From contig NC_088304.1 of assembly GCF_032854445.1 (NCBI RefSeq), positions 30,199,732 through 30,263,731 on the forward strand: a stretch of 64,000 bases of DNA, written 5' to 3'. This stretch comes from Liolophura sinensis (lineage: Eukaryota; Mollusca; Polyplacophora; Chitonida; Chitonidae). Under the pieces are notes generated by a model, which had not been told where the DNA came from, searched no databases, and was given only the letters and a program-made list of their open reading frames with translations. Position numbers and translations under genes: made by a program. This document shows positions 1-64,000 of the stretch, one piece after another (the first letter of the stretch is position 1; every line of letters starts with the position of its first letter).

Positions 1-830
1 ATTGATACTTGAGATAGTAGCCAAACATCAAAAACTAATTAAAAGAGGTAAAGATATTATATTCTGTTGGATACCAAGTCCCACTGGTATCCATGGAAAC
101 ACAGTCGTGGACAGGGAAGCAAAAGCTGCCCTATATAAACCTGTATCTCGGGTTAAAATCCCTTATACTGACATGAAGTCCTAGTATTCTTAAATATATT
201 CGTCGCCTTTGGCAGGGTGAATGGGGCATGCAGATCCACAATAAACTGCATGGCATTTCATTGGCTGCAATGCCCATACTTGTCAAATGTCTCGCAGAGA
301 CCAAGTAGTTTTAACGAGGTGTCGTATTGGGCATTCTCATCTGACACACAATTTCATCTTAGATGGGAGCAGTGCTCCGGAGTGTGTTGGATGTGATGCA
401 CAGTATGGCATCAAACATATCTTGGTTGACTGTGTAGACTTTGCCCATGTTAGGCAAAGGTTCTACACAGTCAACTCTATATATGATTTATTTGACAGCA
501 TCGCTGGCGATGTTGTCATAAATTATTTGAAGGTCATTGACCTATATCATAAAATATGAATTTCAATTGTCTGAAATATTTATAGATAAAAGTTATATAC
601 ATACAGCTTTCCAGATATACTAGTTTTTAAATATGATGGTTTTGGAGTTTTAACTGTTTTGTTTTTTTCTTATCTGATTTTAAACATGTCTGTACTTTTT
701 GTTTGATTTTTGATGTTCATATTGTCATTTCAAAAACCTTAACCGTCTCATGTTTTCACCTTGTTCTCGCCACGATATGGCTGAAATATTGCCGATGTGG
801 CGTTAAGCCATAATCATTCATTCATTCATT
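1..830 (+). mobile_element. I/Nimbus-like LINE copy, 3' end (cut by window start)
   Basis: This is the 3' end of a copy of the LINE whose best copy is at 8779-14695. Positions 2-184 encode the end of the RNase H domain (FCWIPSPTGIHGN, VVDREAKAA). Positions 287-559 encode the C-terminal tail with the C-x2-C-x7-H-x4-C motif (CVGC...H...C). The two frames are separated by a stop and a frameshift near 180-250, so the copy is dead. A 3' UTR follows, ending in the family signature GGCTGAAATATTGCCGATG and a CATTCATTCATTC tail at about 815-830. Confidence 0.85.
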
Positions 831-984
831 CTTATCTGATTTTAAACATGTCTGTACTTTTTGTTTAATTTTTGATGTTCTCACCGTCATTTCAAAAACC
901 TTAACCGTCTCGTCTTTTCACCTTGTTCTCGCCACGATATGGCTGAAATATTGCTGATGTGGCGTTAAGCCACAATCATTCATT
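831..984 (+). mobile_element. LINE 3'-UTR-only copy
   Basis: Directly after the CATTC tail of the preceding copy the LINE 3' UTR starts again, mid-UTR (TTATCTGATTTTAAACATG), and runs to its own CATTCATTCAT tail. It is an extreme 5'-truncated copy stacked head-to-tail. Confidence 0.8.
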
Positions 985-1755
985 CATCATTATCCACAGC
1001 CCTGTTTGCTCTGGATACAGAGCTCCTGGCTGTGGCCGTTCGTGTTCCATTGTCTGAAACAATCTCATTATGTTCGGTGTATATTTCTCGAAACATTTTT
1101 CGTCAGCTTCCCAGTTAAATAACTTGAAAGAACAATTACCTAAACCGTTTATAATAATGGCAGATTTCAATTCCCATAACCCCCTGTGGTGTAGTTAATA
1201 ACATAAATAATAAGGACAAAATACTGGAAGACCTCTTGTCTGAGGACGAACTGTGTTATTTCAATGCTGGTTGTAATACCTATTAACATACAGGTAATGG
1301 TTCATATTCTGCTATCGATCTCACTATCACAGATCCATCACTTCTGGATTTTTCTTGGAAGGTGCATGGTGATCTTTGTGGTAGTGATTATTTCAATATT
1401 GTAATAGGGCATTTCGCTTCTAATTCTTTGGAACGTGTAGCTAGGTGGAAGTTCGATAATGCAGATTGATGGCATTTGAGATGTTCTGAGAAACTCCCAA
1501 TGATGCAGATGATCCTTTGTTAAATTCAAGCTTATATTAACGATAGCTGACCATACCGAAGACCTCAACAAATCTGATGTCCAAAAGTAAGTACTCCTGA
1601 TACTTTTAACCATGTTGACCTTTTTTTAATGTTTCTGCCATGTCGAAAGCCATTCACTGTCTCCGGGGTATAAACATGTTCTCGGCGCGATATGGCTGAG
1701 ATATCGCCGACGTAGAGTTAAACCATAATTATATATTCATCCATTCATTCATTCT
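985..1755 (+). mobile_element. LINE fragment: endonuclease region fused to 3' tail
   Basis: The sequence matches the ORF2 endonuclease region of 8779-14695 (about 10973-11590 there), with many frameshifts and stops, so no useful ORF remains. At about 1590 it jumps to the 3' UTR and ends in CATCCATTCATTCATTC. The fragment begins immediately after the previous CATTC tail. Confidence 0.75.
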
Positions 1756-2177
1756 CCCATAACCTGAACTAATATTTGATCTAGATAAACATACTAAATC
1801 CAATACAAATCCTCTTATAATTCAGCAAGGTTTTGCAGAAAATAAGGCTAACTATCCGGATTATAAGTTTATGTATACTGGTGGGTCAAAGGGTGGGGAC
1901 AGGGTCTTAGAACAGCGAGTCTCTTCTCTCCGTCTTCCACCTTGTTCAATCTTTCATCTATATCAATCTCATCTGTCGAAGCCAGGGCTTTGCCCCTGGC
2001 AATATTGTATGCTTCTTCTTGGCGGGCCCAGAGGGCAGTGATATGTAGTGACTCGCTGTCCTGCTTTTTAGCAATACAGCATAATAAATTTAAAAATCCA
2101 TTGATACTTAGAAAACTAATGAAAAGAGGTAAAAATATCATATTCTGTTGGAAACCAAGTCATATTGGTATGGGACC
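1756..2177 (+). mobile_element. LINE fragment: RNase H region
   Basis: The fragment starts right after the preceding CATTC tail with the segment upstream of RNase H (CCATAACCTGAACTAATATTTG) and continues to the region encoding FCWKPSHIG. The frame is broken. Its right part, from 1932, is included in the tandem duplication and recurs at 7336-7578. Confidence 0.75.
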
Positions 2178-4197
2178 TTCAGGTCCTTGATGTGATGAAA
2201 ACGTTTAGATAATACCTCATTCATATCAGATTGACTGGTATTACCTGAAAGTAATCTGGTTTTCTGATGTTACATTGGAAGTGTAATTGTGATTACTGTA
2301 CTGAGTACTGAAATAAACAATATGTATAAGAGCAACAACGACAACACAAAAATGGCCCAAAATATTAATAATTAACTGTTGTCTTTGGGTTACCCACACC
2401 TCTGGTGTTAAGTTCTAAAACACTGATACATTACTGCGTGAATATTCGGAGGAACTGTCGTATCGGCTGCTTGAGTCTGAGATAAGCTATCACCACTATC
2501 GAACATTTCGTCCGACATACGTTTGTGCACATGATAGCCGAAGATTGTTGATGTAAGACGGCAGGACAAACTTCCTGAATCTTTCCTGGTGAATATCGTG
2601 TGGTTGGCTGTGCGATAAAAGTGATGCTCACTGATGGCTTTTTTAGGTAGCCGCACATGTGGAACTCTGACTTGGACTGTGTGTTTTTTTCTGATCTGAT
2701 GCCATATATGACCCTTACAGCGAGCGTGCCCGGAACCGTGAAATTGGTCCTCGTCCCTGCTTACAGACGTGTTCAGAATTTAAAAGTTTTACTGTCCAAG
2801 ACTTAGATTTCGCATACTAAGGCGTACCTGAAATTATATGATAGTATAAATCAACTATAGAGTTCATCCGAACCTTGGTTACATATGCATGTCTAACATT
2901 TTACTGTTCAAAGAATGAAATATAAGAAGAGTTTCATGGGGTTATTTTTGATACCGGTATGTGTTGTTGACGATTGATTAGAACAACAACAATCAAATTT
3001 CAGTGCTGGATTGTCGCAGAATTCTGGTATAAAAGTGTGCTCAATGTTGGCTTAGAACTCGCGGCTTATGAGACATGAATATATTGCTGGAGTTTCTATG
3101 GACTTACCCCAATTAGAAGCTATTTAGATATTTTATTTTCGACCGAAATGATTTACGTCACTTCGTCGTGGTGTGTAAAGTCTGCTATGATGTTCAGCAT
3201 TTCAGATTAGAGCCTTTGGGATTGAGAATTTTGATAATTACGAAAACGACTTATGTGTTATATTGGTATCGTTAGAAAGAGTAGATTTTATAGTATCTGT
3301 TTTCTTCAAATTAATATTTAATATAGTGCTATTTGATAAAATTAACAACATTTTTCTTTATGTTAATATGGTTATTTTAGCCATATTTGGTTCGCCATTG
3401 TAGTAAAATTTAGGGGGGGGGGGTGGCGCAGTAAGAGGCGAACGCTGCTCAATACACGCCAACCAATAAAAATGTAGGAGTTGATTAGCACCGCCTTCTC
3501 TGTCTGTAAGGTATTAAAGGGCGTCGATCATGGCGTCTGATAGATGGAACTGGAGGCATACGACGGTCAAGAGCGAAGACAAAGACTACAGCAGAGACAA
3601 AATCAAGACAAGACTCAGAGGATTAGTTAGAAGATACCACAGATGAAAATTTACAGTTACTGAAGTATACAGATGCAAGACAACTATATTGTCTCAAAAC
3701 ACAGCGGGAGATGTGCTCGATCTGGCGGGAGATTTGCTAGATCTGGAGGGAATTCAGTAATCTTCAGTACATGACGCAGGAAGGATTTACTATTATACTG
3801 AAGGGAATGTGACTATGTGAGTTAAAGAGATACTTCTCCTGCACAGTAATACGGTTCTTGCTGAATCACTGAAATAAGTCGTAAGATCGAGTTTTCCTTC
3901 AAGAATAATACTGGAAAAATATAGACTGGGAATGTATTTGACGTATTAAATAGAACAACAGCATTGAATGCATGACTGGAGTATTGAGAGTAAATGCATA
4001 CTTCTGTAATGGCGTTCCCAAATACCCGAAGTAAATATCGGTCCCATACGCTATTAAAATATAAAACTTTCTACCTCGGAGTCGATAGAGATTAACAGAT
4101 GATAAACAAAGAGCAGAGGAAAGCCTGTATTCTTAATCTCTACAGGTCATAACACTGGGTTTTAAAACAAATCGGCTATAATAATTAATTGCAAAAT
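2178..4197. other. Unit-1 unique stretch, no recognised gene
   Basis: No protein family is recognised. On the minus strand at 2408-2658 two overlapping frames of 82 and 75 codons are open; the same is true at 7812-8062, but nothing identifies either. A GGGACCTTCAGGTCC hairpin is at 2174-2188. A run of G at 3413-3421 is followed by CCAAT-like sequence (3459) and a short ORF at 3530-3646. The counterparts in unit 2 are 7579-8778 and 14696-15538. Confidence 0.5.
3530..3646 (+). CDS. Small ORF of unknown status, 38 aa
   Basis: ATG at 3530 (GATCATGG) opens 38 codons rich in Arg, Lys and Asp, ending in TGA. It follows a G-rich stretch and CCAAT-like motifs that could be a promoter. Unit 2 carries the same ORF at 14871-14987, but a recent duplication is no test of constraint. 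No family is recognised, and it may be chance or the first exon of an unseen gene. Confidence 0.15.
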   Translation: MASDRWNWRHTTVKSEDKDYSRDKIKTRLRGLVRRYHR

Positions 4198-4500
4198 ATT
4201 CGCCGTGTCACTGGCTTTAAATTGTATACTCACGGTACGTCTCGTATAGATCAAGTAGTAGTAGTTGTAACAAGATGTCGTATGAGGTCATTCTCGTCTC
4301 TCTCACAGTTTTATTCTCGGTGAGGACACTGCCTCACAGTGTGTTGAATGTGATGCCATCAAACACACCCTGGTTGACTGCAAACTTGGCCCATGTTAGG
4401 CAGAGATTCTACACGGTCAAGTCCATATATAATTTGTTCGACAGCATGGCTGGCTGTGTTGTTATAAAGTATTAGAGGGCCATTGGCTCATATCGTCCGG
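4198..4500 (+). mobile_element. LINE fragment: ORF2 C-terminus (unit 1)
   Basis: A diverged remnant of the ORF2 C-terminus. The frame 4275-4475 ends in AHVRQRFYTVKSIYNLFDSM, matching the end of ORF2 at 14310-14400. No 3' UTR or CATTC tail follows. It is repeated in unit 2. Confidence 0.75.
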
Positions 4501-4639
4501 ATGTACAGCACAGAGTAAAATCACAGCAGTGACTACAGTGTGAAAGCTCGGAAATGGTCACGCGTAACCGATGAAATAATACAAGGTGGAGGGAACATAC
4601 AAAGTAGGGATGTATTCCTCATATCTATTCCCATCGTGA

Positions 4640-4940
4640 AGACGAGTATGAGGTGATCATATCTAACACAAGGTGGGGAGAAAGGTAGAGAGTGGGGAAG
4701 TCTTCCTGTTCTCCAGAGGTAGATGACAGCATATATGGAAACAGACATGACGTGGTCATATAAATGAAAAGTAAGAGGGGAGACAGGTACAGAGTGGTAA
4801 AGTTTTCTTGTTCTCCAGAAGTAAATGACAGCGTATGTGGAAACAGACATGAGGTGGTTATATAAACCAAAAGGAAGGGGGAGACAGGTACAGAGTGGTA
4901 AAGTTGTTCTGTTCTCTAGGAAGATGACAGCCAATGTGGA
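4640..4940 (+). repeat. About 100-bp minisatellite, three repeats (unit 1)
   Basis: Three imperfect repeats of about 100 bp. Landmarks TGAGGTGATCAT at 4649, TGACGTGGTCAT at 4748 and TGAGGTGGTTAT at 4850 set the period. Each contains a GACAGGTACAGAGTGG-like core and TTCTCCAGAAGTAAATGACAG. The long minus-strand frame across it is only a translation of the repeat. Confidence 0.8.
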
Positions 4941-5136
4941 GGACCGGTAATGTTTTTCATGCCTCTATGCCTTATAATACACTAAATAAACATTCACAGT
5001 GTTGAAATTCGGCAAAGATTGCGGCCTCCAGCGTAAATTTGGGGAGATATTTACTTATTAAGTTCACCTAAGCGGTCCCGTCTGTCACCCAAAATAGCAA
5101 AGCAAACTTCGGGCATCGCCTCATGAATATTCGGAA

Positions 5137-5156
5137 GTGACGTAGAATCGAGAAGC
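5137..5156 (+). promoter_or_regulatory. 20-bp THAP upstream motif (unit 1)
   Basis: GTGACGTAGAATCGAGAAGC, with a CRE-like TGACGT core, 66 bp before the THAP ATG. It is identical to 16558-16577 and to the reverse complement of 19861-19880. Confidence 0.6.
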
Positions 5157-5222
5157 ACCGAGTCAGGCGTCCCTTTTGTTTACTAAGCAAACAAGTTCAC
5201 ACTGTCACAAAAGATTTTGAAA

Positions 5223-5636
5223 ATGGTCCGCAGATGTTGTGCTGGTTACTGCAGTAACACGAAAGACAAGGAGAAAGGGATTTGTCTCCATATGTTCCCA
5301 CACGGCGATAAGAAAAGGCTCGATTTGTGGAACAAATTTGTGAAAACCAAACGAAAAGATTGGGTGACAGCGTCTCCAACTTCCCTGCTGTGCTCTTCAC
5401 ACTTTCGGGAAGATGATTTCTCCAACTTGGTTGAATTTAAGATGGGCTTTGTGGGTCAGCTGTATTTAAAGAACACTGCTGTACCTAGTGTTCACGGCCA
5501 AATGTCTGCCAAGCCCTCTACAAGTGGACAAGATCAGCAAGTATCCGGTGGTAAGCGTCACAGTGCAGCCACAGTGAAATTGTCAGCTCACAGGGTAGGT
5601 GACATTGTTATGTGCAACACTGTTTTGACAGCCTAA
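5223..5636 (+). CDS. THAP-domain protein exon (unit 1)
   Basis: The ATG at 5223 (GAAAATGG context) is the best start; an upstream TTG at 5217 is not needed. Unspliced it encodes 137 aa. Residues 5-89 form a THAP zinc finger: Cys-6/Cys-10, then about 46 residues, then Cys-57-x2-His-60, with the family's Pro-26, Trp-36 and a C-terminal AVPS. THAP domains are sequence-specific DNA-binding modules found in P-element and Kolobok-type transposases and in host factors. A splice donor (CAGG/GTAGGT, exon end 5594) suggests the rest of the protein lay downstream; no catalytic domain is present. It differs from the unit-2 copy by G28D and M-to-I at residue 99. Confidence 0.8.
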   Translation: MVRRCCAGYCSNTKDKEKGICLHMFPHGDKKRLDLWNKFVKTKRKDWVTASPTSLLCSSHFREDDFSNLVEFKMGFVGQLYLKNTAVPSVHGQMSAKPSTSGQDQQVSGGKRHSAATVKLSAHRVGDIVMCNTVLTA

Positions 5637-6276
5637 ATAGAAACCATATTTTAAATTAAACATTTCTGGTTGTAGGCCTAATGAAATCAAACTTCGATTC
5701 GAGCAGGTGATATTGCGGCCAACATTGTGGTAGAACACACTGTAGAAAAAGCTGTGCCGGTTCTAAGAATGTTGTTGTTGTAACATTATCCCTTCTGCAG
5801 CGTCCTTGCATAGTATGATATGCATAGCCTAAGCCAGCCTACCGCATTTTGCTGGCTGACTTATGCAGATAATTACCGTTTCATTTCTCATTTTTCTCCC
5901 TTTGGCTTAATAAGGTCAACTAGACTCGAGAACATCAAATTTTCACGATTTATTCCATGTTCATGGGGCCTTGGCGACACTTAATTGTGTATTAGCATAT
6001 CCGTATAACAATAAGCGGTCATGTTGCTAAGGGGCACAACTTGATGTACATACACACCTGGCTGGGATTAAAATCCAGCCTCAGTCAAAGTATTGTCATG
6101 ATTCTCTTGCACTCACTGTTCATGGGACATTGGTGGCTAAGCAGTTGACCACTTTGTAAATATGCAAACCTAATGATACCCTCGCTTAAAATCACTGGAC
6201 TTTTACCGCTCCTTAGTAGGTGGTGGAATAGCGACTAACACTTGCCAGAGGTTTGGTTCTCTTTGGGTTCTGAACG

Positions 6277-6354
6277 GGTCATGGCCGCGTGGCTAAGGCA
6301 CACGCCTTTAGCTGAATGGAGGCAAGAGGCTCTGGCTCAAATCCAGCCTGTCTG
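6277..6354 (+). repeat. tRNA-like segment in transposon (unit 1)
   Basis: The segment resembles a tRNA of the Leu/Ser type: ATGGCCGCGTGGCTAAGGC matches the D-arm/A-box region, and CTGGCTCAAATCCAG forms a T-arm with a 7-nt loop (B-box-like). Related partial motifs (TTCATGGGGCCTTGGTGGCT) recur near 5959, 6119 and 6390, and a second T-arm-like GGCTGGGATTAAAATCCAGC is at 6060. There is no matching acceptor stem, so it is a tRNA-derived repeat and not a tRNA gene. Confidence 0.45.
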
Positions 6355-6815
6355 ATAATTGTCATAATTCATAATACATTTTTCACACAGTTCATGGGGC
6401 CTTGGTGGCTAAGTAATTGAAGGCGCTTGCAGATCTGCTAAAGCTGGCTTTTCACCACTACAATACCCCTTTGTTGAAACTGGATATATGTATGATAATG
6501 TCATATGAAAGAGTGGCCAGCACTCACCAAAGTTTGGTGATTCCCTCCGGGTACTCCGGCTTCCTCATGTGAGCACTGTTGTTGAAGTGAAACATTCTTG
6601 TTACGGTGATAATGCCTAAAGGCAAATCAATCAATTATGAGTGAATTATTATATGCTGATTACCACAGTTATCCTGATCGCTGCCATAAGTGGCAGTACA
6701 TTTATTTACAACCAAGAAATAAACAACAAAACAAACTGGGTAAAACAACATGAATAGCTTTATGTACATTTTTTCAAATAATTTACAAGTGAAGCATGGA
6801 TATATGTTGTTATCT

Positions 6816-6978
6816 TCAGTGGGGATCCCGGTATCCAGTGCGCTGTTCTCCATCAGCCAGGGGAAATTCTTGTAAGATCTTGTGGACACAGCATGCTGGA
6901 AGAACCACACGAATTCTTTTCCCCAACCATTTCCAACACCATCTACACAGCTGGCGATATGCTACATACCGATATTGC
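6816..6978 (-). pseudogene. Orphan last exon of P2X7-domain gene (unit 1)
   Basis: Equivalent to exon 3 at 18237-18399. The acceptor AG at 6979-6980 and the reading frame are intact, encoding the C-terminal part of the P2X7 cytoplasmic domain (YRQLCRWCWKWLGKR, VVLPACCVH). The duplication boundary at 7335 cut the gene within intron 2, so exons 1-2 are missing in this unit and this exon has no promoter of its own. An AATAAA (minus) lies near 6700. Confidence 0.85.
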
Positions 6979-7335
6979 CTGCAAACTGAATTATGAATGA
7001 TAATGTACATAAATGGTCTGGTATATATCTTGTTATTTCGTTTTAACTTTGGGCATATTAAGCTAATTCAATAATTACAATAATAAGTTTATGACGAAAA
7101 CTACATTCTGCAAGTCATATTTTTTTTTTGTTTTACTGCAAACAATTTTTTTATATCCACTGCGCATGATATATGTCGTTGTAAGTAAACAAATGTCTTT
7201 GAAAATTGAATTATATGTATATATTTGTGCTACATGTATTTCAGTCATACTGGAAAGATGAATGTATGTATACTCAACTGACAAGCTATGTATCAAGGAA
7301 GTTAATAAAAGTTCTGTCAAGGACTTAATCAAACA

Positions 7336-7578
7336 GTCTTCCACCTTGTTCAATCTTTCATCTATATCAATCTCATCTGTCGATGCCAGGGCTTTGCCGC
7401 TGGCAATATTGTATGCTTCTTCTTGGCGGGCCCAGAGGGCAGTGATATGTAGTGACTCGCTGTCCTGCTTTTTAGCAATACAGCATAATAAATTTAAAAA
7501 TCCATTGATACTTAGAAAACTAATGAAAAGAGGTAAAAATATCATATTCTGTTGGAAACCAAGTCATATTGGTATGGG
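7336..7578 (+). mobile_element. LINE RNase H fragment at the start of unit 2
   Basis: Copy of 1932-2177 carried by the tandem duplication; its left edge is the duplication joint itself. Confidence 0.8.
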
Positions 7579-8766
7579 ACCTTCAGGTCCTTGATGTGAT
7601 GAAAATGTTTAGATAATACCTCATTCATATCAGATTGACTGGTATTACCTGAAAGTAATCTGGTTTTCTGATGTTACATTGGAAGTGTAATTGTGATTAC
7701 TGTACTGAGTACTGAAATAAACAATATGTATAAGAGCAACAACGACAACACAAAAATGGCCCAAAATATTAATAATTAACTGTTGTCTTTGGGTTACCCA
7801 CACCTCTGGTGTTAAGTTCTAAAACACTGATACATTACTGCGTGAATATTCGGAGGAACTGTCGTATCGGCTGCTTGAGTCTGAGATAAGCTATCACCAC
7901 TATCGAACATTTCGTCCGACATACGTTTGTGCACATGATAGCCGAAGATTGTTGATGTAAGACGGCAGGACAAACTTCCTGAATCTTTCCTGGTGAATAT
8001 CGTGTGGTTGGCTGTGCGATAAAAGTGATGCTCACTGATGGCTTTTTTAGGTAGCCGCACATGTGGAACTCTGACTTGGACTGTGTGTTTTTTTCTGATC
8101 TGATGCCATATATGACCCTTACAGCGAGCGTGCCCGGAACCGTGAAATTGGTCCTCGTCCCTGCTTACAGACGTGTTCAGAATTTAAAAGTTTTACTGTC
8201 CAAGACTTAGATTTCGCATACTAAGGCGTACCTGAAATTATATGATAGTATAAATCAACTATAGAGTTCATCCGAACCTTGGTTACATATGCATGTCTAA
8301 CATTTTACTGTTCAAAGAATGAAATATAAGAAGAGTTTCATGGGGTTATTTTTGATACCGGTATGTGTTGTTGACGATTGATTAGAACAACAACAATCAA
8401 ATTTCAGTGCTGGATTGTCGCAGAATTCTGGTATAAAAGTGTGCTCAATGTTGGCTTAGAACTCGCAGCTTATGAGACATGAATATATTGCTGGAGTTTC
8501 TATGGACTTACCCCAATTAGAAGCTATTTAGATATTTTATTTTCGACCGAAATGATTTACGTCACTTCGTCGTGGTGTGTAAAGTCTGCTATGATGTTCA
8601 GCATTTCAGATTAGAGCCTTTGGGATTGAGAATTTTGATAATTACGAAAACGAAAAATATAAATGTGTTATATTGGTATCGTTAGAAAGAGTAGATTTTA
8701 TAGTATCTGTTTTCTTCAAATTAATATTTAATATAGTGCTATTTGATAAAATTAACAACATTTTTC

Positions 8767-8778
8767 TTTATGTTAATA
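8767..8778 (+). repeat. Target-site duplication, left of LINE
   Basis: TTTATGTTAATA immediately before the LINE 5' end. It is repeated exactly at 14696-14707, and occurs once in the uninterrupted duplicate at 3357-3368. Confidence 0.95.
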
Positions 8779-9431
8779 CCCCCGTGGGGTTTCCGGGGTG
8801 ATAAGAATAGGACCTCAGCCCTCTAGGCAAGCTTGTCGTAAAAGTCGACTAACCTAGAGCTCTCCTGTGTGAGCCCGGTGAGTATAATAGGCTCACATCT
8901 TCTCGGTTGTGTGAGAGGCAACCGGGGAGCGACCTGTTTGCCGTGGGTTGCGACCCGTAATCTCCGAGGACGGGATCCTGGTGGCTGAGGGTGTGTTGGT
9001 CTTGCGAGATCCTCACGCCCAACACTCCGCTTTGGCCCTTACTTGGAGTGAGACGGGAGGTCGGATGGGTCCGGTCCGATCAATCGGCTTGGTCACGCCT
9101 TGCCTCTGCGTGGTCCCAACATTTTTCCATGACACTATTCCTTAGAGAAATTGCTATTTCTGAAATTTCGTTTGCTTGACTACGATTGAGGCGGTGGCTC
9201 ATGGGTCAATCGAGTGGTGTGTATTTGATGTGCCACCTTCTTCTTTGCCTAAGAGACAGAGGTGCTCGTGGTGGGGAATTGGGTGTGCATGTTAAGGCCA
9301 TCTGTTCGAGTATACCTCATGTGGAGTCCTTGATGCGTTTTCCTGCTGGGTATCCCCGGGTTCAGGCATCGCCCTTGTTGGCACTCCGTGGTGGGTGGGG
9401 GACACGTGGGGTGAATTTTTATATATCTACC
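8779..9431 (+). promoter_or_regulatory. LINE 5' UTR with conserved hairpins
   Basis: The 5' end CCCCCGTGGGG can fold on itself. At about 8819-8858 the arms CTCTAGG and CCTAGAG enclose a second hairpin, GTCG-TAAAAGT-CGAC. The same block opens the copies at 30309, 39254, 48709 and 56817. By analogy with other non-LTR elements it should hold the internal promoter, but no promoter motif is proven. The in-frame extension of ORF1 upstream to a TTG at 9186 is treated as UTR. Confidence 0.6.
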
Positions 9432-10736
9432 ATGTCTTCATTAAACCTTTCCCCAAATGTTTCAAAAAAACGAAAAAACGAAGTTTTGATAGATACGGAC
9501 GGTGGGTCCAATAACTGGCCTGCCTTTATTGTCCTGTCTACAAAAAACAACACAAGACCTGCATGCAAATTGGACCCCTTCTTGCTTAAAAAATGTATAG
9601 AAGGATCGGCAGGACAAGTTAAACAAGTTAAAAAGCTTCGATCGGGCGATGTTCTGATCGAAGTATTTCGTAAACAGCAGGCTCTTAATTTAATGTCCAT
9701 AAATAAAATTGCTGATTTTACTGTTGTTGTGTCTCCTCACACAACATTAAATTCTAGTCAGGGAGTAATCCGAGATAGAGATCAGGACCTTGCCGATTTC
9801 ACCGAGGAACAGATATGTTCTGAATTAAAATCGCAAGGAGTTGTTAAAGTCAAGCGATTTACAACAAAAAAAGGCGATAACATTATAAAACTGAATACTT
9901 ATTTGCTGACTTTCAACAATCCATCTGTTCCTCAATCGATCTACATTGGCCCGTACAGTGTTCGAGTGGACCTATACATACCTAATCCAACGAGGTGCTT
10001 TACATGTCAAAAATTTGGGCATGGCAAGGGCCAATGTAGAAATCAGTTGGTGTGTTTCAGATGTGCAGGAGAAGGCCATGAGGGCTTCGACTGCACTAAA
10101 GCAATAAAATGTTTCAATTGTGGCGAAGCCCATATGGCCTCCTCTAAGGACTGTTCTCTTTTTATTAAAGAGAAACAGATTATTACATTAAAGGTGCAAA
10201 ATAACATTACTTACCTAGAAGCACGTCGCCTAATCTCCGCTCAGAGTACTCCCCTGAAAACTTCATTCGCCAATGTAGTCAAGAAAGTGTCCACATCGGT
10301 TGGCACTCAAACATCTATAACTTGGCCCATTGGTGATGACAAGCCTAAAACAATAACTCTACCACAATTAGTTAAACCTGTAAACCAACCAATGACTTCT
10401 TGTTCTACGCAGACAATACATCCCGATATCGAACGAAAGAACCATAACAGTACATCTGCTCCTGCTGATAAAAATAAATCTAAGGTGGGTCAAAAAGGGT
10501 CTAATCAACAAGATCGTAAACCTAGTGGACAATCAAACCGCCCGTCTAAGGCCACTAGGGATCCCATTCAAACTTATAATAAGTTTGGATCGTTGGAGGA
10601 CGTTGGTCCTTTAGCATCAGATGCGGATGTGATGGATACATCACCCGCATCAGGGAGATGTAACAGCCCGTCTCCAAGAAAGGGTCGTCCGCGGTCCAAA
10701 CACAAAGATAAATCTCCTATACGTCTCCCTCCATAA
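9432..10736 (+). CDS. LINE ORF1: CCHC zinc-knuckle nucleic-acid-binding protein
   Basis: 434 aa from the ATG at 9432. A basic N-terminus (KKRKNE) precedes a region of about residues 30-185 that resembles the RRM-like part of I/Jockey-type ORF1 proteins. Three Cys/His knuckles follow: residues 189-202 (CFTCQKFGHGKGQC), 208-221 (CFRCAGEGHEGFDC) and a variant at 227-241 (C-x2-C-x3-H-x6-C). The C-terminal third is Ser/Pro/Lys-rich, probably disordered. Its role is RNA binding and particle formation for retrotransposition. The stop codon overlaps the ORF2 start (TAATG at 10734-10738). A longer frame opens at TTG 9186, but it lacks an ATG and lies in the UTR. Confidence 0.9.
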   Translation: MSSLNLSPNVSKKRKNEVLIDTDGGSNNWPAFIVLSTKNNTRPACKLDPFLLKKCIEGSAGQVKQVKKLRSGDVLIEVFRKQQALNLMSINKIADFTVVVSPHTTLNSSQGVIRDRDQDLADFTEEQICSELKSQGVVKVKRFTTKKGDNIIKLNTYLLTFNNPSVPQSIYIGPYSVRVDLYIPNPTRCFTCQKFGHGKGQCRNQLVCFRCAGEGHEGFDCTKAIKCFNCGEAHMASSKDCSLFIKEKQIITLKVQNNITYLEARRLISAQSTPLKTSFANVVKKVSTSVGTQTSITWPIGDDKPKTITLPQLVKPVNQPMTSCSTQTIHPDIERKNHNSTSAPADKNKSKVGQKGSNQQDRKPSGQSNRPSKATRDPIQTYNKFGSLEDVGPLASDADVMDTSPASGRCNSPSPRKGRPRSKHKDKSPIRLPP

Positions 10737-12526
10737 TGGCGATATACGATAAAATTATACAATGGAATTGTCGAGGTCTTAATGTAAATTTTGTTGAAAT
10801 AACACAGCTTGTTCAATCTTTAAATCCAGCTGCCCTCTGTCTTCAGGAAACTCACCTGAAGACATCTGACAAAGATAAATTATCTCTTAAAAATTATTCT
10901 TTATACAGTACCTATTCTAATGATGAAGAGAGAGCTTGTGGTGGCTCCTCTATCTTTATCAATAATAATATTATTCATAGCCCTGTTGCTCTTGATACGG
11001 AGCTCCAGGCTGTTGCCGTACGTGTTTCTTTGTCTGAAACCATTACATTATGTTCTGTTTATATTCCTCCTCGTTCTTCCATGACAGCTTCCCAACTGCA
11101 TAATTTAACAGAACAGTTACCTAAACCTTTTATAATAATGGGTGATTTTAATGCCCATAACCCCCTATGGGGCAGTGATAACATAAATGATAAGGGCAGA
11201 CAACTCGAAAACTTTTTATCTTCTGATGGACTGTGTTATTTCAATGATGGTTCTAATACCTATTTACATCCTGGTAATGGTTCATATTCTGCTATTGATC
11301 TCACTATCGCGGATCCATCACTTCTCCTGGATTTTTCTTGGAAGGTGTATGATGATCTTTGTGGTAGTGACCATTTTCCTATTATCCTAGAGCATCTCAC
11401 GTCTAATTCCCTAGAACGTATAGCTAGGTGGAAGTTCGATAAGGCAGACTGGATGGCATTTGAGATGTTCTGTGAGGCTGACATCACTCCAGAGAATCTC
11501 AATGCTGCAGAAGATCCTCTTTTAAAATTTAATGGACTTATATTAACAGCAGCTGATAGAACCATACCTAAGACCTCGACAAATCCAAAATCCAAAAGTA
11601 AACCCTGGTACGACGATGACTGTCGCAAAGCCATAAAGGATCGCAAAAAGGCCGAGCGCAGATTTAATCATTGTCCTGATAATAATAATTTAAACCAGGT
11701 CCGTATATTCGGAGCTAAGGCTCGCCGATTAATTAAGTCTAAGAGACGTTCTTGTTGGCGGAACTTTGTTTCAGGCATTACGTCAAAAACACCCATGCGT
11801 AAGGTCTGGAACATTGTTCAGAAGCTTAGGGGCAAAAACAACAAAGCCAAAATTCAGCATTTAAAAGATGGCGATACCCTATTAACATCGCCATCTGAAA
11901 TAGCGAATAAACTAGCTAAAACAATATCTCAGAAATCTTCTTCTGAGAATTACACTCCTGAGTTTCGAAGTATTAAAAAACATAAGGAGAAAATTAAATT
12001 GCCTTTTTCTTCTAAGAACTTAGAAGATTATAATCGTCGTTTTTCAATTGAGGAACTTAAAACTTCTCTTAAAAAGGCACACGATACTGCGTGTGGCCCT
12101 GATAATATATATTATAAGCTTCTGAACCATTTACCACCTAAGCCTCTGGAGACTCTCTTAGATTTACTTAATGACATTTGGCAAACTGGTAATTTTCCGC
12201 CGACTTGGAGGGAGGCGTGTATTATCCCGGTCCCTAAACCGGGTAAGGATCATACTGATCCAAATAATTACCGTCCCATAGCTCTTACCAGCTGTGTCTG
12301 TAAGACTATGGAACGGATGATAAATGATAGGCTTGTTTGGTTTCTTGAAACCAACAAGTTACTATCTAATATACAATGTGGTTTTCGTCAAGGTCGATCT
12401 ACTTTAGATTACCTTGTCCGTTTCGAAACTTTTATTCGTGACGGTTTTATTAATAATGAACATGTGGTGTCGATATTTTTGACCTTGAAAAAGCCTACGA
12501 CACCACATGGAAATATGGTATTTTAA
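10736..12526 (+). CDS. LINE ORF2, N-terminal part: endonuclease and start of reverse transcriptase
   Basis: The ATG at 10736 shares its A with the ORF1 stop. Residues about 5-225 are an apurinic/exonuclease-endonuclease-phosphatase domain, with IQWNCRG, LQETH, GDFNAHNPLWGS, SAIDLTI and GSDHFPI; it nicks the target DNA. A basic linker follows, then the first RT motifs (CGPDNI, YRPIALTS, GFRQGRSTLD). Comparison with the copy at 41160-41200 shows one base missing between 12480 and 12481, just before the RT motif A aspartate. The true frame is lost there and the ORF ends after some 16 wrong codons at 12526. The copy is therefore disabled unless the shift is bypassed. Confidence 0.9.
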   Translation: MAIYDKIIQWNCRGLNVNFVEITQLVQSLNPAALCLQETHLKTSDKDKLSLKNYSLYSTYSNDEERACGGSSIFINNNIIHSPVALDTELQAVAVRVSLSETITLCSVYIPPRSSMTASQLHNLTEQLPKPFIIMGDFNAHNPLWGSDNINDKGRQLENFLSSDGLCYFNDGSNTYLHPGNGSYSAIDLTIADPSLLLDFSWKVYDDLCGSDHFPIILEHLTSNSLERIARWKFDKADWMAFEMFCEADITPENLNAAEDPLLKFNGLILTAADRTIPKTSTNPKSKSKPWYDDDCRKAIKDRKKAERRFNHCPDNNNLNQVRIFGAKARRLIKSKRRSCWRNFVSGITSKTPMRKVWNIVQKLRGKNNKAKIQHLKDGDTLLTSPSEIANKLAKTISQKSSSENYTPEFRSIKKHKEKIKLPFSSKNLEDYNRRFSIEELKTSLKKAHDTACGPDNIYYKLLNHLPPKPLETLLDLLNDIWQTGNFPPTWREACIIPVPKPGKDHTDPNNYRPIALTSCVCKTMERMINDRLVWFLETNKLLSNIQCGFRQGRSTLDYLVRFETFIRDGFINNEHVVSIFLTLKKPTTPHGNMVF

Positions 12527-12540
12527 AGGACCTTTCTGAT

Positions 12541-14430
12541 ATGGGTCTTAAAGGCCGCTTACCATTTTTTATATCTGAATTTCTATCTGATCGTCAGTTT
12601 AAGGTACGGGTGGGGTCCACTCTTTCTGATTCGCATGAGCAGGAGATGGGTGTTCCCCAGGGCAGTATTCTTTCGCCAACACTGTTCAGCATAAAAATTA
12701 ATAGCTTAGCTAAAACGTTGACATCTGGCACTGAGGGTTCTTTATACGTCGATGATTTCCTCATATGCTACCGTGCTAAAAATATGAATAACATCGAGCG
12801 GCAACTGCAGCTTTGTCTCAACAAGATTGAGAAATGGGCAGTTGCCAACGGTTTTAGATTTTCTACATCTAAAACCGTCGGTATGCATTTCTGTAATAAA
12901 CGGAAACTTCATCTAGACCCTGAGCTTAAATTTTGTGGAGAACCAGTGAAGATTGTTGGGGAAAATAAATTTTTAGGGGTTATATTTGATAAAAAATTAT
13001 CCTTTATACCTCATATAAAAATGCTTAAGGCTAAATGTACAAAGGCTCTCGATATAATAAAGGTCGTGTCTAGTACCGATTGGGGTGCTGACCGATCAGT
13101 TTTACTTAATTTATATCGTTCTTTGGTGAGGTCTAAATTGGACTATGGGTCCATCATTGATGGTTCCGCAGGGAAATCCTATCTTAAAATGTTGGATCCC
13201 GTCCATCACCAAGGTTTGAGGCTCAGCCTTGGTGCTTTTAGAACCTCACCAGTAGAAAGTTTATACGTGGAGGCAAATGAGCCTTCTTTATATAACCGAC
13301 GTATAAAACTTAGCCTTCAATATGTTACAAAGCTTAAAGCACATCCAACAAACCCTGCCTACGACTGTGTTTTCAATCCATTGTTTGTAGACAAATATAC
13401 TAAATGTCCTAATAAGATCCCTTCGTTCGGTCTTCGTATACGGGACCATATTGTGGGAGCTAACATCAAGCTGGAAGATATAGCTCCGGTGTCTTTTTCG
13501 GAGTCTCCTCCATGGCTTCTCCCACAACCTAAACTAATATTTGATCTACGTAAATATAATAAATCGAATATAAATCCTCTTATAATTCAGCAAGGTTTTG
13601 CTGAAATTAAAGCTAGTTATATGGATTATAAATTTATATATACTGACGGGTCGAAGGATGAGGACAGGGTTGCGACTGCGGCTGTCATGGAGCAGCGAGT
13701 CTCTTCCTTTCGTCTCCCATCCTCTTCTTCAATATTCTCTGCCGAGGCCAGAGCTATACTCCTGGCCTTATCATATGTTTCTTCTGGGCATGCCCAGAGG
13801 GCAATGATATGCACTGACTCGTTGTCTTCCTTATTGGCAATACAGAATAATAAATTTAAAAATCCCTTGATCCTTCAAATTTTAGCTATACATAGGAAAT
13901 TAATTAGAAGAGGTAAAGATATTATATTCTGCTGGATACCAAGTCATATTGGTATCCATGGAAACACAGTCGCAGACAGGGAGGCGAAAGCTGCCCTAAA
14001 TAAACCCATATCTAAGATAAAAATCCCTTATACTGACATGAAGTCGAATATTCTTAAATATATTCGTGGCCTTTGGCAGGGTGAATGGAACTTGCAGGCC
14101 CATAATAAACTGCATGCTATTCATCCGGTCATTGGCTATAATTCATATACACTTAATATGTCTCGTAGAGACCAAGTCGTTTTAACCAGATGCCGTATTG
14201 GACATTCTCATCTGACACACAATTTCATCTTGGATGGGAGCAGTGCTCCCGAGTGTGTTGGATGTGATGCTCAATATGGCATCAAACATATTCTGGTTGA
14301 CTGTGTAGACTTTGCCCATGTTCGGCAGAGATTCTACACGGTCAACTCTATATATGATTTATTTGACAGCATCGCTGGCGATGTTGTCATAAATTATTTG
14401 AAGGCCATTGGCCTATATCATAAAATATAA
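12541..14430 (+). CDS. LINE ORF2, C-terminal part: reverse transcriptase core, RNase H, CCHC tail
   Basis: This frame continues ORF2 after the 1-nt deletion at 12480/12481; the ATG at 12541 is internal Met, not a natural start. Reading from it, the RT has MGVPQGSILSPTLF (about residues 36-49) and the catalytic YVDD at 69-72. RNase H follows with YTDGS, SAEARA, CTDS and VADREA carrying the four acidic catalytic positions, plus WIPSHIGIHGN. The C-terminus has C-x2-C-x7-H-x4-C (CVGC...H...C), typical of the I/R1 group. The product would copy LINE RNA at the nicked target. Confidence 0.9.
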   Translation: MGLKGRLPFFISEFLSDRQFKVRVGSTLSDSHEQEMGVPQGSILSPTLFSIKINSLAKTLTSGTEGSLYVDDFLICYRAKNMNNIERQLQLCLNKIEKWAVANGFRFSTSKTVGMHFCNKRKLHLDPELKFCGEPVKIVGENKFLGVIFDKKLSFIPHIKMLKAKCTKALDIIKVVSSTDWGADRSVLLNLYRSLVRSKLDYGSIIDGSAGKSYLKMLDPVHHQGLRLSLGAFRTSPVESLYVEANEPSLYNRRIKLSLQYVTKLKAHPTNPAYDCVFNPLFVDKYTKCPNKIPSFGLRIRDHIVGANIKLEDIAPVSFSESPPWLLPQPKLIFDLRKYNKSNINPLIIQQGFAEIKASYMDYKFIYTDGSKDEDRVATAAVMEQRVSSFRLPSSSSIFSAEARAILLALSYVSSGHAQRAMICTDSLSSLLAIQNNKFKNPLILQILAIHRKLIRRGKDIIFCWIPSHIGIHGNTVADREAKAALNKPISKIKIPYTDMKSNILKYIRGLWQGEWNLQAHNKLHAIHPVIGYNSYTLNMSRRDQVVLTRCRIGHSHLTHNFILDGSSAPECVGCDAQYGIKHILVDCVDFAHVRQRFYTVNSIYDLFDSIAGDVVINYLKAIGLYHKI

Positions 14431-14695
14431 ATTTTAATTGTCGTAAATATCTATAAATAAACAGTTATATATATTTATACATGTACTATAACTCTGGTTT
14501 TCGAGTTTTAACTCTTATTTTTCTTTTATACGATTTTAAACATGTCTGTACTTTTTGTTTTACTTTTGATGTTCATATTACCATGTCGAAAACCTTTACC
14601 GTCTCTTGTTTTCACCTTGTTCTCGCCACGATATGGCTGAAATATTGCCGATGTGGCGTTAAGCCATAATCATTCATTCATTCATTCATTCATTG
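14431..14695 (+). repeat. LINE 3' UTR and (CATT)n tail
   Basis: The 3' UTR ends in GGCTGAAATATTGCCGATG, then GGCGTTAAGCC, AATCA and six CATT units. GGC-N9-GCC and GGC-N5-GCC can pair as two small hairpins. This end is shared by all tail-bearing copies and is the likely recognition site for the element's reverse transcriptase. Confidence 0.85.
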
Positions 14696-14707
14696 TTTAT
14701 GTTAATA
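14696..14707 (+). repeat. Target-site duplication, right of LINE
   Basis: TTTATGTTAATA after the CATT tail, identical to 8767-8778. The sequence then continues as at 3369 (TGGTTATTTTAGCC). Confidence 0.95.
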
Positions 14708-15538
14708 TGGTTATTTTAGCCATATTTGGTTCGCCATTGTAGTAAAATTTAGGGGGGGGGGGGGTGGCGCAGTAAGAGGCGAACGCTGCTCAATACACGC
14801 CAACCAATAAAAATGTAGGAGTTGATTAGCACCGCCTTCTCTGTCTGTAAGGTATTAAAGGGCGTCGATCATGGCGTCTGATAGATGGAACTGGAGGCAT
14901 ACGACGGTCAAGAGCGAAGACAAAGACTACAGCAGAGACAAAATCAAGACAAGACTCAGAGGATTAGTTAGAAGATACCACAGATGAAAATTTACAGTTA
15001 CTGAAGTATACAGATGCAAGACAACTATATTGTCTCAAAACACAGCGGGAGATGTGCTCGATCTGGCGGGAGATTTGCTAGATCTGGAGGGAATTCAGTA
15101 ATCTTCAGTACATGACGCAGGAAGGATTTACTATTATACTGAAGGGAATGTGACTATGTGAGTTAAAGAGATACTTCTCCTGCACAGTAATACGGTTCTT
15201 GCTGAATCACTGAAATAAGTCGTAAGATCGAGTTTTCCTTCAAGAATAATACTGGAAAAATATAGACTGGGAATGTATTTGACGTATTAAATAGAACAAC
15301 AGCATTGAATGCATGACTGGAGTATTGAGAGTAAATGCATACTTCTGTAATGGCGTTCCCAAATACCCGAAGTAAATATCGGTCCCATACGCTATTAAAA
15401 TATAAAACTTTCTACCTCGGAGTCGATAGAGATTAACAGATGATAAACAAAGAGCAGAGGAAAGCCTGTATTCTTAATCTCTACAGGTCATAACACTGGG
15501 TTTTAAAACAAATCGGCTATAATAATTAATTGCAAAAT

Positions 15539-15841
15539 ATTCGCCGTGTCACTGGCTTTAAATTGTATACTCACGGTACGTCTCGTATAGATCAAGTAGT
15601 AGTAGTTGTAACAAGATGTCGTATGAGGTCATTCTCGTCTCTCTCACAGTTTTATTCTCGGTGAGGACACTGCCTCACAGTGTGTTGAATGTGATGCCAT
15701 CAAACACACCCTGGTTGACTGCAAACTTGGCCCATGTTAGGCAGAGATTCTACACGGTCAAGTCCATATATAATTTGTTCGACAGCATGGCTGGCTGTGT
15801 TGTTATAAAGTATTAGAGGGCCATTGGCTCATATCGTCCGG
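15539..15841 (+). mobile_element. LINE fragment: ORF2 C-terminus (unit 2)
   Basis: The unit-2 counterpart of 4198-4500; the frame 15616-15816 gives the same peptide. It was carried by the tandem duplication rather than inserted independently. Confidence 0.75.
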
Positions 15842-15980
15842 ATGTACAGCACAGAGTAAAATCACAGCAGTGACTACAGTGTGAAAGCTCGGAAATGGTC
15901 ACGCGTAACCGATGAAATAATACAAGGTGGAGGGAACATACAAAGTAGGGATGTATTCCTCATATCTATTCCCATCGTGA

Positions 15981-16282
15981 AGACGAGTATGAGGTGATCA
16001 TATCTAACACAAGGTGGGGAGAAAGGTAGAGAGTGGGGAAGTCTTCCTGTTCTCCAGAGGTAGATGACAGCATATATGGAAACAGACATGACGTGGTCAT
16101 ATAAATGAAAAGTAAGAGGGGAGACAGGTACAGAGTGGTAAAGTTTTCTTGTTCTCCAGAAGTAAATGACAGCGTATGTGGAAACAGACATGAGGTGGTT
16201 ATATAAACCAAAAGGAAGGGGGAGACAGGTACAGAGTGGTAAAGTTGTTCTGTTCTCTAGGAAGATGACAGCCAATGTGGAG
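15981..16282 (+). repeat. About 100-bp minisatellite (unit 2)
   Basis: The same three repeats as 4640-4940. Here the right flank is intact: a partial fourth repeat (GACACTCGTTCATGATATAT) runs on to the TTGA that borders the transposon at 16356. A related array lies at 44950-45150. Confidence 0.8.
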
Positions 16283-16351
16283 AGAGACACTCGTTCATGA
16301 TATATATCACAAGGTGGAGAGACACACTATTGAAGGCCTGCCTCATTTTCC

Positions 16352-16355
16352 TTGA
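16352..16355 (+). repeat. Left target duplication of DNA transposon (TTGA, from TTAA)
   Basis: TTGA borders the left inverted repeat, where TTAA borders the right one (20065-20068). The paralogous uninterrupted site at 45171-45174 is TTAA, so TTGA is best read as a later A-to-G change. Confidence 0.7.
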
Positions 16356-16369
16356 AGTAAAGGACCGGT
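16356..16369 (+). repeat. Left terminal inverted repeat
   Basis: AGTAAAGGACCGGT, matching 20051-20064 in inverted orientation at all 14 positions. Beyond it the ends diverge. Confidence 0.9.
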
Positions 16370-16557
16370 AATGTTTTTCATGCCTCTATGCCTTATAATA
16401 CACTAAATAAACATTCACAGTGTTGAAATTCGGCAAATATTGCGGCCTCCAGCGTAAATTTGGGGAGATATTTACTTATTAAGTTCACCTAAGCGGTCCC
16501 GTCTGTCGCCCAAAATAGCAAAGCAAACTTCGGGCATCGCCTCATGAATATTCGGAA

Positions 16558-16577
16558 GTGACGTAGAATCGAGAAGC
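16558..16577 (+). promoter_or_regulatory. 20-bp motif upstream of THAP gene
   Basis: GTGACGTAGAATCGAGAAGC, 66 bp before the THAP ATG, with a CRE-like TGACGT core. The identical sequence, inverted, lies 45 bp before the ATG of the P2X7-domain gene. It is probably a core-promoter or transposase-binding site common to both genes. Confidence 0.7.
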
Positions 16578-16643
16578 ACCGAGTCAGGCGTCCCTTTTGT
16601 TTACTAAGCAAACAAGTTCACACTGTCACAAAAGATTTTGAAA

Positions 16644-17057
16644 ATGGTCCGCAGATGTTGTGCTGGTTACTGCAGTAACACGAAAGACAAGGAGAAAGGG
16701 ATTTGTCTCCATATGTTCCCACACGACGATAAGAAAAGGCTCGATTTGTGGAACAAATTTGTGAAAACCAAACGAAAAGATTGGGTGACAGCGTCTCCAA
16801 CTTCCCTGCTGTGCTCTTCACACTTTCGGGAAGATGATTTCTCCAACTTGGTTGAATTTAAGATGGGCTTTGTGGGTCAGCTGTATTTAAAGAACACTGC
16901 TGTACCTAGTGTTCACGGCCAGATATCTGCCAAGCCCTCTACAAGTGGACAAGATCAGCAAGTATCCGGTGGTAAGCGTCACAGTGCAGCCACAGTGAAA
17001 TTGTCAGCTCACAGGGTAGGTGACATTGTTATGTGCAACACTGTTTTGACAGCCTAA
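16644..17057 (+). CDS. THAP-domain protein exon (transposase N-terminus candidate)
   Basis: The ATG at 16644 (AAAATGG) opens 137 codons, of which the first 124 are exon if the donor at 17016 (CAGG/GTAGGT) is used, in phase 0. Residues 5-89 are a THAP C2CH finger: Cys-6/Cys-10, Cys-57-x2-His-60, His-27, Pro-26, Trp-36 and AVPS at 86-89. In P-element and Kolobok transposases this finger binds the transposon ends; by position inside TTAA-type inverted repeats that is the most economical role. No downstream exon with a DDE/RNase H-like fold is seen before 18237, so the catalytic part seems deleted. A stand-alone THAP repressor of the element is an alternative. Confidence 0.8.
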   Translation: MVRRCCAGYCSNTKDKEKGICLHMFPHDDKKRLDLWNKFVKTKRKDWVTASPTSLLCSSHFREDDFSNLVEFKMGFVGQLYLKNTAVPSVHGQISAKPSTSGQDQQVSGGKRHSAATVKLSAHRVGDIVMCNTVLTA

Positions 17058-17697
17058 ATAGAAACCATATTTTAAATTAAACATTTCTGGTTGTAGGCCT
17101 AATGAAATCAAACTTCGATTCGAGCAGGTGATATTGCGGCCAACATTGTGGTAGAACACACTGTAGAAAAAGCTGTGCCGGTTCTAAGAATGTTGTTGTT
17201 GTAACATTATCCCTTCTGCAGCGTCCTTGCATAGTATGATATGCATAGCCTAAGCCAGCCTACCGCATTTTGCTGGCTGACTTATGCAGATAATTACCGT
17301 TTCATTTCTCATTTTTCTCCCTTTGGCTTAATAAGGTCAACTAGACTCGAGAACATCAAATTTTCACGATTTATTCCATGTTCATGGGGCCTTGGCGACA
17401 CTTAATTGTGTATTAGCATATCCGTATAACAATAAACGGTCATGTTGCTAAGGGGCACAACTTGATGTACATACACACCTGGCTGGGATTAAAATCCAGC
17501 CTCAGTCAAAGTATTGTCATGATTCTCTTGCACTCACTGTTCATGGGACATTGGTGGCTAAGCAGTTGACCACTTTGTAAATATGCAAACCTAATGATAC
17601 CCTCGCTTAAAATCACTGGACTTTTACCGCTCCTTAGTAGGTGGTGGAATAGCGACTAACACTTGCCAGAGGTTTGGTTCTCTTTGGGTTCTGAACG

Positions 17698-17775
17698 GGT
17701 CATGGCCGCGTGGCTAAGGCACACGCCTTTAGCTGAATGGAGGCAAGAGGCTCTGGCTCAAATCCAGCCTGTCTG
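17698..17775 (+). repeat. tRNA-like segment in transposon (unit 2)
   Basis: Counterpart of 6277-6354, with A-box-like GTGGCTAAGGC and T-arm CTGGCTCAAATCCAG. It lies between the two convergent genes, in about 1.2 kb without other recognisable content, perhaps where the transposase body was lost. Confidence 0.45.
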
Positions 17776-18121
17776 ATAATTGTCATAATTCATAATACAT
17801 TTTTCACACAGTTCATGGGGCCTTGGTGGCTAAGTAATTGAAGGCGCTTGCAGATCTGCTAAAGCTGGCTTTTCACCACTACAATACCCCTTTGTTGAAA
17901 CTGGATATATGTATGATAATGTCATATGAAAGAGTGACCAGCACTCACCAAAGTTTGGTGATTACCTCCGGGTACTCCAGCTTCCTCATGTGAGCACTGT
18001 TGTTGAAGTGAAACATTCTTGTTGCAGTGATAATGCCTAAAGGCAAATCAATCAATTATGAGTGAATTATTATATGCTGATTACCACAGTTATCCTGATC
18101 GCTGCCATAAGTGGCAGTACA

Positions 18122-18127
18122 TTTATT
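18122..18127 (-). terminator. Poly(A) signal of P2X7-domain gene
   Basis: AATAAA on the minus strand (TTTATT on +), about 110 bp past the TGA at 18237. Confidence 0.55.
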
Positions 18128-18236
18128 GACAACCAAGAAATAAATAACAAAACAAACTGGGTAAAACAACATGAATAGCTTTATGTACATTTTTTCAAAT
18201 AATTTACAAGTGAAGCATGGATATATGTTGTTATCT

Positions 18237-19815
18237 TCAGTGGGGATCCCGGTATCCAGTGCGCTGTTCTCCATCAGCCAGGGGAAATTCTTGTAAGATC
18301 TTGTGGACACAGCATGCTGGAAGAACCACACGAATTCTTTTCCCCAACCATTTCCAACACCATCTACACAGCTGGCGATATGCTACATACCGATATTGCC
18401 TGCAAACCAAATTATGAATGATAATGTACATAAATGGTCTGGTATATATCTTGTTATTTCGTTTTAACTTTGGGCATATTAAGCTAATTCAATAATTACA
18501 ATAATAAGTTTATGACGAAAACTACATTCTGCAAGTCATATTTTTTTTTTGTTTTACTGCAAACAATTTTTTTATATCCACTGCGCATGATATATGTCGA
18601 TGTAAGTAAACAAATGTCTTTGAAAATTGAATTATATGTATATATTTGTGCTACATGTATTTCAGTCATACTGGAAAGATGAATGTATGTATACTCAACT
18701 GACAAGCTATGTATCAAGGAAGTTAATAAAAGTTCTGTCAAGGACTTAATCAAACAGTATCCGTTGCATTTTTTCTGACATGAGCATGATGAACTAACAG
18801 CTTAGAGGTACATGTATGCAAAGCGAGGAGTCCTGTGGTGAGGACAATGCTCTCGATATGCTTTCAAAATGTGTTCTAGCCGTGGAGCTTGAGACCAAGT
18901 GTTTTATAAATAACAGCATAATCCCTCTTTCCACATATAGGCCACAGGCACTTGATACCGATACATAGAATGACAACAAAATATATAGGCCCCTATGCTG
19001 TATATGCAGCTATATATGTATGGCCCTTCATCGGTACCAAGTGCCTGTGATATAGGTCAACTTTTGTCAAACATGGAATCACATTAAAAAGTAAAGCCTC
19101 GCTACATTCTCAAAATTTCAACCTGGGATGTTGTACTTACGAATTATGGGTCAAATTCATTGGTCCATACTGTTGCCTATACACATAGTAAGCCGTTTCC
19201 AGCACATCCCTATCCAGAACAACAGACTGAAAACCTGGGTGCTCTGTTATGCACTTCGGTTTTTCATCCCCGGGTGCCAACTCGATCCTATCCACCACTC
19301 TGGAAATTTCTTGGCAGCAAATGCATTCCTCTTGTGAATCCAGCGGATGACACTGACCACAAGTACACCTGGAACGAATGGAGAATATAAGCATATAGAC
19401 CTAGTTACTAACGCAGGGCAAATAACCAAAACAGCGCCTGGGTTGGCCATAAGCCTATTATAAAAATATCACGCTTGGACATTTTGAGATAAGGTGGAAT
19501 AAGTTGGGATCTAACGCTATGCTTATTTTATGACACAATATATGAACATTACGATTAAATAGAAAACTTGTACCATTCAGTGTTCTCACGTCGGTCAGGA
19601 CCCTCAGGCTCAATGTCCGTGACATTTCCTTCCACCTCGGGTGTCTCGTCTCCGTCCGATGACCACTCTGGTTCGAACATATACGGGTTTATGTCCAAAG
19701 TAGTAGCTTTGCAGGTGTCTACCTCTTCATCAAAGTCCGCATTTCCATCACTGCTACTGCTGCTCTCCATACTTTTCGACAAAAGACTCGACTCCTCGTA
19801 TTCAGCATCAGCCAT
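18237..19815 (-). CDS. P2X7 cytoplasmic ('ballast')-domain protein, 3 exons, 210 aa
   Basis: Exon 1 is 19815-19574, exon 2 19368-19141, exon 3 18399-18237 (633 nt, 210 aa). Introns start GT (GAATG/GTACAA; AATTC/GTAAGT) and end AG (TTCCAG; TTTGCAG); phases 2 and 2 agree. Joining exons 1 and 2 creates WCTCGQC (residues 81-87), the hallmark of the P2X7 intracellular domain. ECICCQE (95-101), KCITEHPGF (119-127), YRQQYG (144-149), WCWKWLG (170-176) and LPACCVHKI (183-191) follow. In P2X7 this domain binds zinc and guanine nucleotide; free-standing versions are common in invertebrates, of unknown role. The acidic Ser-rich N-terminus contains NPYMFEPEW (43-51). There is no transmembrane segment, so this is not a channel. 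The start has good context (AAGAAATGG). It lies inside the transposon with THAP. Confidence 0.85.
18936..19054. repeat. Imperfect inverted repeat in intron 2 of P2X7-domain gene
   Basis: Arms of about 25 bp (CACAGGCACTTGATACCGAT at about 18943; reverse complement ATCGGTACCAAGTGCCTGTG at 19030) enclose some 67 nt. This could be a small hairpin element or an RNA structure. Confidence 0.6.
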
Positions 19816-19860
19816 TTCTTTTGTTTTAGTACATGTGGCCCAGTAGCTGCCTGAAGACCG

Positions 19861-19880
19861 GCTTCTCGATTCTACGTCAC
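19861..19880 (-). promoter_or_regulatory. 20-bp motif upstream of P2X7-domain gene
   Basis: GCTTCTCGATTCTACGTCAC on +, an exact 20/20 reverse complement of 16558-16577. It lies 45 bp upstream of the ATG at 19815. Confidence 0.7.
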
Positions 19881-20050
19881 GGGTCAAAGGTCATATCCCT
19901 GCTGAGCTGGGCGACTCGAACTCGGGGCTACTCGCCGTGGGGCACTTAATTAAGCTTAATTGACCCTAATTTAGCGAATTGTTTAAAACGGCTTATGGGG
20001 ATTAGTTTTGGTAACCCTGTTCAGTATTATTAATCTCGGGAAGCCCACTC

Positions 20051-20064
20051 ACCGGTCCTTTACT
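20051..20064 (-). repeat. Right terminal inverted repeat
   Basis: ACCGGTCCTTTACT on +, the exact reverse complement of the left end, followed by TTAA. Confidence 0.9.
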
Positions 20065-20345
20065 TTAATGAAACCACGATTTACAGTGAATGATGTTTAT
20101 AAATCAATCCAAGTTTGAAACTAAGTGATTCTTGTTCTTCCTTCATACCCAGATAGAACACGTAGTGAACAAACCCAAAAGCCATGGCTTTTATAGTAGT
20201 ACTCTGCACCTTGAATATAAAAACTAAACCAGAATCTGGACGTCTTGTTCATTCTACGAGTGAGAATGTGGCATGTGCAGTCCATGGCCTCACCGTTCAG
20301 AGGTTATAGGAATCACGCTTTAGACTTTCAACGAGGACTGTAGGT
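20065..20345 (+). repeat. Right flank of transposon: paralogue of 45171-45480
   Basis: From TTAA at 20065 the sequence resumes a block seen uninterrupted at 45171-45480, including TTTATAAAT (20096-20104, TATA-like) and a first exon. The left half of the same block ends at 16355. The transposon thus landed a few tens of bases upstream of this promoter. Confidence 0.8.
20186..20309 (+). pseudogene. Broken paralogue of the secreted-protein gene at 45272
   Basis: The ATG at 20186 begins a hydrophobic, signal-peptide-like start (MAFIVVLCTLNIK), then PESGRLV and NVACA, matching the gene at 45272. An 8-nt loss after GCATGTGC relative to 45389 shifts the frame to a TAG at 20307. The downstream donor position is still recognisable near 20330. 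No second exon was found. Confidence 0.6.
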
Positions 20346-21064
20346 GGTGTGAAGCCGGAAAAAAAAAACATGCAGTTGTGACGATTTCTTTTCCGAGTAG
20401 TCAGTCACAATTAATAACTGGTGGTAAACTTCCGCCGGTGATAACACGGACATCCAAATAACTATGAGAGCCAGATGGAGTACGGAATAGTTCGTTGTAG
20501 ATACTTCTAATTATTTGCTTTTTTTATGGCGATGTTTGAGTATCAAAACAGGAATCATTGTGAATTCCAGTTAGAGAAGGGCCGTGTTCGATTCTTCGTG
20601 GGGCCATGCTTTAAAGATTTATTCTCGCTATTGGTGTCACATCCGCCTAGTCTGACTGGAATAACAGATTTTATCACGCATCATTCATGAGCATCGTGGA
20701 TGAAATTCAGACTTTTTAAATCACATGCAAAATGTTGCCCACACAGGCTGGAGACTGTAAGCGTAAAATACGGAATGGAATCCAGTGAAGGGGATTCTCC
20801 CTGTTGAGTGGATATTCTCTATGGTGTTAGGGGAATGTATGTTGCTACTGTTTGAGCATTTTCATGAACATTTAGAATAGTCCCCTATTCCAGGTAAACC
20901 AGGAAGAGAATAAAGATGTAAAGCATAGAGGATAAAACTAGTGACGATGGTGTAATAGCTGGCAAAAGGTCACACGAACGATGAAATAAAGCCGCTGTTC
21001 AATATACCCCAGGGTTTTTGGTTACGTGTGACAATCCAAGAACTGCCATCGCTACTTTGGTGTC

Positions 21065-21260
21065 CAAGAATGTCTCACTGATACGACGGCGGCAAGCATT
21101 ATGGTGGGCGGAAACCGGGTAGAGCCCGGGGGTAAAACCACGAACAAGTGCATATAGATCTTCCCACATACCGCCAGCGAAAGAGCCAGCATGAGATGGA
21201 CTTGAACTAATAGAGATCGCATTGGTGAGAGAGGTTCCCGCTAACCATATTTATATATTT
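21065..21260 (-). mobile_element. SINE copy with tRNA-like head, diverged
   Basis: On the minus strand: a tRNA-like B box (GTTCAAGTCC), then GCTGGC...GTATGTGGGAAG, GGTTTTACCCCCGGGCTC, CACCATAATGC and GCCGTCGTATCAGTGA, the body of the SINE seen intact at 29448-29612. Confidence 0.7.
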
Positions 21261-21983
21261 AACCATATCTTTTATATTTACAAGCATGGACCGTCCCTCA
21301 AAACACAATGGGACCTAGAACAGTGATCTTGGTAAACCGGCCTCCTCCTGTGTTCCTGTGTACAGTAGCATAAAAAAGCGACGTTGAAGTAAAATTATAC
21401 ACAACCTGTTGAGTACAAAACACCTGACTGGCTTCACATTAGAAAGGTAATGCATTCTGCATGTAAGAGTTGTCTTTTGAAAAGCCAAATCATCATTCCT
21501 TGCATCCTCTAATACCACAATACCTAAGGATGCTACTTTGTTAAGTGTGCACCCGTTACACAGGACTATGCTGGGCTGCTGACTAATGTGTCTCTCACTG
21601 TACACAGGTGTCTCTCATTTCCCACAGGTGTGCGCATATACCTTTACGTCGGTATGCTCGGTTATCTTGGGACTTTTTTGTAGTAAAATCTCAGTGCAAT
21701 AATTGCAAAAGCAATAAATCTGCCCCTATGCTCTCTAATGTGTGTGTACAATTTACACTAAATGCAGAAAATTCTTTCCAGTAGACTGGAATTAAACTAG
21801 TAAAGAAAACGTTTGACGTATACGACAAGGCAAGAGTCCATACTGGTATACTTAACAGCCAGATATGTACTCTTAATCTTTTTGTTTACAACAGAATACC
21901 CGATAATGCTATTTGCATTCAGGATTACATTTATTGATAACCACGCAACTTCATTTGCTTGCAAATAAATTTTATGCTTAAGT

Positions 21984-21989
21984 TTTATT
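21984..21989 (-). terminator. Poly(A) signal of secreted gene 1
   Basis: AATAAA on the minus strand, about 50 bp past the TAA at 22037. Confidence 0.55.
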
Positions 21990-22036
21990 TTACATCAACT
22001 TAATCTCTTGTTTCTGGCCCCCATTACAATGGATCC

Positions 22037-25000
22037 TTAAACAGTCATGTGCTGCAGCTTAATCTTGGTTGTGCCACCAACACGAACGTAGAATATTGTA
22101 CATCTGAAAAGAACGAAGTGTGCAGTGTAGAAAATGATCATTAAAATCAACTTCCTTAGTTGTGAAAGAACAAAGCGGTTTACTTATTCTCAGCAATCTA
22201 TGACAAAAGATATACATATACTTGAATCTCATTAACTTTGCCTGAACATTCATTGGGATGCATTGATTGTGTCTAGACGAGAAACTGTCGATTGTACTGT
22301 TTTGTTTTTAATTTTTGCTATAAATTTGATTGAAATGGAAGGTTATCTTGCTGGCCGATTAGTGTAATCGGCGGAGGAAACCCGGACTCTCTGGAATAAA
22401 CCACTAACTTTTGGCAGGAAACTAAAAACTTTCTCCTTGTGTGACTAACATATTTTTATAAGAGTTCAATGAACTTGTCATTGATGCAAAACAAAGTGAT
22501 CCGCAACAACAGTAACGCAAAAGCCTAAACAGAGCTTTATTGAGCTATACTGACTGTTTATTGGCATCTGGACACAATGAATAATCTGGGAAAGACTGGG
22601 CTTGAGCGAATTCTCGCTCGTTCGAGAGCTGGAAAATGCAGTTTAACCACGACACCAGGACGTACTGCCCTCATCCTGGACAGTGTATGTTCATTTATTT
22701 AATTGGCGCTTTACGCCAATAATAAAGAATATTTTACTTTTACGACAGCAATCAACCCAGACAGCGTAAATAAAATAACATTTAATTTCCCGTGAAAAGC
22801 CCTGCTGATAGATTTACCACTTATTGGAGAGCATAATACAAATCCTTATTTATGCCTTTTATGGAGATTTCGAGGAGAGGTCAGCGTAGTTCGCACACAG
22901 TACACGTATGTGTTAAACAAATAAGACTAATGTTAATGTAACGGTGGTTTAAAAATGAACAACAATGAAAACCTCGACGAGATGCTGTAATACTTCTCCC
23001 TGCTTTTTGCAAAGAAAATATTCTTTTTCAGTTTGGTGTTATCACTGTTTAACATATGCATACATCATTCTGAAATGACCACGAATTCTCTCGAGTTTCA
23101 CACCAGATGAAGGGAAATTATATTTAAGATCATTTCTGACGTCAAAAAAACCGGTGCTGAAAAATATATAGTATGGTGATAATGTGGTATTAACCCTGAA
23201 TTATTCATTCTAATTAATTGCCTGTTATTGACAGCTTTGTGCTGGCTTCCATAGGAGTGCGTTTCTCTATACGTACATTCCTCTTCTTAGAGTTCCCGTT
23301 CCGTTATATACCGTTGTTTCATGCCATGCAAGCGCCGCCTCGTCACTTGTCCACACAATGTGTTCCGTCCCAAATGTGTAATGTCCAACCTTTCGCCGAC
23401 CCAACAAATGACTTGCGAGTGCTATATCAAGAAACGAGATTGTAGGCCAGGTATCATATTCCGAATTACGACTATACAGAACCACAGAAATATTTTGTAG
23501 GTTATATTTCGGAAATGGGTCCTACGATAATCATCAGGGTACGACCTTTCAGGGCCTGCCAGTGTTATATAAATGTCGAATTTTCTAACCGAGATGATAA
23601 TTGCACGTGAAGACAACATTGTCGATAAGTCAGTTTTGGGGACCATGTTGATAGTTCACGTGTTTTATGCTAAGAGTCTCATTGAGGAACTAAACGTCTA
23701 AATACATACTATTTAATTGGTACTAAGTCCATCACTTGATACTATTCCATCACTAATCCTATCGGTGTTGATGATCTACTGGCGTTAAATATTCTCCATA
23801 TTGCTGAAGCGGTGAAGGAAATCAATCCGCCTTTATTGGATTTAAAGGAGACAACAGATAGTCCTGATGGTACATCTTATTTGGATCTTTATGTGTACAA
23901 AGACGAACAAGGTCTCCTTTCACGCCTCCTTTACGACAAAGGGGATAATTTCAATTTTGATATTGTAAATTATCCTTATTTAGATAGCAGTATACCAAAG
24001 GGTCCTGCATATGGCGTGTACATATCTCGCCTTATATGCGTATAATCTGGGATAATCGTATATCCCATATCTTGCGTTAATTGTGATGACTTTAACCTGC
24101 GTCACAAGTTGCTAGTTCAAAAACTAGTTTGTCAAGGATACTCCATCAAACGCCTTCATTCTAAGTTTCTCAAATGTTACAATGAATATAACACTCGCGT
24201 TGGCAGGTATGGGCAGAGCGTTCAGAATCTCTGGCGATCTTCATTGTGATCAACCACATAGACGGCGCAGTTATCCCTATGTACATATCTATCACGTACA
24301 TGGTATTTAACAACACAGATGGCGCTGGTTGCCCAGTGTAACCGTCTATCTTGTATATCATGTGTAACATCATAGATGGCGCCTGTTGTAGCATGAGATC
24401 TTTACATATTAACGGGGAAGACGTAATCGTGCGTTACTTTTGAATCACTTTCTGATCGGTTAGGGTCTGTAAATTAAAGCGCGACTGAGATACTTATTTA
24501 ATTGTTATTTGACATGGAACTCATTCACGGACTACGAATTTAAACTTTGACATGAAATTCATGCCTGGAATATTCATTGTCTGCCCGACATCCTTGAAAA
24601 CTGATGACCGCTTCTATCTTGTGTATTACCGGCTTTATTTCTTATTTGTATAATTTCTTACATACCTTTGTCTTTGGGAGTTAGTGTTAAACGTTGTTTT
24701 GGAAATGGATCTCGCGATTATCGACTTGGAACGCCTTTTACGGACTACGAATGGTATATGAATGTCGGACTTGACGCTTATATTTAATAAAACTGGTCAC
24801 CGCTACATTAACGTCAAAGGCCAACAAAGCCTTCTTCAGTTCCACTACATGCAAGGGTTCTCATTGGTTGGATGTTTTGTTGTTCATGCTGTGGCTTGAA
24901 TATGACCATATGCAAACATATTAAGAAGTAATCCTCACCAGGTCCGATTTTTCCCTATCACTTTCGCTTAACGGTATATTGATGATCTGCTAGATTTAAA

Positions 25001-28000
25001 CAATTCATACATAGCAAAGGCTGTGAAAGGCATAAGTCCACCTTCGCTTAATTTGAAGGAAACCAAGGACTCGCCACATTGCACATCTTTTCTGGACCTC
25101 ATATTGTATATAAACCAAAACAGATTCCTAACTCGTAGAATTCACAACAAGTGCGATTGTGTCAATTTTAACTTTGTAAATTATCCATACTTTGGACAGC
25201 AATATAGCGACAGGTGCTGCAAGAAAGAAACGTTCATGTTGGTTGACGTGACTTAACGCGCAATACATCTCAGCACGTACCCAGCCATATAAACTTTCGT
25301 AGAAGTGCAATGTACCTAGGTAAAATCAGAAATATTCGTGAATGAAATTTACGATCGTTATATAGTAAATAAAGCTATGTGAACATTACCCTGAAAATCG
25401 CCTTGTATGGTTGAATATGGTGTGTTTCTTACAAAGTCGGGCGCGTACATCTCTCTTACAATCCGACGCATCTCATACCCTTCAAACTCCTGTAGCGCTT
25501 GTTCATTGGTTTTAGCAATCTCGACCTCCCAATCTGTAACAAGTTGTCACAAATCCACCATGCAATCAGAAAAAAACTATTATTTCCACAGCGTTCTAAC
25601 ACAGTAACCGCTAAACTTGACTGAATCTTAACAATACTGAAATTGTAAAAATTTTCATTCTTAACATATAAATCCAAATAACCTACATATTACTATAAAT
25701 CATCAACTCCCCTTGGCAGTATTTTCGATAAAGAAATGGAGAATGAAACGAGAACAGCTACAAAATTGCGATGGTTTGCGGATCAAAAGGTAATCGATGA
25801 AATGCTGTCCTTCGTCAATTCGTATCAGCCAAGGTGATACCGTGACGAGATAAAGCTCGTCGATTACTCAAGTCCAAAAAACTATCTTGTTGGCGGAACT
25901 TCCTTTCAGGAATTACGTCAAAACACGTATGCGTAAGGTCTGGAACATAATTCAAAAATTTAATCCAGCATTTGAAAGACGGAGGTAACGTATTGACTTT
26001 TTCATCCGATATGGGTCATAAGTTAGCTGGGGCAATTTATAAGGAATCTTCTTCTGAGAATTATACTTCAGGATTCCAACATATTAAAATCCAGGAGAAG
26101 AAAATTAATTTGCCCTTTTCTTCGAAAAGCTTAGAAGATTGTAATCGTCCGTTTAATATTAATAAACTAAAAACTGCATTAAAAAGGCACATAAAACTGC
26201 GTGTTGTCCTGACAACGTATATTATAAGTTTCTGAACTTAATGACATTTCAATAACTGGTAATTTTCCACCCTCATGGAGGGCGGCGTGTAAAATTCCGG
26301 TCCCCAAACCGGGGAAGGATCATACTGATCCGTCTAATTACCGTTCCATAGCTAATGCCAGCTGTGTCTGTAAGATTATGAATCAATGAATGAATGAATG
26401 AATGATTATGGCTTAACGCCACATTGGCAATATTTCAGCCATATTATGGCGAGAACAAGGTGAAAACGCGAGACGGTAAAGGTTTTCGATATGATAATAT
26501 GAACATCAAAAGTAAAACAAAAAGTACAGACATTTTAAAAATCGTATAAAATAAGAGTTAAAACTCGAAAACCAGGGTTATAGTACATGTATACATCTAT
26601 ATGTATATAACTGTTTATCTATAGATATTTATGACGATTAAATTTATATTTTATGATATAGGCCAATGGCCTTCAAATAATTTATGACAACATCGCCAGC
26701 GATGCTGTCAAATAAATCATATATAGAGTTGACCGTGTAGAACCTTTGCCGAACATGGGCAAAGTCTACACAGTCAACCAAAATATGTTTGATGCCGTAT
26801 TCAGCATCACATCCAACACACTCGGGAGCACTGCTCCCATCCAAGATGAAATTGTGTGTCAGATGAGAATGTCCAATACGGCATCTGGTTAAAACGACTT
26901 GGTCTCTGCGAGACATTAGACAAGTATAGGCATTGTAGCCAATGACAGGATGAATGGCATGCAGTTTATTATGGATCTGCAAGTCCCATTCACCCTGCCA
27001 AAGGCGACGAATATATTTAAGAATATTTAATTTCACGTCAGTATAAGGGATTTTAACCCGAGATACAGGTTTATACAGGGCAGCTTTCGCTTCCCTGTCC
27101 ACGACTGTGTTTCCATGGATACCAGTGTGACTTGGTATCCAACAGAATATAATATCTTTACCTCTTTTAATTAGTTTTCGGTGTTTGGCTATTATCTCAA
27201 GTAACAATGGATTTTTAAATTTATTATTCTAAATCGCCAAAAGACAAGACAGCGAGTCGCTACATATCACTGCCCTCTGGGCATGCCCAGAGGAAACATA
27301 TGATAAGGCCAGGATTATAGCCCTGGCCTCTGCAGAAAAGATAGAAGATGAAGGTGGCAGACGAAGGGAAGTGACCCGCTGCTCTAAGACAGCCGCAGCC
27401 GCAACCCTGTCCCCATCCTTTGACCCGTCAGTATATATAAATTTATAATCCATATAATCAGCCTTGATTTCAGGAAAACTTTGCTGAATTATAAGAGGAT
27501 TTGTATTGGATTATATTTACGTAGATCAAATATTAGTTTAGTCTGTGGGAGAAGCCATGGAGGAGACTCCGGAAAAGACACCGGAGCTATATCCTCCAGC
27601 TTGATGTTAGCTCCCACAATATGGTCCCGTGTGCGAAGACCGAACGAAGGGATCTTGTTAGGACATTTAATATATTTGTCTACATATAATGGATTGAAAA
27701 CACAGTCGTAGGCAGGGTTTGTTGGATGTGCTTTAAGCTTTGTGGCATATTGAAAGCTAAGTTTAATTCGTCGGTTATATAAAGAAGGTTCATTAGCCTT
27801 TATATCTGCATTTTTATCTGATTGTCATTTCACAGGATGGGTTGGGTCCACTTATTCTGACTAATATGAGCAAGTAATAGGCGTACCCAAGGGCAACCGT
27901 CTATCGCCTACTTTGTTCAGCATAAAAACAAAAACCGTAACATCTGGTACAGAGGGCTCTGTATTTGTTGATGAGTTCCTGATATGCTAAAGAGCTAAAA

Positions 28001-30097
28001 ATATGAATATCGACCGTCAGTTGCAGCTTTGTCTTAATAAAATCGAGAAATGAGCAGGTTTTCCCTGAGCTTAAATTTTATGGTCAACAGATTAAATAGA
28101 TAAGGTTTAATTATAAACTATCTTTTATTCCTCATATTAAAACGCTTAAAGCTAAATGCACAAAGGCTCACGATGTTATTACGGTTGTGCCTAACATCGA
28201 TTGGGGAGCTGAGTGGTCTATTTTATTAAAACTATATTGTTTTCTGGTGAGGTCTGAATTGGACTATGGATCCATCACTTACGGTTCCGCTAGGAAATCA
28301 TACCTAAAATGTTGAATCCTGTTCATCACCAGGTTTTCCGGTTAAACCTAGGTGTTTATAAGCTAAGCTTTGTTTAAAAGCCTAGCTTTTCCGAGGTATC
28401 CTCCCTGGCTTCTTCCACAGCCTAAATTGATATTTTATCCACGTAAGTAGAAGAAAACAGATACAAATCCTCTTATTATTCAGCAAAGTTTTGTTGAAAT
28501 CAAGGCTAAATATGCGGATTACAAATTTATATTCACTAACGGGTCCAAGGATGAGGGGCAGGGTTGCATCAGCAGCTGTCTTAAAACAGCGGATCTCTGA
28601 TCTTCGTCTTCCATCCTCTTCCTCGATCATTTCTGCCTAGGCCAGGGCTATACTCCTGGCCTTATCATATACTTCTGATGGGCGTGCCCAGAAGACAATG
28701 GTATGCGATGACTCGCTTTTCTGTCTGGGAATACAGAGTAATAAACTGAAAATCCACTAATTCTTGATATTTCAGCCTTACATTGGAAACTAATTAAAAG
28801 AGGTAAAGATATTATATAATTATATATTATTTTCTGCTGGATCCCAAGCCATACTGGTATCCATGGAAACAAAATTGCACACAAGGAGGCAAAGGTTGGT
28901 CTTCATAAATCCATAATACTTAATAATCGTCCATACACTGACTTTTGTTGAAATATTTTAAAATATATTCGTCCACTTTGGCATGGTGAATTGGACCGTC
29001 AGGTGCATAATAGACTCCATGAAATTCACACTGTCATTAACTATAATTCTTATACTCATGGTATGTCACGAAAAGATAAGTAGTTTTAACGAGGTGCCAT
29101 ATTTGCCATTCTCGTTTAACACAGAACACAGGTGTTCAATACGGCACCAAACATATCCTGGTTGACTGTTTAGACTTATCTCATGTTCGGCCAAGATTCT
29201 ACAGTAAACACTATATATGATTTATTTGACAGCAATGCTGGCGATGCTGTCGGTAAGTATTTAAAGGCCATTGGTCTATATCATGACATACAGTTCATTT
29301 ATTTATATATTTGTTTTTATTTTTGATGGTCTTATCCTATCGAAAACCATTTACTAGACGATGTTTTGAGGTTGTTCTCGCCACGATATGGCTGGAAAAT
29401 TGCCGATGTGTCGCTAAGCCATGATTATTCATTTCATTCTTTGTGATGCTGGCTTCCTCTCCGGCCGTACGTGGGAAGGTATGTCAGCAACCTGCGGATG
29501 GTCGTCGGTTTCCACCGGGCTCTGCCCATTTTCCTCCCACCATAATGCTGGCCACCGTCGTATAACTGAAATATTCTTGAGTACGGCGTAAAACACCAAT
29601 CAAATAAATAAATCACTCTTTGTGATTTAGAAATGTCCTGACAGATCACGAGGATACCGTTCGGTATGAACATATACCTCAATTTCTTGTGACTACTCTT
29701 GACCAAGAGCTAGCACAGAATGTACTGCATGTAGAAATAAAAAAGGTTAACCTCACCTATAGCTTCTGACATCGAAACTCCGACAAGTAATAGCCACGTG
29801 ACTGCAATCCAATGTTTATCATGGAGAGAAAATAACCTGTAAAAAGGGACACAGCGAAAACGATATATATAGGGACTATCATGTGAAAAACTTAGATCAA
29901 AGCATATTTTCCTATAAAAGCAGTTGTCTCTGATTTGCCGTTTTCCTTCGTCGAAAGCCATAATTTCTGTCTGATTCTGTTTAACCAAATATACCAGTTG
30001 TATGTATTACACAAAAATGTTATTCTCTGATTGCAACTTTATTACCAGTGTAAATATACTCTAATTTATCCTGCTATACTCACGATGTGGGAGGCAT
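22037..30097 (-). CDS. Secreted-protein gene 1: 5 exons, 149 aa, unnamed family
   Basis: Exons: 30097-30084 (14 nt), 29836-29757 (80), 25533-25390 (144), 23421-23277 (145), 22103-22037 (67); 450 nt in all. Every junction has GT/AG and compatible phases (2, 1, 1, 2). The protein starts MPPTS, has a hydrophobic signal core (IAVTWLLLVGVSM), then DWEVEIAK, VREMYAPDFVRNTPYS, GRRKVGHYTFGTEHIVW, an N-glycosylation site (NGT) and ends LQHMTV. No named family is recognised by sequence. The long helix with YAPDF followed by strands suggests an NTF2-like (SnoaL/DUF4440) fold, an inference only. Intron 2 (4.2 kb) holds LINEs and SINEs, intron 3 reverse-transcriptase fragments. A paralogue with the same exon plan is at 48561-56441. 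Confidence 0.75.
22354..22372. repeat. Perfect hairpin GCCGATTA-GTG-TAATCGGC
   Basis: An 8-bp perfect stem with a 3-nt loop in intron 4 of secreted gene 1; function unknown. Confidence 0.5.
22690..22750 (-). mobile_element. SINE tail fragment
   Basis: The reverse complement resembles the SINE 3' end (GTAAAATATTCTTTA..GGCGTAAA-GCGCCAATTAAATAAATG). Only the tail is recognisable. Confidence 0.5.
23765..24785 (+). mobile_element. Penelope-like reverse-transcriptase element, 3' fragment
   Basis: The frame 23812-24045 encodes the palm/thumb part of a reverse transcriptase (YLDLYVYKDEQG, FNFDIVNYPYLD, AYGVYIS). It is preceded by GVDDLLALN, the catalytic box with its first position altered. The downstream sequence to 24785 is shared with 35430-36258 and includes three AGACGGCGC/AGATGGCGC repeats. 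The RT type (also GIPMGTSCAPLLADL in the copy at 34650) is the widespread Penelope-like kind; the exact clade is uncertain. It lies in intron 3 of secreted gene 1. Confidence 0.65.
24786..25260 (+). mobile_element. Penelope-like RT fragment, second copy head-to-tail
   Basis: It begins directly after the 3' end of the previous copy, within the RT (AAACTGGTCACCGCTACATT, compare 34860). It reaches an intact RYIDDLL at about 24974-24994 and then the frame 25023-25256 (SFLDLILYINQN, FNFVNYPYF). Many breaks make it non-functional. Confidence 0.65.
25850..26383 (+). mobile_element. LINE ORF2 fragment, left part (interrupted)
   Basis: Matches the linker between endonuclease and RT and the first RT motifs (to CVCKIM). 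The frame 25972-26235 is partly open. It is interrupted at about 26384 by a minus-strand LINE and resumes at 27796. In intron 2 of secreted gene 1. Confidence 0.75.
26384..27795 (-). mobile_element. 5'-truncated LINE, antisense, nested in another LINE
   Basis: Reading on the minus strand from 27795: RT end, RNase H (27229-27453: YTDGS, SAEARA, CSDS; 26644-27207: WIPSHTGIHGN, VVDREA), the C-terminal CVGC motif, 3' UTR and a CATT tail at 26384-26410. One frameshift near 27220 splits RNase H. The plus-strand LINE around it continues on both sides, so this copy inserted later. Confidence 0.8.
27796..29433 (+). mobile_element. LINE ORF2 fragment, right part, and 3' tail
   Basis: Continues the copy of 25850-26383 from the RT (TTATCTGATTGTCATTTCACAG) through RNase H to a decayed 3' UTR ending ATTATTCATTTCATTC. 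No long frame is left. Confidence 0.75.
29448..29612 (+). mobile_element. SINE with target duplication
   Basis: The body GCTGGCTTCCTCTCCGGCCG...GTATGTCAGCAACCTGCGG...GCTCTGCCC...CACCATAATGCTGG ends in CTGAAATATTCTTGAGTACG, GGCGTAAAACACCAATC and (AAATA)n. Flanks TCATTCTTTGTGAT (29434-29447) and TCACTCTTTGTGAT (29613-29626) are a 14-bp target duplication with one mismatch. Confidence 0.85.
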
Positions 30098-30133
30098 TGT
30101 GTAAATTTGACGCTTCAGAAGATCTGCCTACGG

Positions 30134-30140
30134 ATATATA
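30134..30140 (-). promoter_or_regulatory. TATA-like box of secreted gene 1
   Basis: TATATAT on the minus strand, 37 bp upstream of the ATG at 30097. Confidence 0.4.
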
Positions 30141-30308
30141 CATGTACAATGTACATACTTTTTGTTGAAGCACTGGTCAATACCACACGCTGTACGAGTT
30201 TTTAAAGCTTCTTTTAACGGAATAATCATTATCTAGTTCGAATTATGATTAAATGCGTCTTTTAGAGATTTAATCATTAGATTCGACCAGGTGCTTACAA
30301 TCACAGTA

Positions 30309-31170
30309 TCCGCCTTTGAGGTCTCCAGGGTAAAATGAATAGGAACTCAGCCCTCTAGGCAAGGTTTTCGTAAAAGGTAACTGACCTAGAGCTCTCCCGT
30401 CTGGGTCTGGTGAACATAATAAGCTCACATCTTCTCGGTTGACTTAGGGCCCATTAGTCTTGCAAGATCCTCACGTCCAACACACCACTTTGACCCCTAC
30501 CCGGAAAGAGCCGGGTTGTCGGATTGGCCCGGTCCAATCAATCAGGTTGGTCACGTCTTACCTCTGGGATACATGGTCTCCATAACACCATTACTTAGAG
30601 AATTAATGTTACCTCTCAAGTTTCATTTGCGGGTTTACGTTTGAGGCGGTGGCTCAAGGGTCAATCGAGTAGTACGTGTCTCATGTGTGACCTTATTCAC
30701 CGGGTGGGAGACGGTGGTGGGGAATTGGGTTTGCTCATTAAAGCCATGGCTGTCAGCAACCTGTGGAAGGTCGTGGGTTTGCCCCAGGCTGTGTCCAGTT
30801 TCCTCCATATTGCTTGCCGCCGTCGTACAAGTGAAATATTCTTGAGTACGGCGTAAAACACCAATCATATAACCAAAATACTGGCTTCCTCTCCGGCCGT
30901 AAGTGAGAAGGTCTGTCAGCAACCTGAGGATGGTCGTGGGTTTCCACGGGCTCTGCCCGGTTTTCTCCCACCATAATCCTGCCCACCGTCGTAAAAGTGA
31001 AATATTCTTGAGCACGGCGTAAATCTCTAATCAAATAAATAATCAAATATAAATAAATACATTATTAAGGCCATCTAGTGGAGTACACCTCATGTGGAGT
31101 ATTTGATGCGTTTCCTGCTGGATTTCCTCTTGTTCAGGCATCGCCCTTGTTGGTACTTCGTTGTGGGTGG
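30309..31170 (+). mobile_element. LINE 5' UTR remnant interrupted by SINEs
   Basis: 30309-30747 and 31067-31170 match the LINE 5' UTR (GAATAGGAACTCAGCCCTCT; GAGGCGGTGGCTCAAGGGTC; TACACCTCATGTGGAG). Between them is a block of two SINE copies bordered by ATTAAAGCCAT and ATTAAGGCCAT, the target duplication. Confidence 0.75.
30748..31066 (+). mobile_element. Two adjacent SINE copies in the LINE 5' UTR
   Basis: 30748-30870 is a partial SINE ending GTGAAATATTCTTGAGTACG and GGCGTAAAACACC. 30885-31066 is a fuller one starting CTGGCTTCCTCTCCGG with an AAATAAATA-like tail. Confidence 0.75.
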
Positions 31171-33718
31171 CCCTCCCGGGGTGAAAAGAATAGGACCTCA
31201 GCCCTCTAGGCAAACTTGTTTTAAACTAGTAATATTTCGATAAATGGTAATTTGCCACCATCATGGAGGGATACGTGCATCATCCCGGTCCCCAAACCGG
31301 ATAAGGATCATAGTGAGCCGTCTTCCCATAGCTCTTACCAGTTGTGTCTGTAAGACAATCGGAAGATAAATGATAGACCTGTTTGGCTTTTTGAATAACC
31401 AAGTTACTTTCTACTATACAATGTAGCATTCGGCATGGTCGATAAACTTCAGATCACTGTCCGATTTAAAACCTTCTTGCGGGATTGTTTTATAAATAAT
31501 GAAGATGTGTTATCGATATTTTTCAAAAGGCATATTATACGACATGCAAATATGGCATTCTAAAAAAACTTTTAAGAAATGAAGCTCAAGAGCCATTTAC
31601 CATTATTTTTATCTGATCGGCAGTTTAAGGTACAGGTGCGATCCACTTTATCTGAATCTATGAGCAAGAGATGGGTGTACCCCAGGGCAGTATTTTATCA
31701 CCAACTGTGTTTAGCCTCAAAATAGCTTCACCAACACTTTGTCATCGGGCACAGAGGGTTCTTTATATGTTGATGATTTCCTTATATGCTACCGCGCTAA
31801 AAATATAAATAATATCGAACGTCAGTTGCAGCTTTGTCTCAATAAAATCGAGAAATGGGCAACTGAAAACGGTTTTAGATTTTCAACGTCTAAAACCGTC
31901 GGTATACATTTTTGTAACAAACGGAAACTTCATCTTGATCCCGAGCTTAATTTTTGTGGTGAACAGGTTAAAATTGTTGGAGAAACTAAATTTTAGGTAT
32001 AATATTTGATAGTAAGCTATCTTTTATACCTCATATAAAAATGCTAAAAGCTAAATGTACAAAGGCTCTCGATATAATGAAGGTCGTGTCTAGCACCGAT
32101 TGGGGTGCTGACCGATCAGTTTTACTCAGTTTATATCGTTCTCTGGTGAGGTCTAAATTGAACTATGGATCCATCATTTACGGTTCCGCTAGGAAGTCGT
32201 ATATTAAAATGTTGGATCCTGTTCATCACCAAGGTTTGAGGCTCAGCCTTGGTGGTTTTAGAACCTCACCAGTAGAAAGTTTGTACGTGGAGGCAAATGA
32301 ACCTTCTTTATATAACCGACGTATAAAACTTAGCCTTCAATATGCTACAAAGCTTAAAGCTCATCCAACAAACCCTGCCTACGACTGTGTTTTCAATCCA
32401 TTATATGTAGACAAATATACTAAATGTCCTTACAAGATCCCTTCCTTCCGTCTTCGTATACGGGACCATATTGTGGGAGCTAACATCAAGCTGGAGGATA
32501 TAGCTCTTGTGTCTTTTCCGGAGTCTCCTCCCTGGCTTCTTCTACAACCTAAACTAATATTTGATCTACGTAAATATAATAAATCAAATACAAATTCTCT
32601 TATAATTCAGCAAAGTTTTGCGGAAATCAAGGCTGATTATATGGTTTATATATTTATATGTACTGACGGGTCAAAGGATGGGGACAGGGTTGCGTCTTCG
32701 GCTGTCTTAGGGCAGCGGGTCACTTCTCTTCGTCTGCCACCTTCATCTTCTATCTTTTCTGCAGAGGCAAGGGCTATACTCCTGGCCTTATCATATGTTT
32801 CCTCTGGGCATGCCCAGAGGTCAGTAATATCCATCTACTCGCTGTCTTGCCTTTTGGCGATTCAGAATAATAAATTTAAAAATCCATTTATACTTGAGAT
32901 CATAGCCAAACACCGAAAACTAATTAAAAGAGGTAAAGATATTATTTTCTGTTGGATATCAAGTCACACTGGTATCCATGGAAACACAGTCGTGGACAGG
33001 GAAGCGAAAGCTGCCCTATATAAACTTGTATCTCGGGTTAAAATCCCTTATACTGACGTGAAGTCTAGTATTCTTAAATATATTAGTCGCCTTTGGCAGG
33101 GTGAATGGGACTGGCGGATCCACAATAAACTGCATGCCATCCATCCTGTCATTGGCTACAAAGCCAATACTTGTTAAATGTCTCACAGAGACCAAGTAGT
33201 TTTAACGAGGTGTCTTATTGGACATTCTCATCTGACACACACTTTCATACTCGATGGGAGCAGTGCTTCCGAGTGTGTTGGATGTTCTGCTCAATATGGC
33301 ATCAAACATATCTCGGTTCACTGTGTAGACTTTGCCCATGTTCGGCAAAGGTTCTACACAGTCAACTCTGTATATGATTTATTTGACAGCATCGCTGGCG
33401 ATGTTGTCATAAAATATTTGAAGGCCATTGGCCTATATCATAAAATATAAATTTTAATTGTCTGAAATATTTATAGATAAAAGTTATACACATACAGCTT
33501 TCCAGATATACTATTTTTTAATATGATGTTTTTCGAGTTTTAACTGTTTTGGTGTTTTCTTATCTGATTTTAAACATGTCTGTACTTTTTGTTTGATTTT
33601 TGATGTTCATATTGTCATTTCGAAAACCTTAACCGTCTCATGATTTCACCTTATTCTCGCCACGATATGGCTGAAATATTGCCGATGTGGCGTTAAGCCA
33701 TAATCATTCATTCATTCA
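31171..33718 (+). mobile_element. LINE copy: 5' UTR fused to RT, RNase H and 3' tail
   Basis: Starts with the LINE 5' end (CCTCCCGGGGTGAAAAGAATAGG) and after about 40 bp jumps into the RT region, losing ORF1 and the endonuclease. Frames: 31739-31996 (YVDDFLICYRA), 32041-33177 (RT thumb and RNase H, TDGSKDGD, SAEARA, VVDREA), 33178-33450 (CVGC tail). A 1-nt deletion in the T run at 31988-31995 and a stop at 33177 break ORF2. Ends CATTCATTCATTCC at 33718. Confidence 0.85.
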
Positions 33719-34661
33719 TTCCATCATTAACGGTTCCGCTAGGAAATCGTACCGTAAAATGTTGGATCCTGTGTATCACCAAGGTTGGAGACTCAGGCTT
33801 GGTGATTTTAGAACCTCACCAGTAGAGAGTTTATACGTGGAGGCAAATAAGCCGTTTTTATATAACCCACATATACAAAAACTGAGCCTTCAGTATGCTG
33901 CAAAGGTTAAAGCTCATCCAACAAACCTGTACAACTGTTTCAATCCATCATCTGTAGATACAAGATCTCTTCGTTTAGCCTTCGTATACGGGACCATATT
34001 GTGGAAGCTAACATCGTGCTAGAGGGGACAGCTCAGGTGTCTTTTTTGGAGTCTCTTCCACAACCTAAACTAATATGCAAGTCCTATTACACTTCGGAAA
34101 AGTTTTGGTAAAATAAAGGCTAACTATGCTGGTTATTAATTTATATATTCCAATCAGTCAAAGGATGAAGACAAGGTTGCCTCTGTGGCTATCTTAGAGG
34201 AGCGAGTCCTTTTTCTTCGTCTTCTATCCTCTTTTTCAACATTCTCGGCTGAAGTCAGGACTATTCTCCTGGCTGTATCACATGTTTCTTCTGGGCATGC
34301 CCAGAGGACAGTGATATGTAGTGACTCGCTGTCCTGATTTTCTAAGATAGATAATCCTACATTGAAAAATCCGTTAATACTTTACATATTAACCTAACAT
34401 AGAAAACTTATTATGATGTTGAATACGGCATCAAACATCTCCTTGTTGACTGTGCAGACTTGGCTTATGTTCGGCAAAGATACTGCACAGTATGGACTCC
34501 ATATTTGATTTATTTGAAGGCATTGCTGGCGACGCTTATTAAATATTTAAAGGCCATTCGCTTAACTAATGAAATATAGTTTTTCCCTTCATGTACAGAT
34601 AAATTCTGTATACTTTCGACTTTCTGGATGATATTTTTTAAAAACGTTATTGTCTTTCAGT
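33719..34661 (+). mobile_element. Decayed LINE fragment, head-to-tail
   Basis: Starts right after the CATTC tail with the RT-thumb segment (ATCATTAACGGTTCCGCTAGG). It runs through degenerate RNase H and C-terminal regions to a 3' UTR piece. Only 33687-34022 is partly open. The last part is shared with 47620-47830. Confidence 0.7.
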
Positions 34662-36258
34662 TTTGCCATAACAAAAAATTCAAGTGTCAACAGCATGTGG
34701 ATTCTTAACAACTCCAAACGTCTTACAGAAGCACTTGATGCTCATATGCATATACCGTACAAAGACGTATCCACATGGGATTTCTGTACTCTCTATACTA
34801 CGAATGCTCACAAAGATCTTATTGAAAGAATATCGTCGTTAATTGTCTCGGTATTTACTAAAACTGGTCACCCTTACATTAACGTCAGAAGCAATAAGGC
34901 TTTCTTTAGTTCTGCTCTTTATAAAGGTTACCACTCAGGGGATGTTACATTATTTATTGAATTACTTGAATTTCTCATTAATAATATCTATGTGAAATTC
35001 GGAGATACCATTTACCAAAAGTGCATAGGTATTCCAATGGGTACCAGTTGTGCGCCTCTTTTGGCAGACCTATCCCTATTTTCATATGAATACGACTATA
35101 TGCAGAAATTACTTAAAAGTAATATCTTTAAAGCTTTTCATTTACCAAGCGGTATATTGAGGATCTACTGGCGTTAAATATTCCCCATATTGTTGAAGTG
35201 GTAAAGGAAATGTATCCGCCTTCATTGGATTTAAAGGAGACAACAAATAGTCCTGATTGTACATCTCATTTGGATCTATATCTGTACAAAGACGAACAAG
35301 GTCTCCTTTCATGCCGCCTTTACCACAAAAGGGATAATTTCAATTTTGATATTGTAAATTATCCTTATTTAGATAGCAATATACAAAAGGGTCCTGCATA
35401 TGGCGTATATATATATCTCGCCTTGTAGCATTTGTGAGATCTTGCGTTAATTGTGATGACTTTAACCTGCGTCACAAGTTGCTAGTTAAAAACTAGTTTG
35501 CCAAGGATACTCCATCAAACGCCTTCATTCTAAGTTTTTCAAATGTTACAATAAGTATAACACTCGCGTTGGCAGGTATGGACAGAGCGTTCAGAATCTC
35601 TGGCGATCTGCATTGTGATCAGCCACATAGACGGCGCTGGTATCCCTGTTTACATATCTATCACGTATATGGTATTTAACAACACAGATGGCGCTGGTTG
35701 CCCAGTGTAACCGTCTATCTTGTATGGCATGTGTAACATCATAGATGGCGCCTGTTGTAGCATGAGATCTTTACATATTAACGGGAAAGACGTAATCGTA
35801 AGTTACTGTTGAATCACATTCTGATCGGTTAGGGTCTGTAACGCTCGTCATTTTCAAACTGTATCTAATACCGCTTAACCTGGGGCTAGGGGCCGTAAAG
35901 GTAGCCATACTCATTACATCAGCATGATGCCTTTATGAACAGTTGCAATTAAAGCGCGACTGAGATACTTGTTTTATTGTTTTTTGATATGGAACTCATT
36001 CACGGACTACGAATATGAACTTTGATATGGAATTCATGCCTGGAATATTCATTGTCTGCCCGGCATCATTGAAAACTAATGACCGCTTCTTTCTAGTGTG
36101 TTACCGGCTTTATTTTTTATTTGTATAATTTCTTACCTACCTTTGTCTTTGGGAGTTAGTGTTAAACGTTGTTTTGGAAATGGATCTTGCGATTATCGAT
36201 TTGGAACGCCTTGGCACTACGAATGGTATATGAATGTCGGACTTGACGCTTATATTTA
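34662..36258 (+). mobile_element. Penelope-like RT element, truncated
   Basis: The frame 34650-35177 encodes RT fingers/palm (WILNNSKRL, FCTLYTT, GIPMGTSCAPLLADLSLF). A frameshift precedes RYIEDLLALN (expected RYIDD), then 35198-35428 (SHLDLYLYKDEQG, FDIVNYPYLD, AYGVYI) and a region resembling NCDDFNLRHKLL. A 3' region follows with three AGATGGCGC-type repeats (35628-35760) and a segment shared with 24420-24785. No GIY-YIG endonuclease is visible. It is absent from the related site near 47830. Confidence 0.65.
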
Positions 36259-36921
36259 ACTAAGTTTTGTTCTTTCTAACTTTGGTTTTATGTTTAGTGT
36301 TCTCATTCTATCGAAAAGCAAAATCGGCCGGAAAATTGTCGATGTGGGGTTAAGCCATAAGCCTTCCTTATATCAGATTTTCTTCAGGCTAATCATTGCC
36401 AGTGTGCGTGCCTCATTTATGCCCTCAATAAACTGTATGATATTTACTGTCCTTGAATAAAAGTACAAAACAAGAGTAGCGGCACATAGGGACTTATGCA
36501 CTTATGCACATAATTACCATCCTTTTGACCAAGTAATTTAAAATATCGTGCAGTATATAATAAAGCATCCAATTACACGGCATTCACGGCAGACAGTACA
36601 ATATAACGCGAAAGCAAATTTGGTTCCAGATGTTTTCATTTTACTTTTTCGTTAGATGCGACTATCTGTGCGAAATAAATGGATGGGAAGATACCAATGA
36701 GGATATGAGAAAACACCTGTGAAATTAAGATGGCGTATTAGATACAGCCTAGGCAATTACATGTAAATTACAAAAAAAAAACAAGAATTACAATCTTGTT
36801 GCCTGATTTCGTGGCATGGTATTTACCATTATAGCACGCTAATGTGTGTACGTATAAAGCTTATGAAAATATATATGTAGAGACAGAAATTTTTGTCAAG
36901 TTCACTCAGTGTACAGCAATA

Positions 36922-38560
36922 ATGGCCACATGAAGGTAGGTAATTTCAATGTATTCTCGTTCATATTTTTTCAAATTAATGGATACAGACTTAATATTGT
37001 AATCTACCGCTGCCATCTGCTGACAGTCTATGATGCTGCGTAAATAACGAAATACTTTCACTGAGGAAAAATCACGCGGTTTGAAAAATATCGAAATGAC
37101 TTTCATGCGAAAAGATTTTGAAAGACTGTTCGCACAACCTGTAGTAGAAACATGGTTTCTCTTCATGACACGTTCTATAATAATAATTGAGTTCTTCTTA
37201 TATAGATTATTTTATCGTAAATACACCTGATGTTACCTTGCATTACAGATTGAAATGCCTGAAGCCAAGATGGACTGTTCATCAGTGTGGCGCTCATCGC
37301 AGTTGGCCCAAAGGCTGAGGTGATAGATGAGTGCAACAGTTTACTTCACTTATTAATGATCCATTTTCACGATGCCAGGTGTCATATGGTCGACAAAAAA
37401 CTTTTGCCGGTATTCTAACGAATTACTGGATTTAAAGCTGTAGTGGAGCTCACTATAACTGGATTCAAACCAGAACAACGCTTTAGATCACTAAGCGAAC
37501 GCCGATCCCTTCCGGTTTAAAATTTTTTAATCAAGACTTGAATTAAGCTTGAGTCCTGTTCTCCCTCCTCAAGTTAGGATACAAAAAAGAAAGATTTCAA
37601 ACATTCCTTAAGCAAATCGTGTCTCGAAATGGGTTTGCAGAGATGTGAATTGAAAATATAAACTTCAGATCTGTATTCCAGTCGTCGGTCGACAAAAGAA
37701 AACCTGCTGTTACAGATCTAGAGAATTAAATTTGTGGTGTTGGCAAATTGAAGCGTTAGCATGTTTGAGTAACTGTCTTTGAAAAGACCATACGTTGTAG
37801 GTATATTTACATTCAGCTCAGAAAGGGATTTAATGGGCAGACTTACTGACCGTTACATATATGAAATGTCTTAATGTCTGTCAACCTCAATGGATTTATT
37901 TTGAATTGTTTTCCAGATTGGAATGCAGAAGAACTGGCGCACAGCAAATATGAAAACCACGAATTATCGAGTGTTGTCCCGCGACACGTACGCACCCGGT
38001 TTGGCGAGGATCACACCATATTCCAAAATTTAAGGATATTTTGATGGTAAAAGTCATAGCCGAAACATTCAGCACAGAGTGAATCTGTCGTTTTGTTCTC
38101 GCGTAGTTTTATTGCAGCTAATATTTATATATATATATAAAGAAAAACTTGAAGGAAACGTCAATTTTCTACATCGTATTCCAACTGCTGTTTCGAACTT
38201 TCGCGCTCATCAGGAATACTGAGTGTTAGCAGTAAAAGTCATGATTATATACAGTATTTGATCAGTGCATACTTGACAGCAGCTTAACAACATGAACCCA
38301 GAGATATCATTTAACTAAGTTTTGGTTCTTTGTAACTGATTTTAAATACGTCCGTCTATTTTTCTTTCGAAAACCATTCATTTCCTCCTGTTTCAAAGAT
38401 GTTCGCTCTACCACATCGTTTTCCCCGCGTTCTGCCCGGTTTCCTCCCACCAAAATGCTGGCCGCCGTCACATAAGTAAAATATTCATGAGTACAGCGTA
38501 AAAACCAATCAAATAAATAAAATAAATCTTCAGGAACGGGGCGACTTCACGAGAAGGGGC
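36922..38560 (+). pseudogene. Decayed third copy of the secreted gene family
   Basis: Exon 1 (36922-36935) reads ATG GCC ACA TGA, a stop at codon 4. Exon 2 (37249-37326) is 78 instead of 80 nt and its donor is AT instead of GT. Exon 3 (37917-38046) is 130 instead of 144 nt. Of exon 4 only the last bases and donor (about 38534-38560) remain, next to a SINE. Exon 5 was not found. The TATAAAG promoter box persists near 36855. It is clearly a pseudogene of the gene at 48561-56441. Confidence 0.8.
38430..38520 (+). mobile_element. SINE fragment in pseudogene
   Basis: GCGTTCTGCCCGGTTTCCTC, CACCAAAATGCTGGCCGCCG and AAATATTCATGAGTACAGCG followed by AATCAAATAAATAAA mark the 3' half of the SINE, placed where exon 4 is lost. 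Confidence 0.7.
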
Positions 38561-38929
38561 GTAAGTCTACTTTAATACTCTTTAATAAAAAAAAAGGTTT
38601 AGCTAGATGTAATTAGGTAAGGAATATTGTTATAAGTTTACAAAATAGCGAATAAAGAAGTAAGCGAGCAACTACATTTGGCACGTGGTCTGTCGTTAGC
38701 ATTGCAATTCGGCCTGCTGGCGATTTACTAGGTGGGTATTTTATTTCTAATGTTTATGTGGATGCTGAAATGGGAGCAACTTACACAGCCTTAGCACCAT
38801 ACTAAAGCTTGCCCATGACATTTAACATATCTTCGACATTCACGCCCGTCCCACAGCATCACTTTTAAACTGCTTTGTAGTTTTCCACAGTTAAAAAAGG
38901 TTGCTTTTAACTGGTGTTAAATATGTCCG

Positions 38930-39072
38930 TCTATATTTGTTTTATTTAGGTTGTTCTTATTATCAAATCGAAAACCATCTACTGTCTCGTGTTTTAAACC
39001 TGTTCTCACCACTGTTTTGCTGAAATTTTGACGATGTAGCATTAAGCTATACTCGTGCATTCATTCATTCAG
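38930..39072 (+). mobile_element. LINE 3' UTR remnant
   Basis: TTGCTGAAATTTTGACGATG followed by CATTCATTCATTC is a diverged LINE 3' end, also present at about 56040-56222 in the other duplication copy. Confidence 0.6.
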
Positions 39073-39133
39073 TCTTAGACGAATTGATGTCACCGGTCAC
39101 GAGTGACTTATACTGAGCTTACATTAATAACAG

Positions 39134-39164
<31 letters not shown>

Positions 39165-39253
39165 CTTTCCTGATCATGGCACATGGCACACAGTAAGCTG
39201 AAGCAAAAACTATTTGCAAATCTTTTATCCCGTTTATCCTTTCATTTCCTTTC

Positions 39254-42200
39254 CTCCTGTGGGGTTTCCGGGTGATAAGAATAGGACCTCAGCCCTCTAG
39301 GCAAGCTTGTCGTAAAAGTCGACTAACCTAGAGCTCTCTTTTGTGAGCCCGGAGAGTATAATCGGCTCACGTATTCCCGGTTGTGTGAGAGGCAACCGGG
39401 GAGCGACCGTGGGTTGCGAGCCGTAATTTTCGAGGACGGGATCCTGGTGGCTGAGGGCGTGTTGGTCTTGCGAGATCCTCACGCCCAACACGTCACTTTG
39501 GCCCATACTTGGAGAGACGGGAGGACACCTCTAGTCGTGGTCCCAAAGTTTTCTTTCTAATATTCATAAGAGAATAAATGATATTTTCAACTTTCTTTCG
39601 AGGCGGTGGCTCACGGGTCAATCAAGTAGTTCGTGCCTTCTTCATCGGGCGAGAGACGGAGGAACTCGTGATCGGGAAATTAGTATTGGCCCGTATAGCG
39701 TTAGTGTGGACTTATACATCCCTAAGCCAACACGTTGTTTTAACTGTAAAAAGTTTGGTCATGGCAAGGGCCAATGTAAAAATAAACAGATTTGCTTCGG
39801 TGCGGAAGTGAGGGTCATAATGATTTCGACTGCAGCAACACACTTAAGTGTTGCAATTGCGGTGGAGATCGCATGGCCTCCTCTCAGGACTGTCCACTTT
39901 TCGTAAAAGAAAAACAAATAATCACTAAAAAAAATATCGTATCAGGAGGCCCGCAAACTGGTCTCGCCTCCTAATACTTCACTGCAGACTTCATTTGCCA
40001 ATGCGGTCAAGCGAGTAGCATCTGTTACTACTCAAAGATCAATGACTTGGCGCATTGCAAACCAGAAACCTTGTTCTTTTTTTGTTGAACCTACTGTTCG
40101 ACCAGCTTTTAAATAATTCATCAACTCAGACTACCTCAATACAAGAGATAAAACCAGCGAATAACACTGAATAGATTGCATCGCATTGGGGATGTTCTTT
40201 GAGGCTGATATAACTCCAGACATTGTAAATGCAGCAGATGATCCTATATTAAAATTTAACGAGCTTGTTTTAGAGAGGGCTGACAAAGCTATTCACAAGA
40301 CCTCGACAAATCCCAAATCCAAAAGTAAACCCTCGTATGATAAAGAGTGTCGCAAAGCCATTTAGGACTACCAAAAAGGCCGAGCGGAATTTTAATATAT
40401 GTCCTAATGATAATAACTTAAACCAGGTTCGTATTTTTCGAGCTAAGGCTCGTCGATTACTGAAGTCCAAGACACGATCTTGGTGGGACTTTGTTTTGGA
40501 CATTACGTCAAAAATATCTATGTGTAAGGCCTGGAATATGGTTCAGAAACTTAAGGGCTAAAATAATAAAGCAAAAGACCAACATTTCAGAGATGGACAT
40601 AAACTCCCCATTTGATATAGTTAATAAATTAGCTGAGACATTTTCAAAGAAATCTTCTTCCGAGAATTATACTTCAGAATTCCAACATATTAAAAACCAG
40701 AAGGAAAAAATTAAATTTCCCTTTTCTTCTAAGAATTTAGAAGATTATAATCGTCCTTTTAATATCGAGGAACTCAAAACTGCATTAAAAAGGCCCACGA
40801 TACAGCTTGTGGTCCTGATAACGTATTTTATATTTTTCTGAATCATTTACCAGCTGAGCCACTGGAGACTCTCTTGCACTTGCTTAATGATATCTGGATA
40901 ACTGGTAATTTTCCAGCTTCATGGAGGGAGGCGTGTATTAGGGTCATACTGATCCAAATAATTACCGTCCCATAGCTCTTACCAGCTGTCTTTGTAAGAC
41001 TATGGAACGGATGATCAACGATAGACTTGTTTGGTTTCTTGAAACCAACAACCTTTTATCTAATATTCAATGTGGTTTTCGTCAAGGCCGATCTACTTTA
41101 GATCACCTTGTTCGATTTGAAACCTTTATTCGCGATGGTTTTGTTAACAATGAACATGTGGTGTCCATATTTTTCGACATTGAAAATGCCTACGACACCA
41201 GTTGGAAATATGGTATTTTAAAAGACCTCGCGGATATGGGATTAAAAGGTCGCTTACATTTATTTATATCTCAATTTTTATCAAATCGTCAGTTTAAAGT
41301 ACGGGTGGGTCCAGTCTTTCTGACTCTTATAAACAGGAAATGGGTGTACCCCAGGGCAGCATTCTATCACCAACTCTGTTCAGCATAAAAATAAATAGCC
41401 TAGCAAAAACATTAACATCTGGCACAGAGGATTCATTATACGTGGATGATTTTCGTATATGCTACCGAGCTAAGAGTATGAATAATATCGAACGTCAGTT
41501 GCAGCTTTGTCTCAATAAAATCGAGAAATGGGCAACTGAAAACGGTTTTAGATTTTCAACGTCTAAAACCGTCGGTATGCATTTTTTTAATAAACGGAAA
41601 CTTCATCTTGATCCCGAGCTTAATTTTTGTGGTGAACGGGTTAAAATTGTTGGAGAAACTAAATTTTAGGTATAATATTTGATAGTAAGCTATCTTTTAT
41701 ACCTCATATAAAAATGCTTAAAGGTAAATGTACAAAGGCTCTCGATATAATGAAGGTCGTGTCTAGCACCGATTGGGGTGCTGACCGATCGGTTTTACTC
41801 ATTTTATATCGTTCTCTTGTGCGGTCTAAATTGGATTATGGGTCCATCATTTACGGTTCCGCTAGGAAGTCGTATATTAAAATGTAGGATCCTGTTCATC
41901 ATGAAGGTTAGAGGCTCAGCCTTGGTGGTTTAAGAACCTCACCAGTAGAGAGTTTATACGTGGAGGCAAAAATGCCTTCTTTAAATCACAGACATATAAA
42001 ACTTAGCCTTCAGTATGCTGCAAAGCTAAAAGCACATCCAACAAACCCTGCCTACGACTGTGTTTTCAATCCATTGTATGTAGCCAAAAATATACTAAAT
42101 GTCCTAACAAGATCCCTTCGTTCGGTCTTCGTATACGGGACCATATTGTGGGAGCTAACATCAAGCTGGAGGATATAGCTCCGGTGTCTTTTCCGGAGTC

Positions 42201-43386
42201 CCCTCCATGGCTTCGTTCACAACCTAAACTAATCTTTCATTTACGTAAATATAATAAATCGAAATAAATCCTCTTTTATAATTCAGCAAGGTTTTGCTGA
42301 AATGAAAGCTAATTATATGAATTATAAATTTATATATACTGACCGGTCGAAGGATGGGGACAGGGTTGCGTCTGTGGCTGTCATGGAGCAGCGAGTCTCT
42401 TCCTTTCGCCTTCCATCCTCTTCTTCAATATTCTCTGCCGAGGCCAGAGCTATACTCCTGGCCTTATCATATGTTTCTTCTGGGTGTGCCCAGAGGGCAA
42501 TGATATGCACTGACTGGTTGTCTTGCCTTTTGGCAACACAGAATAATAAATTTAAAAATCCCTGGATCCTTCAGATTTTAGCTATACATAGGAAACTAAT
42601 TAGAAGAGGTAAAGATATTATATTCTGTTGGATACCAAGTTACACTGGTATCGATGGAAACATAGTTGTGGATAAGGAAGCGAAAGCTGTCATGTATAAA
42701 CCTGTATCTCGGATTAAAATCCCTTATACTGACATGAAGTCCAATATTTTTAAATATATTCGTTGCCTTTGACAGGGTGAATGGAACTTGCAGGTCCATA
42801 ATAAATTGCATGCTATTCATCCTGTCATTGGCTATAATAATTATACTTGCAAAGAGTCTCGTAGAAACCAAGTAGATTTAACAAGGTGTCGTGTTGGGCA
42901 TTTTCCACTAACGCACAATTTCATACTTGATGGGAGCAGTGCTCCCGAGTGCATTGGATGCGATGCCCAATTTGGCATCAAACATATCTTGGTTGACTGT
43001 GTGGAATTTGCCCAAGTTCGGCAGAGATTCTACACAGTCAACTTTATATATGACTTATTTGACAACATCGCTGGCGACGTTGTCATCAATTATTTGAAGG
43101 CCATTGGCCTTCATCATAAGATATAATTTATTAATATATAAGTATTTGTCGATAAAGTTATATATACATTTCTTGATACATTTTGCAAAATATGAGGGTT
43201 TTTCGAGTTTTAACTGTTTTTGGTTATTCTAATCTGGTTTTAAACATGTCCAAACATGTTTCATTTTTTGATGTTCTCACCAGCATATCGGAAACCTCAA
43301 CCGCCTCGTGTTTTCACCTTCCTCTCGCCACGATATGGCTGAAATATTGCCGATGTGGCGTTAAACCATAATCATTCATTCATTCT
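39254..43386 (+). mobile_element. LINE copy with internal deletions
   Basis: 5' UTR 39254-39660; ORF1 reduced to the knuckle region (about 39690-39975: CFNCKKFGHGKGQC); the endonuclease is mostly lost (from 40180 only its end and the linker remain). RT 41002-41669 contains the intact motif A region FFDIENAYD and YVDD. RNase H is at 42302-42772 and the CIGC tail at 42788-43126. Frameshifts lie at about 41340 and 41660, with stops at 41886 and 42772. Ends in a 3' UTR with CATTCATTC. Confidence 0.85.
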
Positions 43387-43805
43387 CTTAGAGACAAAGT
43401 AGTTTTAACTAGGTGTCGTAATAGGGATTCTCATCTAACCCAATTTCGTGTTAGATGGGAGCCGTGCTCCCAAGTGTTTTGGATGCGATGCCCGTTATGG
43501 CATTAAACATATCCTAGTTGACAGTTGAATTGCCAATGTTCGGCAAACATTGTACACAGTCAACTCCATACATGATTTGTTTGACATCATCGCTGGCGAT
43601 GTTGTTATAAAGTATTAGAGGGTCATTGGCCTATATCATAAGACATAAATTGTAATTATTTTTAATAAGCTGGTTTTCGAGTTTTAACTGTTTTGGTTTT
43701 GTCCAAAAGTTTGTCCAAATATTTTTGTTTCGTGTTTGATGATAACACTACCATATCGAAAACCTAAACCGCCTCGTCTTTTCAACTTGTTCTCGCCAAG
43801 ATATG
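43387..43805 (+). mobile_element. LINE 3' fragment, head-to-tail
   Basis: Starts after the CATTC tail with the ORF2 C-terminal region (CTTAGAGACAAAGTAGTTTT), decayed, into a 3' UTR piece that stops without a tail at about 43805. Confidence 0.7.
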
Positions 43806-44171
43806 AAAGATTCTACACAGTCAAATCTATATATGATTTATTTGACAGCATCGCTGGCGATGTTGTCATAAATTATTTGAAGGTCATTGGCCTATATCAT
43901 AAAATATAAATTTTAATTGTCATAAATATCTAAAGATACACAGTTATATACATATAGATTTATACATGTAATATATAACCGTGGTTTTCGAGTTTTAACT
44001 CTTATTTTTCTTTTAAGCGGTTTTAAACATGTCTGTACTTTTTGTTTTACGTTTGATGTTCATGTTATCATATCGAAAACCTTGACCGTCTCGCGTTTTC
44101 ACCGTGTTCTCGCCACGATATGGCTGAAATATTGCCGATGTGGCGTTAAGCCATAATTATTCATTCATTCA
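43806..44171 (+). mobile_element. LINE 3' fragment, head-to-tail
   Basis: Starts near the ORF2 C-terminus (AAAGATTCTACACAGTCAAA) and ends in the complete 3' UTR and a CATTCATTCATTC tail. Confidence 0.75.
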
Positions 44172-44233
44172 TTCGCCACGATATGGCTGAGATATTGCCG
44201 AATTGACGTTAAGCCATAATCATTCATTCATTC
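44172..44233 (+). mobile_element. LINE tail-only copy
   Basis: Immediately after the previous tail: GCCACGATATGGCTGAGATA to CATTCATTCATTC, the last 60 bp of the element only. Confidence 0.75.
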
Positions 44234-44640
44234 TAACTGTTCATGTAAAAAACTGAAATAGTAGCGAAATATAAGCCCACTAAGAGTATGGCGTGAGCAA
44301 AATTAAGTAAAAAAAGTACATTAATCTGAATTGCAATTCATGACGTCACGTTGAGAAATGTCAAAAATGCTCAAATTTAACATACGTCAGGCCTCAGGGA
44401 CGCTTAGTCCACCTACAGAATCCTGGTTTACAATACAATTAAAGACTTACAGCAAAGATTGTAATAGTGTTGACGACAGTGTAACATCTACGGTCACACG
44501 TGAGCTGGCATCATGGCTTAAGGATTGTTAGGTAAAACATGAAGTCATGTTAATTACAATTTATATGACGTCGGGGGTCCAGAAATACTCAAAGTATGTG
44601 TTGTCATCACATTTAACATACAACATGAGCAGCGTAATTA
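44234..44640. other. No gene seen; local repeats
   Basis: GTGAGCAAAATTAAGT...AATCTGAATTGCA near 44293 recurs near 45532, and GACGCTTAGTCCACC...ACAATTAAAGA near 44400 recurs diverged near 44858. Otherwise nothing is recognised. Confidence 0.4.
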
Positions 44641-44815
44641 CCCAGAAGCCCCTCACCAATGCGGTCGCTGTGAGGTCAAGTCCAGCTCATGCTGGCTTCT
44701 TCTCCGGTCGTACGTGGGAAGGCCTGCCCACTTTCCACCCACCATAATGCTGGACGCCATCGTATAAGTGAAATATTCTTGAGTACGGCGTAAATCACCA
44801 ATCAAATAAATAAAT
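44640..44815 (+). mobile_element. SINE copy with tRNA-like head
   Basis: CCTCACCAATGCGGTCGCTG and GGTCAAGTCC (B-box-like) precede GCTGGCTTCTTCTCCGGTCG, CACCATAATGCTGGACGCC and GTGAAATATTCTTGAGTACG, ending in AATCAAATAAATAAATA. Confidence 0.75.
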
Positions 44816-44949
44816 ACATACAACTTGAAAACATGGCAAAGGACCCAAACCTTAGGGATGCTTAGCCCACCAGGAAGATCATGTTTTATGCGGAATACAG
44901 TATAATTAAAGATGTACAAGATAGGGTAATACCACAACAGCGACTACAA

Positions 44950-45150
44950 AATAATACAAGGTGAGGGGAACATATGTATTGGGGAGGTACATCGGGTGTG
45001 AAGACAAATATGAGGTGGTCATATCTAACACAAGATGGGAAGCCAGGTACAGAGTGGGGAGTTTTTCCTGTTTTCCAAAAATAGATGACAGCCCATGTGG
45101 AGACAGACACGCGTTCATGATGTATATCACAAGGTGAGGAGACACACTAC
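44950..45150 (+). repeat. About 100-bp minisatellite, third locus
   Basis: Two repeats related to 4640-4940 and 15981-16355 (TGAGGTGGTCATATCTAACA, GACAGACACGCGTTCATGAT). They end next to the promoter of the gene at 45272, as in the block split by the transposon. Confidence 0.7.
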
Positions 45151-45170
45151 TTTATTTTGCCTCATCTTCT

Positions 45171-45174
45171 TTAA
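45171..45174 (+). other. Paralogous empty TTAA site of the DNA transposon
   Basis: GCCTCATCTTCT-TTAA-AGAAACCATGAC aligns with the joined flanks of the transposon (GCCTCATTTTCC-TTGA and TTAA-TGAAACCACGAT). Confidence 0.75.
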
Positions 45175-45203
45175 AGAAACCATGACTTACAGCGAATAAT
45201 GTT

Positions 45204-45211
45204 TATAAATA
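45204..45211 (+). promoter_or_regulatory. TATA box of secreted gene at 45272
   Basis: TATAAATA, 61 bp before the last base preceding the ATG at 45272; conserved as TATAAAT in the paralogous block at 20098. Confidence 0.5.
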
Positions 45212-45271
45212 AATACAAGTTGTGGCATTTAACATAGCGAGCCTGGTTCTTCTTTCATATACAGGTAGAAC

Positions 45272-46051
45272 ATGATGTGGAAACGCCCATTAGCCATGGC
45301 GTTCGTAGTACTCTGCATCTTGAATATAAAAAGTGAACCAGAATCTGGACGTCTTAATCTTTTAACCATTGACAACGTAGCATGTGCCAAATTACGGTCC
45401 ATGACCTCATTGTTCAAAGGCTGTAGTAATCACGTTTTACGCTTTCAACGAGGACAAAGGGCTGTGAGTGGTGAGAAGCCAAAGAAAAAAGGCATTGATG
45501 CAAGTTTTTGCATATAGTACTGTAAATGTGAAGTGAGCAAAATTAAGTCAAAAAATTGCAATCTGAATTGCAGAAAGGGAGTCCATGTAATGTGTCCCCT
45601 TGTTGCACTACCTATTTCCACTGCTCATTTATCTGGTGCTGCTTCAAGGAGACTTTTTAAGGCATTGGTGTGACTCGACCCAAGAGTGACCTTGGATCTA
45701 CCAACCCCGAAGCGGACGCTCTACCAGCTAAGCTATCGGTCCTGTAAACGTGAAAAAGGACTATAATGTTCTCTCCGTGAATGACTGAAGATTCTGAAAT
45801 ATTTTGAATATCATTAAATTATAGTGTTTACAACTGCAGGTGATTGGAAAACCGTCTGCAAAGCCTCATTGACATTCGTGCCGAGCGGAATTGAGAAGAT
45901 AAAATTGTGTTTCCACAAAGTAAACCTAGTGGGTTCACCTTTCATGTATGAGCGCTCCGAGTTCTGTACCCATATGAAAAGCAGACAGGTGTGTTGGGCC
46001 TGCACGGAAAGGTTACCGGTATACGCGTTGAGTTTTCATTATGTCTATTGA
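45272..46051 (+). CDS. Putative secreted cysteine-containing protein, 2 exons, 136 aa
   Basis: Exon 1 is 45272-45470, exon 2 45840-46051 (411 nt). The donor AGTG/GTGAGA (phase 1) and acceptor AACTGCAG join into one open frame. The start MMWKRPLAMAFVVLCILNIK is a signal-peptide candidate; the mature part has cysteines in NVACA, KGCSN, TVCKA, KLCFH, EFCTH and VCWAC. No family is recognised. An earlier donor (GCT/GTGAGT) would be out of phase with exon 2. The intron carries a tRNA-derived SINE on the other strand. A broken paralogue at 20186-20309 supports exon 1 and its promoter, not exon 2. The protein could also continue in exons I do not see. Confidence 0.45.
45595..45745 (-). mobile_element. 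tRNA-derived SINE, minus strand
   Basis: The minus strand reads GATAGCTTAGCTGGTAGAGC (A box TAGCTTAGCTGG) then GGGTCGAGTCAC (B-box-like) 55 bp on, followed by a short unrelated body. This is not the SINE family at 29448. Confidence 0.65.
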
Positions 46052-46582
46052 CACATGCACATTGTGATCTATTCTTGGCGACGGACATCGCCAGTAGGGC
46101 GAACTGAGTTATCCCCCTTATTACAATCATGCTCGGTAATTCTATTGCCCGGTGTATATATTATTAAAAACCTCGATGTGATTCATATAGACATTGTGGG
46201 CGTGATAAGCATGTGTTAACATGTTAACCCGTCAGATCAGTCAACGGCACGGAGAATAACGCATGATGTTGGGTACATTTAGCCTTTTTCCTACTGTATG
46301 AATAATTACAATTGTATGCTAACCGATTGTCATTATGAGAACACCATAAATAGAAAGCATCGACAAAAAAACTCTAGCCTAGGTAAAAACTCGTAAGCCT
46401 CGTAAATTTTTTTCCAAATATTTACCTAATTTGTGTTTTACGACGCCCTTAGGAATATTCCTCTGATAACACGGCAACCAGCGTTATGGCGGTTCGGAGA
46501 ATCCAGGGTTAAGGTGTCCTGTTCGTGCCGTTCGGAATTTTCAATACTTTCTATAAAATTATTCCCCCTATGGTAAAAACTT
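46052..46582. other. No gene seen
   Basis: AT-rich sequence after the gene at 45272; no ORF, repeat or poly(A) signal that I can support. Confidence 0.4.
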
Positions 46583-48005
46583 AAACGTGCTAAAAAAAAT
46601 GAATAATATCGAACGTCAGTTGCAGCTTGGTCTTAACAAAATCGGGAAATGGGCAAATTGAGAACGGCTTTAGATTTTCCACGTCTGAAAGCATAGGTAT
46701 GCATTTTTGTAACAAATGGAATCTTCATCTTGACACTGTGCTTTAATTTTACGGTAAACGGATTAAAATTGTCCAAGAAACTAAATTGTATATAATTTAT
46801 TATAAATAAATCGATAAAATAGTTAAAGGTAGATGTACAAATTAAGGTTTTCTATATAATTATGGGCTTGTCTAGCACCGATTGGAGTGCTGATCCATCT
46901 GTGTCATTAAATTTATACTGTTATCTGGTGAGGTCTATATTGGACTATGGGTCCATCATTAACAGTTTCGCGAGGAAGTCGTGCCGTAAAATGTAGGATC
47001 TTGTCCATCACCAAGGTAAGAGACTCAACTTTGGTGCTTTTGGAACCTCACCAGCAGAGAGTTTATATGTAGGGGCAAATGAGCCTTCTTTACATACCCA
47101 CGTATAAAACTGAGCCTTCACTGTGCTACAAAACTTCAAGCTCGACCAACAAACCTTGCCTTCGACTGTGTTTTCAATCTATCATATGTAAGTAAATTTA
47201 ATGTGTCGTAAGAAGATCCCGTTGTTTGGAAATCGTATACGCAACCATATTGTGGAACGTAACATCGCGCCAGAGCAGATAGCTCCGGTTTCTTTGCCAG
47301 AGTCTCCTCCCTGGCTTCTTCCACAGCCTGAACTAATATACTTCAGCAAATTTTTGCTGTAATTAAGGCTAGCCTTAATTTTGGCAAGTCAAAGGATGAA
47401 GACAAGCTTGCCTCTGCGACCATCTTAGAGAAGCGAGTCCCTTCTCTTCGTCTTTCATCCTCTACACATTTTCTGCTGAGGCCAGGGCTATTCTCCTGTC
47501 TTTATCACATGATGCCGTATTCGGCATTCTCGTTTAACACACAATTTCAGTCTTGATGGGAACAGTGCTCCCAAGTGTGTTTAATGTAATGTTGCATACG
47601 GCATCGAATATGTCTTTGTTGACTAAATAGACTTTGCTCATGTTCGGCAAAGATACAGTACAGTCTCGACTCCATATTCGATCTATTTGACGGCGTTGCT
47701 GGCGATGCTGTCATTAAATACTTAAAGGCCATTTGCCTAAATAATGAAATATAGTCTTACGTTATATATACAGATAAATTCCGTATAATTTCGACTTTCT
47801 AGATGATATATTTTAAAAACGTTATGGTCTTGGAGTTTTAACTAGGTCGTGGTTCTTTCTGAACTGTTTTTGAATATGTTAACCTGTTTTTTGTTTTATA
47901 TTTGATGTTCTCAATCTATCGAAAACAATTCAATGGCTCCTGTTTCAAACTTGTCGCCATGATATTCCTGAAAAATTGCCGATGTGGAGTTAAGCCATAA
48001 CCATT
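46583..48005 (+). mobile_element. Old LINE copy, RT to 3' tail
   Basis: From the region after YVDD (CGTGCTAAAAAAAATGAATA) through RNase H (47380-47500) and the C-terminus to a 3' UTR (CTGAAAAATTGCCGATGTGG) without a clear CATT tail. There are stops throughout. From about 47620 it is shared with copy A of the old segmental duplication. Confidence 0.75.
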
Positions 48006-48489
48006 CGTTGTATCAGATTCTCTTAAGGGTGATCATTGCCAATGTGCGTTTCTCATTTATGGCCTTCATAAACTGAGTGATATTTACCGTCCTTGAATGA
48101 AAATTGAAAACAAGGGTAGCGTTATAAGGGGGTTTATGAACATAGCGCATAATTAATATCCCGTTGTCCAAGTAATTTAAAATATCGTGCAGTATATAAT
48201 AAAGAATCCAATTACACGGCAAACACGGCAGACAATACAATATAACGCGAAAGCAAATTTGGCGGCAGATGTATTTATTTTATTTTATTTTTTCATTAGG
48301 TGCTACTATCTGTGCGAAATAAATTGATGGAAAGTTACCAATGAGGACATGAGAAAACACCTGTGAAATTAGCATGGCGTATTTGATACAGCCTAGGCAA
48401 TTATATATAAATTTTAAAAAATAAATACAATTTTATTGCCTGCTTTAGTGGCATGGTATTTATCTTTATAGCAGGTTATTGCATACACA

Positions 48490-48496
48490 TATAAAG
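48490..48496 (+). promoter_or_regulatory. TATA box of secreted gene 2
   Basis: TATAAAG, 65 bp before the ATG at 48561, conserved in the duplicated copy near 36855. Confidence 0.5.
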
Positions 48497-48560
48497 CTAA
48501 TGAGAATATAAATTTAGAGGCAGAGAAATTTTTGTCAAGCTCACTCAGTGTACAGCAATA

Positions 48561-51500
48561 ATGGCCGCGAGAAGGTACGTAATTTAAATGTTTTCTCGTT
48601 CATATTTTGCCAAATTAATGGATACAGGCTAAATTTTGTAATCTACCGCTGCCAACTGCTTACAGTTTATGATGCTGCGTAAATAACGAAATACTTTCAC
48701 TGAAAAAACCCCTGTGGGGTTGGTTTCCGGTGTGATAAGAATAGGACCTCAGCCCTCTAGGCAAGCCTGTCGTAAAAGACGACTAACCTAGAGCTCCCCT
48801 GTGTGGGCCCGGTGAATATAATAGGCTCACATCTTCTCGGTTGTGTGAGAGGCAACCGGGGATCGACCTGTTTGCCGTGTGTTGCGACCCGTAATCTCCA
48901 AGGACAGGATCCTGGTGGCTGAGGGTGTGTTGGTCTTGCGAGATCCTCGCCCCCAACACGTCACATTGGCCCTTACTTGCAGAGAGACAGGATGTCGGAT
49001 GGGCCCGGTCCGATTAATCGGCTGGTCGCGTCAAGCCCTACTCTTGATACTGTTAGTTATTCTTTCACATACTGTGATGTCAAATTGGGTTTTCTCCAAA
49101 TACTCTTGCATGGGTCAGTGTAGAAGGCGGTGGCTAATGGGTCAATCGAGTAGATTGAATTAACCTTGTTAATCTGTTCAACTATACCTTGCGTGGATTC
49201 CCTGTTTGTATTCTCTGCTGGTCATCCGCGGAGGTAGATTCACCCTTTTTGGCACTCCGTGGCGGATGGCGTCACGTGGGTGAAATTAAAAAAAATATAT
49301 CATGGCTTCCCCTGAAATTATCACAGTGGAGGCAAAGAAAAGAAAAAATGATGTTCTCTTAGATATATCTATAGATATAAGGAGGAAATAATTATTTTCC
49401 TGCATTCTTAGTAATATCTAATAAAAATGAAAATCACAGAAAAATGAAAATCAATCCATTTGTATTAAAACAAACAATAGAAAGTTATGCTAGAACTTTA
49501 AAATGAGTTAAGAAAATGAAATCTGGAAACATTCTGTCAGAATGCTCCAGAAAACAACAATATCTAAATTTACTAAAAATTCAAAATATAGGAGAGCAGC
49601 CTGTTTCTCTTTATCCTCATAATACATTGAACTGCTGTCACGGTATAATTCGTGACAGGGACCAGGACCTTACCGAAATGAATGAACAACAAATAACCGA
49701 AGAACTAAAACACCAAGGAGTAAGTAAGGTAAAACGCTTCCTAATTAGAAGAGAAGGGAATCTGATAAAAACGAACACTTATATGTTAACATTCAATAAA
49801 ACATCCCTTCCGTCATCTATATTTATTGGACCATATAGTGTAAGGGTGGAGTTATTTATACCTAACCCCACCAGGTGTTTCTCCTATCAGAGGTTTGGCC
49901 ATGGCAGGAGTCAATGCCGCAACACACTGGTCTGCTTTAGATGTGCGGAAACAGGTCATGAGGGCTTCGACTGCACAAAAACAGTAAAATGTGTGAATTG
50001 TAGTGGAGCCCACATGGCCTCTTCCAAGGACTGCCTTCTCTTCATAAAAGAAAGGAAATCATAACCTTAAAATGTAAAAATAATATATCATATCATGAAG
50101 CGAAGCGTCTGGTCTCTGCCACGAATGTCCGGAATACCTCTACATATGCAAATGTTGTAAGGAAAACCACTTTTTCTGTGGGGGTCCGAACAACTTTTAC
50201 TTGGCCTATTGGCAAAGAACACCCACAGAAACTGGTCACGAAACCCTTAAATAACACAGCCAGCTCATCATCACAAACTGATATAAACCTTTCTAAAATA
50301 CCCGATACTTTACCTGATTATCCAGCACTTTCTTTGTCTGACAGCACATCATATGATAATAAATCCAAATCTTGTAAACCCGTTGATTCTTCACAGAAAA
50401 CAACGGGTGACAAAAATAAATGTGAGAAAAATCATGAAAGGGATAAACCTAGTGGCCCCCTGGAGCGTCCCTCTAAGGCCACTAGAAACCCCATCCAAAC
50501 TTTTAATACGTTTGGATCGTTGGAGGACGTTGATCCTTCGACATCGTGTGCAGACATGATGGATACGTCATCTGCACCTGGGAGGTCTCCTAGTAGATCT
50601 CCCAAAAAGGGTTGTCCGCGGTCCAAACATAAATCCCCAATACGCCTACCTCCATAATGTCTTCTTTAGATAAAATTATACAATGGAGTTGTCGAGGTCT
50701 TAAGGTAAATCTTATTGAAATAACACAGCTAGTTCAATCTTTAAATCCAGTTGCCCTGTGTCTTCAGGAAACTCATCAAAGACATCTGACAAAGATAAAT
50801 TATCTCTTGAAAATTATACACTTTATAGCAATTATTCTGGTGAAGAAGAGCGAGCTTGTGGCGGCTCCTCTATTTTCGTAAATAATAATATAATTCACAG
50901 TCCTGTTGATCTCGTTACTGAGTTTCAGGCTGTTGCCGTCCGTATTTCTTTGTCAGAAACGGTTTCTTTATGTTCGATCTATATTCCTCCTCATTCTTCT
51001 TTGTCAATCTCTCAGTTACATAACTTGAAAGAACAACTCCCATCCCCTTTTATAATAATAGGGGATTTTAATGCCCATAACCCCTTATGGGATAGTAATA
51101 ATATAAACGCTAAAGGCAAAACTTTGGAAGATTTTTTATCGAAAGATTAACTGTGTTATTTCAATGATGGCTCTAATACCTATTTACATCCAGGTAACGG
51201 CGCTTATTCTGCTATCGACCTTACTATCACGGATCCATCACTTCTCGTTGATTTTTCTTGGAACGTGCATGACGATCTTTGTGGTAGTGACCATTTTCCT
51301 ATAATCCTAGAACATATCACTTCTAACTCTTTAGAACTGCACCTAGGTGAAAATTCGATAAAGCAAACTGGATCGCATTTGAGATGTTCTGTGAGGCTGA
51401 TATCTCTCCGGAGACTCTCAAAGCAGCAAATGGTCCTATGTTAAAATTTAACGAGCTTGTATTACGAGCTGCCGATAAAACTATACCTAAGACCTCGACA

Positions 51501-54500
51501 AATCCAAAAGAAAACCGTCGTACGACAATGACTGTCGTAAAGCCTTAAAAGACCGCAAAAAGGCTGAACGCAGATTTAATCATTGTCCTACTGATAATAA
51601 TTTAAACCAGGTTCGTATTTTTAGAGCTAAGGCTCGTCGATTACTCAAGTCAAAGAGACGATCTTGTTGGCGGAGCTTTGTTTCGGACATTACGTCGAAC
51701 ACACCCATGCGTAAGTTCTGGAACATGGTCCACAAGCTTATCGGCAAAACTAATAAAGGAAAAGTCCAGCATTTGAAAGATGGCGATAATATATTAACCT
51801 TTCCGTCCGATATAGCAAATAAATTAGCTGAGACAATTTCCAAGAAATCTTCTTCTGAGAACTATACTAAAAAATTCCAATATATTAAAAATCAGAAGGA
51901 GAGAATTAAATTGCCCTTTTCTTCTAAAAATTTAGAAGATTATAATCGTCCTTTTAATATCGAGGAACTTAAAATTGCATTAAAAAAAGACCTGCAATAC
52001 TGCCTGTGGTCCTGATAACGTGTTCTATAAGTTTGTGAATCATTTACCACCTGAGCCACTTAAGACTTTCTTGGACGTGCGTAATGATATTTGGATAACT
52101 GATAATTTTCCAGCCTCATAGAGGGAGGCGTGTATTATCCCGGTCCCTAAATCTTACATCCAAAAGGGAGTTTTTTTATTTGGATACTGATCAAAAAAAT
52201 TACCGTCCCATAGCTCTTACCAGCTGTGTCTGTAACACTATGGAACGGATTATTAATGACAGACTTCATTGGTTTCTTTCTAATATTCAATGCGGTTTTC
52301 GTCAAGGTAGATCCACTATGGATCACCTTGTTCGATTCGAAACCTTTATTCGCGATAGCTTCATCAATAATATATATTCATATCTCAATTTTTATCTGAT
52401 CGTCAGTTTAAGATACGGGTTGGGTCCACTCTTTCTGACTCTTATGAACAGGAAATGGGTGTACCCCAGGGCAGCATTCTATCACCAACTCTGTTTAGCA
52501 TAAAAATAAATAGCCTAACCAAAACATTAACATCGGGCACAGAGGGTTGTTTATATGTTGATGATTTCCTTATATGCTACCGAGCTAAGAATATGAATAG
52601 AATCGAACGTCAGTTGCAGTTTTGTCTCAATAAAATCGAGAAATGGGCAACTGAAAACGGTTTTAGATTTTCAACGTCTAAAACCGTCCGTATGCATTTT
52701 TGTAATAAACGGAAACTTCATCTTGTTCCCGAGCTTAATTTTTATGGTGAACAGATTAAAATTGTTGGAGAAACAAAATTTTTAGGTATAATATTTGATA
52801 GTAAGCTATCTTTTATACCTCATATAAAAATGCTTAAAGCTAAATGTACAAAGGCTCTCGATATAATGAAGGTCGTGTCTAGCACCGACTGGGGTGCTGA
52901 CCGATCAGTTTTACTTAATTTCTGGGAACAGGGTTGCGGCTGCGGCTGTCTTAGATCAGTTTAGATGTGAGTTTTCTTCGTCTGTCACCTTTATCTTCTA
53001 TTTCTTCTGCTGAGCGACTCGCTAGCTTGCCTTTTCGCGATTCAGAATAATAAATTTAAAAATCCATTGATACTAAAGATAACAGACAGGCACCGAAAAC
53101 CAATTAAAAGAGGTAAAGATATTGTAATCTGTTGGATACCAAGTCACACTGGTATCCATGGAAACACAGTCCCGGGCAGGGAAGCGAAAGCTGCCCTATA
53201 TAAACCTGTATCTCGTGTTAACATTCCTTATACTGACGGGAAGTCTAATATTCTTAAATATATTCGTCGCCTTTGGCAGGGTGAATTGAACTTGTAGATC
53301 CACAATAAACTGCATACCATCCATCCTGTCATTGGCTACATACAATGCCTATGCTTGTCAAATGTCTCGCAGAGGCCAAGTAGTTTTAACGAGGTGTCGT
53401 ATTGGGCATTCTCATCTGACACACAATTTCATCTTAGATGTTAGCAGTGCTCCCGAATGTGTTGGATGTGATGCACAATCTGGCATCAAACATATTTTGG
53501 TTGACTGTGTAGACTTTGCCCATGTTAGGCAAAGGTTCTACACGGTCAACTCTACATATGATTTATTTGACAGCATCGCTGGTGATGTTGTCATAGATTA
53601 TTTGATGGTCATTGACGTATATCATACAGATAAATTTTAATTGTCATAAATTCCCATAGATAAATAGTTATATACATATAGATTTATACATGTACTATAA
53701 TCCTGGTTTTCGAGTTTGAACTCTTATTTTTCTTTTATACGATTTTAAACATGTCTGTGCATTTTGTTTTGCTTTTGATGTTCATATTGTCATATCAAAA
53801 ACCTTAACTGTCTCTTGCTTTCACCTTGTTCTCGCCACGATATGGCTGAAATATTGCCGATGTGGCGTTAAGCCATAATCATTCATTCATTCACGGAGGA
53901 AAAATACACGATCTGAAACATATCTAAATGGGTTTCATGCGCAAAGATTTCATAAGAGTTTGCACAACCTGTAGTGGAAACCTGGTTTCTCTCATGACAA
54001 ATGCCATAATAATAGTTGGGTTTTTCTTACATACATTATTTTTCGGTAAATACGCCTTGAAACAAAGATATTACCTTGCGTTGCAGATTGAAATGCCCGA
54101 TTTCAGGATGGACTGTATTCATTACTGTGGCGCTCATTGCATTTCGCCCAAAGGCTGAGGTGATAGGTGAGTGCAACAGGTTACGTCACTTATTATTGAT
54201 GCAAGTTGCACGATGGCAGGTTCATAAAGTCATACCCTGACATGATTTAAAAAGAGAAAATCTGAGAACGACCCACTGTTCACTTCCGAAATAAGCTTGC
54301 TCACTTCGTCGTCGGCGTTCGGGTTTATGGGTCGACAAAAAATCACGAATCACTGGATTTAAAGCCGTAGTGGAGCTCACTATAACTGGATTCAAACCAG
54401 AACAACGCTTTAGATCACTTAGCAAACGACGATCCCTTCCGTTTAAGATCTTTGAATCAGGACTTGAATTAAAAGCTTTAGTCTAGTTCTCCATACTCAT

Positions 54501-56441
54501 AAAGCTCGGATTACAAAAAAAATTCCAATCACTCTTTAAGCAAGTCGTGTCTCAAACTGGGTTTACAAAGATTTGAACTGAAAATGTAAACTTCTGATCT
54601 GTATTCCAGAGGTCAGTGGACAAAAGAAAACTTGCTATTCCGAATTTAACGAATTAAGGTTGTCGTGATGGCAAACTGAAGCGGTCAGCATGTTTGAGTA
54701 CCTGTCTGTAAAAGGTCAATATGTTTTAGGTGGATTTACATTCACCTTAGGAAAGGATTTAGTGAAGATGGGCAGAGATACTGATTTTTACTTGTTTGAA
54801 ATGTCCTGATGTCTATCAACCTCAATGGATTTATTTTAAATTGTTTGCCAGATTGGAATGCAGAGATCGCCAAAGCCGACGAACTTGCGCACAGCAAATA
54901 TGAAAGCCACGAAATTTCGCGTCTTGTCCGCGACACCTACGCACCCGGTTTTGTGAGGATCACACCATATTCCAAAATTGAAGGAAATTTTGATGGTAAG
55001 AGTCATAGCCGAAATATTCAGTACAAATGAATCTGTCGTTTTGTTCTCGCGCCGTTTTATTGCTGAGCCTTACAAGACGTCATGCACAGTGGACTCTATT
55101 CGATTTATGTTGGCGATACTGTCGTTAATACTTGAGGGCCAATACATATATATAAAAAAGGAAACCTTAAATTTCTTCACTATTGCTTTACAACTGCAAT
55201 TTCGAACTTTCGTTCTCATCAGAGATACCGAGCTTTAGCAGTGTAAAGTCATAATTATATACAGTATTTGATCAGTGCATACTTGACCGCAGTTTAGCAA
55301 CACGTAACCAGAAGCGACGAGTACTGACTTGAATTTAACACTTTACGCTTTACACAATTGAGAGATGAAACTATTTGATCTCACCGTCATAGATATCCTT
55401 TAGCTAAGGTTTGGTTCTTTGTAACTGATTTTAAATACGTCCGTCTATTTTTCTTTCGAAAACCATTCATTGCCTGCTGTTTCAAACGTGTTCTCTCTTC
55501 TCTCTGAAATATTGCCGATGTGACTAATCATTTAGTCATTCAAGAAGACCTGTTATAACAGCGTTATTTGTTTGTTTCCTCAGCGCTGACAGATGATATT
55601 TTAGCGCGACGAAGTGAGGGCCACTATGAACTAGGGCAATCTCATATAGTTTGGGCAAGTAATGATGCCGCCTTGACGTGGAAAAGACTCTCCTTCAACA
55701 ACGGGACAACTTCACGAGAAGGGACGTAAGTGTTCCTTAACGCTCTTTAAAGAAGATTTAACTTGATGTAATAAGATAGGGGATATTGCTATAAGGCTAC
55801 AACATAGCGAGTAAAGAAGCAACCACATTTGGCACATGGTCTGTCGCTGCGGATTTACTTGGTAGGGATTTTATTTTAACTGTTCATGTGGATGCTAAAA
55901 TAGTAGCAACTTACACAATCTTAGCACCATGCTATAATTACTCAACTTGCCCATCACATTTAGCATATCTTCGACATTCACGCCCATCCCACAGCATTAC
56001 TTTTGAATTGCTTTATAGTTTCCACTGCTAACAGAGGCTTCGTTCCTTTTAACTGGTTTTAAATATGTGTCTATAATTGTTTTATTTGGATGTATTTATT
56101 TTGGATGTTATTTATTATCAAATCAAAAGCCATCTACTGTCTCGTGATTAAGACCTGTTCTCGCAACGCTATGGCTGAAATTTTGAAGATATAGCATTAA
56201 GCTATACTCATTCATTCATTTACTGAGTCTTAAGCGAATTGTCACTCCTCGCGAGTACATGTAGCTGACAAAGCCTTGTTTTTTGACTTGCATTGAGCTT
56301 ATATTGAGCATAATAATGTTTCTGTGTCCTAACCTAAATCATTTATCCGAAGATACGCTTTGCTTTCTTTGCAGAAGTGTGATTTTATATGTGATCCTGG
56401 AAGATGAAGTCAAAAGAAAGTTTCTCCAAATAACTGTATGA
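48561..56441 (+). CDS. Secreted-protein gene 2: 5 exons, 148 aa, unnamed family
   Basis: Exons: 48561-48574 (14 nt), 54087-54166 (80), 54852-54995 (144), 55584-55725 (142), 56375-56441 (67); 447 nt. All introns are GT-AG (GTACGT, GTGAGT, GTAAGA, GTAAGT donors) with phases 2, 1, 1, 2, as in gene 1. The protein begins MAARRLK, has a signal core WTVFITVALIAF (13-24), then DWNAEIAK (32-39), YAPGFVRITPYS (61-72), GHYELGQSHIVW (92-103), the glycosylation site NGT (119-121) and LQITV at the end. Conservation with gene 1 lies in these same blocks. Intron 1 (5.5 kb) contains a LINE in the same orientation. AATAAA follows at 56526. No named family; an NTF2-like fold is a guess. Confidence 0.75.
48709..53892 (+). 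mobile_element. LINE copy in intron 1 of secreted gene 2
   Basis: Starts with CCCCTGTGGGG and ends with CATTCATTCATTC. The flanks TTCACTGAAAAAA and TTCACGGAGGAAAAA, against TTCACTGAGGAAAAA in the uninterrupted duplicate near 37056, mark the target. ORF1 has an early stop (about 49390) and later frames 49516-50064 and 50178-50657. Its first knuckle has Cys replaced by Tyr (CFSYQRFGHG). ORF2 starts at the same TAATG overlap (50655-50659). Endonuclease pieces lie at 50758-51150, RT with YVDD at 52455-52964; about 0.6 kb between the RT thumb and RNase H is deleted. RNase H/C-terminus is at 53067-53640. Confidence 0.85.
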
Positions 56442-56816
56442 GAACAGTTGTTGTCTTGGAGATGGAATCAGTGGGGCGTCACTTCAATCAATGAAGACGA
56501 CAAATGCAGATCAATGAACACGAAAAATAAAATTGCGTAAATATATAAAATCAACAAATTCTCAATAAAATTTACAGACATGTTTATGCAAAATTACCTA
56601 TGTCTTTCTACAAAAATCGCCCTTATATTGATTTAATGTGATTCTATATTAAGTATAGCATTTTGAGTAATTCTAGATCAGTGACGTCTAATATATTGCA
56701 ATGAACCTCACGGAATACACTGTCGTTACTGCTCTGGTTTTACTCTCTTCCGTGCGTCAATCACACTGTCGTAGCTGTTCTGGATTTACTCTGTGTGCAG
56801 TACGTCAATCACACTG
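56442..56816. other. 3' flank of secreted gene 2 with a 46-bp tandem repeat
   Basis: AATAAA at 56526-56531. At 56717-56816 a 46-bp unit (ACACTGTCGT...TGCGTCAATC) is repeated twice plus a few bases. It abuts the LINE 5' end at 56817. Confidence 0.6.
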
Positions 56817-59800
56817 CCCCCGTGAAGTCTCCGGTGTGACAAGAATAGGACCTCAGCCATCGACTGGAAGACGACTAACCTAGAGCTCTCCTGTGTGAGC
56901 CGGGTGAAAGTAATAGGCTCACATCGTGTGAGATTCAACCGGCGAGCGACCTGTTTGCCGTGGGCTGCGATCCGTAATCTCCGAGGACGGGATCCTGGTG
57001 GCTGAGGGCGTGTTGGTCTCGCGAGATCCTCACGTCCAACACGCCACTTTGGCCCATACTTGGAGAGAGACGGGAGGTCGGATGGGCCCGGTCCGATCAA
57101 TCGGCTTAGTCACGTCTTGCCTCTGCGTGGTCCGAAGATTTCTCCATAACCTTCAAATGAGAATAAATGACAATTTTCAACTTTCGTTTGTGGGACTACG
57201 TTCTGAGTCGGTGGCTTATGTGTCAATCATGTAGTTCGTGTCTGATGTGCTACCTTCTTCATTGGGTGAGAGACGGAATTGGGTATCCATATCAAGGCCA
57301 TCTATCGGAGTATACCCCAAGGGTGTCCCCAGGTTTAGACATCGCCCTTGTTGGCACTCCGTGGATGGGTGGGGAAAACATGAGGTGAACTTTTTTTTAT
57401 ATATATCCCATGTCTTCCTCAAACCTTTCGATTAACGTCTTTAGTATAACTACCAGTGGTGATAAAAAAAAGGAAATTAGAGGTTTTGGCTGACTCAGTT
57501 GATAACGGACAGGACAGTCAACCGGCTTTCGTCGTTCCCTTAACAAAGAGTAAACAGAAGCCGGCCTCGAAAATTCATGCATTTGTACTTAAAAGGGCCT
57601 TGCATGGTGCAGCAGGTACATTAAAAAACGTCAAAAAATTACGATCCGGAGACATTCTCACTGAATGTTTCCGGAAACAATAATGAACAAATTTATTAGC
57701 TTAAACAAAATAATTGATATTACTGTTTTCACATCCCCTCATAATTCCTTGAACAGCTGTCAGGGAATTATACGTGACAGGGATCATGATATCATTGACT
57801 GATCAGAAAAGGAAATTTGTACAGAACTGAAATCACAGGGTGTCACCAGAGTGAAACGCTTCACTACGAAGAAATCTGGTAACATCATTAAACTAAATAC
57901 ATGTCTTCTGACATTCAATATTTAATCTCTTTCGTTGTATTTCTTCTTTGGCCGGTGTAGGGTTGGTGTGAACTTCCTACATTGTGTACATTCATAACCC
58001 AACACGTTGTTTCAACTGTCAATAGTTTGGTCACGGCAAAGGCCAATGTAAAAATAAACTGGTTTGTTTCCGGTGCTGCAGTGAGGCTCATGATGGTTTC
58101 GACTGTAGCAGCACAGTTAAGTGCTGCAATTGCGGCGGAGATCACATGGCCTCCTCTAGGGACTGTCCAATTTTCGTAAAAGAAAAACAAATAATCAATA
58201 TTAAAGTCAAAAACAATATATCATATCAGGAAGCCTGCAAATTAGTTCTCACCTCCTAATATCACTCTGCAGACTTCGTTTGCCAATGTGGTCAAGCGGG
58301 TACCATCTATAGCTACTCAAACGTCCTTCACTTGGCCCATTGGAAACGACAAACCTAGTTCTACTTCTAAGAAACTTTCGACTAAACCTGCGTTTAACAC
58401 CTGCTCAACCCAGACTGCGTGAGTACAACAAACAAAACCAGTAAATAGTACTGAAGTGATCAACCTGAACCCAAGGCCTTTACACAAAATGCTAAAAATA
58501 CGTCCAAAAATAAGCCTCAAAATAATAATTAACCTAGTGGCTCCACAGAGTGTCCCTCTAAAGCCACTAGGAATCCTGTGCAAACTTTTTATAAGTGTCT
58601 TATTCGACATAAGATTGCGGATGTCATGGATACATCACCCGCACCAGGAAGATCTTCAAGCCGATCTTCACGGAAGCGTTGTTCTCTGTCCAAACATAAA
58701 TCTCCTATATGCCTCCCTCCATAACATCTGTATACGACAAAATTATACAATGCAATTGTCGAGGTCTTAAATTATTTTTTTTTAGAAATAACACAGTTTC
58801 TTCAATCATTAAACCCTATTGCCCTCTGTCTTCCGAAAACTCACCTGAAGACATCAAAGATAAAACAACTCTTAAATATTATTCATTATACAGTACTTAT
58901 TCAATTGAAGAAGAACGAGTTGCAGACGGCTCTTCTATCTTCATCAATAACAATATTATTCACAGCTATGTTGCTCTGGATACAGAGCTGTGGCCGTTCG
59001 TGTTTCATTGTCTGAAACAATCACATTATGTTCAGTGTATGTTCCTCCGAACTTCTCTTTATCAGCTTTCCAGTTACAGACTTTAACAGAACAATTGCCA
59101 AAATCTTTTATAATAATGGGAGATTTTAATTCCCATAACCCCCCATAGGGCAGAAATAACATAAATAAGGGCAAGATAGTGGAAGACTTCTTATCTAAGG
59201 AGGAACCGTGTTATTTCATGGATGGTTCCAATACCTATTTACATCCGGGTAATGACACTTATTCTGCTATCGATCTCACTATCACAGATCCATCACTTCT
59301 CTCTTGGAAAGTGCATGATGATCTTTGTGGTAGTGACCATTTTCCTATAATCCTAGAGCATATCACTTCTAAGTCATTAAAACGAATAGATAAGTGGAAG
59401 TTCGATAAAGCAGGTTGGATCGCATTTGAGATGTTCTGTGAGGCTGATATCACCTCAGAGAATCTCAATGCAGCAGATTATCCTATATTAAAAGTTACTG
59501 AGCTTGTTTTATGACCTGCCAACAGAACTATCCCTAAGACCTCGACAAATCCAAAAGTAAACCATGGTACAGCAATGAGTGTCTTAAAGCGATAAAGGAC
59601 CGGGCAAACGCCAAACGCGGATTTAATCATTGTCCCACTGAGAATAACTTAAACCAGGTTCGTATTTTTAGAGCCAAGGCTCGTCGATTACTCAAGTCCA
59701 AGAGGAAATCTTGTTGGCGGAACTTTGTTTCAGGCATTACGTCAAAAACACCCATGCGTAAGGTCTGGAACATGGTTCAGGAACTTAAGGGCAAAACTAA

Positions 59801-59945
59801 TAAAGCAGAAGTCCAGCATTTAAAAGATGAAGATAATATATTAACCTCTCAATCGGATGAAGCAAATAAATTCGCTTGGACAATTGCCAAGAAACCTTCT
59901 GAAAATTATACTTTAGAATTCCAGCATATTAAAAACTAGGAAAAA
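56817..59945 (+). mobile_element. LINE copy, 3' part cut by LTR element
   Basis: 5' UTR 56817-57410; ORF1 start near 57411, N-terminal part open at 57456-57683. Knuckle region about 57990-58180 (GHGKGQC-like, frameshifted). The ORF1 end at about 58725 lacks the ORF2 ATG (TAACATCT instead of TAATG). Endonuclease pieces are at 58709-59086 and 59179-59514 (GSDHFPI); linker 59754-59939. The sequence stops at the LTR of the gypsy element. Multiple breaks. Confidence 0.8.
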
Positions 59946-59948
59946 ATC

Positions 59949-60098
59949 TGTAATGTTAACACTGTTACGATCTAGTGTGCGTAAACAGATAACACCAAAC
60001 AGTATTTGACTGGAACTGATGGAAAAGTTTACTTCAGGATGCCGTGACACTGGGAAGCTATCCATCATACAGTGCGCGAGTATACATAACACTACACA
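59949..60098 (-). repeat. 3' LTR of gypsy element
   Basis: 150 bp, TGTAATGTTAAC...GTGTAGTGTTATG on the other strand: begins TG and ends CA on both readings. It lies exactly between LINE sequence and the polypurine tract. The second LTR is outside the window, so length and ends rest on these signals. Confidence 0.6.
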
Positions 60099-60112
60099 AC
60101 CCCCTTTCTCGG
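60099..60112 (-). promoter_or_regulatory. Polypurine tract
   Basis: Minus-strand GAGAAAGGGGG immediately upstream of the LTR, the expected plus-strand primer of reverse transcription. Confidence 0.6.
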
Positions 60113-60335
60113 GCTTGAAACTGTCAGTCAATTTATCAGGGCATTTTAAGGAACAGTTCATGTAAAACTGAAACTCTCAGTTATGAGAAGACTAACTGTT
60201 CCTTAGGAAACATTCGAACTTAAAACAGTTTACAAGTCAAGTCTGTTCGGTTTCCTCACCCGTCTGCCTGAGCGAGTTTTAAGAGAGTCCGGGGACTTGA
60301 CCAACTTATGATTATTGTTTACAACTTCATCAGAA

Positions 60336-61439
60336 TCATCTGTACAGTCCATAGTCTCTAGGTTTTGTTGTTTCTGTTGGAAGTAAGGTACACATCTGCT
60401 TTAGATGACTAACACTAACTTTGACGTTTGCATCTCTAGGAACCAGCTGAGAATTTGGAATTTTAAGAATATAGGATGGCGTTCCTGCCTGTCGAATCAC
60501 TGTGGCTTTGGTTTGCACTTGTTTCATTATCCACACTTCCTGTCCTTACTTAGGGAGTGGCTTCGATTTGTGTAGATTATCGAAGTTACGTTTCTGTCTC
60601 TCCTTCTGCTTTTGGTCGGCTGATTCTACGTTTTTCCCATGCCAATCGGGAACAAGTGTAGAAGGCAAAACTGGAACTTTAGTTCTGAGTTTTCTTCCCA
60701 TCAGTTCAGTAGGCGTAAATCCATTTTGAAGAGGAGTAGAATGGTAACTTAACATGGCTAGGTAAGGATCATCCGCTTTGTTAAGAAGTCCTTTATCTGT
60801 CTCCACTGCTCTCTCAGCTTCATTGTTACCCAAACGGTAATGCGGGCTGCTGATTGTATGACGAAATCCGTATTTATCACCGAATTTCGCAAAATCACCC
60901 GACGAGAATTGAGGACCATTGTCGGATGCGACCAATTCAGGAATCCCATGTCTTGAGAATATGGATTTCAGGTGTTCAATAACACGCACAGATGTGGTCG
61001 ATGTCAAGTAGGCAATCTCAATGAACCGTGAATAGTAACCTACAACCACAAGATAGCTGTTCTTTTTCCACTCAAACAAGTCCATCCCTACGTTTTGTCA
61101 AGGATAGTCAAGTGTTTTTGAAGATAGTAATGGTTCCGCTTTTTGTTTTCTTTCTTTCGCACAAAATGAACAGTTTTCTACATTAGTCTTCAAGTCCACT
61201 GAAAGTCTTGGCCACCACACAGAAGTTTGAGCTAGAGCACGACACTTTACGATGCCCTGGTGTCCTGTATGCAACTTATAAAGTATGTTGCGTCTCAACA
61301 CTTCCGGAATCACTAGCCTACTGTTGAATAGCAGTAGCCCTTGTTGAACCGTCAGTTCATGTCTTACACACCAGTATCGGCGTAACTGTTTATCTGTCTT
61401 GGCTGAACTGGGCCATTCAGTCAAACAGTATTCCATCAC
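60336..61439 (-). pseudogene. Gypsy integrase region
   Basis: 61098-61439 contains the zinc-binding H-H-C-C part (HTGHQG, NCSFC). 60546-61085 holds the DDE core: MDLFEW, SDNGPQF and NNEAERAVE carry the three acidic residues. 60336-60536 is the C-terminal part (VWIMKQVQ-like, SYIL). The three share a frame but are separated by in-frame stops at 61098-61100 and 60546-60548. The enzyme would join the cDNA to host DNA; this copy cannot make it whole. Confidence 0.85.
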
Positions 61440-62188
61440 TCATCCTTCAGTTTAGCTCGAATCTGGTTCAGACGATTTTCTGAAGCAGGCATGGTTTCAA
61501 TAACAACATTGACAAACATATTAGTTTCGTTTTCCTGCACGAAATCACTATCATCTGGTCGACTTACTGGAGCACTTGAAAATGTAGCTAGGTTTTTCCC
61601 AGCTGTATATTTCACCTCATACATAAATCGCACCAGTCTCATCCTCAAACGCTGTAATCTTGGTGGCAATTCGTCCAGTTTAGTATTGAGCAACGCTATT
61701 AGGGGTTTGTGATTAGTGTCTATCTCAAAACACTTCAAACCAACCAGAAAGTCCGCAAACTTCTCGCATGACCAAGTCACGACCAATGTTTCGCGTTCCA
61801 CCTGTGCGTGTCTTTGCTCAGTGGCAGTCAAAGAACGTGAGGCATAAAACACTGGTCTCCAGTCTCCCTTTTCCAGTTGGAGAAGAACGGATCCAAGGCC
61901 GTAGGACGACGCGTCACGAGAGACTTTGGTGGGAAGTTTAGCATTGTAAAGAGCAAGCACTGGCGCTGTACTCAGAGCCTTCTTAACCTGTACAAAAGCA
62001 GTCTCTTGAAGAGCTCGCCATACCAACTGATTATCCTTCACTAGTAGGCCGCGTAACGATTTTGTAGTTTCGGCTAAGTTCTTAGCAAATTTCCCAACGT
62101 GAATATCCATTCCAAGAAGTCGACGAATCTCGGTCACGTTTGTCGGTCTAGGAAGTTTCTCAATTGCCGCAACTTTTGCCGGACCCAT
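61436..62188 (-). pseudogene. Gypsy RT end and RNase H
   Basis: Starts at the RT connection (RRLLGMDIHVGKF), then RNase H with SRDASSYGLGSVLLQ, VERETLV and FEIDTNHKPL. It is in frame with the upstream RT but cut by a TAG at 62219-62221, and out of frame with the integrase downstream. Confidence 0.85.
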
Positions 62189-62218
62189 GGCTATGCCATT
62201 CTTCGAAATTTTGTGACC

Positions 62219-63007
62219 CTAAAGTTTGATTTCCTGCTTAGAAAACTCACATTTGTTGTTGAGCGTTAAACCTGCATTCTGTAACCTCGTTAAGACAATG
62301 TTCAGTCTTTCATCATGCTGCTGTTGATTACAGCCGGAAATCAGCACATCATCGATGTCACAAATTACACCCGGAATGCCTTCTAACAACTGAAACATTC
62401 TCTTGTGAAACACTTCAGGTCCGTTTGAAATTCCAAAACATAAACGTTGAAAACAGAAGCGACCAAATGGTGTGATGAAACTTGTCAATGGTTGCGACTC
62501 TTCGTCCAGGGGAACTTGATGAGATCCACTGTTACAATCAAGCTTTCAAAACACACTGGCACCCCACAGTTGTGCTAATAACTGATCAATAACTGGAAGC
62601 AGATAGTTTTCTTGAAGAACGCTTTCATTAAGTTTCGTGAGATCAACGCATACTCTCAACTGTCCATTAGCTTTTGGCACTACAGCAATTGGCGCGCACC
62701 ACTCCGTTGGTTTGTGAATTTGTCTAATGACCCCTAAAGCCTTCATTCGGTGTAATTCATCCTTGAGCTTTGACATCAAACGAAGAGCGAGGCGTCTTGG
62801 CGTAGACACAGCAAACGGGACGGCATGTGGTTTCAGGCGAATTTTGTAGCTCTTATTCAATTTACCCAGTGCTGAGAATAACTTAGGATAACGCAAGCTG
62901 TACTTCTCATTAGAGCTGCGTGTCTCGTCAATAACATTGACGCGTTGTAGAAGTTTGAGCGCTGTGATAGCAGGTCGGCCTAATAATGGTTCTCTCGGAC
63001 TATTCAC
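62219..63007 (-). pseudogene. Gypsy reverse transcriptase core
   Basis: 62546-63007 carries the first RT motifs (RQIHKPTEWCAPIAVV, RVCVDLTKLN). 62219-62488 has FCFQRLCFGISNGPEVFHKR and the catalytic box CDIDDVLISG. A TGA at 62546-62548 divides them in frame. Confidence 0.85.
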
Positions 63008-63035
63008 TACACAAACAGTTTGTTCAGTGTTCTGT

Positions 63036-63512
63036 CTATTTCTGGAAAGAATTGTATCGAATTCTCCTCGTACAAAAAAGCTGTCTGCCGCCTGGTCCGA
63101 ATAACTTTTTCACAGTTTTCCTCAGCGACAAATTCATATCAGAAATGAGTCCAGCTGGAATCACAGCTACGTCAGCTCTTGTATCTACTTTGAATGTCAC
63201 AGTCTTTTTATCTCCAACCTTAACTTCAACATTCCACGGATTTTCACTGCCGTCTGTTACGGGTCCAAGAAACGCGCAATTACTGTTCTGGCTCACGTTT
63301 CCTACAATACGTGAATACGGACATCTAACAGCAAAATGTCCAATTTTGGAGCACTTGTGACAAGTAGCGTCTTTCTCTGGACAGTTTTCATATCTTTGTG
63401 GTTTTCTGCCACACCGATTACAAGACTTGGATTGTGACGTTTTTTGAAGATTGACGCTTGTGTTTACGTTTGTGAAAATCTCTCTGTTTGTGACTTTGCA
63501 ATTTGTCAACAT
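63036..63512 (-). pseudogene. Gypsy nucleocapsid knuckles and protease
   Basis: CNRCG, then a CHKCSKIGHFAVRC knuckle, followed by a retropepsin-like segment in which the catalytic DTG is DTR (VDTRADVAVIP). That change alone should inactivate the protease. Confidence 0.8.
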
Positions 63513-63872
63513 CTACGGATGCACCGGCGTCATTATTTGACATTGTTTTAGCCTGACTTTTGGATGACTCGTACGCTCTGCAAATTTCTTTGCAACGGGC
63601 TAATGTGAGCTTTTTGTCCTCTAAGAGTTTTTCTCGGACAGCAGCCTCTCTCAAACCTACCACTACCTGGTCGCGTATCACCCTGTCCTCCATGTTGTTC
63701 AAATTACATGTTTTTACCAGCTTCCTCAGAGCAGCAATATAAGCGTCAATTCTCTCTGACGGTTCTTGACATCTCTGACATCTAATTTACGTGGAACAGG
63801 TATATTTGCAGTATACCGCCTAGGTTGTGGCAGAGGATCATCGCCTTCACTGTCAGGGTCATTTGTAGCCAT
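63418..63872 (-). pseudogene. Gypsy gag region
   Basis: A likely start ATG at 63872 (MATNDPDSEGDD) and the capsid-end segment DRVIRDQVVVGL and LEDKKLTLARCKEICRAYE are in different frames, split near 63730. It overlaps the knuckle frame at its end. Confidence 0.7.
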
Positions 63873-64000
63873 TCTGGTTAAGGGGATACAACTTTTGCAG
63901 GAAAAAAAATCAAAGTTCATAAGAGTCATCTCCCCTTGATTAATGTACACTTCAGCGTGACTGGTGTTGAAATTTCACCGCATGTGTTGTTGTTGTATCT
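63873..64000 (-). other. Gypsy 5' leader, partial
   Basis: Sequence upstream of gag to the window edge; neither 5' LTR nor primer-binding site is visible. Confidence 0.4.

Follow-up and report, generated by a model that had tools for sequence, protein, structure and literature searches.

The window, the whole 64,000-nucleotide stretch of Liolophura sinensis DNA that was analysed, contains a DNA transposon of 3.7 kb, located at a TTAA site and bounded by 14-bp inverted repeats that match perfectly (Table 1). An exon encoding a THAP domain lies near its left end on the forward strand, and an open three-exon gene with GT-AG introns, here called KolX, occupies the right part on the reverse strand. 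The first-pass annotation, made from the letters alone, had described the exact inverted ends, the TTGA/TTAA flanks, the THAP exon and a complete three-exon gene for the intracellular domain of the P2X7 receptor, and we recovered all of these. It had also spoken of a THAP gene beside the P2X7-domain gene. The exon stands, but not as a separate, complete gene: a longer copy of the element on C4 joins it to a transposase body, and we therefore read it as the first exon of that transposase. Its end was placed by eye at the GT of 17016-17017. The window also has a truncated second copy; missing from it are the beginning of the left end and the right-hand portion that would contain KolX exons 1 and 2.

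Table 1. Features of the transposon and its relatives in the window.
Feature	Position	Strand	Evidence or remark
Left target-site copy TTGA, one change from TTAA	16352-16355		Read from sequence
Left terminal inverted repeat, AGTAAAGGACCGGT	16356-16369	+	Exact; also used in the genome-wide end search
Right terminal inverted repeat, ACCGGTCCTTTACT	20051-20064	-	Exact
Right target-site copy TTAA	20065-20068		Read from sequence
First exon of putative Kolobok transposase, THAP domain, ATG at 16644	16644-17015	+	PF05485, E 8e-14; comparison with C4 copy
Internal deletion junction	17332-17334		About 5.8 kb of the C4 copy is absent here, including the catalytic exons of the transposase
KolX exon 3 and stop codon	18237-18399	-	PF20478 match
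KolX exon 2, with six of the seven conserved cysteines	19141-19368	-	Gene model
KolX exon 1, acidic and serine-rich	19574-19815	-	pLDDT below 50 for residues 9-72
Second, truncated element copy	4940-7337	+	99.3% identity to 16361-18758; lies within a segmental duplication

The KolX gene encodes a protein of 210 aa with a Pfam match to P2RX7_C (PF20478, E 5e-17). It is identical over its full length (100%) to an NCBI protein of Liolophura sinensis with the annotation 'P2X purinoceptor 7-like'. The predicted fold is that of the C-terminal ballast domain of the P2X7 receptor, with low model confidence for the part encoded by exon 1, and cysteines of human P2X7 align with C82, C84, C87, C98, C120 and C186 of KolX. 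Unlike the receptor, KolX has no channel part, and its first exon is acidic. In a tree of 35 rows (34 chosen KolX-type proteins and the human P2X7 tail, rooted at the midpoint for drawing only), phyla are intermixed and the chiton protein groups with loach, grouper and one other protein (support 96/93). Such mixing is expected of old transposon lineages or of horizontal moves, which are the candidate causes. The same tree left the P2X7 tail unplaced, on an end branch of 5.18 changes per column. A scan of viral contigs with the KolX alignment returned 49 pattern-matching stretches, none of which was a relative by tblastn.

Copies of the element are spread over the assembly from which the window comes. 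A search there with the left 645 bp yielded 16 matching rows. A pattern of TTAA plus the 14-bp end, with at most one mismatch, matched 25 times in the 609-Mb assembly, compared with three times for the reversed pattern. All 25 matches fall on element copies, two each in C2, C4, C10 (the window copy) and C11 and 17 in an array on C16, where they make up eight full pairs plus a single unpaired end. Two aligned C16 copies are 99.96% identical, so we treat C16 as one context multiplied by local duplication. Copies bounded by both inverted ends at TTAA measure 3,020 bp on C2 (a figure that counts the TTAA), 3,739 bp on C11, 2,294 bp on C16 and 9,397 bp on C4 (pieced together from two adjoining stretches). 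The left ends of the C11 and C4 copies have one mismatch each, and TTAA stands on both sides of the C2, C4, C11 and C16 copies. The window copy is 94-99% identical to the others in aligned blocks. A genome-wide search with the ends had been proposed in the first-pass annotation, which would have given up its reading if other copies never contained the P2X7-domain gene. The outcome was the opposite, with P2RX7_C exons in every one of the five contexts. Complete or partial THAP and P2RX7_C sequence is present in each.

The missing middle of the element is found on C4, the only place with transposase exons among the copies read (C2, C4, C10, C11 and two C16 units). Oriented coordinates place window-element positions 342-981 against C4 3994-4614 and 983-3717 against C4 10442-13177; thus the window copy agrees with the C4 copy inward from both ends as far as the deletion junction. 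Between the THAP exon and KolX, the C4 exons encode GGDGRADSPGHSAKYGTYT, VTDRH, DIWHVAKG, an H-H-C-H stretch and QTSSLEGFH. We assign them, respectively, to the first and second D of a Kolobok transposase, its DxxH motif, its H2CH finger and its last E. Motifs of these kinds are described in PMC9587614 and PMC6004289; the choice of exact residues is our own. The joined transposase pieces match a Mutator-like transposase family (PF20700, E 1.6e-12), and two of the five pieces have no Pfam match at E up to 1. Within the assembly, the only close match to the C4 transposase exon is C4 itself, and the next best is 42% identical. The 9.4-kb C4 copy thus holds transposase exons together with the P2RX7_C gene, the pairing that the first-pass annotation had proposed to look for in longer copies. 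Its proposal that the P2X7-domain protein is the second gene of a mobile element is essentially right. About 124 bp are missing at the start of the C4 THAP exon, so an intact autonomous copy of this family (family 1) was not found among the copies read.

Genes of the family-1 copies are in different states of decay. On C4 the three KolX exons are open, as exons. The C11, C2 and C16 copies have different and larger deletions than the window copy. On C11, a stop interrupts KolX exon 1, and the intron that separates exons 2 and 3 contains a 342-bp insert flanked by 14-bp repeats; on C2, KolX exon 3 is cut; on C16, KolX has lost exon 3 together with the end of exon 2, and the THAP exon carries a frameshift. 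Codon comparisons with the window copy as reference give silent/coding changes in KolX of 0/7 (C11), 0/2 (C2) and 1/5 (C16), and in THAP of 1/4, 1/4 and 1/6, respectively. For KolX, pN exceeds pS in all three comparisons, with changes too few to show selection. KolX changes among these copies look unconstrained, a pattern that fits dead cargo and lends no support to a function of KolX there.

Other families in this genome share the layout. We identified 48 KolX matches in the assembly, 29 at 89-99% identity on family-1 copies (one of them the truncated duplicate in the window) and 19 at 31-48% elsewhere; three loci were read from among the latter. For the pairing count given below, the 48 matches were represented by 30 positions, one per locus and two for the C11 21.8-Mb locus, the omitted rows being further exons of the same loci. 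A second family is represented by an element at C10:50.4-57.5 kb (7.05 kb including TTAA), which encodes a THAP domain (PF05485, E 7e-14) and four transposase pieces, with KolX on the opposite strand (PF20478, E 6e-7). Its ends are TTAA-AGGAATACTGTCAAG and the exact complement followed by TTAA. Stretches matching the C4 transposase motifs are present, and the transposase pieces score 15.5 bits, below the curated Pfam cut-off of 26.5 bits. Similarity to a further copy at C8:52.68-Mb starts exactly at the TTAA. That copy has KolX; the stretch read there contains no piece of the transposase, and a second end was looked for without success. A third family, at C13:2.61-Mb, has a THAP domain (E 2e-10), stop-broken transposase pieces without the first-D stretch, and KolX exons detected by tblastn (E 2e-12); the KolX exon has no Pfam match at 0.01, and TTAA inverted ends were looked for at this locus and not found. 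The convergent arrangement of transposase and KolX is therefore repeated in two diverged families of the same genome, one of them broken. Assembly-wide, 19 matches to the transposase exon correspond to 18 loci after two from one C11 locus were merged. A convergent KolX match lies within 10 kb at ten of the 18, four of the ten being units of one C13 cluster. Twelve loci have any KolX within that distance, two of them on the wrong side, in neighbouring C13 units, and hence excluded from the ten. Thus the eight loci that lack a convergent partner comprise six with none and two with only this non-convergent C13-cluster neighbour. The chance level for such pairing was taken as a uniform expectation of any KolX match within 10 kb, with orientation and clustering left aside.

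A further question is whether the copies arose by insertion. Segmental duplication of a single locus is suggested by the truncated copy in the window, which sits in one, and by the array of near-identical units on C16. We compared the flanks of the C10, C11, C2, C16 and C4 copies (about 1.2 to 4.7 kb per side) in ten pairs, and in none of the ten is there collinear similarity adjoining the element, only repeats at other distances. In addition, when the two C16 flanks are placed on either side of one TTAA, the resulting sequence matches element-free repeats in the window with TTAA at the joint, the best of them at 33401-33639 (87%) and 510-749 (86%), over 245 columns. These empty counterparts carry the TTAA once, so we conclude that the C16 copy entered the repeat at TTAA and doubled it. 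Duplication without any insertion is hardly credible as the origin of the copies. Equally improbable, in the extreme, is that the P2RX7_C gene is a host gene caught by chance in one transposon copy. Its NCBI entry does read like that of an ordinary gene product, but a chance capture would not account for the exons in all five end contexts or for the same convergent layout in two more diverged families, and the pairing has been published for Kol0 elements (PMC9587614).

It is also conceivable that KolX in the window has become a domesticated host gene under selection, with the transposon remains incidental. Among the copies read, only the window copy has KolX open with the transposase lost, and a precedent is found in Nanor, likely a domesticated KolX (PMC9587614). 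We nonetheless judge this very unlikely, given how closely the window copy resembles the others and that silent changes are not in excess over coding ones.

The locus is almost certainly a Kol0-type Kolobok cut-and-paste transposon, the window copy being a non-autonomous derivative formed by internal deletion. The full design would comprise a multi-exon THAP-DDE transposase, a convergent three-exon KolX, 14-bp inverted ends and insertion at TTAA. The deletion in the window copy took the catalytic exons; what remains is the THAP exon, the two inverted ends and a KolX that is still open. The THAP finger may bind near the ends, and the DDE core would cut at TTAA and join the element to a new TTAA. 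Incomplete gap repair after excision could give rise to internal deletions like that in the window. Deletion copies keep both ends and so could be moved in trans by transposase supplied from elsewhere. The role of KolX is less certain. It is conserved across phyla, neighbours the transposase, and combines a zinc-binding fold with an acidic N-terminus; thus, it is most likely a partner of the transposase. On balance we favour a positive trans-acting cofactor, a small zinc protein helping the transposase; a regulator or repressor of transposition seems unlikely. Somewhat more doubtful still is a scheme in which derivatives without transposase but with open KolX are favoured, KolX acting in trans as helper or brake, so that the ballast fold would have been a regulator before it became a receptor tail.

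Assignment of the transposase to Kolobok is by motifs and layout. Target-site duplications of TTAA occur at C2, C4, C11 and C16, with TTGA/TTAA at the window copy, and termini of the form 5'-RR/YY-3' (AG...CT) are present in families 1 and 2. GGDGR, TDRH, DIWH, H-H-C-H and SSLEGFH in the C4 exons, deleted from the window copy, would provide the DDE, C/DxxH and H2CH zinc finger signatures, with roles assigned by motif. A THAP domain is encoded in family 1 and also in families 2 and 3, and the trait specific to Kol0, a KolX gene with similarity to the P2X7 ballast, is present. Elements of the piggyBac group, considered because of the TTAA, have termini that begin CC, other than 5'-RR/YY-3', and were ruled out because the chiton element ends begin AG. 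P elements, considered because of the THAP domain, make an 8-bp target duplication, and were ruled out because the copies show the 4-bp TTAA. The use of termini to separate Kolobok from piggyBac follows PMC9587614.

The first-pass annotation knew of no description of the pairing of a P2X7-domain gene with a THAP gene. This kind of element, Kolobok with KolX, is in fact already known. Kojima and Bao (2022, PMC9587614) described Kol0 Kolobok elements (the Kolobok-1_XT group) that encode a transposase and KolX, a protein with the P2X7 ballast fold and seven conserved cysteines that resembles human P2X7 over residues 476-595. They further stated what the first-pass annotation had raised as a possibility, that the receptor tail was gained from the mobile element: P2X7 arose by fusion with KolX. 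According to the same article, the Kolobok membership of these proteins had gone unremarked. Rump et al. (2020, PMC7016195) had followed the ballast domain across animals and described free-standing domains as genes; 'transpos' has no occurrence in their main text. They reported an Ixodes ballast domain fused to a domain printed 'TAHP', presumably THAP; from sponge to urchin, free-standing ballast-domain genes were linked to two markers ('ancestral synteny'). In the light of Kol0, these markers could be transposon remains, and it is conceivable, though unlikely, that their linkage lies inside Kolobok elements. Judged from literature listings, neither functional work on KolX nor a description of a chiton KolX transposon family is apparent. 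The present analysis adds the chiton families, the deletion series and the empty site, and demonstrates the pairing inside one genome. Our results independently reproduce in a chiton what one 2022 paper reported, that DNA transposons harbour the cytoplasmic-tail domain of P2X7 in the form of KolX. Many invertebrate and fish genes annotated as 'P2X purinoceptor 7-like' may belong to transposons, and the chiton family offers material for testing the role of KolX in transposition.

Related elements share parts of this design. The Xenopus XKol Kolobok (PMC6004289) has the THAP, DDE and H2CH motifs, AG ends and TTAA in common with the chiton element; ten full-length copies span about 6.8-13.9 kb, and 'P2X' has no occurrence in the main text of that article. 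KolobokP (PMC9587614) is likewise a two-gene element, with the second gene downstream of the transposase and on the opposite strand. That second gene encodes a His-Me nuclease and the element has long terminal direct repeats, whereas the chiton copies carry KolX and their comparisons revealed no long direct repeat at the ends. With the Kol0 lineage (PMC9587614) the chiton family shares the TTAA target, the RR...YY termini, the DDE transposase and KolX; it differs in its chiton host and in the loss of the catalytic exons from the window copy.

On contig C16 of the assembly, short and nearly identical copies of the Kolobok element lie in an array at 0.5-436 kb, in part with a spacing of about 23.7 kb; the element insertion has been absorbed into a larger amplified unit. 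Copies of Kolobok with KolX, its P2RX7_C-domain second gene, are also clustered on contig C13 (2.56-2.63 Mb), at intervals of about 10 kb, and are interrupted by stops.

The C16 Kolobok copy is inserted in a relative of the downstream part of a non-LTR retrotransposon of the window. Within the window, copies of this retrotransposon are many, partial and rearranged, and further pieces reach to 60 kb. The Kolobok copy on contig C11 carries a 342-bp insert with direct repeats CATCGGTACCAAGT on either side, which has the appearance of a SINE.

Other mobile-element features and their coordinates
Feature	Location	Strand	Content
Non-LTR retrotransposon	window 9180-14430		frames judged by eye to encode an endonuclease, a reverse transcriptase and an RNase H
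LTR-retrotransposon-like frames	window 60546-63786	-	recognised by eye as zinc knuckles, a reverse transcriptase and an integrase
Insert in C11 copy	L009 (stretch carrying this copy) 6673-7015		

Three fish proteins (P0010, P0035 and P0036) are annotated as 'P2X purinoceptor 7-like'. They are 171-189 aa long, which is too short for receptors, and look like KolX proteins.
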